Shown piece after piece: positions 1 to 38,507 of a DNA stretch of 38,507 nucleotides. The notes below the pieces were generated by a model. The model saw only the letters and a program-made list of their open reading frames with translations. It ran no database searches and was not told the origin of the DNA. Source of the DNA: Mangrovimonas sp. (GTDB lineage Bacteria; Bacteroidota; Bacteroidia; Flavobacteriales; Flavobacteriaceae); the NCBI GenBank assembly GCA_020435705.1, contig JAGQZG010000003.1, positions 1-38,507 of the forward strand. Direction: 5' to 3'. Every line of letters starts with the position of its first letter. The stretch's first letter is position 1. Both the position numbers and the translations under genes were made by a program.

Positions 1-963
1 GTAGAGGTATATGTAAACGGATTTTCCACTTCGCTTCCTGAAGATGTTCAATTCAAGGCACTGAGATCGGTCTCGGGTTTTGAGAAGGTTAAGTTTTTCC
101 GTCCTGGATATGCTATTGAATATGACTATTTTCCACCAACTCAATTAAAGCATACACTTGAGACCAAGTTGGTAAATGGGTTGTATTTTGCAGGGCAAAT
201 TAACGGAACAACTGGTTATGAAGAAGCAGCTTCGCAAGGACTCATGGCTGGTATCAATGCCAGTTTGAAAGTTCAAGAAAAGGAACCTTTCATTTTAAAA
301 AGAAGCGAGGCCTATATAGGTGTTTTAATAGATGATTTGATTACCAAAGGCACCGAAGAGCCTTACAGAATGTTCACTTCAAGAGCAGAATATAGAACAC
401 TTTTAAGACAAGACAATGCTGATTTCAGGTTAACGCCTAAAGGGTATGAGCTCGGTTTGGCAAGCGAAAAACGTTTGAGAAGAATGGAGCAAAAACAGTC
501 GCAATCCAATGCTTTGGTGGAGTTCTATAAAGAGACAAGTGTTAAGCCAGAGATTGCAAATCCTGTTTTGGGAAATAAAGAATCCGCACCTATTAGGCAA
601 TCCGATAAAATATTCAAGGTATATTCAAGACCTAATATTACCATTGATGATGTTATGCATTTTGACGGCGTAAAAGAGTTTATTGAAGAGCATAATTTTG
701 ATCAGGAGATCATTGAACAAGCCGAAATTCAAGTTAAGTATTCGGGTTATATTGAGAAGGAAAAGAATAATGCCGATAAACTCAACAGACTGGAAGACGT
801 TAAAATTCCGGCGAATTTTGACTATTCTAAAATCAAATCCATGAGTTTTGAAGCTAGAGAAAAATTAAAAAAAATACAACCAACAACCGTTTCACAAGCC
901 TCTAGAATCAGCGGCGTCTCGCCTAGTGATATATCGGTTTTATTGGTTTATATGGGGCGGTAA
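1..963 (+). CDS. mnmG: tRNA uridine-5-carboxymethylaminomethyl modification enzyme MnmG, C-terminal part
   Basis: The reading frame is open from base 1, so the 5' part of the gene lies outside the window; 320 codons and a TAA stop are present out of roughly 620 for the family. The visible part holds the conserved FAD-domain end (FRPGYAIEYDYF, then LYFAGQINGTTGYEEAA) and the helical C-terminal domain ending in RISGVSPSDISVLLVYMGR. MnmG works with the GTPase MnmE to add the carboxymethylaminomethyl group to the wobble uridine of several tRNAs in the cytoplasm. In many bacteria this gene (old name gidA) sits near the replication origin, which fits the parS-like palindrome directly after the stop codon. 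Identification is secure; only the start is unseen. Confidence 0.95.
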   Translation, partial: VEVYVNGFSTSLPEDVQFKALRSVSGFEKVKFFRPGYAIEYDYFPPTQLKHTLETKLVNGLYFAGQINGTTGYEEAASQGLMAGINASLKVQEKEPFILKRSEAYIGVLIDDLITKGTEEPYRMFTSRAEYRTLLRQDNADFRLTPKGYELGLASEKRLRRMEQKQSQSNALVEFYKETSVKPEIANPVLGNKESAPIRQSDKIFKVYSRPNITIDDVMHFDGVKEFIEEHNFDQEIIEQAEIQVKYSGYIEKEKNNADKLNRLEDVKIPANFDYSKIKSMSFEAREKLKKIQPTTVSQASRISGVSPSDISVLLVYMGR

Positions 964-971
964 TTAGCAAA

Positions 972-987
972 CGTTCCACGTGGAACA
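972..987. promoter_or_regulatory. parS: parS-like ParB binding site
   Basis: Bases 973-986 form a perfect 14-base palindrome, GTTCCACGTGGAAC, and with one flanking base on each side match 15 of 16 positions of the parS form TGTTCCACGTGGAACA (C replaces T at 972). It fills most of the 34-base gap between mnmG and the methyltransferase gene. Chromosomal parS sites of this form bind ParB and nucleate the partition complex near oriC; mnmG is a classic origin-proximal marker. Function is inferred from the motif and location. Confidence 0.8.
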
Positions 988-997
988 GGTGTTGTAA

Positions 998-1861
998 ATG
1001 GATACAAAAAATGTCTTCTTAGAGGTTAAAGATCATTCGGTTTCGGGAGAAAGATTCCAATTGCTTTATAATAATGAACTGGATATGCTGGAAACTTTTC
1101 CGCAACCAGAAATGGATACATTGGCCAATTATTATAAAAGTGAAGATTATATTTCCCATACCGATTCCAAAAGAAATCTTTTTGAAAAAGTCTATCATTG
1201 GGTTAGGGATTATTCCTTGCGGCAAAAACTTAAGCTTATAAATAAGTACTCATCTCAACCTAACTCCCTTTTGGATATAGGTTGCGGCACTGGAGATTTT
1301 TTGGCAACCGCCCAAAAAGCAGGATGGGAAATACAGGGTGTTGAACCAGATGCTGGCGCTAGAGTAATTGCAAATAAAAAAACAAGCAACAGTGTTAAAG
1401 ATGTTGAGGCCTTAGAAGACTTCACAAACGCCTCTTTTGATGTTATCACACTTTGGCACGTGTTGGAGCATTTGCCTAATTTGGATGAGCAGATTCAAAT
1501 TCTGGACAAACTTTTAAAACCCGAAGGAACTTTAATACTAGCGGTTCCAAACTTTAAAAGTCACGATGCCAAACATTACAAAGAGTTTTGGGCAGCGTAT
1601 GATGTCCCAAGACATTTTTGGCATTTTTCTCAAGACGCTATTTCAAAACTGTTTTCTAAAGTGGGGATGCATGTTGTTCAAACCAAGCCCATGATTTTTG
1701 ATTCTTATTATGTAAGTCTTCTTTCTGAAAAATATAAAACCGGAAAGATGAAAATGCTCAGTGCTTTTTTCATAGGATTTATTTCAAATAGGAAGGCAAA
1801 GCGTTCGGGTGAGTATTCATCTCTCATTTACATCCTTAAAAAAGACGAAAACCTAAAATAA
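998..1861 (+). CDS. class I SAM-dependent methyltransferase
   Basis: A 287-residue cytoplasmic protein. The SAM-binding motif I, LLDIGCGTGDF, is at about residues 91-101, followed by an acidic ribose-binding end of strand 2 (GVEPD, about 114-118) and the later LWHVLEHLPN and LKPEGTLILAVPN motifs, which is the order of the Methyltransf_23 or Methyltransf_11 type of Rossmann methyltransferase. The N-terminal 80 residues contain no cysteine-rich zinc site. The substrate cannot be read from the sequence. The ATG start follows mnmG by 34 bases, and that gap contains the parS-like site, so the two genes may be cotranscribed. Flavobacterial genomes often carry such a methyltransferase beside mnmG, which is recalled from general experience and not proved here. 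Confidence 0.88.
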   Translation: MDTKNVFLEVKDHSVSGERFQLLYNNELDMLETFPQPEMDTLANYYKSEDYISHTDSKRNLFEKVYHWVRDYSLRQKLKLINKYSSQPNSLLDIGCGTGDFLATAQKAGWEIQGVEPDAGARVIANKKTSNSVKDVEALEDFTNASFDVITLWHVLEHLPNLDEQIQILDKLLKPEGTLILAVPNFKSHDAKHYKEFWAAYDVPRHFWHFSQDAISKLFSKVGMHVVQTKPMIFDSYYVSLLSEKYKTGKMKMLSAFFIGFISNRKAKRSGEYSSLIYILKKDENLK

Positions 1862-1892
1862 AGCCTTCAGACACGTTTTTATGCCTAACGGC

Positions 1893-1920
1893 AGGTGTTT
1901 GCCTTTCCTTTTTTTGAAAA
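1893..1920 (+). terminator. weak possible terminator after the methyltransferase gene
   Basis: About 30 bases after the stop codon, short GGCA/TGCC complementarity (GGCA, then TTGCC) is followed by a T-rich run (TTTCCTTTTTTT). The stem is only four to five pairs, so this is a weak call. The rest of the 239-base gap to the next gene holds no recognisable gene, only AT-rich sequence and a possible promoter element near 2056. Confidence 0.3.
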
Positions 1921-2055
1921 CGCCTCTAAAGTCTTATTATAAGGCTAAATAAAATAGAGTGTATTTATAAATTGATGTTTTCTCATAAATTTTTATTATT
2001 TCAGTGGAAGTTGAAGATTTTTATCCTAACCTTAAAATGTAAGATGTCTAATTCC

Positions 2056-2063
2056 TATTTTTG
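2056..2063 (+). promoter_or_regulatory. Bacteroidota -7 promoter element before the OmpH-like gene
   Basis: TATTTTTG matches the Bacteroidota primary sigma -7 consensus TAnnTTTG and lies 37 bases before the start codon at 2101. A clear -33 TTG at the expected spacing is not seen, so the call rests on the -7 box and its position in a long intergenic gap. Confidence 0.4.
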
Positions 2064-2100
2064 CCTGTCTTAATTTTGAGACCAATAAAAATTTAATAAA

Positions 2101-2613
2101 ATGAAAAACGTTTTTTATTTGTCATTACTGGTAATTCTATTTTCATCTTGTCAAAAGCAACAAAAAATTGGATTTGTTGATAACGGTGAAGTTATTAATA
2201 ACTATCAGGAAAAACTGGATGTGGAAGCTAAGTTCAAGAAAAAAGATGAAGTATTCCAAAAGAAAACAGACAGTATCAGTAAGGCATTCCAATTGGAGGC
2301 GCAGGATTTTCAGCTAAAATCCAAAAGCATGTCTCAAAGTCAAGCTCAAGAAAAATACGACGAATTAGGCCAAAAGCAGCAGTATTTAAGACAACAATTA
2401 CAATTTGAACAGCAACAATTACAGCAACAGTTCAATGTAGAAATTGATTCTGTAATTAGTAAAGTGAGAGAATATGTTTCGGATTACGGAAAAAAGAACG
2501 GGTATACCTACATCCTAGGAAAAAATGAAGCAGGAAGTGTCTTGTACGGGACGGAAGACAATGACCTTACAAAAACCATTACGGACGCATTAAATGCTGA
2601 GTATAAAAAATAA
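2101..2613 (+). CDS. OmpH/Skp-family lipoprotein
   Basis: A 170-residue protein with a lipoprotein signal peptide ending in LFSSC (lipidated Cys17). KIGFVDNGEVINNY, the typical first strand of the OmpH/Skp family, follows. A long Gln/Lys-rich helical stretch at about residues 35-115 (KAQ..QEKYDELGQKQQYLRQQLQ) is predicted to be the coiled-coil tentacle, and YILGKNEAGSVLYGTEDNDLT closes the jelly-roll body. Skp proteins chaperone outer-membrane proteins in the periplasm; the lipid anchor is unlike the soluble E. coli Skp, and lipidated or duplicated OmpH-like proteins are common in Bacteroidota. It stands alone, with its own promoter-like element upstream and a clear hairpin terminator downstream. 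The client is unknown. Confidence 0.88.
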   Translation: MKNVFYLSLLVILFSSCQKQQKIGFVDNGEVINNYQEKLDVEAKFKKKDEVFQKKTDSISKAFQLEAQDFQLKSKSMSQSQAQEKYDELGQKQQYLRQQLQFEQQQLQQQFNVEIDSVISKVREYVSDYGKKNGYTYILGKNEAGSVLYGTEDNDLTKTITDALNAEYKK

Positions 2614-2637
2614 GGACTCGGAGCATAACAGAATTTT

Positions 2638-2663
2638 AAAGCTAGATTTTTCTAGCTTTTTTT
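2638..2663 (+). terminator. Rho-independent terminator after the OmpH-like gene
   Basis: AAAGCTAG and CTAGCTTT form an 8-base perfect stem around a 6-base T-rich loop, followed by a run of T. It begins 24 bases after the stop codon. Confidence 0.85.
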
Positions 2664-2691
2664 ATATCATAAAGTTAAAAAAAAGCGTTAG

Positions 2692-2745
2692 AACACTGAT
2701 TATTGCTATGAAATGCCTAAAAACAGTGTTAATTAATGGGCATTT
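2692..2745 (+). repeat. two interleaved 7-base inverted repeats in the leader of the LytTR gene
   Basis: AACACTG (2692-2698) is complementary to CAGTGTT (2724-2730), and AAATGCC (2711-2717) is complementary to GGCATTT (2739-2745). The arms alternate, a geometry that in RNA would allow a pseudoknot. A second GGCATTT occurs exactly 30 bases later at 2769-2775, inside the first codons of the LytTR gene. Whether any of this forms in RNA or acts as an operator is not known. Confidence 0.4.
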
Positions 2746-2759
2746 AATTATTACTGAAA

Positions 2760-3650
2760 ATGAACATAGGCATTTTTTTAAAACAACCATTTGATTATTT
2801 GGATACTCCCCAAATCAAGTGGTTTTATATTCTTGGATCAACCACATTTGCTATCGTATTTCTTTTGCTATTTCAGCCTTATGGGATTTCTAAAGAAATG
2901 ATTAACCCCATGAACTCCTCTCTTAATAAGTTTTTGTTTTTTGCTTCCGTTGCCTTCAGTACCATTTTAGGGTTGTCTTTGTCACAATTCTTTTTAAGAC
3001 AACTATTTGATTTTGAGTTTGTTAATAACAAAAAATACATGTATTGGATTGTTATTGAAGCACTAGTACTAACACTTATTAATTTTGGAATTTCATTTAT
3101 TGTACCAGATTTAGGGAACAATTTTGAAAAGGAATTACACTTAACATTTCAATTAAAAATGTTTGTGAAAATATTCTTGGTCTTGCTTTTTCCCTTTGTT
3201 GGGACAGTCTTATATGTATCTATTAAAAAATTGAGTAATGAAATACAAGAACTGGATGTTCAACTAAAACAATATAAAAGCGTTTACAAAAGCAGTAATC
3301 ATGAGCAAGTGCTCAATATTTTGGATGAGAATGAAAATGTTGACCTAAAAATCAGCATCAATAATTTTCTGTATGCAGAATCCAGTAACCAATATATTCT
3401 GGTGCATTATCTAAAACAAGGCGAGGTAAGAAGGCATATTGTAAGGAACAGACTAAAGAAATTTGTAATTCAATCCAATGATTTTCCTATTATGCAATGC
3501 CATAGGTCTTATGCGATCAATCTTTTAAACGTTGACTATTTGACCAAAAAAAACGGGAAAGAATATCTGGTTATAAAAACACAAAACAGCACTCAACATA
3601 TTCCCGTATCCAATTCTTTTCTTGAAAAGATTCAACAGGCGTTTTCTTAA
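2760..3650 (+). CDS. membrane-anchored LytTR-family transcriptional regulator
   Basis: A 296-residue protein with four hydrophobic segments at about residues 21-42, 58-80, 94-116 and 133-154, a short coiled coil (LSNEIQELDVQLKQYKS), and a C-terminal LytTR DNA-binding domain from about 195 (FLYAESSNQYILVHYL, then RNRLKKF, then MQCHRSYAINLLNVDYL). There is no response-regulator receiver domain, so the signal is probably sensed through the membrane part. LytTR domains bind direct repeats about two helical turns apart. A matching set of repeats lies just downstream, ahead of the TonB receptor gene, making that receptor the obvious candidate target. The leader upstream of the start carries interleaved inverted repeats. 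The ATG at 2760 is the only start that keeps the first helix in place. Confidence 0.88.
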   Translation: MNIGIFLKQPFDYLDTPQIKWFYILGSTTFAIVFLLLFQPYGISKEMINPMNSSLNKFLFFASVAFSTILGLSLSQFFLRQLFDFEFVNNKKYMYWIVIEALVLTLINFGISFIVPDLGNNFEKELHLTFQLKMFVKIFLVLLFPFVGTVLYVSIKKLSNEIQELDVQLKQYKSVYKSSNHEQVLNILDENENVDLKISINNFLYAESSNQYILVHYLKQGEVRRHIVRNRLKKFVIQSNDFPIMQCHRSYAINLLNVDYLTKKNGKEYLVIKTQNSTQHIPVSNSFLEKIQQAFS

Positions 3651-3658
3651 GCTGTAAT

Positions 3659-3708
3659 TTCACTCCAAAATTTAAAGAATTCACTCCTAATCCACTATTT
3701 AAGTCACT
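3659..3708 (+). promoter_or_regulatory. three TCACT direct repeats, candidate LytTR operator
   Basis: TTCACTCC occurs at 3659-3666 and again at 3680-3687, and a third, weaker copy (GTCACTTT) has its TCACT at 3704-3708. The TCACT cores start at 3660, 3681 and 3704, so the spacings are 21 and 23 bases, about two helical turns. They lie between a LytTR regulator gene and the TonB receptor gene. LytTR proteins bind direct repeats with this sort of spacing, so this is a plausible operator; the assignment is inference. Confidence 0.45.
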
Positions 3709-3804
3709 TTTGGATAATATTTATTGGAAATTTGCGTAACAAATAGGGAGATTAAAAGTCTACTAATTTTTATGTAAACAAAAACAATCAAAAACAAACA
3801 GCTT

Positions 3805-6180
3805 ATGAAACACGGCTTTCTTATTTATTTTTTTCTTTCCAGCTTTATAGCAACAGCTCAGGAAAGGTTCAGTATTAGTGGAGCAATCAAAGATTTAAAC
3901 AACGGGGAAACCCTATTAGGGGCAACGGTCTATTTGGAAGGCACCACCTATGGGACTGTTACTAATGAGTATGGATTTTTCTCATTAACAGCACCAAAAG
4001 GTAATTATACCCTAATTGTTTCCTATGTAGGTTATGAAACCATTACCCAACAAGTAGTTTTGGATAAAGACCAAACGCTCCATTTTGAATTAAACGAGGC
4101 TTCTACGGCTCTTAATGAAGTGGTAATCGTGGCTCAAGAATCGGAAGTGACAAGTATTAGAGAGCCCCAAATGAGTGTTGCTAAGCTTAATGCGCAAACC
4201 ATTAAGGAAATGCCAGCGGTTTTGGGCGAAGTAGATGTGATTAAGTCCATTCAAATGTTGCCAGGAGTAACTAATAATGGCGAAGGCTCTGCGGGATTCC
4301 ATGTGCGAGGGGGCGCAGCAGACCAAAATTTAGTTTTACTAGACGAAGCCATTATCTACAATACATCCCATTTCTTTGGGTTCTTTTCGGTTTTTAATGC
4401 TGATGCTATTAAGAATATAAAACTCTATAAGGGAGACATTCCTGCCAAATATGGCGGACGCGTCTCTTCGGTTTTAGATGTTCGCCAAAAAGATGGGAAT
4501 AGTAAAAAGTTTAGCCTGTCAGGAGGCATTGGTTTGATTTCCAGTAGACTGGCCGCTGAATCACCGCTGTTTAATGAAAAAGGATCTTTTTTGGTTGCCG
4601 GGAGAGCATCTTACGCCCATTTATTTATGCCCGCCATTGAAAACTTAAAAGACGACAAAATTTCGTTTTACGATCTTAATTTAAAAACCAATTATCAGCT
4701 CAACCAAAACAACAGGCTGTACCTCTCGGGATACTTCGGAAGAGATGTTTTCAATCTTTCAAAAGTTATAAAAAACAATTATGGAAATGCTACGGGAAAC
4801 TTACGCTGGAATCATGTGTTTAATGACCGTTTGTTCTCCAATCTTTCGCTTATTTATAGCAAATACGACTACAGAATTATCCTGGATTTTGTTGAATTGG
4901 ACTGGATTGCCGACATAAAAAATTACAATGTTAAGTATGATTTGGGTTATTATGTTAACAACAATCTAAAAGTAGATTTAGGGGTTAGTGGCATTTATTA
5001 TAATTTAAATCCGGGCGAAGTAAAACCAACGTCGGAGACCTCTGGTATTAACTATTTAAAACTAGATGAAAAACGAGCTTTTGAGGGGGCGTTGTACATA
5101 AGTGCAGAGCATCAACTCACGGATAAACTAGCTCTTAATTATGGATTACGTTACAGTAATTTTTCTAGATTGGGAGGGCAAAATTTAGCCACCTATGTAG
5201 ATAATAAGCCAGTAGTTTATAACAATCAACTGGAAATTTATGAAAGAGGCGATGTGGAAAGTGAAACCCATTACGGTAAGGGCGAAACCATTAAAAACTA
5301 CGGTTATTTGGAACCCAGAATTGGCCTTTCTTATCAAATGAACGAGAGTTCCTCCATAAAAGCCAGTTATACGCGTTCTACGCAATACCTGCATTTACTG
5401 TCTAATACGTCTTCGGTTACACCTTTGGATGTTTGGACGCCCAGCGGTGAGTACATCAAGCCACAAATATCCGACCAGTTTGCCATAGGCTATTACAAGC
5501 AGTTAAAAGACAATGCTTATACCTTAGAATTAGAAACTTACTATAAACAAATTGACAATAGGATTGATTACATAGACGGATCCAGCTTGATAGGAAACAA
5601 CAATATAGAAACTGAGATACTTAATGGCGAAGCACGAGCCTATGGTGTTGAAGTTTTAATACGGAAAAACCGTGGAACATTCACAGGCTGGCTGGCCTAT
5701 ACTTTATCAAAGTCTGAACAGCGTACACTGGGAGGCAATGCAGGAGGCCCTGGAATTAATGGCGGTAGCTGGTACAATACGCCCTATGATAGAACCCACG
5801 ACATTTCTCTTACAGGGGTTTATAAACTGAACGAAAAATGGAGCTTGAGCTCAAACTTTATTTTCCAAACGGGTAGGCCGGTTACTTATCCCAATGGGCA
5901 ATATGAGTACGAAGGTTTGTCTATTGCCAGTTATGGAGACAGAAACTCCAACAGGTTACCAGCCTATCACAGATTGGATGTTTCGGCTATTTACAAACCC
6001 AACAAGCATCCCGAAAGACGTTGGAAATCAGAATGGGTTTTTGGTATTTACAATGTGTACAATAGGCAAAATGCAGCTTCAATCAGTTTTGGACAAAATG
6101 AGTCTACAGGCTTGAATGAGGCTACTCAAATTTCCATTTTCGGTATCATTCCTTCAGTTACCTATAATTTTAAATTTTAA
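3805..6180 (+). CDS. TonB-dependent outer membrane receptor with N-terminal carboxypeptidase-regulatory-like domain
   Basis: A 791-residue protein with a signal peptide (cleavage near ATAQ-ERF, residue 19). A CarboxypepD_reg-like beta-sandwich covers about residues 22-110 (GAIKDLNNGETLLGATVYLEGT, KGNYTLIVSYVGYE), then a plug domain at about 120-230 (MLPGVTNNGEGSAGFHVRGG, YNTSHFFGFFSVFNADAI) and a 22-strand-type barrel to the C-terminus. It ends in YNFKF, with the terminal aromatic residue needed for BAM assembly. It lacks the SusC-type signature context, and the next gene encodes a DUF4249 lipoprotein, a common partner of this receptor type. It imports an unknown ligand using TonB energy. The gene follows a LytTR regulator and candidate direct-repeat operator, suggesting regulated expression. 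Confidence 0.93.
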   Translation: MKHGFLIYFFLSSFIATAQERFSISGAIKDLNNGETLLGATVYLEGTTYGTVTNEYGFFSLTAPKGNYTLIVSYVGYETITQQVVLDKDQTLHFELNEASTALNEVVIVAQESEVTSIREPQMSVAKLNAQTIKEMPAVLGEVDVIKSIQMLPGVTNNGEGSAGFHVRGGAADQNLVLLDEAIIYNTSHFFGFFSVFNADAIKNIKLYKGDIPAKYGGRVSSVLDVRQKDGNSKKFSLSGGIGLISSRLAAESPLFNEKGSFLVAGRASYAHLFMPAIENLKDDKISFYDLNLKTNYQLNQNNRLYLSGYFGRDVFNLSKVIKNNYGNATGNLRWNHVFNDRLFSNLSLIYSKYDYRIILDFVELDWIADIKNYNVKYDLGYYVNNNLKVDLGVSGIYYNLNPGEVKPTSETSGINYLKLDEKRAFEGALYISAEHQLTDKLALNYGLRYSNFSRLGGQNLATYVDNKPVVYNNQLEIYERGDVESETHYGKGETIKNYGYLEPRIGLSYQMNESSSIKASYTRSTQYLHLLSNTSSVTPLDVWTPSGEYIKPQISDQFAIGYYKQLKDNAYTLELETYYKQIDNRIDYIDGSSLIGNNNIETEILNGEARAYGVEVLIRKNRGTFTGWLAYTLSKSEQRTLGGNAGGPGINGGSWYNTPYDRTHDISLTGVYKLNEKWSLSSNFIFQTGRPVTYPNGQYEYEGLSIASYGDRNSNRLPAYHRLDVSAIYKPNKHPERRWKSEWVFGIYNVYNRQNAASISFGQNESTGLNEATQISIFGIIPSVTYNFKF

Positions 6181-6184
6181 TGCT

Positions 6185-7024
6185 ATGAAAAAAATCACCA
6201 TATTATTAGTAGGCTTAGTTAGTGTCCTTTTTTCTTGTGAAGAAGTTATAGACGTAGAGTTACAAGATGGCCCTGTACGATTGGTTATTGAAGCCTCATT
6301 GGATTGGGAAAAAGGCACAGTGGGTAATGACCAAATTATAAAGCTAAGAACCTCAACACCCTATTTTGATACTCAAACCGACACGAGTGTTACAGGTGCT
6401 TCTGTAGAGGTTATCAATTTAGACACCAATGAAGTTTTTGTGTTTCAGGACCAAAATAATGGCAACTACACCACAGATGCTTTTGTCCCTATTCTTAATA
6501 ACACCTATCAGTTAACAGTTATATACAATGGCGAAGTGTATCAAGGAACCGAAACGCTGCTTTTGGCTCCTGATATTAATACCATTAACCAAAGTATAGA
6601 AGATGGTTTTGATGATGAAAATTTAGAGGTCAATGTATATTTTGATGACCCCGAAGATGAAGAAAACTACTATCTGCTCAAATATTATGAAGAAGGCGAT
6701 TTACTGTCTTCCTTGGAAGATGTATCAGATGAGTTTGTAAACGGTAATGAGATTCACGACTTTTATGAAAAAGAAGATGACGAAGATAGTGGAGAGGAAG
6801 CCTTTGTGCCCGGTGATGTTGTGGAAATCACCCTATATGCTATATCGGAACGGTATTACAATTACATCAAAATCTTAAATGAGCAAACAGACTCCGGAGA
6901 TCCGTTTTCTACCACACCAGTTCAAATACGGGGTAATTGCGTAAACCAGACCAATCAAAACAATTATGCCTTCGGGTATTTTAGGGTTACCCAATATGTC
7001 AAAGAGGTTTACACCTTTGAATAG
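6185..7024 (+). CDS. DUF4249-family lipoprotein
   Basis: The start is placed at the ATG at 6185, four bases after the receptor stop codon, because it gives a clean lipoprotein signal peptide ending in LFSC (lipidated Cys18); a longer in-frame extension to 6116 would lie inside the receptor gene. The 279-residue protein has the DUF4249 pattern: VIDVELQDGPVRLVIEASL, then an Ig-like first half (TGASVEVINLDTNEVF) and a C-terminal half ending GYFRVTQYVKEVYTFE. There are notable acidic stretches (DDPEDEENYY, EKEDDEDSGEEAF), which may bind cations. DUF4249 proteins usually sit beside TonB-dependent receptors and are thought to be surface-exposed accessory lipoproteins; ligand unknown. It is almost certainly cotranscribed with the receptor. 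Confidence 0.88.
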   Translation: MKKITILLVGLVSVLFSCEEVIDVELQDGPVRLVIEASLDWEKGTVGNDQIIKLRTSTPYFDTQTDTSVTGASVEVINLDTNEVFVFQDQNNGNYTTDAFVPILNNTYQLTVIYNGEVYQGTETLLLAPDINTINQSIEDGFDDENLEVNVYFDDPEDEENYYLLKYYEEGDLLSSLEDVSDEFVNGNEIHDFYEKEDDEDSGEEAFVPGDVVEITLYAISERYYNYIKILNEQTDSGDPFSTTPVQIRGNCVNQTNQNNYAFGYFRVTQYVKEVYTFE

Positions 7025-7031
7025 CAAATTG

Positions 7032-7057
7032 AAAAGCCGGCGTTTAGCTGGCTTTTT
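7032..7057. terminator. bidirectional terminator between DUF4249 gene and holB
   Basis: AAAAGCCGGC and GCTGGCTTTT form a 10-base stem with one G-T pair around a GTTTA loop, flanked by A and T runs that allow termination in both directions between convergent genes. The holB stop codon (7044-7046 on the complementary strand) lies in the loop, so the last codons of holB form one arm. Confidence 0.85.
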
Positions 7058-8201
7058 TATGTAGTAAGCGGGTGAGTTTTATAGATAAGTCTGTGAGGAT
7101 TATCTTGGCATTCCCATTGCGTTCAATATGGTAAATGGCATCCTGTAGCTCAGATGAAATATCCATAATATTGCCTTCGTGTATAAAAGGGGCAAATTTC
7201 TCTAATTGGAAGCTTTCTGCTCTCGGCTGCAGGTAAACCAATTCATGGGCTTTGTAATTGAGCAACATGGCTTGCCTAAAGTAATTCAAGCAAAAGGCTA
7301 AAAACTGCTTTTGGGTTTCCCGCCCGGTTCGGGCAATATCCTCGCTCCAGGAAATGAGATCGTGAATGGCTGTCTTATTGCCTTTGGCCTTAAATGCCGA
7401 ACGCACCCAAAAAACAAACCAAGTTTCAAATTGTATTTCTTCAGAATCTTGATAAACCAGATCACAGGCTCTATTGTAATTTCCATGGGATTGAAAAGCA
7501 ATTTTACGTGCTAGCGGCTCTTCCAATTGATAATCCCTCATGAGGCCTTTAACAACATCATCCTCACTTAAATGCTTAAAATGAATAGATTGACATCTTG
7601 AACGAATGGTATTAATGAGTTGTTCTTCGTCTTCAACAATTAAAATAATGACGGTTTTATCGGGCGGTTCCTCAATAAGTTTTAAAAGCTTGTTCGCACA
7701 TTGGGTATTCATGATTTCGGCCATCCACATGATCAAAACCTTATACCCGCCTTCATAAGATTTTAGGGAAAGCGTATTGTAAATTTCAGTTGCCTCATGC
7801 ACACTTATGTTGCCTTGCTTGTTTTCAACCCCTAAGATTCTATACCAATCAAACAAATTGCCATAGGGCTGCTCATTCAACAGTTTTCTCCAGTCACTTA
7901 GATAATTTTTACTGGTTGGGTTTTTGGTACTATCGTTTTCTTTTTTTGCCACAGGGTAAGCAAAGTGCAAGTCAGGATGGGAGAAATTTTTGAATTTGAT
8001 ATTGCAGGATTCATTTCCGCCTGAATTTTCACCGTTAGTGTTGGAACACAAAATGTATTGTGCATAAGCGATGGCCATGGGCAAGGAACCACATCCTTCA
8101 GGCCCAACAAACAATTGCGCATGTGGAATGCGACCTTCATCAACCGATTTTGTGAGATGTTTCTTGATATGTTCCTGACCTAGTATTTCGCTGAAAAGCA
8201 T
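7044..8201 (-). CDS. holB: DNA polymerase III subunit delta-prime
   Basis: A 385-residue AAA+ clamp-loader protein. The N-terminus MLFSEILGQEHIKKHLTKSV, the P-loop-like FVGPEGCGSLPMAIAYAQYI without the ATP-binding lysine, and IEEPPDKTVIILIV followed by the SRC motif (TIRSRCQSIHF) are typical of bacterial delta-prime, which does not hydrolyse ATP. The C-terminal helical collar domain follows. It loads the beta clamp together with delta and the DnaX subunits. The gene is convergent with the DUF4249 gene and divergent from pgk; its stop codon is embedded in the terminator hairpin. The CSNTNG..SCN region could be a degenerate zinc site, but only two cysteines are near each other. Confidence 0.93.
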   Translation of the reverse strand: MLFSEILGQEHIKKHLTKSVDEGRIPHAQLFVGPEGCGSLPMAIAYAQYILCSNTNGENSGGNESCNIKFKNFSHPDLHFAYPVAKKENDSTKNPTSKNYLSDWRKLLNEQPYGNLFDWYRILGVENKQGNISVHEATEIYNTLSLKSYEGGYKVLIMWMAEIMNTQCANKLLKLIEEPPDKTVIILIVEDEEQLINTIRSRCQSIHFKHLSEDDVVKGLMRDYQLEEPLARKIAFQSHGNYNRACDLVYQDSEEIQFETWFVFWVRSAFKAKGNKTAIHDLISWSEDIARTGRETQKQFLAFCLNYFRQAMLLNYKAHELVYLQPRAESFQLEKFAPFIHEGNIMDISSELQDAIYHIERNGNAKIILTDLSIKLTRLLHKKAS

Positions 8202-8247
8202 AAAGCAAAGATAACAGAAATCATATTTTTATATAATTGTGATGCCT

Positions 8248-8255
8248 TATATTTG
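8248..8255 (+). promoter_or_regulatory. Bacteroidota -7 promoter element of pgk
   Basis: TATATTTG matches TAnnTTTG and ends 20 bases before the chosen pgk start. It also covers the first base of the upstream GTG at 8255, arguing that translation begins at the later GTG. No clear -33 TTG at 19-base spacing; a T-run occupies that place. Confidence 0.55.
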
Positions 8256-8275
8256 TGCTTCTAAATTTTATACCT

Positions 8276-9466
8276 GTGAAAACAATAGACGACTTTAATT
8301 TCGAGAATAAAAAAGCACTCATTCGTGTTGATTTTAATGTTCCACTGAACGAAAACTTTGAAGTAACTGACGATACCCGTATCGTGTCGGCAAAACCTAC
8401 CATCATCAAAATTCTTGAAGATGGCGGAAGTTGTGTACTGATGTCGCATTTGGGGAGACCTAAAGGTGTTCAGGAAGTGTTTTCTTTAAAGCATATTGTT
8501 CCTAAAGTTGAAGAGGTTTTGGGGGTGAAAGTGAAATTTGCCTCCAATTGTGTAGGTGAAGAGGCCGAATTGGCCGTTAACAATTTAAACCCAGGCGAAG
8601 TTTTGCTTTTGGAAAACCTCCGTTTCCATAACGAAGAGGAAAAGGGAGACCTGGCATTTTCTGAAAAGCTATCCAAATTAGGAGATATCTATGTAAACGA
8701 CGCCTTTGGAACAGCTCATAGAGCGCATGCCTCTACCACGATTGTAGCTCAGTTTTTTCCAGAGAAAAAGTGCTTTGGCTATTTAATGGCTAAAGAAATT
8801 GACAGTATAGATAAAGTCCTGAACAATAGTGAAAAGCCTGTTTTGGCTATCCTAGGAGGATCTAAAGTTTCTTCAAAAATCACCATTATTGAAAACATCT
8901 TAGGAAAAGTGAACCATTTGATTATAGGTGGCGGAATGTCTTTCACCTTCATTAAAGCTATGGGAGGTTCTATAGGAGAGTCTATTTGTGAAGATGATAA
9001 GCAAGAGTTGGCTCTGGAAATCCTGAAAAAAGCGAAAGAAAACAATGTTCAGGTACACTTGCCAATAGATGTAATTGCTGCCGATGCTTTTAGTAATGAG
9101 GCTCACACTCAAGTAGTTGATATCAAATCAATTCCGGAAGCGTGGCAAGGGTTGGATGCGGGACCAAAATCGCTTGAAATCTTTCATCAAGTGGTGATGC
9201 AATGCAAAACTATTTTATGGAATGGCCCCCTTGGTGTTTTCGAAATGGAAACGTTTTCAAAAGGAACCATTGCTTTAGGAAATTCCATTGCCGAAGCAAC
9301 AGCAAAAGGCGCTTTTTCATTAGTGGGTGGCGGCGACTCCGTTGCTGCTGTGAAACAGTTTGGTTTTGAGGATAAAGTGAGCTATGTTAGCACCGGTGGT
9401 GGGGCTATGCTGGAAAGTCTTGAAGGTAAAACATTGCCAGGAATTGCGGCTATTTTAGAGAAATAA
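8276..9466 (+). CDS. pgk: phosphoglycerate kinase
   Basis: The start is placed at the GTG at 8276, giving [23 protein letters not shown] directly after the initiator, the usual N-terminus in this group, and a length of 396 residues, normal for the family; an upstream in-frame GTG at 8255 overlaps the promoter -7 box. Family hallmarks are [16 protein letters not shown] (substrate binding), [41 protein letters not shown], and the C-terminal [13 protein letters not shown] and [14 protein letters not shown] nucleotide-binding motifs. It transfers phosphate between 1,3-bisphosphoglycerate and ADP in glycolysis and gluconeogenesis in the cytoplasm. All catalytic motifs are intact. It appears to be transcribed alone. 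Confidence 0.97.
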
Positions 9467-9564
9467 TTTACGTAAAACGTTAAAAAGCAATAAAAAGACT
9501 TTATTTTCTTAAATAAAAACACGAATTTAGTCACTGCTCCGTTTTACTGTAAACCTATTTTTTC

Positions 9565-11112
9565 ATGAGAAACCAACTTATAGCCTTAATAACGCTCGTT
9601 CTTTTCGTAAGCGCCTCTTACGGACAGGATAACCCACCTAAAACAAATACTGTTTTTAAGGATTCTGTAATAGATGGCAAAGCAGTGTATGTTAAAGAAT
9701 CCAATGAAGATTCACTTTCAATTAAAGACCAGTTGAAAGATGACGAATTTGTTGCAGGTATTGACGAAAAGTGGTTGGAAGAACTTTATAGCAATTCGCT
9801 TTTTGACACGATTTATGCTTCGGTTTCAGGGTTAGATTACAAAGAAGTTGATTATCCAGAGCTTAATACAGATACACTTAAAGTAAGACTGCAAAAGCTT
9901 AATGCAAAAACACCTTTTAATGTTGAGTACAACCCAGCATTGGAAAGCGTTATTAAAACATTTCTGAAAAATAGAAGACAAACTCTAGAGCGATTGATGG
10001 GATTGAGCCATTTCTATTTCCCCATGTTTGAACACGAATTTGACAAGTACAATATTCCTTTGGAAATAAAATATTTGGCTATCGTTGAATCTGCTTTAAA
10101 ACCAAGAGCGAAATCCCGTGTGGGCGCTACCGGTCTTTGGCAATTTATGTTCACCACCGGAAAGATGTATGGGTTGGACGTAAGCAGTTATGTGGACGAG
10201 CGAAGCGATCCCGTAAAATCTACCGAAGCGGCGGCTCAATATTTGTCAAAACTCTATGAAATCTTTGGTGATTGGGATTTGGCACTTGCCGCCTATAATT
10301 CTGGACCGGGAAATGTTACCAAAGCCATTAGACGTTCGGGTGGTTATGAGAATTACTGGAACATTCGCAATTATTTACCACGCGAAACAGCAGGCTATGT
10401 ACCGGCTTTTTTAGCAACCATGTACATTTTTGAGTATGCCGATGAGCACGGTTTTAACAAACAAAAACCCCTGTTCAATTATGTTGAAACCGATACTATT
10501 AGGGTGAAGCAAATGATTACTCTAGATCAAGTTTCAGAAGTTACAGGTGTAGATATAGATGCGCTTCAGTTTTTAAACCCGTCCTATAAACTGGATATTA
10601 TCCCTTACATTAAAGACGAGAATTACATCTTGCGATTGCCTCGTGAAGCGGTAGGTATTTTTGTGGCCAATGAAGAGGCTATATATGCGTATGCCCAAAG
10701 CGAATTTGACAAAAGGGAAAAACCACTACCTCAGTTTTTTGAAGAAGACACCAAGCTCACTTATCGGGTACGAAGTGGTGACTATCTAGGGAAAATTGCT
10801 AGAAAATACGGAGTAAGAGTAAGCGATATTAAAAGGTGGAATGGTTTACGGAGTAATGATATTCACATTGGGCAACGGTTAACCATTTACAGGCGAAGTG
10901 TAGGCGCAACGGCTTCTACATCAACTAAATCAAAGCCTACAACAAGTAGTTCCAGCGGCGAAAACACCGTATATACGGTAAGAAGTGGGGACTCTTTATG
11001 GAGCATTGCCCAAAAATTTCCTGGAGTTTCTGTTCAAAATATTAAAGATTGGAACGGTATTAGTGGTAATAAATTAAAACCCGGAATGAAATTGAAAATT
11101 TCCAAGGGGTAA
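9565..11112 (+). CDS. LysM-containing lytic transglycosylase, MltD-like
   Basis: A 515-residue exported protein with a signal peptide ending near ASYGQ (residue 20). A non-catalytic N-terminal region is followed by an SLT domain at about residues 160-290, with the catalytic glutamate in IVESALKP (Glu175), then GATGLWQFM and AAYNSGPGN. Two LysM peptidoglycan-binding repeats follow at about 394-440 (YRVRSGDYLGKIARKYG) and 470-513 (YTVRSGDSLWSIAQKF), joined by a Ser/Thr-rich linker. It should cleave peptidoglycan glycan strands to form 1,6-anhydro-muramoyl ends in the periplasm. The architecture matches MltD, although MltD in enterobacteria is a lipoprotein and this one shows no lipobox cysteine. 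A DUF4837 lipoprotein gene follows closely and is probably cotranscribed. Confidence 0.92.
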   Translation: MRNQLIALITLVLFVSASYGQDNPPKTNTVFKDSVIDGKAVYVKESNEDSLSIKDQLKDDEFVAGIDEKWLEELYSNSLFDTIYASVSGLDYKEVDYPELNTDTLKVRLQKLNAKTPFNVEYNPALESVIKTFLKNRRQTLERLMGLSHFYFPMFEHEFDKYNIPLEIKYLAIVESALKPRAKSRVGATGLWQFMFTTGKMYGLDVSSYVDERSDPVKSTEAAAQYLSKLYEIFGDWDLALAAYNSGPGNVTKAIRRSGGYENYWNIRNYLPRETAGYVPAFLATMYIFEYADEHGFNKQKPLFNYVETDTIRVKQMITLDQVSEVTGVDIDALQFLNPSYKLDIIPYIKDENYILRLPREAVGIFVANEEAIYAYAQSEFDKREKPLPQFFEEDTKLTYRVRSGDYLGKIARKYGVRVSDIKRWNGLRSNDIHIGQRLTIYRRSVGATASTSTKSKPTTSSSSGENTVYTVRSGDSLWSIAQKFPGVSVQNIKDWNGISGNKLKPGMKLKISKG

Positions 11113-11134
11113 AACGATATTGAAAAAAACAATC

Positions 11135-12124
11135 ATGATTAAAAAAATCCTATTAAGCGCCTCTATCTTACTTGTCTTCATGTCTTGCGAAAAAAAATCT
11201 TCGCAACGAATTCTTACAGATTCATTTGGTAACACAAACGAGCTCACAATTGTTGTGGACAACGACCTTTGGGAAGGCAGTCTTGGAGACAGTATTCGTT
11301 CAATTTTGGCAGCTCCCGTAGATGGATTACCCAGAGAAGAACCCATGTTCACCCTCAATCAAATACCACCTTCGGTGTTTACAAATTATGCCACCCAAGG
11401 ACGCATTATCTTAAAAATTGAAAATGAAGGTGAGCCTGATATCAAGTACATGAAGGATGTTTTTGCTACGCCACAACGCCTCATTTTGGTAAAAGGAAGT
11501 ACCAATCAACAAATAGTTGATTTGATAAAACAAGATGAGGGGAAAATTATAGGAACATTTAAAAACCAAGAGATCAAAGAAAAGCAACGACGCATTTCCC
11601 TCTCTCTATTAAAGGACAAACGGCTTGAGGAAAAATTAGGCATTAAAGTCAATTTTCCCTCGGTTTATAGGGTTGCTAAAGATGTAGACAACTTCTTTTG
11701 GTTTAGAAAAGATATCACCACCGGAACTTTAAATGTGATGATTTTTGAATTGCCTCTGGGCGCCATCAAAGAAAATGACAGTATGGTGAACCAAATTACC
11801 AAAATGAGGGATTCTATAGGGGAAAAATATATTCCAGGGCCAACAGATGGTTCTTTCATGATAACCGAAAAGAAATATTCCCCCATATTTTTCACCACTG
11901 AAATTGAGGGCAAAAAAACCTATGTAACCAAAGGAACTTGGGAAGTGGAAAATGCTTTTATGGCTGGGCCATACGTTAATTATGTTATTGAAGACAAGCC
12001 CAACAATCGTTTATTGGTCATGGAGGGTTTTGCGTTTGCGCCATCAGTTGAGCAGAGAGAGTACATGTTTGAACTGGAAGCCATTATCAAGTCTGTGAAA
12101 TTTCTCAATGAGAAGAAAGAATAA
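11135..12124 (+). CDS. DUF4837-family lipoprotein
   Basis: The ATG at 11135 is chosen over an in-frame TTG at 11120 because it gives a compact lipoprotein signal peptide ending in FMSC (lipidated Cys18); the protein is then 329 residues. It begins RILTDSFGNTNELTIVVDNDLWEGSLGDSIRSIL, the usual start of the Bacteroidota DUF4837 family, which has no known biochemical role. The mature part is a mixed alpha/beta protein without further membrane segments, probably periplasmic or attached to the outer membrane. It lies 22 bases after the lytic transglycosylase gene, suggesting an envelope-related function in one transcript, and is closed by a strong terminator. Confidence 0.8.
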   Translation: MIKKILLSASILLVFMSCEKKSSQRILTDSFGNTNELTIVVDNDLWEGSLGDSIRSILAAPVDGLPREEPMFTLNQIPPSVFTNYATQGRIILKIENEGEPDIKYMKDVFATPQRLILVKGSTNQQIVDLIKQDEGKIIGTFKNQEIKEKQRRISLSLLKDKRLEEKLGIKVNFPSVYRVAKDVDNFFWFRKDITTGTLNVMIFELPLGAIKENDSMVNQITKMRDSIGEKYIPGPTDGSFMITEKKYSPIFFTTEIEGKKTYVTKGTWEVENAFMAGPYVNYVIEDKPNNRLLVMEGFAFAPSVEQREYMFELEAIIKSVKFLNEKKE

Positions 12125-12158
12125 AAAAAAGCCCGAAAATAATTTTCGGGCTTTTTTT
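12124..12158. terminator. strong bidirectional terminator between DUF4837 gene and tatA-like gene
   Basis: A run of A, then GCCCGAAAA and TTTTCGGGC as a 9-base perfect stem with a TAA loop, then a run of T. The flanking A and T runs extend the stem and allow termination on both strands, serving the convergent genes on each side. Confidence 0.93.
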
Positions 12159-12171
12159 ATAGAGTGATAAT

Positions 12172-12351
12172 TTAGTTTTTCTTTTCCTCAGTATCGTCTT
12201 CCTTGCTGGCGTCTTTGAATTCCTTGATCCCTTTTCCCAAACCTTTCATCAATTCAGGAATTTTTTTACCCCCGAACAATAACAGAATAGCAAGCCCAAT
12301 GATAATGTATTGCCAAGGGCCTACAACCAAAAATATGTTTAAAGCTATCAT
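12172..12351 (-). CDS. tatA: TatA/E-family twin-arginine translocase subunit
   Basis: A short gene of 59 codons and a TAA stop. The protein starts MIALNIFLVVGPWQYIII, has one membrane helix at about residues 5-26 (GLAILLLFGG), then the hallmark FGGKKIPELMKGLGKGIKEFK amphipathic helix and a charged tail ending EDDTEEKKN. This is the TatA/TatE layout: an N-terminal helix, a short hinge with FG, and a membrane-surface helix. TatA oligomers form the conducting path for folded proteins in the Tat system. TatC is not in the window. It is divergent from the M23 peptidase gene and convergent with DUF4837. TatA versus TatB cannot be fully settled, but the short tail favours TatA. Confidence 0.9.
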   Translation of the reverse strand: MIALNIFLVVGPWQYIIIGLAILLLFGGKKIPELMKGLGKGIKEFKDASKEDDTEEKKN

Positions 12352-12374
12352 ATTTATGAAATTTAATTAAAGTG

Positions 12375-12382
12375 CAAATTTA
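12375..12382 (-). promoter_or_regulatory. Bacteroidota -7 promoter element of the tatA-like gene
   Basis: Read on the minus strand the bases are TAAATTTG, a match to TAnnTTTG, 23 bases upstream of the tatA-like start. No convincing -33 element at the usual spacing. Confidence 0.45.
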
Positions 12383-12445
12383 ATAATTAAACTTCAATAT
12401 TATCGTTTTAAATCTAACTTTAGCATAATATCATTTAGACCTCTG

Positions 12446-12463
12446 TAAATTTGTTTAATTTTG
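12446..12463 (+). promoter_or_regulatory. overlapping -7 promoter elements of the M23 peptidase gene
   Basis: Two matches to TAnnTTTG, TAAATTTG (12446-12453) and TAATTTTG (12456-12463), lie just before the ATG at 12469. The first is the more likely because the second would leave almost no untranslated leader. A TTTAG near 12434-12438 could act as a weak -33 for the second. Confidence 0.45.
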
Positions 12464-12468
12464 TGTGG

Positions 12469-13338
12469 ATGGCAGCAAAGAAAAAACCTAAAAAAAAATT
12501 CGCTAAAAAGCTCTTGCATAAGTACCGCTTGGTAATTCTCAATGAGGATACTTTTGAAGAGCGCCTTTCTTTCAAGCTCACAAGGCTCAATGTGTTTGTA
12601 TTGACGATGTTGTCGGCTATCTTTTTAATTGCAGGCACGACGTTGTTCATTGCCTTTACCCCTTTAAGGGAATATATTCCGGGGTATTCGTCTACAGCAT
12701 TAAAAAAACAAGCCGTTAAGCTCAGTTATCAAACAGATTCATTGCAAAAAGTGATTGAGGTAAACGAACGGTATTTTGCTTCCATAAAAAAAGTGCTACA
12801 GGGCGAAATAAACCCTACGGATTTTAATAGAGATTCTATTATCGAAACGGCTCAAGCCGATGTTTCACAAAGAGACCTTCAACCCTCAAAAGCTGATTCA
12901 TTACTCCGTGATAAGGTAGATAAAGAAGATAAATTCAATCTTTTTGAATCGGCCACTTCGGCTTCCAAATTTATACTTTTCCCCCCTGTTAACGGAACGA
13001 TTTCCGAACCATACAATGCAGATAAAAAGCACTATGCTATAGATATTGTCGTGGCCAAAGATACGCCCATAAAATCAACTGCTGATGGCACCGTGATTTT
13101 TGCCGAATGGACCGCCGAAACAGGCTATGTTATTATTATAGAACATAGCTATGGGCTCATTTCGGTGTATAAGCACAATGCGTCCTTAACAAAAAGTCAG
13201 GGCGATTTAGTGAAAGCAGGCGAAGTCATAGCCACGGCCGGCAACACGGGAGAATTAACCACAGGGCCACATTTGCATTTTGAGCTCTGGAGTGATGGAT
13301 ACCCCATAAACCCAACCAATTTCATAGATTTCAAATAA
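12469..13338 (+). CDS. M23-family metallopeptidase, membrane anchored
   Basis: The ATG at 12469 is chosen; an upstream in-frame TTG at 12451 overlaps promoter-like elements. The 289-residue protein has a lysine-rich cytoplasmic start (AAKKKPKKKFAKK), one membrane helix at about residues 43-64, a periplasmic linker, and a C-terminal LytM/M23 domain at about 175-285. Zinc ligands are seen as H188/D192 (HYAID) and the HLH of GPHLHFELW (H268, H270). M23 enzymes cut peptide cross-links in peptidoglycan; with an intact site this one is likely active. The next gene starts inside its stop codon (TAATG), so they are translationally coupled. Confidence 0.92.
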   Translation: MAAKKKPKKKFAKKLLHKYRLVILNEDTFEERLSFKLTRLNVFVLTMLSAIFLIAGTTLFIAFTPLREYIPGYSSTALKKQAVKLSYQTDSLQKVIEVNERYFASIKKVLQGEINPTDFNRDSIIETAQADVSQRDLQPSKADSLLRDKVDKEDKFNLFESATSASKFILFPPVNGTISEPYNADKKHYAIDIVVAKDTPIKSTADGTVIFAEWTAETGYVIIIEHSYGLISVYKHNASLTKSQGDLVKAGEVIATAGNTGELTTGPHLHFELWSDGYPINPTNFIDFK

Positions 13339-14840
13339 TGCCCTCACTAAAATCTATATTGGCAAAACCATTTGCCTCCGCTGTTTATAATAAAATCAAA
13401 AAATGGGCAAACAACCCTATTGAAACCCAAGAAAGCGTTTTTCAGAAACTTATTGCCGATGCTACGTCTACACAGTTTGGACGAGACCACGATTTCATTA
13501 GTATTAATACTCATGAGGACTTCGTTAAACGCGTACCCATTAGGGACTATGAAGCGCTAAAACCTTACGTTGAAAAGGTCGTGGCTGGGAAAGAGAATAT
13601 TCTTTGGCCAGGAAAACCTATCTATTTTGCCAAAACATCAGGCACAACCTCTGGGGCTAAATATATTCCTATTACTAAGGAAAGCATGCCCTACCATGTT
13701 GAAGCTGCTAGGAATGCCATCCTTCTCTATATTCATGAAACGGGTAAGGCAAACTTTGTTGATGGTAAAATGATTTTCCTGCAAGGAAGTCCAATTTTAG
13801 ATGAAAAGAACGGGATAAAATTAGGCCGACTTTCAGGTATTGTGGCTCATTATGTGCCTAAGTATCTTCAAAAAAACCGCATGCCATCTTGGGAAACCAA
13901 TTGCATTGATGATTGGGAAACCAAAGTAAATGCTATAGTTGAAGAAACCTTGCCCGAAAACATGACAATTATTTCGGGGATTCCTTCTTGGGTACAAATG
14001 TATTTTGAAAAAATAGTTGAAAGGACTGGTAAGAATGTGGGCGAAGTATTCAAAAATTTCGAGCTGTTTATTTTTGGTGGGGTTAATTACGAACCTTATA
14101 GAGCCAAGTTTGAAAAGCTCATAGGGAGAAAAGTAGATAGCATTGAACTTTTTCCAGCTAGCGAGGGGTTTTTTGCTTTTCAAGATAAACAAACGGAAAA
14201 AGGGATGCTTCTGCAGCTTAATTCGGGTATCTTCTACGAGTTTATTAAAGCTGACGAGTTTTTTTCGGAAGCACCAACCCGATTGACTTTAAAAGAAGTG
14301 GAGCTTGGGGTAAACTACGTGATGATCATTTCAACCAATGCAGGACTTTGGGCCTATAATATTGGAGATACCGTAGAATTTACCTCGCTCAAACCCTATC
14401 GCGTGATTGTGTCGGGAAGAATAAAACATTTCATTTCGGCTTTCGGGGAGCATGTTATTGGAAAAGAAGTGGAATTGGCCATGCAAGAAGCCCTGGAACA
14501 AACGGGAGTGCAAATTTCGGAGTTTACCGTAGCACCGCAAATCAATCCGACTTCAGGATTGCCATACCACGAATGGTTTGTTGAATTTGAAACCATGCCT
14601 GAAAATATGGCTACTTTTTCCAAGATTATTGATACCTCGTTACAAAGACAAAATAGCTATTATTTTGACCTAATAGAAGGAAAGGTACTCAAACAATTGG
14701 TTGTTACAGCCATAAAACCAGGAGGGTTTAACAAATATATGAAATCAGAAGGTAAGCTAGGGGGACAAAATAAAATCCCCAGATTGTCAAATGATAGAAA
14801 AATTGTGGATAAACTCTGTCAATGGGAATTAACCAAATAG
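13338..14840 (+). CDS. GH3 auxin-responsive-promoter family protein (acyl-adenylating enzyme)
   Basis: A 500-residue cytoplasmic protein of the bacterial branch of the GH3 family, part of the adenylate-forming superfamily. The phosphate-binding motif KTSGTTSGAKYIPIT (about residues 95-109) is intact, followed by ELFPASEGFFAFQD (adenine site), NIGDTVEF and SGRIKHFISAFGEHV (hinge and C-terminal domain). Plant GH3 enzymes join amino acids to acyl acids such as jasmonate and auxin; bacterial members are widespread in Bacteroidota and their substrates are not known. The start codon overlaps the stop of the M23 peptidase gene by one base, a conserved-looking coupling that hints at a link with the envelope. 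Confidence 0.88.
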   Translation: MPSLKSILAKPFASAVYNKIKKWANNPIETQESVFQKLIADATSTQFGRDHDFISINTHEDFVKRVPIRDYEALKPYVEKVVAGKENILWPGKPIYFAKTSGTTSGAKYIPITKESMPYHVEAARNAILLYIHETGKANFVDGKMIFLQGSPILDEKNGIKLGRLSGIVAHYVPKYLQKNRMPSWETNCIDDWETKVNAIVEETLPENMTIISGIPSWVQMYFEKIVERTGKNVGEVFKNFELFIFGGVNYEPYRAKFEKLIGRKVDSIELFPASEGFFAFQDKQTEKGMLLQLNSGIFYEFIKADEFFSEAPTRLTLKEVELGVNYVMIISTNAGLWAYNIGDTVEFTSLKPYRVIVSGRIKHFISAFGEHVIGKEVELAMQEALEQTGVQISEFTVAPQINPTSGLPYHEWFVEFETMPENMATFSKIIDTSLQRQNSYYFDLIEGKVLKQLVVTAIKPGGFNKYMKSEGKLGGQNKIPRLSNDRKIVDKLCQWELTK

Positions 14841-14843
14841 TCT

Positions 14844-14851
14844 TATCTTTG
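14844..14851 (+). promoter_or_regulatory. Bacteroidota -7 promoter element before the DUF6909-like gene
   Basis: TATCTTTG is an exact TAnnTTTG match in the 28-base gap after the GH3-type gene, 17 bases before the ATG at 14869. No clear -33 box. Confidence 0.55.
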
Positions 14852-14868
14852 TTCGCCAAAAAACAGAA

Positions 14869-16557
14869 ATGAGCAAGAAAAAACAACACGGAAGAACCAG
14901 GGCGCAGGAAAGCTCTAATGCTATTGAGAGGATGTACATTACCATGAGACATCTGTTCAATCGGGGCTTTTATAAACCCATGGGTGTTTCAGGTGAAACC
15001 CTTAGGGAATCCCTGTTGTTGCTAAGGCCAGAAATATATGGCTCTATTGCCGAAGAAAAGGCAGAATTGGACGGACTCCTATACGTTATGGACCGTTTGC
15101 CTTTGGGAATTGAAGAGTGTAGCTATATTAATTTGACCAGTGATGAAGGTTATGCCGATTCACATTTTAAGCCCATTATCCCACCAAAAAGACGACGAAA
15201 CTGTTACCGTATTGACGAGGAACAGATGAACATTGAGATTACCAGAGGGCGCTCGGAAATCTATGACATACTTACCCATCTTACGTTTTTATTCATAGAA
15301 TCCCACAAGATAAGCAAGAGAGTTTTAATTGACGATTCCGGTAATACAACAAGAGATTGGGTGAAATTGGAAAGAGCTGTTTTTTCATCAACCAAACTAA
15401 CCCAGCAAGAACGAGAAGTAGCCATAACACACATGGCCAATATCTTAGGAAGAACCTTTAATGAAGTTACATCGGTTTACAAGAGTTTTGCAATTGAAGG
15501 GCAATCCGAAAGGTTACTGCACATAGTCTATTGGTTAGGAAAGTTGGCCATTGAAGAGGTTATCAATGATAAGAAAAGAACCGTTACCTTTAGTCCGGTA
15601 TTGAGAGAGCGTTTAGGACACCACATTCATGGTGAAATTTGGGCCGACACAATAAAAGAAACACTTTATAAAAACGGCTTGTTGAACAGACCCATTCATA
15701 TTATTAGCGCCAACATGCACAGTGTGATGAATTCACTGTTCGCGCCAATTGCTTTAAAAGCGAGTCTTGCCAAAAAAGATAATTTCACACTCTATCAAGA
15801 GTTAAGTCAAAAAGAGAACGAGGCACTGCGCAATAAAGTCACCAAATCAGCGTTGCAGAATGGAATGATTTACATAGCTGACCAATCAGGAACCAATATT
15901 GATGTGCAGATTTTTGACACGTCACAAATCAATTTCTCCAATGCCGATATTGAAGTAAACAAAGATTTTTTAGCTTCCGAAAAACCCATTATATTGGTCA
16001 TGGATTATGCATTTGGTGAGCAAGCTTACGAAACCATGGACGAACTTTTGAAACCTATTAAAGTCAATGGAGAGAAAGTTCATTTGAATGTAAAATCGGT
16101 ATCCATCATGGGAAAAGCAGGTATTCTTGAAGGAAAGAAAGGAGACATTATGATCCCTTCGGCACATATTTTTGAAGGAACTGCAGATAACTACCCATTT
16201 GATAACGAATTAAAAACAAGTGATTTGTCTGGCAACGGGATAGATGTTTATGAAGGCGCGATGGTCACTGTTTTGGGAACTTCTTTGCAAAACAAAGAAA
16301 TTCTAAAGTTCTTCCATAGCTCCACTTGGAATGTCATTGGACTGGAAATGGAAGGAGCACACTACCAAAAAGCCATCCAGGCGGCTTCAAGAATTAGAGG
16401 CAATACCAATCCTGATGTAAAGGTTAGATATGCTTATTATGCCAGTGATAATCCGTTGGAAACAGGAAGCACATTGGCCTCAGGAGGTTTAGGAACAACA
16501 GGCGTGAAGCCCACATACCTTATAACAAGAAAAATTTTAGAACAAATATTTAGTTAA
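14869..16557 (+). CDS. conserved Bacteroidota protein (DUF6909-like) with nucleoside-phosphorylase-like C-terminal part
   Basis: A 562-residue soluble protein with no signal peptide. I believe it belongs to the family called DUF6909, but that is from memory. The N-terminal half is mostly helical and charged (ERMYITMRHLFNRGFYKP). The C-terminal third has the order of motifs of the purine nucleoside phosphorylase / MTA-SAH nucleosidase fold: MGKAGILEGKKGDIMIPS (about residues 408-425), VYEGAMVTVLGTS, and GLEMEGAHYQKAI (about 490-502), where MEGA matches the ribose-binding loop of that superfamily. It may bind or cleave a nucleoside-like ligand. It has its own promoter-like element and lies 9 bases before the first polysaccharide-locus gene. 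Confidence 0.65.
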   Translation: MSKKKQHGRTRAQESSNAIERMYITMRHLFNRGFYKPMGVSGETLRESLLLLRPEIYGSIAEEKAELDGLLYVMDRLPLGIEECSYINLTSDEGYADSHFKPIIPPKRRRNCYRIDEEQMNIEITRGRSEIYDILTHLTFLFIESHKISKRVLIDDSGNTTRDWVKLERAVFSSTKLTQQEREVAITHMANILGRTFNEVTSVYKSFAIEGQSERLLHIVYWLGKLAIEEVINDKKRTVTFSPVLRERLGHHIHGEIWADTIKETLYKNGLLNRPIHIISANMHSVMNSLFAPIALKASLAKKDNFTLYQELSQKENEALRNKVTKSALQNGMIYIADQSGTNIDVQIFDTSQINFSNADIEVNKDFLASEKPIILVMDYAFGEQAYETMDELLKPIKVNGEKVHLNVKSVSIMGKAGILEGKKGDIMIPSAHIFEGTADNYPFDNELKTSDLSGNGIDVYEGAMVTVLGTSLQNKEILKFFHSSTWNVIGLEMEGAHYQKAIQAASRIRGNTNPDVKVRYAYYASDNPLETGSTLASGGLGTTGVKPTYLITRKILEQIFS

Positions 16558-16566
16558 TTTACGTGT

Positions 16567-17622
16567 ATGAGTAAAGAAGTACAAAATCAGCAACAATCTG
16601 AAGAAGTAGATTTAAGTCAATTATTCAGTGCAATAGGCAACATGTTCAATAAACTTTTTAAGTTTTTTGTGGACATTTTCAAAGCTGTATTCTCAATAAT
16701 TATATATGCCCTTAAAGCCGTTGTTAAAAACTTCAAAATAATTGGGATCAGTATGTTTTTAGCCGCGGTACTTGGATATACTCTTGAAAAACTTCAACCG
16801 GATATATATATTTCTCAAATGCTGGTAAAGCCTTATTTCGATTCAAAATATCAATTAGTTACAAATGTTAACTACTACAATGCTTTAATTGGTGAAAAGG
16901 ACTATAAGCAATTAATAGAAATATTTGATATAAATGAAGATGAGGCTATGCAAATAATAGAGTTTGAAATCAAGCCAGGGCCAGAAAATGAAAACGATAA
17001 ATTGATCCAGTATGATAAGTTTTTAAAGCAATTGGATAGTGTTAGGGCTCAAGAAGTTGATTTTGACCAATACATTGAAAACAGGAGTATTTATTCTGGT
17101 GATATATTTGAAATTAATGTCAAATCTTTTAAAAAGGATATTTTTAGATCTTTGGAAAACGGTCTTAAATCAACATTTGAAAACACCTATTCGATAAAAA
17201 AGATGGAGAAAAGAGATTCTTTAATTGCGATAGACAAGGAGAGAATCATGATGTCATTAAATAAAGTAGACTCCTTAAAAGTGGTCTACTTGAAAGTTCT
17301 TGAAGAAGAATCAAAATCAAAGGAGGGCTCTTATACAACTAGAGATGGGTTGTCTTTTATTCAAGAGAAAACCAGAACCAAAGAATATGAATTATTGCAA
17401 GAGGAGATGAAGTTAAGACAAGAGCTAAGCCGATTGGAGTCTCAAAAGGTAGAAGAGGACGTTTATTTTGATACCTTATCCAGTTTTCAGGATGTTGGTG
17501 CCAAGTATTCAACTATTTTCCAGAAATATACAATAATCTTTCCGCTTTTGACATTTCTAATATTGTGCTTTGTATACTTAACTGTTAAGGTAGTGAAATT
17601 CGTTAATGCCTATGAAGGCTAA
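16567..17622 (+). CDS. Wzz-like two-helix membrane protein at the head of the polysaccharide locus
   Basis: A 351-residue protein with a cytoplasmic N-terminus rich in Gln/Glu, hydrophobic segments at about residues 25-50 and 57-73, a large extracytoplasmic part with a charged predicted coiled coil (about 210-310), and a C-terminal membrane helix at about 322-343 (FPLLTFLILCFVYLTVKVV). Two terminal helices enclosing a coiled-coil periplasmic domain is the layout of Wzz/polysaccharide co-polymerases that set chain length, but the Pro-Gly motif before the last helix is not evident. It overlaps rfbB by 17 bases, so it belongs to the sugar operon. Chain-length control is inferred from topology and position. 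Confidence 0.6.
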   Translation: MSKEVQNQQQSEEVDLSQLFSAIGNMFNKLFKFFVDIFKAVFSIIIYALKAVVKNFKIIGISMFLAAVLGYTLEKLQPDIYISQMLVKPYFDSKYQLVTNVNYYNALIGEKDYKQLIEIFDINEDEAMQIIEFEIKPGPENENDKLIQYDKFLKQLDSVRAQEVDFDQYIENRSIYSGDIFEINVKSFKKDIFRSLENGLKSTFENTYSIKKMEKRDSLIAIDKERIMMSLNKVDSLKVVYLKVLEEESKSKEGSYTTRDGLSFIQEKTRTKEYELLQEEMKLRQELSRLESQKVEEDVYFDTLSSFQDVGAKYSTIFQKYTIIFPLLTFLILCFVYLTVKVVKFVNAYEG

Positions 17623-18634
17623 AAACATTTTAATTACGGGGGGTGCAGGTTTTATAGGATCTAATTTTATTACGTATTTCTTGCATAAGTACCCTAATGA
17701 CATAAGAATTATAAATTTAGATAAGCTCACTTATGCAGGTGAGCTTTCTAATTTAAAACCAATTCAAAACCATCCCAATTACACTTTTATTAAAGGTGAT
17801 ATTTGTGATAAAGAGTTAGTCATTGACATATTCCAGAAATATAAAATTGACAGTATTGTTCATTTTGCTGCCGAATCCCATGTGGACAACTCCATTGAGA
17901 ACCCCCATGAATTTATCAATACGAATGTTTTAGGAACATTCAATTTGCTCACCATTGCCAAAGAGTTTTGGATGGATGCTCCCCATCAATTCAAGCAGGA
18001 CAAAGAGTATTGTAGGTTTCATCATATTTCTACCGATGAGGTCTATGGAACTTTAGGTAAAACCGGATTGTTTACTGAAGAGACCGCCTATGCGCCTAAC
18101 AGTCCTTACAGTGCTTCCAAAGCGGCTTCCGACTTTATTGTTAGAAGCCATTTTCACACCTTTGGCATGAATGTGGTCACCTCCAATTGTTCTAACAATT
18201 ACGGCCCTAACCAACATGATGAAAAGCTTATTCCAACAATTATAAGAAAAGCGCTTTCCGAAGAAAACATACCTATTTATGGAGATGGTTTGAATATTAG
18301 AGACTGGCTTTATGTAACGGACCATTGTAAGGGAATTGATTTGGTATTTCAAAAAGGGAAAACAGGAGACACTTACAATATAGGAGGTAAAAATGAGCGT
18401 AACAACCTGTACATAGCCCATACTATTTGTGAGATTTTGGATGAAATAAAACCCAAATACACATCCTATAAAGAACAGATTACTTTTGTAAAAGATAGGC
18501 CAGGGCATGATTTTAGATACGCAATTGATGCATCAAAGATTGAAAATGAACTAGGCTGGAAAGCCAACGAAAGTTTTGAAACAGGTATCAAAAAAACCGT
18601 AAATTGGTATCTTAAAAAGTATTCAAGAGAATGA
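17606..18634 (+). CDS. rfbB: dTDP-glucose 4,6-dehydratase
   Basis: A 342-residue extended short-chain dehydrogenase. The NAD site is [14 protein letters not shown] near the N-terminus, the conserved STDEVYG is at about residue 138-144, and the YxxxK catalytic pair is in [25 protein letters not shown] and [16 protein letters not shown] match the sugar-nucleotide site. It converts dTDP-glucose to dTDP-4-keto-6-deoxyglucose. The ATG at 17606 overlaps the previous gene by 17 bases; a second ATG two codons on (17612) could serve instead. It is the first of four contiguous dTDP-L-rhamnose genes in the order B, A, C, D. Confidence 0.96.
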
Positions 18635-19488
18635 AAGGAATTGTATTGGCCGGTGGATCTGGAACAAGACTACACCCATTAACAAAAGCGGTGAGCAAAC
18701 AGCTTATGCCTGTTTATGATAAACCCATGATTTATTACCCCATTACAACACTTATGTCTGCCGGGATAAATGAAATTTTAATTATTTCTACTTCAAAAGA
18801 CACCCCTAGATTTAAAGAGCTGTTGGGTGATGGTACTGAGTATGGTTGTAGATTCGAATATGCCATTCAAGAACAACCAAAAGGTTTGGCTGAAGCATTT
18901 ATCATAGGAGAAGATTTTATTGGCAACGATAAGGTAGCACTTGTTTTGGGAGATAACATCTTTTATGGGTCGGGATTGGAAACTACTTTAAAAGCCAGTA
19001 TAAATCCTTCAGGAGGAATCATTTTCGCCTACCATGTCCAAGACCCACAACGTTACGGAGTGGTTGAATTTGACGCTAACAATTTTGTAGTCTCAATAGA
19101 AGAGAAACCAGAACAACCAAAATCCAATTATGCAGTTCCTGGCATTTATTTTTATGACAATTCCGTGGTTGAGATTGCGAAAAGTATTCGGCCCAGTGCC
19201 CGAGGTGAATTGGAAATTACAGACGTAAACAGAATTTTTTTGGAACAAGGCAAACTTCAAGTACAAATTTTAGACAAGGGTACAGCATGGCTAGACACTG
19301 GAACTTTTAACTCCCTGATGCAAGCCTCACAATTTGTACAAGTAATAGAAGAACGCCAAGGATTAAAAATCGGCTGCATTGAAGAAACCGCTTACAAAAT
19401 GGGTTTCATTGATAAAAATCAACTTCTCAAGTTAGCAGAGCCATTATTAAAAAGTGGCTACGGAAGTTATTTATTACAGTTGGTATAA
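18631..19488 (+). CDS. rfbA: glucose-1-phosphate thymidylyltransferase
   Basis: A 285-residue nucleotidyltransferase with the signature [18 protein letters not shown] at the N-terminus, then [26 protein letters not shown] (metal-binding aspartate) and [20 protein letters not shown]. It makes dTDP-glucose from glucose 1-phosphate and dTTP, the first step to dTDP-L-rhamnose, and is usually feedback-inhibited by that product. The start codon overlaps the rfbB stop by four bases (ATGA). Length and motifs are normal. Confidence 0.96.
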
Positions 19489-20039
19489 TGCAAGTAGAGG
19501 AAACATTTTTAAAAGGTTGCTATGTTGTTACCCCCAAGGTTTATTGGGATGAAAGAGGCTACTTTTTTGAATCCTTCAATAAGGCGCGCTTCGAAGAACA
19601 AACAGGATTAACTGTTTCATTTGTACAGGACAACCAATCCCTCTCATCCAAAGGTGTGTTAAGAGGGTTGCACTTCCAAGAAGGAGATTATGCCCAAGCA
19701 AAATTGGTTAGAGTTGTGAAAGGAAAAGTATTGGATGTGTGTGTAGATTTAAGAAAGGAGTCTACAACTTTTGGACAACACTTTTCCATTGTTTTGGATG
19801 ATAAAGAACATAAGCAGCTATATATTCCCAAAGGGTTTGCCCATGGTTTTTTGGTACTGGAAGACCAAACTATTTTTAGTTATAAGTGTGATGATTTCTA
19901 TCACAAGGAGAGTGAAAGAGGAATTATTTATAACGACCCTGATATAGGAATTTCTTGGGATTTACCCACTAATGAATTAATTCTTTCTGAAAGGGACAGG
20001 AAGCTTCCAACCTTCAAGTCGTATTTGAATGGGAACTAA
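19488..20039 (+). CDS. rfbC: dTDP-4-dehydrorhamnose 3,5-epimerase
   Basis: A 183-residue cupin-fold enzyme. The diagnostic GVLRGLHFQEGDYAQAKLVRVVKG stretch supplies the catalytic histidine and substrate arginine, followed by VDLRKESTTFGQ and LYIPKGFAHGFLVLED. It epimerises C3 and C5 of dTDP-4-keto-6-deoxyglucose. The start overlaps the rfbA stop by one base (TAATG). Length is typical. Confidence 0.96.
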   Translation: MQVEETFLKGCYVVTPKVYWDERGYFFESFNKARFEEQTGLTVSFVQDNQSLSSKGVLRGLHFQEGDYAQAKLVRVVKGKVLDVCVDLRKESTTFGQHFSIVLDDKEHKQLYIPKGFAHGFLVLEDQTIFSYKCDDFYHKESERGIIYNDPDIGISWDLPTNELILSERDRKLPTFKSYLNGN

Positions 20040-20886
20040 TGTCTTGGTTACGGGAAGTAATGGCCAATTGGGATTGACCATTAAAGAACTATATGAGCTA
20101 AATGACGAAGGCCTTAATTTTACTTTTGTTTCAAAGGAAGAATTAGACATTTCCAACAATCAAGAAACAACAAAAATCTTCACCCAAAACCAGTTTGATT
20201 ATTGCATCAATTGTGCCGCATATACAAATGTTGAACAGGCAGAAGTGGATGTTGATGAAGCCTTCAAGGTGAATGCCGAAGGCGTTCAAGTGCTGGCCCA
20301 TGTTTGTCAATTAGCCAATGTTGTACTTATACATATTTCTACAGATTATGTTTTTGATGGTGAAGCACAGCAACCCTATTTAGAAAGTGATGTGACAAAA
20401 CCCATAAATCAATATGGCAAATCAAAGCTAAAGGGAGAACATTACATTCAGGAAATTATGGAGCGGTATTTCATTTTAAGAACGTCTTGGCTGTACTCTC
20501 AATATGGCAAAAACTTTTTAAAAACCATCATTTCGAGAATTGATAAAAAGGAAAACTTAAAAGTTGTAAATAGCCAAACGGGCACTCCTACTAGTGCGGC
20601 TTTTTTGGCACACATTATTTTTCAAATAATCAAAACTAGCTTCAACTATTATGGTGTTTACCACGCCACACCCAACGGTAAGACAACATGGTATGCATTT
20701 GCAAAAGAAATCGCCAAACACTTTAAGGACTATGACAGCCATAAAATACAACCAGTTGATGATTATCCATCTAGAGCCACCAGACCAAAATACAGTGTTC
20801 TTAACAACACTAAACTTAAAACGTTAAACTTAGCCATTCCCAATTGGGAAAGTGAACTAAGCAAAACAATATTAAGCTTAAAATGA
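20029..20886 (+). CDS. rfbD: dTDP-4-dehydrorhamnose reductase
   Basis: A 285-residue short-chain reductase: NVLVTGSNGQLGLTIKEL at the N-terminus binds NAD(P)H, then ISTDYVFDGEAQQPYLE, the YGKSKLKGE catalytic YxxxK, and ILRTSWLYSQYGKNF, all characteristic of RfbD. It makes dTDP-L-rhamnose. The gene overlaps rfbC by 11 bases and completes the pathway set. The stop is followed by an 89-base gap with a promoter, so this may be the end of a first transcript that starts upstream. Confidence 0.95.
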   Translation: MGTNVLVTGSNGQLGLTIKELYELNDEGLNFTFVSKEELDISNNQETTKIFTQNQFDYCINCAAYTNVEQAEVDVDEAFKVNAEGVQVLAHVCQLANVVLIHISTDYVFDGEAQQPYLESDVTKPINQYGKSKLKGEHYIQEIMERYFILRTSWLYSQYGKNFLKTIISRIDKKENLKVVNSQTGTPTSAAFLAHIIFQIIKTSFNYYGVYHATPNGKTTWYAFAKEIAKHFKDYDSHKIQPVDDYPSRATRPKYSVLNNTKLKTLNLAIPNWESELSKTILSLK

Positions 20887-20928
20887 GATTAATAAAACCA
20901 ATTTAGGTTCGAATATAATCTAAAACTG

Positions 20929-20936
20929 TACCTTTG
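20929..20936 (+). promoter_or_regulatory. Bacteroidota promoter before gmd
   Basis: TACCTTTG, followed by C, is a textbook flavobacterial -7 box. A TTC-G sequence at 20908-20911 lies at about the 19-base spacing expected for the -33 TTG. Transcription would begin near 20943, leaving a leader of about 33 bases before gmd. Confidence 0.7.
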
Positions 20937-20975
20937 CAGTTCTATAAAAACCACCAATAATAAAAGATTTTTACA

Positions 20976-22094
20976 ATGTCAAAAAAAGTTGCCTTAATTA
21001 CGGGAGTTACAGGACAAGACGGAGCTTACTTAAGTGAGTTCTTGCTTAAAAAGGGCTATGAAGTTCATGGAATTAAAAGAAGATCGTCACTGTTCAATAC
21101 AGACCGTATAGACCATTTATATCAAGACCCGCATGTGCAAGACAGAAACTTCTTTTTGCACTATGGAGATCTTACCGATAGCACGAACTTAATTCGAATA
21201 ATTCAAGAAGTAAAACCTGATGAAATATACAACTTAGCTGCTATGAGCCATGTGCATGTTTCATTTGATACACCAGAATACACAGCCAATGCGGATGGTA
21301 TAGGAACCCTTAGGGTATTGGAAGCGGTAAGGATGTTGGGGTTAGAGACCAAGACTAGAATATATCAAGCGTCAACATCTGAACTTTATGGTAAAGTTCA
21401 GGAAATTCCTCAAACCGAAACTACGCCATTTTACCCAAGAAGCCCCTATGCGGTTGCAAAAATGTATGCTTATTGGATTACCGTAAATTATAGAGAAGCC
21501 TACGGGATGTTTGCTTGTAATGGGATTTTATTTAACCATGAATCACCTATCCGAGGGGAAACCTTTGTGACCAGAAAAATTACCAGAGCAACATCAAGGA
21601 TTGCTATGGGACTTCAAGATAAAATGTACTTGGGCAATCTAGATGCTAAAAGAGATTGGGGGCATGCAAAAGATTATGTGCGTATGATGTGGTTAATCTT
21701 GCAAGCCGAACAACCTGAAGATTGGGTAATTGCAACCGGAAAAACCACCTCGGTAAGAGATTTTGTAAGAATGTGTTTTGACCAAATAGGAGTTGAACTT
21801 GAATTTAAAGGTGAAGGATCTAACGAAAAAGGATTCATTAAATCCTGTAATAATACTGAGTATCAATTGGAAATAGGGAAAGAAGTTGTTGCTGTTGACC
21901 CTAAATATTACAGACCCACTGAAGTAGATTTATTGATTGGAGATGCCACCAAGGCCAAAGAAAAACTAGGATGGGTTCCGCAATATGATTTACAGGGTTT
22001 AGTTAAAGATATGATGACCAGTGACTTGAATCTCATGAAGAAACAGCAATATCTTCAAGATGGAGGATACCGCATCAAAAACTATTTCGAATAG
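20976..22094 (+). CDS. gmd: GDP-mannose 4,6-dehydratase
   Basis: A 372-residue extended short-chain dehydrogenase. [19 protein letters not shown] binds [22 protein letters not shown] and [14 protein letters not shown] are family motifs, and the catalytic YxxxK is in [33 protein letters not shown] is diagnostic for Gmd. It converts GDP-mannose to GDP-4-keto-6-deoxymannose, the precursor of GDP-L-fucose, made by the next gene. It has its own promoter and heads the second section of the locus. Slightly longer than some homologues owing to a Bacteroidota-type C-terminal region. Confidence 0.96.
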
Positions 22095-22099
22095 CCCTC

Positions 22100-23146
22100 A
22101 TGAATAAAGACGCAAAAATATATATTGCAGGACATAGGGGTCTTGTGGGGAGCGCTATTTTAGAGAACCTTAAAAGCAAAGGGTACACAAATCTAGTTAC
22201 AAGAACACATAAAGAACTTGATTTAACAGATCAGGTTCAAGTTGCCGCCTTTTTTGCCAAGGAGAAACCTGAATATGTTTTTTTGGCAGCGGCCAAAGTT
22301 GGCGGCATTGTGGCAAATAATGTTTACCGTGCAGATTTCATTTATGAAAATCTGATGATTCAAAACAATGTAATTCACAACAGCTACTTAAATGATGTAA
22401 AAAAACTTCTTTTCTTGGGGAGTACCTGTATTTATCCTAAAAATTCTGCTCAGCCAATGAAAGAAGACTATCTTCTTACGGATACGTTGGAATATACAAA
22501 TGAACCCTATGCCATAGCTAAAATTTCTGGAATAAAAATGTGCGAAAGCTATAACCTACAGTATGGGACTAATTTTATTTCAGTCATGCCCACAAACCTT
22601 TACGGGCCCAATGATAATTTCGACCTAGAAAAATCACATGTTTTACCGGCATTGATTAGAAAAATTCATTTAGCCAAATTGCTTTCTGAATCCAACTACA
22701 GTTTAATTTTGAAAGATACAGGTCACGAAACTATTGAAGAAGCTAAAGCCTATCTTTCAAGTTTTGGTGTTTCCGAAAGCAGTGTAGAAATTTGGGGCTC
22801 CGGGAAACCTAAAAGAGAGTTTCTTTGGTCCGAAGATATGGCCGATGCCTGTGTTTACATTATGGAAAATAGGGACTTTAAAGATACTTTTGATAAAGAA
22901 GCCAAAGAAATTAGAAATACTCATATTAACATTGGTACAGGTAAAGAAATCTCTATAAAAGAATTGGCCCAAGTTATTAAACATGTTGTTGGATTTAAGG
23001 GAGAATTGATCTTCAATCCTCAAAGGCCTGATGGCACTATGAGAAAATTAACCGATGTTAGCAAACTGAACGATTTAGGTTGGAAGCATAAAGTTGAACT
23101 CGAAGATGGAATAAAAAGAGTTTATGAATGGTACAGAAATAAGTAA
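22100..23146 (+). CDS. fcl: GDP-L-fucose synthase
   Basis: A 348-residue epimerase/reductase: [15 protein letters not shown] binds [22 protein letters not shown] contains the conserved serine and cysteine, [13 protein letters not shown] the YxxxK pair, and [24 protein letters not shown] is family specific. An insertion of about 40 residues at about 200-235 ([19 protein letters not shown]) is present, as often seen in Bacteroidota homologues. It performs the 3,5-epimerisation and reduction that give GDP-L-fucose. It starts five bases after gmd and overlaps cysQ by 23 bases. Confidence 0.95.
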
Positions 23147-23933
23147 GCAACTTGAACTTGCCATAACCGCTTCGCTCAAAGCGGGTAAAGCGATCATGGA
23201 AGTATACGATTCAACTTTTGAAGTTGAATACAAAGACGATAATTCACCGCTTACCCTAGCCGATAAAAAATCAAATGATATAATTAATACGTTCCTCAAG
23301 CCTACAGAAATTCCAATTATTTCAGAGGAAAACAAGCAAATAGAGTTTGAGGTTAGAAGGCATTGGAAATTTTGTTGGATTGTTGATCCCGTTGATGGGA
23401 CTAAGGAATTTATAAAACGCAACGGTGAATTTACGGTTAACATAGCGCTTGTAAAAGAAGGCAAGCCTCTTTTAGGAGTAATCTATGTTCCCTCTGAAAA
23501 AACACTTTATTTTGCCAATGTTCTCCAAGAACTGGCCTATAAATCTGAATTGAAAGATCATGAGACACCTTATGAGGTTATCATGCAAAAGGCAAAAAAA
23601 ATGACCCCTAAAGCATCTAGCTCAAATCTTGTTGAGGTAGTAGGTAGCCGTTCCCACATGAGCCAAGAAACACTAGATTATATTGATAAGGTAAAACAGC
23701 TTGGAAAAGAGGTTGAGATTGTTTCTAAAGGAAGCTCTCTCAAGTTTTGTCTTGTTGCCGAAGGGAAAGCCGATGTGTATCCCCGTTTTGCCCCTACCAT
23801 GGAATGGGATACGGCTGCTGGACAAGCGATTTGTAATGCGGTGGGTTTAAAAGTAACATCCAATGAAACCAAGGGGCCTCTTGAGTACAATAAAGAAGAC
23901 TTACTAAATCCCTGGTTTTTGGTTTCCAAATAA
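23124..23933 (+). CDS. cysQ: 3'(2'),5'-bisphosphate nucleotidase
   Basis: A 269-residue inositol-monophosphatase-like phosphatase. The metal-binding motifs are ISEENK (about residues 65-70), [15 protein letters not shown] (about 88-102) and [13 protein letters not shown] near the C-terminus, all intact and of CysQ type. It hydrolyses 3'-phosphoadenosine 5'-phosphate, the by-product of PAPS use, to AMP. It starts inside the end of fcl (23-base overlap), so the sulfate-activation genes are in the same transcript as GDP-fucose synthesis. Confidence 0.94.
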
Positions 23934-24350
23934 ATGAAAGACAACTCGCATAAGAGACATATAGCCAAAGCCATTACATGGAGAATGGTTGGTACAATTG
24001 ATACCATGATTCTCTCATGGATAATATCGGGCGATCCGTTTATGGGCATTAAAATTGGATTTGCCGAGGTTGTTACTAAAATGGGATTATATTACTTACA
24101 CGAGAGGCTTTGGTATAGAACAAGGTTTGAGAACAGTAACAAAAGACATTTGTTCAAGACCATTACATGGCGTATCTTAGGAACATTAGACACAATTACA
24201 TTAGCTTGGATTATTACGGGCAAACCTTTAACAGGATTAAAAATTGGCCTTGCTGAAGTAATCACAAAAATGATCCTGTACTATTTTCATGAAAGGATTT
24301 GGTACTCAGTAGATTTTGGATTAGATAAAAGAAAAAAGAGAACACCTTGA
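23934..24350 (+). CDS. DUF2061 membrane protein with two tandem copies of the domain
   Basis: A 138-residue protein made of two similar units. Unit 1 (about residues 7-62) reads KRHIAKAITWRMVGTIDTMILSWI and ends in HERLWY; unit 2 (about 70-128) reads KRHLFKTITWRILGTLDTITLAWI and ends in HERIWY. Each unit has one or two hydrophobic helices (LSWIISG, GFAEVVTKMGLYYL). DUF2061 has no established role, but it often occurs between sulfate-activation genes in Bacteroidota and proteobacteria. Here it lies with no gap after cysQ and overlaps cysC by four bases. A role in sulfate transport or as a membrane scaffold is only a guess. Confidence 0.85.
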   Translation: MKDNSHKRHIAKAITWRMVGTIDTMILSWIISGDPFMGIKIGFAEVVTKMGLYYLHERLWYRTRFENSNKRHLFKTITWRILGTLDTITLAWIITGKPLTGLKIGLAEVITKMILYYFHERIWYSVDFGLDKRKKRTP

Positions 24351-24949
24351 AAAGCCACATCACGCCTCATAATTACAACATCACCAGAAGTGACAGAAGA
24401 CATAGAAACAAGCACAATTCGTTTCTAATTTGGTTTACGGGGCTGTCAGGATCTGGGAAGTCTACCATTGCAAATCTAGTTGAAAAAGAGCTTTTTAAAA
24501 ACGGAATAAACACCTATATTTTGGATGGAGATAATGTGAGAAACGGCATTAACAAAGACCTCACGTTTTCCCCTGAAGATAGAACAGAAAACATTCGCCG
24601 AATAGCAGAAGTGGCCAATTTGTTTATAGATTCAGGAACAGTCGTTTTGGCCGCCTTTGTTTCTCCCTACAAAAAAGACCGTGAGAACATTAAGAATATC
24701 GTTAAAGATGTTAATTTTGTTGAGGTTTTCGTTAACACAAGTATTGAGGAGTGTGAAAAACGAGACATAAAAGGGCTCTACAAAAAAGCCCGTGCAGGTG
24801 AAATCTCGAACATGACAGGAATTTCGGCACCATATGAAGCTCCTGAGAATCCGGATGTAGAGATACAAACCGAAAAGGAAAGCATTGAAGATTCAGTACA
24901 AAAGGTATTGCATTATATAACCCCCAAGCTCCAACTCAAGTATGAGTAA
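24347..24949 (+). CDS. cysC: adenylylsulfate kinase
   Basis: A 200-residue kinase starting at a TTG that overlaps the previous stop (TTGA); no ATG lies before the conserved N-terminus HNYNITRSDR, which supports the TTG. The P-loop is FTGLSGSGKSTIAN, followed by ILDGDNVRNGINKDLTFSPEDRTENIRR, the APS-binding segment, and FVSPYKKDRENI. It phosphorylates adenosine 5'-phosphosulfate to PAPS, the donor used by sulfotransferases and by PAPS reductases. All catalytic motifs are intact. Its separate presence next to cysDN shows the locus can make PAPS. Confidence 0.94.
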   Translation: MKSHITPHNYNITRSDRRHRNKHNSFLIWFTGLSGSGKSTIANLVEKELFKNGINTYILDGDNVRNGINKDLTFSPEDRTENIRRIAEVANLFIDSGTVVLAAFVSPYKKDRENIKNIVKDVNFVEVFVNTSIEECEKRDIKGLYKKARAGEISNMTGISAPYEAPENPDVEIQTEKESIEDSVQKVLHYITPKLQLKYE

Positions 24950-25847
24950 ATATTATTTAAATTATCTTGACGAATTAGAGAGCGAAGCTATCTATGTGCT
25001 ACGCGAAGTTTGGGCTCAATTTCAGAACCCTGTTATTCTTTTTTCAGGAGGCAAAGACTCTATTGTAGTCACCCATTTGGCAAGAAAAGCATTTTACCCT
25101 TGCAAAATACCGTTTGCACTCATGCATGTTGATACAGGGCACAATTTCCCAGAGACCATCCAATTCCGGGATGATTTGGTCAAGGAATTGGGCGTAAAGC
25201 TTATTGTGGGCTCTGTACAAAAATCAATAGATCAAGGAAGAGTGGCCGAAGAAAGGGGCAAAAACGCAACCCGAAATGCACTTCAAACAACCACATTGCT
25301 AGATGCCATTGAAGAACACCGGGTTGACTGTGCCATTGGGGGCGGAAGGCGTGATGAAGAAAAGGCAAGGGCCAAAGAACGTTTTTTTTCACATAGGGAC
25401 GATTTTGGGCAATGGGATCCAAAAAATCAGCGTCCTGAATTGTGGAACCTTTTTAACGGTAAACATTTTGAAGGCGAACATTTTAGAGCGTTTCCAATTA
25501 GCAATTGGACCGAAATGGATGTTTGGAACTATATTAAAAAAGAAACTATCAGTATTCCATCATTGTATTTTGCCCATCAAAGAGAGGTGGTGTGGAGACA
25601 AAATTCCTGGATTCCCAATTCTGAGTTTTTGAAACTTGAAGAGAATGAGGAAATTCATCTTAAAAAAATACGTTTTAGAACTCTGGGCGATATTACCATT
25701 ACAGGAGGCATTGAAAGCGACGCGGACACAGTAGAAAAAATAGCCTTGGAAGTGTCTGCCATGCGCCAAACGGAAAGAGGAAACAGAAGTGACGATAAAC
25801 GTTCTGAAACTTCAATGGAAGACAGGAAGAGACAAGGCTATTTTTAA
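24942..25847 (+). CDS. cysD: sulfate adenylyltransferase subunit 2
   Basis: A 301-residue PP-loop ATP pyrophosphatase. The PP-loop SGGKDSIVVTHLA is near residue 35, MHVDTGHNFPETI follows, and GGGRRDEEKARAKER and QWDPKNQRPELW are diagnostic of CysD. The C-terminus ends SDDKRSETSMEDRKRQGYF, as in complete homologues. It forms APS from sulfate and ATP together with the CysN GTPase. It overlaps cysC by eight bases. Confidence 0.96.
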   Translation: MSKYYLNYLDELESEAIYVLREVWAQFQNPVILFSGGKDSIVVTHLARKAFYPCKIPFALMHVDTGHNFPETIQFRDDLVKELGVKLIVGSVQKSIDQGRVAEERGKNATRNALQTTTLLDAIEEHRVDCAIGGGRRDEEKARAKERFFSHRDDFGQWDPKNQRPELWNLFNGKHFEGEHFRAFPISNWTEMDVWNYIKKETISIPSLYFAHQREVVWRQNSWIPNSEFLKLEENEEIHLKKIRFRTLGDITITGGIESDADTVEKIALEVSAMRQTERGNRSDDKRSETSMEDRKRQGYF

Positions 25848-25861
25848 TAAATTTTAGAACC

Positions 25862-25880
25862 GTTGGAGCAACGCTTCAAC
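25862..25880 (+). other. hairpin in the cysD-cysN gap
   Basis: GTTGGAGC and GCTTCAAC form an eight-pair stem with one G-T pair around an AAC loop, inside the 47-base gap. There is no T-run after it, so it is not a standard terminator; it may stabilise or process the mRNA between the two cistrons, or mean nothing. Confidence 0.4.
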
Positions 25881-25894
25881 ATTTCACTCAAATA

Positions 25895-27151
25895 ATGTTA
25901 GATAATAATCAACTATTACGATTTACTACAGCAGGAAGTGTTGATGATGGTAAGAGCACCCTTATAGGCCGGTTACTTTATGATTCAAAATCAATATTCG
26001 AGGATCAGCTTGAAGCAGTTGAAAATACCAGTAAACGTAAAGGACATGAAGGCGTAGACTTGGCTCTTTTTACCGACGGATTAAGAGATGAAAGAGAGCA
26101 AGGAATCACCATTGATGTTGCCTATAGATATTTTACGACCCCCAAGCGAAAATTTATAATTGCTGATACGCCTGGACACATTCAATATACCAGAAACATG
26201 GTAACAGGAGCGTCAACGGCCAATGCGGCTATCATTTTGGTTGATGCCAGACATGGTGTGATTGAACAAACTAAAAGGCATTCATTTATAGCATCATTGC
26301 TTCAAATTCCGCACGTAATTGTGTGCATCAACAAAATGGATTTGGTTGACTATTCTGAAGAAGCTTTTATCAAAGTAATTGAGAAATACGAAGAATTTTC
26401 ATCAAAAATGCTGGTTAAAGATGTGAGATTCATTCCCATAAGTGCGTTGAATGGTGATAATGTTGTAAATAGGTCTACCAACATGGATTGGTACCAGGGA
26501 GCCCCGCTTTTGCATACGTTAGAAACGCTGCACATAAGCAGTGATTACAATAAAGTTGATGCGCGTTTCCCTGTTCAAACCATTTTAAGGCCGCAAAGTG
26601 ATGATTCAAATAGAGATTATAGAGGCTATGCTGGCCGAGTTGCTAGTGGCATTTTTAGGCCAGGAGATGAGGTTACAATTATGCCTTCCGGATTTAATTC
26701 CAGAATTAAAAGCATTGACACCTTTGAAGGTTCAGTTGAACAAGCCTTTGCACCTATGTCTGTTTCCATTGTTTTAGAAGATGATATCGATATAAGCCGC
26801 GGTGATATGATTGTGCGGCCCAATAACAAACCGGAAGCTTTACAGGATATAGAAGTCATGCTTTGCTGGCTCCACAACAAACCCGCAAGACCAAGAGCAA
26901 AATACAGCATTCGTCATACAACCAATGAACAAACGGCAATGATTCAAGAAGTTATATATAAAATTGACATTGATTCGTTAGAAAGAAATCATGAAGACAA
27001 AGAACTTGGCATGAACGATATATGCAAAGTGAAAATAAGAACAACCAAACCTTTAATGATAGATTCCTATCGTGAAAATAGAGCTACAGGAAGTATTATC
27101 TTGATTGACAATACAACCAATGAAACCGTAGCAGCAGGAATGATAGTATAA
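25895..27151 (+). CDS. cysN: sulfate adenylyltransferase subunit 1 (GTPase)
   Basis: A 418-residue EF-Tu-like GTPase. G1 is GSVDDGKSTLIGRLL (about residues 14-28), then ERGITIDVAYRYF-type switch (EREQGITIDVAYRYF), G3 DTPGHIQYTRNM and G4 INKMDLVDYS. Beta-barrel domains follow (VQTILRPQ, GRVASGIFRPGDEVTIMPSG). Length is right for the stand-alone CysN without a fused APS kinase, which agrees with the separate cysC. GTP hydrolysis drives APS synthesis by CysD. Cotranscription with cysD is likely despite the 47-base hairpin-containing gap. Confidence 0.95.
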   Translation: MLDNNQLLRFTTAGSVDDGKSTLIGRLLYDSKSIFEDQLEAVENTSKRKGHEGVDLALFTDGLRDEREQGITIDVAYRYFTTPKRKFIIADTPGHIQYTRNMVTGASTANAAIILVDARHGVIEQTKRHSFIASLLQIPHVIVCINKMDLVDYSEEAFIKVIEKYEEFSSKMLVKDVRFIPISALNGDNVVNRSTNMDWYQGAPLLHTLETLHISSDYNKVDARFPVQTILRPQSDDSNRDYRGYAGRVASGIFRPGDEVTIMPSGFNSRIKSIDTFEGSVEQAFAPMSVSIVLEDDIDISRGDMIVRPNNKPEALQDIEVMLCWLHNKPARPRAKYSIRHTTNEQTAMIQEVIYKIDIDSLERNHEDKELGMNDICKVKIRTTKPLMIDSYRENRATGSIILIDNTTNETVAAGMIV

Positions 27152-27175
27152 GTTTAATATTAATAAGAAAACAAT

Positions 27176-27814
27176 ATGAAAAAAACAACCTTACTCCTTG
27201 CGTTATTAATGGTTACTTTTTCTTGTAAGAATGAAAAAAAGGCTGAAGAAAAAGTTGATCAACCAGAAGCCCCGAAAGAAAAACAGTATGAACTTGTTAA
27301 AAAGTTTGATGCTCGAGACATGCTTATTTGGACCAAAACAAGAATTGGTTGCGAGCAAACCACCGAAGTTCAATTTAGTGAACTACCGTACAAACTATCT
27401 AGAGAAACCCAAACCGAATCCTCATTTCAATCTACGAACCTGATACCGGTTACTTATGCCAATAATTACAAAGTTAGTGTTATAGCAAAAAAAGGATCAA
27501 GCAGTTTCTTTGGGTTAAGAATATCAGGAGCTTATCCGGATAGAGTAGATGCCGTTTTCGATTTAGAAAAAGGAGAGGTAAAAGGAGTTAAAAAGGGTCA
27601 AGATTTTGAAAATGAAGACGCTTCAATTGAAGCACTTGGCGATGGCTGGTATAAATGCAGTGTCTCTGCCAATGTGAGTGCAGACAATATCCGGATTCTA
27701 TTTGGCCCAACCGCTGCGGAAAAAGAGATACTTGGTTGGGAAGGCAAAGTAGAACAAGAAAGTTCAGTTTACTTTATACCTTCCAGTCTTACATTTGAGA
27801 AAGAAGTGAATTAA
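27176..27814 (+). CDS. small lipoprotein with a carbohydrate-binding-like domain
   Basis: A 212-residue protein with a lipobox TFSC (Cys17) and a Lys/Glu-rich linker (NEKKAEEKVDQPEAPKEK). The remainder (about residues 45-205) has the pattern YKVSVIAKKGSSSFFGLRI, then VFDLEKGEVKG, then SIEALGDGWYKCSVS, which resembles the beta-sandwich domain found in phage head-spike and tail proteins and in some carbohydrate-binding modules (the GWY-C-S motif is typical). Function unknown; possibly a surface lipoprotein that binds the polymer made by this locus. Its last 26 codons are repeated in the next ORF with about 70 percent base identity. I recognise the domain type but cannot name a family with certainty. 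Confidence 0.65.
   Translation: MKKTTLLLALLMVTFSCKNEKKAEEKVDQPEAPKEKQYELVKKFDARDMLIWTKTRIGCEQTTEVQFSELPYKLSRETQTESSFQSTNLIPVTYANNYKVSVIAKKGSSSFFGLRISGAYPDRVDAVFDLEKGEVKGVKKGQDFENEDASIEALGDGWYKCSVSANVSADNIRILFGPTAAEKEILGWEGKVEQESSVYFIPSSLTFEKEVN
27734..27814 (+). repeat. 81-base 3'-end repeat, copy 1 (in the lipoprotein gene)
   Basis: The last 26 codons and stop of the lipoprotein gene. It aligns without gaps to 27981-28061, identical at about 56 of 81 bases by hand count, with the first 11 bases except one identical in sequence (GGTTGGGAAGG). Confidence 0.8.
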
Positions 27815-27857
27815 ATAGACTCACAAAAAACAATTAATCAACCTATAAGACACCAAA

Positions 27858-28061
27858 ATGCTCTTTAACTCCATAGACTTTGCCATCTTTTTTCCTATAG
27901 TTTTTGTGTTGTATTGGTTGGTTTCCAAAAACCTCATTCTTCGCAATGTCTTGATTTTAGTATCAAGTTACGTGTTCTATGGTTGGGAAGGAAAAACATC
28001 GCAAAAAACAGAAGTTTATATTATTCCTTCAAGTCTCACACTTGAAGAAGTCATTCAATAA
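27858..28061 (+). pseudogene. chimeric remnant: MBOAT acyltransferase 5' end fused to a lipoprotein 3' end
   Basis: An open frame of 67 codons. Residues 1-41, MLFNSIDFAIFFPIVFVLYW and on to SSYVFYG, match the N-terminus of membrane-bound O-acyltransferases (AlgI-like, normally about 470 residues). From codon 42 the sequence switches to GWEGKTSQKTEVYIIPSSLT and resembles the last 26 residues of the preceding lipoprotein (GWEGKVEQESSVYFIPSSLT). The switch occurs at TATGGTTGGG, where MBOAT proteins usually read YGWWD, so a short shared sequence coding GW could have mediated a deletion. The best reading is that an MBOAT gene and a paralogue of the lipoprotein gene were joined by an internal deletion that removed most of both. 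Whether the 67-residue product is made is unknown. Confidence 0.7.
27981..28061 (+). repeat. 81-base 3'-end repeat, copy 2 (in the chimeric remnant)
   Basis: Gapless partner of 27734-27814; same length, same frame and same stop codon, about 70 percent identical. The divergence shows it derives from a paralogue and not from a fresh duplication of the neighbour. Confidence 0.8.
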
Positions 28062-28104
28062 GCTTAATTTTGAAAGAAGAATGATTATCTGAAAATTAAA
28101 ATAA

Positions 28105-29658
28105 ATGATAAATAACACAAAAATATTAGACTGCACACTCAGGGACGGCGGGTATTATACCAATTGGGACTTTGATAGAGAGTTGGTTGCAGAGTATTGT
28201 AAGTTAATGGAAGAGCTTCCGGTAGACTATGTTGAGGTTGGCTACAGAAGCATTCCTTTGGGAGGCTATTTGGGCGAATACTTTTACTGCCCAGAATATG
28301 TCCTTAAAGAGCTTAAAAGTCTTATGCCTACTAAGAAGTTGGTAATCATACTTAACGAAAAAGACATAAGGGTAGAGCATTTGGACAACCTGTTAACACC
28401 TTGCAAGCCTTATATTGCCATGGTGAGAATTGCGATTGATCCAAAGAATTTTGATCGAGCCATAGGTTTGGCCAAAGGAATTAAGGCCATGGGCTTTGAA
28501 GTTGGGTTTAATGTTATGTACATGTCCAATTGGCGGGATGATCAAGCATTTTTAGACCTTCTTGAAGGAATGGAAGACACCATAGATTATTTCTACATGG
28601 TTGATTCCTTTGGAGGCGTAACGCTTAACGATGTTAAAGAGATAACAGCACTAGTAAAAACCAAAACAACGGTTCCGTTAGGGTTTCATGGGCATAATAA
28701 TTTGGAAATGGCCTTGATAAATACGTTGACCGCTGTTGAAGAAGGTTGTCAAATTGTAGATGGAACCATAACTGGAATGGGAAGAGGCGCTGGTAATTTA
28801 AGAACCGAATTACTGTTAACCTACCTAGATAGCATCAACACAAATCTAAACCTTAATTTTACCCAATTGAGTAACGTGGTTTCCTCTTTTGAAAAATTAA
28901 AAAGTGAATACAACTGGGGTACCAATTTACCTTATATGTTTTCAGGGGCGCATTCATTACCACAAAAGCAAGTAATGGAATGGGTAGGAATGAATAGATT
29001 CCCCATAAGCAGCATCCTCAATGCATTGAACAATCAAAAAGCCGATATTAAGGATAATGTTAAGTTACCTGTCTTGGAAAAAGGCAAGGGGTTTAAAAAA
29101 GCTATTATTTTGGGTGGTGGTAAATCGGCTAAGAAACACGTTCAAGCTATCAAAAAGCTATTAGAGACTGATGGAGATACATTCCTGATTCATGCAGGCG
29201 TTAGAAATGTTTCTGATTACATAGATATTAACTGTATTCAGTATTATACACTTGTAGGCTTTGAGAGTGAAAAGTTATTGAGCCAAATCAAGACGTTTTC
29301 CACTCAACAACAAACCTGCATTTTCCCTCCATTTCCAAGAAAGATGGGCACTATAATTCCTGCCGAGATCCAAAATTTATCAAAGGAAATTGAGGCTATT
29401 GATTTTACAACGTTAGATACCGATTCTCCATTGTCCCTTGCCATACAAGCCGCTTTGGATAATGGTGTTGAAACCATTCTTTTCGCTGGGTTTGATGGAT
29501 ATGATACAACCATAGATCAGGTACAGTTTGTACTCGCTCAGGAGAACCAGAAAATATTTGACGACCTTTCGGAGGTGAAAGAGCTTAAAGCTCTATCAAT
29601 CACACCCACCAAATACAAGAATCTTAACACAACGTCAATTTATAGTTTTCTAGAGTGA
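28105..29658 (+). CDS. DRE-TIM aldolase fused to an alpha/beta C-terminal domain, candidate ulosonate synthase
   Basis: A 517-residue two-domain protein. The N-terminal domain (about 1-310) is an HMG-CoA-lyase-like DRE-TIM barrel: LDCTLRDGG holds the catalytic Arg13 and metal ligand Asp14, GFHGHNN the metal-binding His195 and His197, and GTITGMGRGAGNLRTE the later loop, as in 4-hydroxy-2-oxovalerate aldolase. The C-terminal domain (about 330-517) begins KAIILGGGKSAKKHV and includes DSPLSLAIQAALDNGVETILFAGFDGYD, an arrangement reminiscent of GT42 sialyltransferases and flagellar Maf-type proteins. The next two genes encode a cytidylyltransferase and a HAD phosphatase with four-base overlaps, so the aldolase probably condenses pyruvate with a sugar aldehyde to a 2-ulosonic acid. 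The substrate is inference. Confidence 0.75.
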   Translation: MINNTKILDCTLRDGGYYTNWDFDRELVAEYCKLMEELPVDYVEVGYRSIPLGGYLGEYFYCPEYVLKELKSLMPTKKLVIILNEKDIRVEHLDNLLTPCKPYIAMVRIAIDPKNFDRAIGLAKGIKAMGFEVGFNVMYMSNWRDDQAFLDLLEGMEDTIDYFYMVDSFGGVTLNDVKEITALVKTKTTVPLGFHGHNNLEMALINTLTAVEEGCQIVDGTITGMGRGAGNLRTELLLTYLDSINTNLNLNFTQLSNVVSSFEKLKSEYNWGTNLPYMFSGAHSLPQKQVMEWVGMNRFPISSILNALNNQKADIKDNVKLPVLEKGKGFKKAIILGGGKSAKKHVQAIKKLLETDGDTFLIHAGVRNVSDYIDINCIQYYTLVGFESEKLLSQIKTFSTQQQTCIFPPFPRKMGTIIPAEIQNLSKEIEAIDFTTLDTDSPLSLAIQAALDNGVETILFAGFDGYDTTIDQVQFVLAQENQKIFDDLSEVKELKALSITPTKYKNLNTTSIYSFLE

Positions 29659-30338
29659 TTACAGTTTTTTTACCCTGCCGAGCAGGAAGCGAAAGAGTGC
29701 CTTTAAAAAACACCAAAACATTTGCAGGTGTTGAAGGTGGGTTGGTTAATATCAAGCTAAGAGAACTGCTTAAAATCAAATCGGTTGACACGATTGTGCT
29801 TTCAACAAATGATGAAAAGGTTATTGAAATAGCCAGAGCGTTTAAAAGCGATAAAATAATTATTGATGTTCGTCCCGAGCATCTAGCAACCTCAGCAACT
29901 AGTACCGATGAACTCATCAATTACATTCCCGAAATTATTACTGATGAACATGTCCTTTGGACCCATGTAACGTCTCCTTTTCTTAGTCATGAAATTTATG
30001 ACGAGGCTATTAAGATGTATTTCAACAGCTTGAAAGAAGGATACGATAGCTTAATGTCTGTTAATAAATTGCAGACTTTTTTATGGGATGAAAAAGGGAG
30101 CATTAACTATGACAGGAAGCAAGAAAAATGGCCAAGAACCCAAACACTTCCTAGGCTCTACGAAATAAACAGCGGTATTTTTATTAACTCAATGGGGGGA
30201 TATAAAAAGTTATCCGATAGGATTGGGAATAAACCGTTCTTGTTCGAAACTCATGGCTATGCATCATTTGATATTGATTGGCCTGAAGATTTTGAGCTAG
30301 GTGAATTGATTTATAAATCTTTAAATAAAGATAAATGA
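29655..30338 (+). CDS. acylneuraminate/Kdo-type cytidylyltransferase
   Basis: A 227-residue enzyme starting at GTG, which overlaps the aldolase stop (GTGA); the conserved LPCRAGSERVPLKN (residues 6-19) follows directly, supporting this start. It is the CTP-binding signature of CMP-NeuAc and CMP-nonulosonate synthetases. TDELINYIPEIITDEHVLWTHVTSPFLS and FETHGYASFDIDWPEDFELGE complete the family pattern, with a metal-binding acidic pair in the last motif. It should activate a 2-keto-3-deoxy sugar acid to its CMP form. Placement between an aldolase and a phosphatase indicates that its substrate is the product of those two. Confidence 0.9.
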   Translation: MITVFLPCRAGSERVPLKNTKTFAGVEGGLVNIKLRELLKIKSVDTIVLSTNDEKVIEIARAFKSDKIIIDVRPEHLATSATSTDELINYIPEIITDEHVLWTHVTSPFLSHEIYDEAIKMYFNSLKEGYDSLMSVNKLQTFLWDEKGSINYDRKQEKWPRTQTLPRLYEINSGIFINSMGGYKKLSDRIGNKPFLFETHGYASFDIDWPEDFELGELIYKSLNKDK

Positions 30339-30955
30339 AAACAGTTTTTTGGGACTTTGACGGCGTTATTCTAGACTCAATGAAAGTAAGGGATTATGGC
30401 TTTGAAAAAATATTTGAAAAGTTTTCCCCAGAAAAGGTTCAAAAACTAATACAGTATCACAGAGAAAACGGTGGCTTATCACGGTATGTGAAAATAAAGT
30501 ATTTTTTCAATGAAATTTTGGGGCAGGACATCTCTGAAAGCATGGTTAACCAATATGCTAATGCTTTTTCCTTAATTATGAGAAGAGAGCTTACCAATCC
30601 CGATAACTTGATAGATGAAACTGTAAAATTCATAAAAAACAACTACACAAATTTTAATTTCCATATCGTGTCTGGATCGGATCAAGACGAACTTCGGTTT
30701 TTATGCGAAGAACTTAATTTATCCCATTTCTTTTTAAGCATTCACGGATCTCCCACACCTAAGACGCAGCTTGTAGGAGACATCATGCGTCAAAAAGAGT
30801 ATAATCTTTCCACATCTTGCCTAATAGGCGATTCCAAAAACGATTATGACGCCGCCCAAAGTAATGGCATTGCTTTTTATGGTTACAATAATGAAAAAAT
30901 AAAGGATTTAGGGGTTTTGTACATACAAACGTTTGAAGAGTTTACACTTAGCTGA
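30335..30955 (+). CDS. HAD-family phosphatase
   Basis: A 206-residue phosphatase with motif I FWDFDGVILDS (nucleophile Asp7, acid/base Asp9), a helical cap of the phosphoglycolate-phosphatase type, motif II HIVSGSDQDEL, motif III lysine in SPTPKTQLV, and motif IV CLIGDSKNDYDAA. All catalytic residues are present. It overlaps the cytidylyltransferase gene by four bases (ATGA). By analogy with Kdo and sialic acid routes it may remove the phosphate from the ulosonate phosphate made by the aldolase, before CMP activation; no data fix the substrate. Confidence 0.88.
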   Translation: MKTVFWDFDGVILDSMKVRDYGFEKIFEKFSPEKVQKLIQYHRENGGLSRYVKIKYFFNEILGQDISESMVNQYANAFSLIMRRELTNPDNLIDETVKFIKNNYTNFNFHIVSGSDQDELRFLCEELNLSHFFLSIHGSPTPKTQLVGDIMRQKEYNLSTSCLIGDSKNDYDAAQSNGIAFYGYNNEKIKDLGVLYIQTFEEFTLS

Positions 30956-30994
30956 GCTTCTGGTTTTAATACGCCACAAGAATAAGTAAATAAT

Positions 30995-31002
30995 TATATT
31001 TG
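30995..31002 (+). promoter_or_regulatory. Bacteroidota -7 promoter element inside the polysaccharide locus
   Basis: TATATTTG matches TAnnTTTG in the 77-base gap after the HAD gene and lies 30 bases before the next start. No -33 TTG at the usual place. It may drive the transferase, flippase and polymerase section. Confidence 0.5.
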
Positions 31003-31032
31003 TCTAATTAAAATGACTAAGGTTGCAAATTC

Positions 31033-32259
31033 ATGAAGCGGATTTTATATTTTGACAATTGGGACAAAGGGTATCGTAATTTTTTGAGACTAGATTCCAG
31101 GTTTAAAGAGAGGGGTTACGATACGCTCTTGGTTCACACTTCCTCCTGGATTAGAAACGATGTTGAAAAAGAAAAAACCTTACAAGGATTAAAATTCAGA
31201 GATGTAAGTTATTATAGAACTAACCGCATAAAAAAGATAATTAAAAAAGAGGCCCCATCGGCCATAGTTATTCTTAACCTCTCTTTTATTCTTGATAGGG
31301 CTCTTGTGAAGATTTGTAAAGATTTGGGCATTAATCTATACTATCTTGCCCATGGAAAACTTATAACAAGGGAAAGCCAAGTAGTTGTTAAGGACAACAT
31401 GAAGAAATTTGGGAAAAGCAAGCTTTATTCCAAAGTTAAAATGAAAAATATTTATTCCCTCTATAATTATTTCATTGAAATGAAAAGCCTGTCAAAATTC
31501 TTTGGGTTTTTCATCAAGGCCAGTAAGAACTATACACAATTCACTGCATTTCCAAGATACAGCGAAGAATTGGAAGTGCAAAAATCAATGATGTACTATC
31601 CAATAGACAGAGATATCATGATAGATGAGTATGGGTTTCCTCCAGATAATGTTATTGTAGTGGGCAATCCGGAATTAGACGATTTTTTCCACACAAAAAT
31701 TAAAGATAAAAACGAGTTTTGTGCTCAGGATTTGGGACTGGAAAAGCAAAACTATATAGCCTACATAGATGATGGGTTATCTTCAATGCGTAATTGGGAT
31801 ACAAACAAATGGCTTCAGTTTTTAAAAGATATTAACGATGTTTTAAAAAAGCATGAAATGCAAATGGTAATCAAGCTGCACCCAAGGAGGGAATTGGACG
31901 ACGCCTGTATCTCTTTTTTTAAAGATGAGAGCATTGCCTATTTCAAGGACTTGGATTTCAAGAACTACATTTACCATTCACACTTTGTTTTCAGTCATTT
32001 TTCTTCGGTAATTGTGTATGCTTTATTGTTGGATAAAAATGTGAAATCACCTAGATGGGGACTTTCGGTTGGGATAGAAGAAAATTTTCCGCATGATGTT
32101 ATAGATTATTATTATAACAAAGAAGATTTTGAGAATAATCTCTATAATCTCGCAATTAATAAGCCGGCCATTCAAGATTACCTATTGGAAGCAATAGGAA
32201 CTAGCTTTGACGGGAAATGTATAGATAGAATAGTTGATGAAGTTTTAACCGGCTTGTAA
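31033..32259 (+). CDS. GT-B-type transferase with HG, DDG, HP and SS motifs, candidate CMP-sugar or CDP-polyol transferase
   Basis: A 408-residue soluble protein with no membrane segment. Motifs in order: YLAHGKL (His107), VVVGNPELDDFF (about 208-219), YIDDGLSSM (DDG at 246-248), VIKLHPR (His283-Pro284) and FSHFSSVIVYALLLDKNV (Ser324-Ser325). HP and SS motifs are shared by bacterial polysialyltransferases, capsular Kdo transferases and CDP-glycerol transferases (TagF type); the HG and G-P-D pattern leans to the TagF side, the DDG to the sialyltransferase side, although its spacing differs from that in NeuS. Either way the donor is likely CMP- or CDP-linked, which fits the cytidylyltransferase just upstream. 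Exact family and acceptor unknown. Confidence 0.6.
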   Translation: MKRILYFDNWDKGYRNFLRLDSRFKERGYDTLLVHTSSWIRNDVEKEKTLQGLKFRDVSYYRTNRIKKIIKKEAPSAIVILNLSFILDRALVKICKDLGINLYYLAHGKLITRESQVVVKDNMKKFGKSKLYSKVKMKNIYSLYNYFIEMKSLSKFFGFFIKASKNYTQFTAFPRYSEELEVQKSMMYYPIDRDIMIDEYGFPPDNVIVVGNPELDDFFHTKIKDKNEFCAQDLGLEKQNYIAYIDDGLSSMRNWDTNKWLQFLKDINDVLKKHEMQMVIKLHPRRELDDACISFFKDESIAYFKDLDFKNYIYHSHFVFSHFSSVIVYALLLDKNVKSPRWGLSVGIEENFPHDVIDYYYNKEDFENNLYNLAINKPAIQDYLLEAIGTSFDGKCIDRIVDEVLTGL

Positions 32260-33525
32260 ATGGGTAAAGAAAACAAGATTAAGAAAACAAAGTTTTTTTT
32301 AGATTCGGTTGGTTATATTCTTGTTTCTGGCGCCTCCAAAGGGTTTAATTACTTGTTGCTTTTATACTTGGCGGCAGGAGCGTTTTCCAAAGAGTACGTT
32401 ACGATTTTACTATTGCTGTCCCTGGAGCAAATACTTACCATTATACTCCCTTTGAACAACCCTTATATTATCTATTCTAAAAATATTGTAACCTATGAAG
32501 ATATCACGAATAAGCTTATCACCAATTCCTTGATGGTAGTTGGGCTTTATGTGTTCATATTTTTAATTTTTAGAAACAGTATCTATGAGTATTTTGAAAC
32601 AGACTACCTTATTGTATTTGCAAGTATTTTAATAAACATTACGGTAAATTCTTATGCAGTCTATTTATCAAATTATTATAAAGTAATAGAACGGCATAAG
32701 ACGGCTTTTTTGGTTCAGGCCTTGCTCCTTATTTCGTTCATCTCTATTGTTGTCACTATGTTTTTTATTGAAAACAAAGTGTTGGCATTTTTCCTTGGAA
32801 AGGCCATAGGTTTTATTATAATACTTATTTTGTTCAGGCTGCTCAAATTAAACTTCGTTAAGTATAAATTCCTAACGCTTAACTTAACCGAATTAAAATA
32901 TTTTTTCAACCTGTTATCTGTGAGTATTTTGGGATGGGTATCGGGTCTAGGCTTTATGAACATTGCCAAAATCTATTCAACCGATTTAGAGCTGGTAAAA
33001 ATTGGTTATGTATTGAATCTTCTCAACGTATTTTTACTTTTAAGCATTGGAGTCAATTCAGTTTATAACCCTCTAATCAAGAAAAACATTGTTCAGGGCG
33101 ACAGTGAGAAAACCATAAAAATTAAGAACAATACACTCTACATCTACTTAGTTATAGTTCTCCTGAGCTTCATGGCTTATTTTGCTTTAAACTCAATTTT
33201 TAGCGCTAACAGTTATCCAAGAATAAATGAAATTATATCTGTTTTACCTTATGCTATACTAATCTTTTTATTTAGTGTGTTCCAATCGGTAGCTCATCCA
33301 TTTTATTTAACCTACAATAAGTTTAGGACATTCAACGTAATAAACATCTTATCGTACTTATTCTGGGTTTTCATAATTGTTTCCTTATCATTTTTTGGTT
33401 TTAAGGAGTATATTTGGTTTTTAGTGATTATTTATTTCCTTAAGGCTTCAATTGCTTACATTTATGCTAGGATGTCTTTTATGAATACCCATTATCTTAA
33501 ACAAAACAAAGAGACCTTGCAATGA
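32260..33525 (+). CDS. Wzx-type lipid-linked oligosaccharide flippase
   Basis: A 421-residue protein that is almost entirely hydrophobic, with about 12 predicted membrane helices, starting directly after the previous stop codon. The N-terminus FFLDSVGYILVSGASKGFNYLL and the segment AFLVQALLLISFISIVVTMFF match the polysaccharide-synthesis (MOP-superfamily) transporters of the Wzx kind. It should move the undecaprenyl-linked repeat unit across the inner membrane. It overlaps the next gene, a polymerase, by four bases, which is the normal Wzx-Wzy pairing. Sequence similarity in this family is low; the assignment relies on topology and context. Confidence 0.8.
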   Translation: MGKENKIKKTKFFLDSVGYILVSGASKGFNYLLLLYLAAGAFSKEYVTILLLLSLEQILTIILPLNNPYIIYSKNIVTYEDITNKLITNSLMVVGLYVFIFLIFRNSIYEYFETDYLIVFASILINITVNSYAVYLSNYYKVIERHKTAFLVQALLLISFISIVVTMFFIENKVLAFFLGKAIGFIIILILFRLLKLNFVKYKFLTLNLTELKYFFNLLSVSILGWVSGLGFMNIAKIYSTDLELVKIGYVLNLLNVFLLLSIGVNSVYNPLIKKNIVQGDSEKTIKIKNNTLYIYLVIVLLSFMAYFALNSIFSANSYPRINEIISVLPYAILIFLFSVFQSVAHPFYLTYNKFRTFNVINILSYLFWVFIIVSLSFFGFKEYIWFLVIIYFLKASIAYIYARMSFMNTHYLKQNKETLQ

Positions 33526-34934
33526 AGCTAAAAACAGTAGTAACATTTTTATATTTAGTAATTAGCGTTCCTCTTTTTTTATTTGTTGAGATGCAGCCGC
33601 TTGTTTGGCTTTCGTTTTTTGCGAATTTTTTCGTGTTAACTATAATCGTGAACTACCATTTAAATTTTGAGAAGAATTATTCTCCCTTTATGTCCTCGTT
33701 TATAATTTTCACCTATTTGTTTTTTTTGGTTGCTCCTATCATTCAAATAGGAGACATGTCAACTGAAAACCCAATTTTCCCTAATCGATATCCCTATCAT
33801 CCTCAGGAAGTGATTTTCGCAAATGCCATCATATTTTTATTCAATATTGTCTTTTTCCTCTCCTATGTGTTGATGAAAAAAAGAATTTTTAAGATAAGCA
33901 CACAACCTTCAGAGACTTCCAATACCTATACAAAGCCATTGTTTATAGTGACGCTGTTTGTTATTTCAATATTGATTGTTGTTTTAAACTACGATTTCTT
34001 AATTGATGAATTTGAGCGCTCTACTTATGCCAGAACAACAGAATCTGTTGCAAGCTTACTTATTAAAAAGAAAGTGTTGTTTTTAATTCCTTTAGGGGCC
34101 ATAGCAATATGTTACAATTATTTATCCAAGAAGAAAAAATTAACACCCAACTTTTTAACGGTTGCCTTTATTTTGATAGGCTTGGTGGTTTGCCTTTTAA
34201 TTTTAAAAAATCCATTTACAGAGAAGAGAAATGCTTTGGGGCCTATATATATAACGTTACTGTTTATTTTTGGCAACAAGCTGATTAATTCAAATGTGAA
34301 ATTTTTCCTTTTCATGTTCATCTCTATGGTAATTTTATTCCCATTAACCTCTGCAATAACACATGTTGACGCCACTTTTGATCAAGTTTGGGAAAACCCT
34401 CATTTATTGATTGAGTCGTTTGTTCATTCAGGAGGCATTGCCAATGCATTTAATATGCTGCATTACGATGCTTTTGGGAATATTATGGCCACTGCGGATT
34501 ATATTGGGAAAAATGGTTTTTCATTGGGGTTTCAGCTTTTAAGTGCCTTTTTGTTTTTTGTTCCAAGGGGAGTATGGCCTTCTAAACCTATTTCATCGGG
34601 AGAACTCGTGGGAAATTATTTAATAGAAGATTATGGTTTTAGGTACAGTAATTTATCTAACCCATTTGTGTCCGAAGGGTTTTTAAACTATGGAATTCTG
34701 GGGGTTATTGTTTTTGCAATATTATTACCGTATGTGATTCTTAAGTTCTCAAATTGGTTATATTCTGCCGATTATTTGAAAAAGATAATTGCATTTTACT
34801 TAGCGGTACATTTAATGTTTTTGTTAAGAGGCGATTTTACTAATGGCTTTTCTTATTTTATAGGGACATTTTTAGGCGTATATTTTGTTCCTAAATTAGT
34901 GGATAGAATACTTACTTTTTCATTAAAAAAATAA
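33522..34934 (+). CDS. Wzy-type oligosaccharide repeat-unit polymerase
   Basis: A 470-residue membrane protein with about 11-12 predicted helices. A large loop in the second half (about residues 270-360) contains HSGGIANAFNMLHY, GFSLGFQLLSAFLFFVPRGVWPSKP and NPFVSEGFLNYGILG, resembling the periplasmic loop of O-antigen polymerases (the VPR..WPSKP and E-G-x-x-N-x-G pattern is typical of the wzy-like family). It should join repeat units delivered by the flippase encoded just before it (four-base overlap). It is distinct from the next gene, which looks like an O-antigen ligase. Confidence 0.8.
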   Translation: MKLKTVVTFLYLVISVPLFLFVEMQPLVWLSFFANFFVLTIIVNYHLNFEKNYSPFMSSFIIFTYLFFLVAPIIQIGDMSTENPIFPNRYPYHPQEVIFANAIIFLFNIVFFLSYVLMKKRIFKISTQPSETSNTYTKPLFIVTLFVISILIVVLNYDFLIDEFERSTYARTTESVASLLIKKKVLFLIPLGAIAICYNYLSKKKKLTPNFLTVAFILIGLVVCLLILKNPFTEKRNALGPIYITLLFIFGNKLINSNVKFFLFMFISMVILFPLTSAITHVDATFDQVWENPHLLIESFVHSGGIANAFNMLHYDAFGNIMATADYIGKNGFSLGFQLLSAFLFFVPRGVWPSKPISSGELVGNYLIEDYGFRYSNLSNPFVSEGFLNYGILGVIVFAILLPYVILKFSNWLYSADYLKKIIAFYLAVHLMFLLRGDFTNGFSYFIGTFLGVYFVPKLVDRILTFSLKK

Positions 34935-34942
34935 AATTCTTA

Positions 34943-36211
34943 ATGCGTAATTTCAAGCTATACCCAGGGACATTAATTGAAAAACTATCTTGGGGCAGTA
35001 TGCTGTTGTTTTCCATTTCGATCCTATTGCCTGAAAATTATAGGAACATTCCTTTATTTATGTTGCTTTTAACCGCCTTGCTCGGATTAAAAAGCAAAAC
35101 GCCATCCAAGGCCGGACTTAGGATTTTTATTGTTAATGGAATGCTCTATTTAATTTTGGCATTAAGCCTTTTGTACACTGGTGACTTGGCCGATGGGTTT
35201 AAACGAATAACTGTCATGGCCTCTATAGGCATTTTACCATTTGCCTTATACGCCGTTAATGGCAACAAGGTATTATCCAATAAGCGGCTTGAAATGGTTT
35301 TTTACTGGTCTTTTCTAGTATCGGTGGTAATTTTTTATTTAGGTGTTTTTGTTTTCACGTTTTCCAAAGGCTTTTTGAACAGCACAATTTTTGAGCATTT
35401 CACAGAAAGACTAAACTCTACATTGGGTAAGTATTCTTTACACCCTTTGTATGCCTCATTGTATATTTGCATTTCCATTTGTCTTTCAGTCCATGTTTTT
35501 ACCCAATCAACAAAGCGAGCACAAAAACTTTTCTTGATATTGTGCATGTTGTTTTTGACCCTGGTATTATTAATGTTGGCAAGAAAAGGTGCCATTTTTT
35601 TCATGCTTATCCTAGCCATGGCCTATTTTTTTATCAAACTGAGAAAAACGAGATACAGCTACATTTTTGTTGCGACAGCACTCCTGGGATTAATTTTCTC
35701 CTACTATATAGAGCCCATTAGATTAAGATATGTTGAATTTTTTCAGTCATTTTTCACAACGAATGTTTCGGATCCAGGATCTACTTCGTTTAGGCTTAAT
35801 GTTTATAAATGCGCCCTCAAATCAATTTTTGAAAGCCCTATTTTCGGATACGGGCTAGGAGACACTAAGCATATTTTAACTAGTTGCTATGTACAGCAGC
35901 AAAACATGTTTAGCGGATTATATTTTAATTCACACAATCAATTTTTAAGTGTCTGGTTGGCCGCTGGTATTTTTGGATTTTTGGCGTTAGTTTACATGAT
36001 GTACAGCAATATTCAATTAGCATTAAAGAGCAAGAGCTTTTTACACGCATCGGTAATAGTACTTTTTTTAGGTTTTTTGATGATTGAAAATATATTAGAA
36101 AGGCAAGACGGTGTGATACTTTTCTCCTTTTTTATTAATTTCTTTGCATTTAAGAATTTAAAACATAAACCCACTGTTGAAAAAAATACTTATAATCGGG
36201 CCATTTCCTGA
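34943..36211 (+). CDS. O-antigen ligase/polymerase family (Wzy_C) membrane protein
   Basis: A 422-residue protein with about 10-12 predicted helices. The family core is present: TLGKYSLHPLYASLYICI, LMLARKGAIFFMLILAMAYFF, then the large periplasmic loop SFRLNVYKCALKSIFESPIFGYGLGD and FNSHNQFLSVWLAAGIFGFLAL, with the conserved arginine and HNQ histidine of Wzy_C (PF04932) proteins. This family includes WaaL, which attaches O-antigen to lipid A-core, and some polymerases. Because a separate Wzy precedes it, ligation is the more likely role; the two cannot be told apart by sequence alone. The last 35 bases overlap the next gene. Confidence 0.82.
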   Translation: MRNFKLYPGTLIEKLSWGSMLLFSISILLPENYRNIPLFMLLLTALLGLKSKTPSKAGLRIFIVNGMLYLILALSLLYTGDLADGFKRITVMASIGILPFALYAVNGNKVLSNKRLEMVFYWSFLVSVVIFYLGVFVFTFSKGFLNSTIFEHFTERLNSTLGKYSLHPLYASLYICISICLSVHVFTQSTKRAQKLFLILCMLFLTLVLLMLARKGAIFFMLILAMAYFFIKLRKTRYSYIFVATALLGLIFSYYIEPIRLRYVEFFQSFFTTNVSDPGSTSFRLNVYKCALKSIFESPIFGYGLGDTKHILTSCYVQQQNMFSGLYFNSHNQFLSVWLAAGIFGFLALVYMMYSNIQLALKSKSFLHASVIVLFLGFLMIENILERQDGVILFSFFINFFAFKNLKHKPTVEKNTYNRAIS

Positions 36212-37262
36212 ACCAACTACAGGTGTGTCATTGGCTAACAGGGTCTTTTATGAAAATCTCCCGAAAGAAAATTTTAAAGTAGATGCCATTAATACATCTT
36301 ACACTAGGTTTGACGAAAGCCTAGGTTCTTTCTCTTTCCACAAAATATTGTTTTACTTGAAGATGAATTTTTCAATTTTCAAGGTTTTTAACAATGATAC
36401 CATTTACCTCACGCCAGGACAAACTTTTTTTGGAGTTGTTAAGTACGCTTTATTCATTCTTTTGGCTAAACTATTGAAAAAGGAAATCATTGTCCATGTT
36501 CACGGGAACTACCTGGGAAAAGAATACGAAACCCTAAAAGGGCTTAAAAAAAAGATATTCAAAAAACTTCTTAGGTGTTCGTCCAAGGGAATTGTTCTTT
36601 CAGAATCATTGAAAGACAACATGACCAGGTTTTTGCCTGAAAATCAAATTTTCAGCGTTTATAATTTTGTTGAAGATTATTTATTTGTAGATTCAAGTTT
36701 AATCAAGGAAAAATTAGAAAACAAAACACCAAGAATTATATTTCTGAGTAATTTAATGGATGAAAAGGGGATTTTGTATTTACTGCAGGCACTACTTGAT
36801 CTAGAAAGGGAAGGCTTTGAATATGAAGCAAAAATAGCAGGAAATATAGATCCTAAAAACAAGGCAAGGATAGAAAACTATTTTAAACAATTAAAGAAAA
36901 CAGAATACTGCGGTATTGTTTCTGGCAATGATAAGAAATCCTTACTTTTATGGGGGAACATATTTATCTTACCAACCTATTACAGTATGGAAGGACAACC
37001 CATTTCCATTTTGGAAGGCATGGCTACGGCCAATCTTATTCTTACTACCGAGCATTCGGGAATTCCAGATATTTTTTCTGATAGAATCAATGGTTTTTAT
37101 GTTGACAAGAAAAGCTCCGAGAGTATAAAAAATAAAATCAGTTACTCTTCGCTTTCCTTCAGGGAAGCTAATGAAATGAGGTATACAAATTACTGTACAG
37201 CAAAAGATAACTATAGAGTAAGATCATTTATAGATAGTATAATAGAGGTAATCAAAGCGTGA
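36177..37262 (+). CDS. family 4 glycosyltransferase
   Basis: A 361-residue GT-B enzyme starting at a TTG inside the end of the previous gene (35-base overlap). The canonical start KKILIIGPFPEPTTGVSLANRVFY follows it directly and no ATG lies near, so the TTG is well supported. IIVHVHGNYLGKEY belongs to the acceptor domain. The donor domain has IIFLSNLMDEKGILYLLQAL and the EX7E motif in MEGQPISILEGMA, followed by HSGIPDIF. It is a retaining transferase of the RfaB/WbnH type that adds one sugar to the lipid-linked repeat unit on the cytoplasmic face. Donor unknown. Confidence 0.92.
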   Translation: MKKILIIGPFPEPTTGVSLANRVFYENLPKENFKVDAINTSYTRFDESLGSFSFHKILFYLKMNFSIFKVFNNDTIYLTPGQTFFGVVKYALFILLAKLLKKEIIVHVHGNYLGKEYETLKGLKKKIFKKLLRCSSKGIVLSESLKDNMTRFLPENQIFSVYNFVEDYLFVDSSLIKEKLENKTPRIIFLSNLMDEKGILYLLQALLDLEREGFEYEAKIAGNIDPKNKARIENYFKQLKKTEYCGIVSGNDKKSLLLWGNIFILPTYYSMEGQPISILEGMATANLILTTEHSGIPDIFSDRINGFYVDKKSSESIKNKISYSSLSFREANEMRYTNYCTAKDNYRVRSFIDSIIEVIKA

Positions 37263-37813
37263 CAGAAAGAAGGGAAATACAAAGATTGGATAAATATTAT
37301 ACCCCTAAAGATTTTAGAGGCAAATCAAAACTCTTTGTTCAGCTTTGGTGGATAGCCTATGCATTACTATTTAGACCTTCTCCTCAAGTGCTCTATGGAT
37401 GGAGGAGATTTCTTTTGAGAGCTTTTGGAGCCAAAATTGGTAAAAATGTCATTTTAAGACCATCTATGCAGGTTACCTATCCTTGGAAGGTTCAAATAGG
37501 TGATCATAGCTGGATAGGTGATGAAGTGGTGCTGTATTCTTTGGGCAACATAAATATAGGCTCCAACACAGTGATATCGCAGCGCTCTTATATTTGCACT
37601 GGGTCACACGATTATTCTCAAATAAACTTCCCTATTTACGCTAAAGAAATAAATATCAAAGACCAATGTTGGATTGCTACAGATGTATTTGTTTCGCCCG
37701 GAATAACCATAAACGAAGGAACTATTGTGGGTGCTAGAAGCACGGTTGTGAACGATCTTGATTCGTATTCTGTTTATGTTGGGTCCCCCGCCAAATTTTT
37801 AAAGAAAAGGTAA
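37259..37813 (+). CDS. wcaF: WcaF-like hexapeptide-repeat acetyltransferase
   Basis: A 184-residue left-handed beta-helix acyltransferase starting at GTG (GTGA overlap with the previous stop). FVQLWWIAYALLFRPSPQVLYGWRRFLLRAFGAKIG is the N-terminal region typical of the colanic-acid WcaF group, followed by hexapeptide turns (IGKNVILRP, IGDHSWIGDEVVL, IGSNTVISQ), the catalytic-histidine region CTGSHDYSQ, and VGSPAKFLKKR at the C-terminus. It transfers acetyl from acetyl-CoA to a sugar hydroxyl. It lies next to a WcaI-like transferase as in colanic-acid-like loci, so acetylated fucose is a reasonable guess. Confidence 0.9.
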   Translation: MTERREIQRLDKYYTPKDFRGKSKLFVQLWWIAYALLFRPSPQVLYGWRRFLLRAFGAKIGKNVILRPSMQVTYPWKVQIGDHSWIGDEVVLYSLGNINIGSNTVISQRSYICTGSHDYSQINFPIYAKEINIKDQCWIATDVFVSPGITINEGTIVGARSTVVNDLDSYSVYVGSPAKFLKKR

Positions 37814-37814
37814 A

Positions 37815-38507
37815 TTGAAAAAAAAGAATGTAGTTATTATTGGGATAAATTATTATCCGGAAGACACAGCAATTGGATTATATACTACACAAAAAGCCAG
37901 ATACTTGGCAGAGAATGGTTACAATGTTCAAATTATTACAGGATTCCCTTATTATCCTCAATGGGAAATATGGAGTGAGTACAAGAATAAAAGCAGATGG
38001 ACAAAAGAAGAAAGCCATGGAATAACCATTTTTAGGTTTAAACAATATGTCCCCAGTAATCCTACGTTTTCAAAACGTATCCTACATTTATTAAGTTTCA
38101 CTTTGGGAAGCATGATAAATTTGTTTAAAGTATCAAGGCCGGAAATTGTGATTACTATCGTGCCTTTTACCTCGTCTATTCTATTGGGCTACTTGCTCAA
38201 GCTGCGTTATAGATCAAAATTATGGGTACATATACAAGATTTTGAATTTGATGCAGCGGTAGATTCGGGTCTTTTGGATTCCAATAAATCCAAAGCATTA
38301 AAACTCTTGCTCTACATAGAAAAGACGTTGCTCAAAAAAGCTGATGTCATCAGCACCATTAGCAATAGCATGCTGAAAAAGCTAAAAGAAAAGACAAACA
38401 GAAATGGATGGTATTTAACGAATTGGCTAGATACCGAAGTTTTTGAGAAAAACCATGAGCAGCACCACTACCTTAAATCAACCAATTTCAAAATACTGTA
38501 TTCGGGA
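37815..38507 (+). CDS. WcaI-like family 4 glycosyltransferase, N-terminal part
   Basis: The frame starts at a TTG one base after the WcaF-like stop and stays open to the window end, giving 231 codons of an expected 400 or so. The N-terminus KKKNVVIIGINYYPEDTAIG and TTQKARYLAENGYNVQIITG is the usual WcaI/WbuB type start, followed by GFPYYPQWEIW, VTIVPFTSSILLGY and KADVISTISNSML. Only the acceptor-binding half and the beginning of the donor domain (FKILYSG) are in view. The enzyme adds a sugar, fucose in the E. coli colanic-acid homologue, to the lipid-linked repeat; the donor here is not proved. Continuation lies beyond 38507. Confidence 0.88.
   Translation, partial: MKKKNVVIIGINYYPEDTAIGLYTTQKARYLAENGYNVQIITGFPYYPQWEIWSEYKNKSRWTKEESHGITIFRFKQYVPSNPTFSKRILHLLSFTLGSMINLFKVSRPEIVITIVPFTSSILLGYLLKLRYRSKLWVHIQDFEFDAAVDSGLLDSNKSKALKLLLYIEKTLLKKADVISTISNSMLKKLKEKTNRNGWYLTNWLDTEVFEKNHEQHHYLKSTNFKILYSG

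Follow-up and report, generated by a model that had tools for sequence, protein, structure and literature searches.

The known pathways to CMP-activated ulosonic acids, namely those for sialic, pseudaminic and legionaminic acids, Kdn and Kdo, all rely to our knowledge on a PEP-dependent synthase of the NeuB or KdsA type for the C-C bond, and genome surveys for sialic-type sugars take NeuB as their marker. The CMP-Kdo pathway (KdsA, KdsC and KdsB) shares its logic with the gene cassette described here, which also combines a predicted synthase, a HAD phosphatase and a cytidylyltransferase. A KdsB-type cytidylyltransferase was present in 34 of 88 cassettes, in a sample including the best 80 of 179 loci. 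However, the candidate C-C bond enzyme of the cassette is a DRE-TIM aldolase instead of the PEP-dependent KdsA, its phosphatase is of the HAD_2 type, and its genes lie together within a polysaccharide cluster. The NeuB-NeuA and PseI-PseF pathways resemble the cassette in having a NeuA-like cytidylyltransferase, and transferases of the POLYST and GT29 types lie near cassettes in relatives; the cassette differs in having no NeuB or PseI, with none detected in 14 of 50 cassette genomes. We know of no published account of this cassette, and no description of it was found in the open-licence papers searched.

The cassette and its setting

The window, which is the whole 38.5-kb stretch of DNA that was analysed, carried the cassette as three ORFs on the forward strand. 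Each ORF produced a Pfam match above the curated cut-off (HMGL-like, CTP_transf_3 and HAD_2, respectively), and both junctions were four-base overlaps, GTGA at 29655–29658 between the aldolase and the cytidylyltransferase and ATGA at 30335–30338 between the cytidylyltransferase and the HAD gene. The setting was a polysaccharide cluster, with an APS kinase gene and an inositol-monophosphatase-family gene upstream and Wzy-like, O-antigen-ligase-like, GT1 and WcaF-type genes downstream. The features were as follows:

28105–29658, forward strand: fusion of a DRE-TIM aldolase and a C-terminal domain in one ORF
28105–29052, forward strand: DRE-TIM (HMGL-like) aldolase domain, residues 1–316 (PF00682, 88.2 bits)
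29074–29655, forward strand: C-terminal domain of the aldolase protein, residues 324–517 (predicted Maf / MptE / CstII / GT29 fold group)
29655–30338, forward strand: NeuA-like cytidylyltransferase with a GTG start (PF02348, 56.9 bits)
30335–30955, forward strand: HAD-family phosphatase (PF13419, 56.5 bits; WDFDGV nucleophile motif, GDSKND)
31033–32259, forward strand: candidate transferase, GT-B-like as a guess (Epimerase_2 and BFO_1060 glycosyltransferase models matched weakly, short of their cut-offs)
32260–33525, forward strand: membrane protein, possible flippase (Wzx-like, judged from position and length only)
33522–34934, forward strand: Wzy-like O-antigen polymerase (PF14296, 29.1 bits, cut-off 26.6)
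34943–36211, forward strand: O-antigen ligase/polymerase family protein (PF04932, 68.8 bits)
36177–37262, forward strand: group 1 glycosyltransferase (PF00534, 70 bits)
37259–37813, forward strand: WcaF-family acetyltransferase (NF007797, 257.7 bits, cut-off 192)

The membrane protein at 32260–33525 had no Pfam match, and the candidate transferase at 31033–32259 had a counterpart in just one other locus, L060. The three overlapping genes and their identities, as claimed by the first-pass annotation, were confirmed, the motifs LDCTLRDGG, HGH and LPCRAGSERVPLKN were present, and NeuB and KdsA were absent from the 38.5-kb window, as it had also stated. Its description of the three-gene content was correct; the fusion of the aldolase to a second domain had been missed.

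The N-terminal domain of the aldolase scored 88.2 bits against PF00682 HMGL-like (gathering score 29), and PDB entry 3dxi_A, named a 'putative aldolase', matched residues 5–316 with an E value of 7e-111. This solved structure represents the same family as the N-terminal domain, but its 320-residue chain covers residues 5–316 only, and no reported function of it is known to us. Alignment to 1nvm revealed that R13, D14, H195 and H197 correspond to the essential Arg and the metal ligands of DmpG, and the metal triad D14, H195 and H197 was conserved across 89 sequences. The domain resembles DmpG and BphI in its membership of the DRE-TIM family and in having an Arg and an Asp-His-His metal site, and pyruvate aldolase chemistry would be expected. 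However, the position of the DmpG base His21 is taken by Tyr17, with Tyr in at least 97% of the 89 sequences, and the mechanism may therefore differ. The cassette aldolase further differs from DmpG and BphI in that its C-terminal part is another domain and its gene neighbourhood is biosynthetic.

Coverage by PF00682 and 3dxi stopped at approximately residue 316, and the approximately 190 residues that remained were conserved along with the aldolase in full-length relatives. The C-terminal domain was modelled alone using AlphaFold2 from 86 sequences with a pLDDT of 90.6. The closest solved structure to this model was Maf 5mu5 (VIA Z 15.6, rmsd 3.1, 180 residues aligned; Foldseek E value 9.7e-5), followed by SteA (Z 12.3), the MptE pyrophosphokinase (11.9) and CstII (11.2), with CstI and CstII within 10–12, while GT29 enzymes matched more weakly. 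Against PF01973, the domain scored 14.4 bits (cut-off 34.6). Maf and CstII use CMP-activated nonulosonic acids, and the predicted fold of the cassette domain resembles theirs, although the sequence identity is approximately 12% and the cassette domain is fused to an aldolase. The model suggests that the fused domain may be a transferase; the fold group also holds pyrophosphokinases, with SteA and MptE at Z scores like that of CstII, so the fold alone is no proof of this function. Most likely, the domain binds a CMP-sugar or CMP, either to transfer the CMP-sugar or to control the aldolase.

The cytidylyltransferase scored 56.9 bits against PF02348 CTP_transf_3 (cut-off 22.6), and its RxGSxR loop and DxDWxxDF motif were conserved in 42 N-type sequences. 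It was weakly similar to the PseF model and to CMP-Neu5Ac synthetases; identity as PseF was rejected at 63.8 bits against TIGR03584 (equivalog cut-off 205.7). The HAD protein scored 56.5 bits against PF13419 HAD_2 (cut-off 23.8) with D7, D9, D166 and D170 conserved, and its DxD and GDSxND motifs were conserved in 83 sequences.

Distribution of the cassette and exchange of its cytidylyltransferase

Full-length relatives were found in 8 other genomes among 395 sampled from the phylum group. Another 80 loci came from named genomes; these were the best 80 of 179, lean to close relatives and belonged to Bacteroidota or Balneolota wherever the genome name was checked. The sample, which includes those best 80 of 179, gave 86 distinct loci, 78 of which were usable with more than 5 kb of downstream sequence. 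The genome-neighbourhood survey, which had been proposed with the first annotation, revealed a same-strand cytidylyltransferase no more than 3 kb away in all 78 of these distinct loci and a HAD gene within 4 kb of the aldolase in 73. The cytidylyltransferase started no more than 100 bases after the aldolase in 64 of the 78. Relatives spread over many families of Bacteroidota and Balneolota had the same gene order, which argues that the arrangement is not due to chance, and the cassette is a conserved unit in many environmental Bacteroidota. An HpcH/HpaI aldolase gene was inserted directly after the cassette aldolase in 12 loci; most cassettes, among them those of the window and of genomes G198 and G123, had none.

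The tree of cytidylyltransferases comprised a KdsB-sister group (34 loci), a NeuA-like group (42 loci, including the window) and mostly HpcH-linked groups (12 loci), and the NeuAs that adjoin NeuB fell apart from all of these. K-type cassette enzymes passed the KdsB subfamily model NF009905 (300.8 bits for L107 and 295.2 bits for L039, cut-off 255), and the NeuA-like enzyme of the window itself did not reach this cut-off. At least 19 switches of cytidylyltransferase type were counted on the aldolase tree, compared to a shuffled mean of 36, and the closest pair of aldolases carrying different types was 86% identical. On these trees, the cassette cytidylyltransferase is apparently recruited repeatedly from NeuA-like and KdsB-like stock. 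Since the synthetase was swapped while the aldolase and the HAD protein stayed, this pattern suggests that the product of these two enzymes is an ulosonic acid that either type activates. The agreement of K-type enzymes with KdsB models fits a 3-deoxy-2-ulosonate product, and the KdsB-type members would favour a Kdo-like sugar.

NeuB, KdsA and transferases in cassette genomes

The absence of NeuB, KdsA and KdtA was judged from HMM searches of assemblies. NeuB was not found in 14 of the 50 cassette genomes, and one more had a match below the cut-off only. The NeuB-less set included the single-contig G198 and G112 and also G420 (Pedobacter), which is titled a complete genome. Exactly two PF02348 genes, a KdsB and the cassette one, were present in 10 of the 14 NeuB-less genomes, while 16 NeuB-bearing cassette genomes held 3–5 each. 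No match to PF00793 (KdsA type) or PF04413 (KdtA) was obtained in G112, G054 and G123; PF00793 could miss a divergent KdsA, and each of the 12 further genomes tested gave hits above 200 bits with it. The sole PF02348 genes of G112 were its two cassette ones, and the presence of HpcH in both cassettes weakens this genome as the cleanest case, G123 and G198 being cleaner. G123 carried a KdsB-type cassette with no adjacent HpcH and no other PF02348 gene. Among the genetic evidence, gene content of this type speaks most strongly for the cassette aldolase as the maker of the C-C bond, with the reservation that the G123 assembly comprises 290 contigs at 98% completeness.

The window genome was 84% complete in 346 contigs. 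Two PF02348 genes, a KdsB and the cassette one, were found in it, and PF00793 genes occurred outside the 38.5-kb window. The first-pass annotation had held that a NeuB elsewhere in the genome, dedicated to this cytidylyltransferase, would speak against its reading, and one NeuB was indeed found, with a NeuC-like gene, at the very edge of contig C307. However, in the nearest relative, Tamlana haliotis (locus L060, genome G404), NeuB has a NeuA gene of its own directly upstream, and the cassette lies on a different contig from this pair. Contig C307 is broken on this same side of NeuB, and the simplest account is that the NeuA not found in the window genome lies past the end of the contig. A PEP-dependent synthase (NeuB or KdsA) dedicated to the cassette cytidylyltransferase was not found, judging from the 14 of 50 cassette genomes without NeuB and from G112, G054 and G123 without PF00793; in the incomplete window genome, a NeuB is present on another contig.

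Neighbouring transferases were counted using profiles grown from members that passed Pfam cut-offs. In the sample including the best 80 of 179, genes of the polysialyltransferase-like POLYST family (PF07388) lay within a few genes of the cassette in 22 of 90 loci, of GT29 (PF00777) in 13 and of Capsule_synth (PF05159) in 8, whereas at Pfam cut-offs PF07388 was present in 12 and PF00777 in 0 of the 395 sampled genomes. POLYST adjoined the cassette in the NeuB-less genomes G198, G112, G420, G431 and, via the custom profile only, G123. CMP donors supply the ulosonic acids that GT29 and GT107 enzymes transfer (PMC13171606). All ten GT29 loci with a tested genome also had NeuB in that genome; GT29 may thus use the NeuB product, and it is weakened as evidence for the cassette product. 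The guess that the small gene after the HAD gene and a later 340-aa gene are sialyltransferase-like held in relatives (GT29, POLYST). The window's own 408-aa downstream gene was rejected as GT29 or POLYST by Pfam, and this candidate transferase matched none of the CMP-sugar families found. G139, the third NeuB-less POLYST genome in the sample, had its POLYST gene close to genes for a NeuA-like enzyme and an HpcH aldolase and was without a full-length cassette aldolase, hinting at a parallel HpcH-based route.

Proposed pathway and its alternatives

The cassette is probably dedicated to making a CMP-activated 3-deoxy-2-ulosonic acid, a sugar like sialic acid or Kdo, for use in a surface polysaccharide. 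What the sequences show directly is gene content, conservation, a lack of the classical synthases in some genomes, similarity of fold and conserved motifs; the substrates, the product, the chemistry of each step and the direction in which the aldol reaction runs are our inference. The metal-dependent DRE-TIM domain would catalyse an aldol reaction between pyruvate, or a similar 2-oxo acid, and a phosphorylated aldose, in which the pyruvate enolate on a divalent metal would attack the aldose phosphate to yield a 3-deoxy-2-ulosonate phosphate, and the aldolase would take the place of the PEP-dependent NeuB or KdsA. The HAD enzyme would strip the phosphate in the manner of KdsC in Kdo synthesis, the cytidylyltransferase would form the CMP-ulosonate, and transferases of the cluster would add the activated sugar to the glycan, while the fused C-terminal part of the aldolase may bind this CMP-sugar, either to transfer it or for feedback. 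The core of this scheme, i.e., a C-C bond made by the DRE-TIM enzyme, dephosphorylation and CMP activation with no dedicated NeuB, had been put forward from the sequence of the window, and it is supported by the NeuB-less and partly KdsA-less genomes, the separate NeuAs and the CMP-ulosonate-type transferases of relatives. That early scheme did not anticipate KdsB-type cassettes, a Maf-like domain fused to the aldolase or a second aldolase (HpcH) in 12 loci.

Alternatively, the cytidylyltransferase could serve a NeuB-made nonulosonic acid or housekeeping Kdo, with the aldolase supplying a precursor or another function of the cluster. The NeuB and NeuC-like genes on C307 and the two PF02348 genes of the window genome (KdsB and the cassette one) would suit this arrangement, and in most genomes, though not in G123, KdsB-type cassettes could in principle act on the Kdo that housekeeping KdsA provides. 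It is nevertheless quite unlikely, given that 14 of 50 cassette genomes, including two single-contig ones, have no NeuB, that G123 and G112 are also without KdsA, and that NeuB-linked NeuAs separate from the cassette enzymes in the tree; the NeuB of Tamlana haliotis moreover has its own upstream NeuA at the point where C307 ends in the 84% complete window genome.

An unlikely reading, too, is that the aldolase uses another donor or acceptor or cleaves to an aldehyde, the acid then not being 3-deoxy-2-ulosonic, or that HpcH makes the acid where present. It draws on Tyr17, which is conserved where DmpG has its base, on the HpcH genes that occur next to the cassette aldolase in 12 loci (both G112 copies among them), mostly with cytidylyltransferase clades of their own, and on G139, which combines HpcH, a NeuA-like gene and POLYST without NeuB or a full-length cassette aldolase. 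However, most cassettes, including those of the window, G198 and G123, have no HpcH, and the K-type cytidylyltransferases pass KdsB models, as fits a 3-deoxy-2-ulosonate. Finally, a catabolic 4-hydroxy-2-oxovalerate aldolase could lie beside polysaccharide genes by chance, and this is indeed the best named family for the cassette aldolase. Such an identity was rejected, with 99.8 bits against the equivalog model TIGR03217 (cut-off 286) and Tyr replacing the base His, and it is very improbable for a protein that carries a C-terminal domain of another fold and is tied to a cytidylyltransferase and a HAD gene across the phylum.

Within the preferred reading of a dedicated CMP-ulosonate pathway, we tentatively consider a bifunctional enzyme, in which the DRE-TIM domain would synthesize the 3-deoxy-ulosonate by aldol reaction and the Maf/CstII-type domain would transfer or sense its CMP form. 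Such an enzyme would add to NeuB and KdsA a third class of ulosonate synthase that does not depend on PEP, producing an undescribed acidic sugar in many Bacteroidota, and an aldolase fused to a sialyltransferase-like domain would represent a new enzyme architecture. If the cassette works as proposed, the enzyme family of 3dxi, a solved structure with no assigned function, would gain a role, and in a major phylum NeuB-based surveys would overlook one class of acidic sugars at the surface.

Cassettes and synthase genes beyond the window

The single-contig genome G112 carried two aldolase cassettes (L037 and L038), located approximately 20 kb apart. No match to NeuB, PF00793 (KdsA type) or KdtA could be found on its contig, and its PF02348 cytidylyltransferase genes were present inside these two cassettes only. 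In Pedobacter sp. PAMC26386 (L128, genome G420; record titled complete genome), PF00793 and KdsB-type matches were found, while a PF04413 (KdtA) match was absent.

Genome G139 lacked NeuB and contained the following cluster, a possible parallel HpcH-based route to an ulosonic acid.

L127, G139:C2:936000-955900: HpcH aldolase, NeuA-like cytidylyltransferase, SIS-type isomerase (assigned by eye) and polysialyltransferase-like POLYST gene in one cluster

In the window's own genome, the sole POLYST-family match (L126) was cut by the edge of contig C306 and the sole NeuB (L034) was located at the edge of C307; the two may be parts of one broken cluster.

Genes upstream of the aldolase

23124-27151: sulfate-activation block directly upstream of the cassette (inositol-phosphatase family/CysQ-like, APS kinase, CysD-like and CysN-like genes)
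27176-27814: lipoprotein gene
27858-28061: 67-codon ORF just upstream of the aldolase

The Pfam profile search gave no match for the 67-codon ORF. Its beginning resembles, by eye, an MBOAT/AlgI-type acyltransferase N-terminus, and its final part duplicates the tail of the lipoprotein gene (43% over 49 aa). The ORF has the appearance of a scar left by deletion or recombination.

The genes preceding the cassette of another Mangrovimonas locus, L055, were nearly equal in length to those of the sulfate-activation block, and together these upstream genes hint that the polysaccharide is sulfated.
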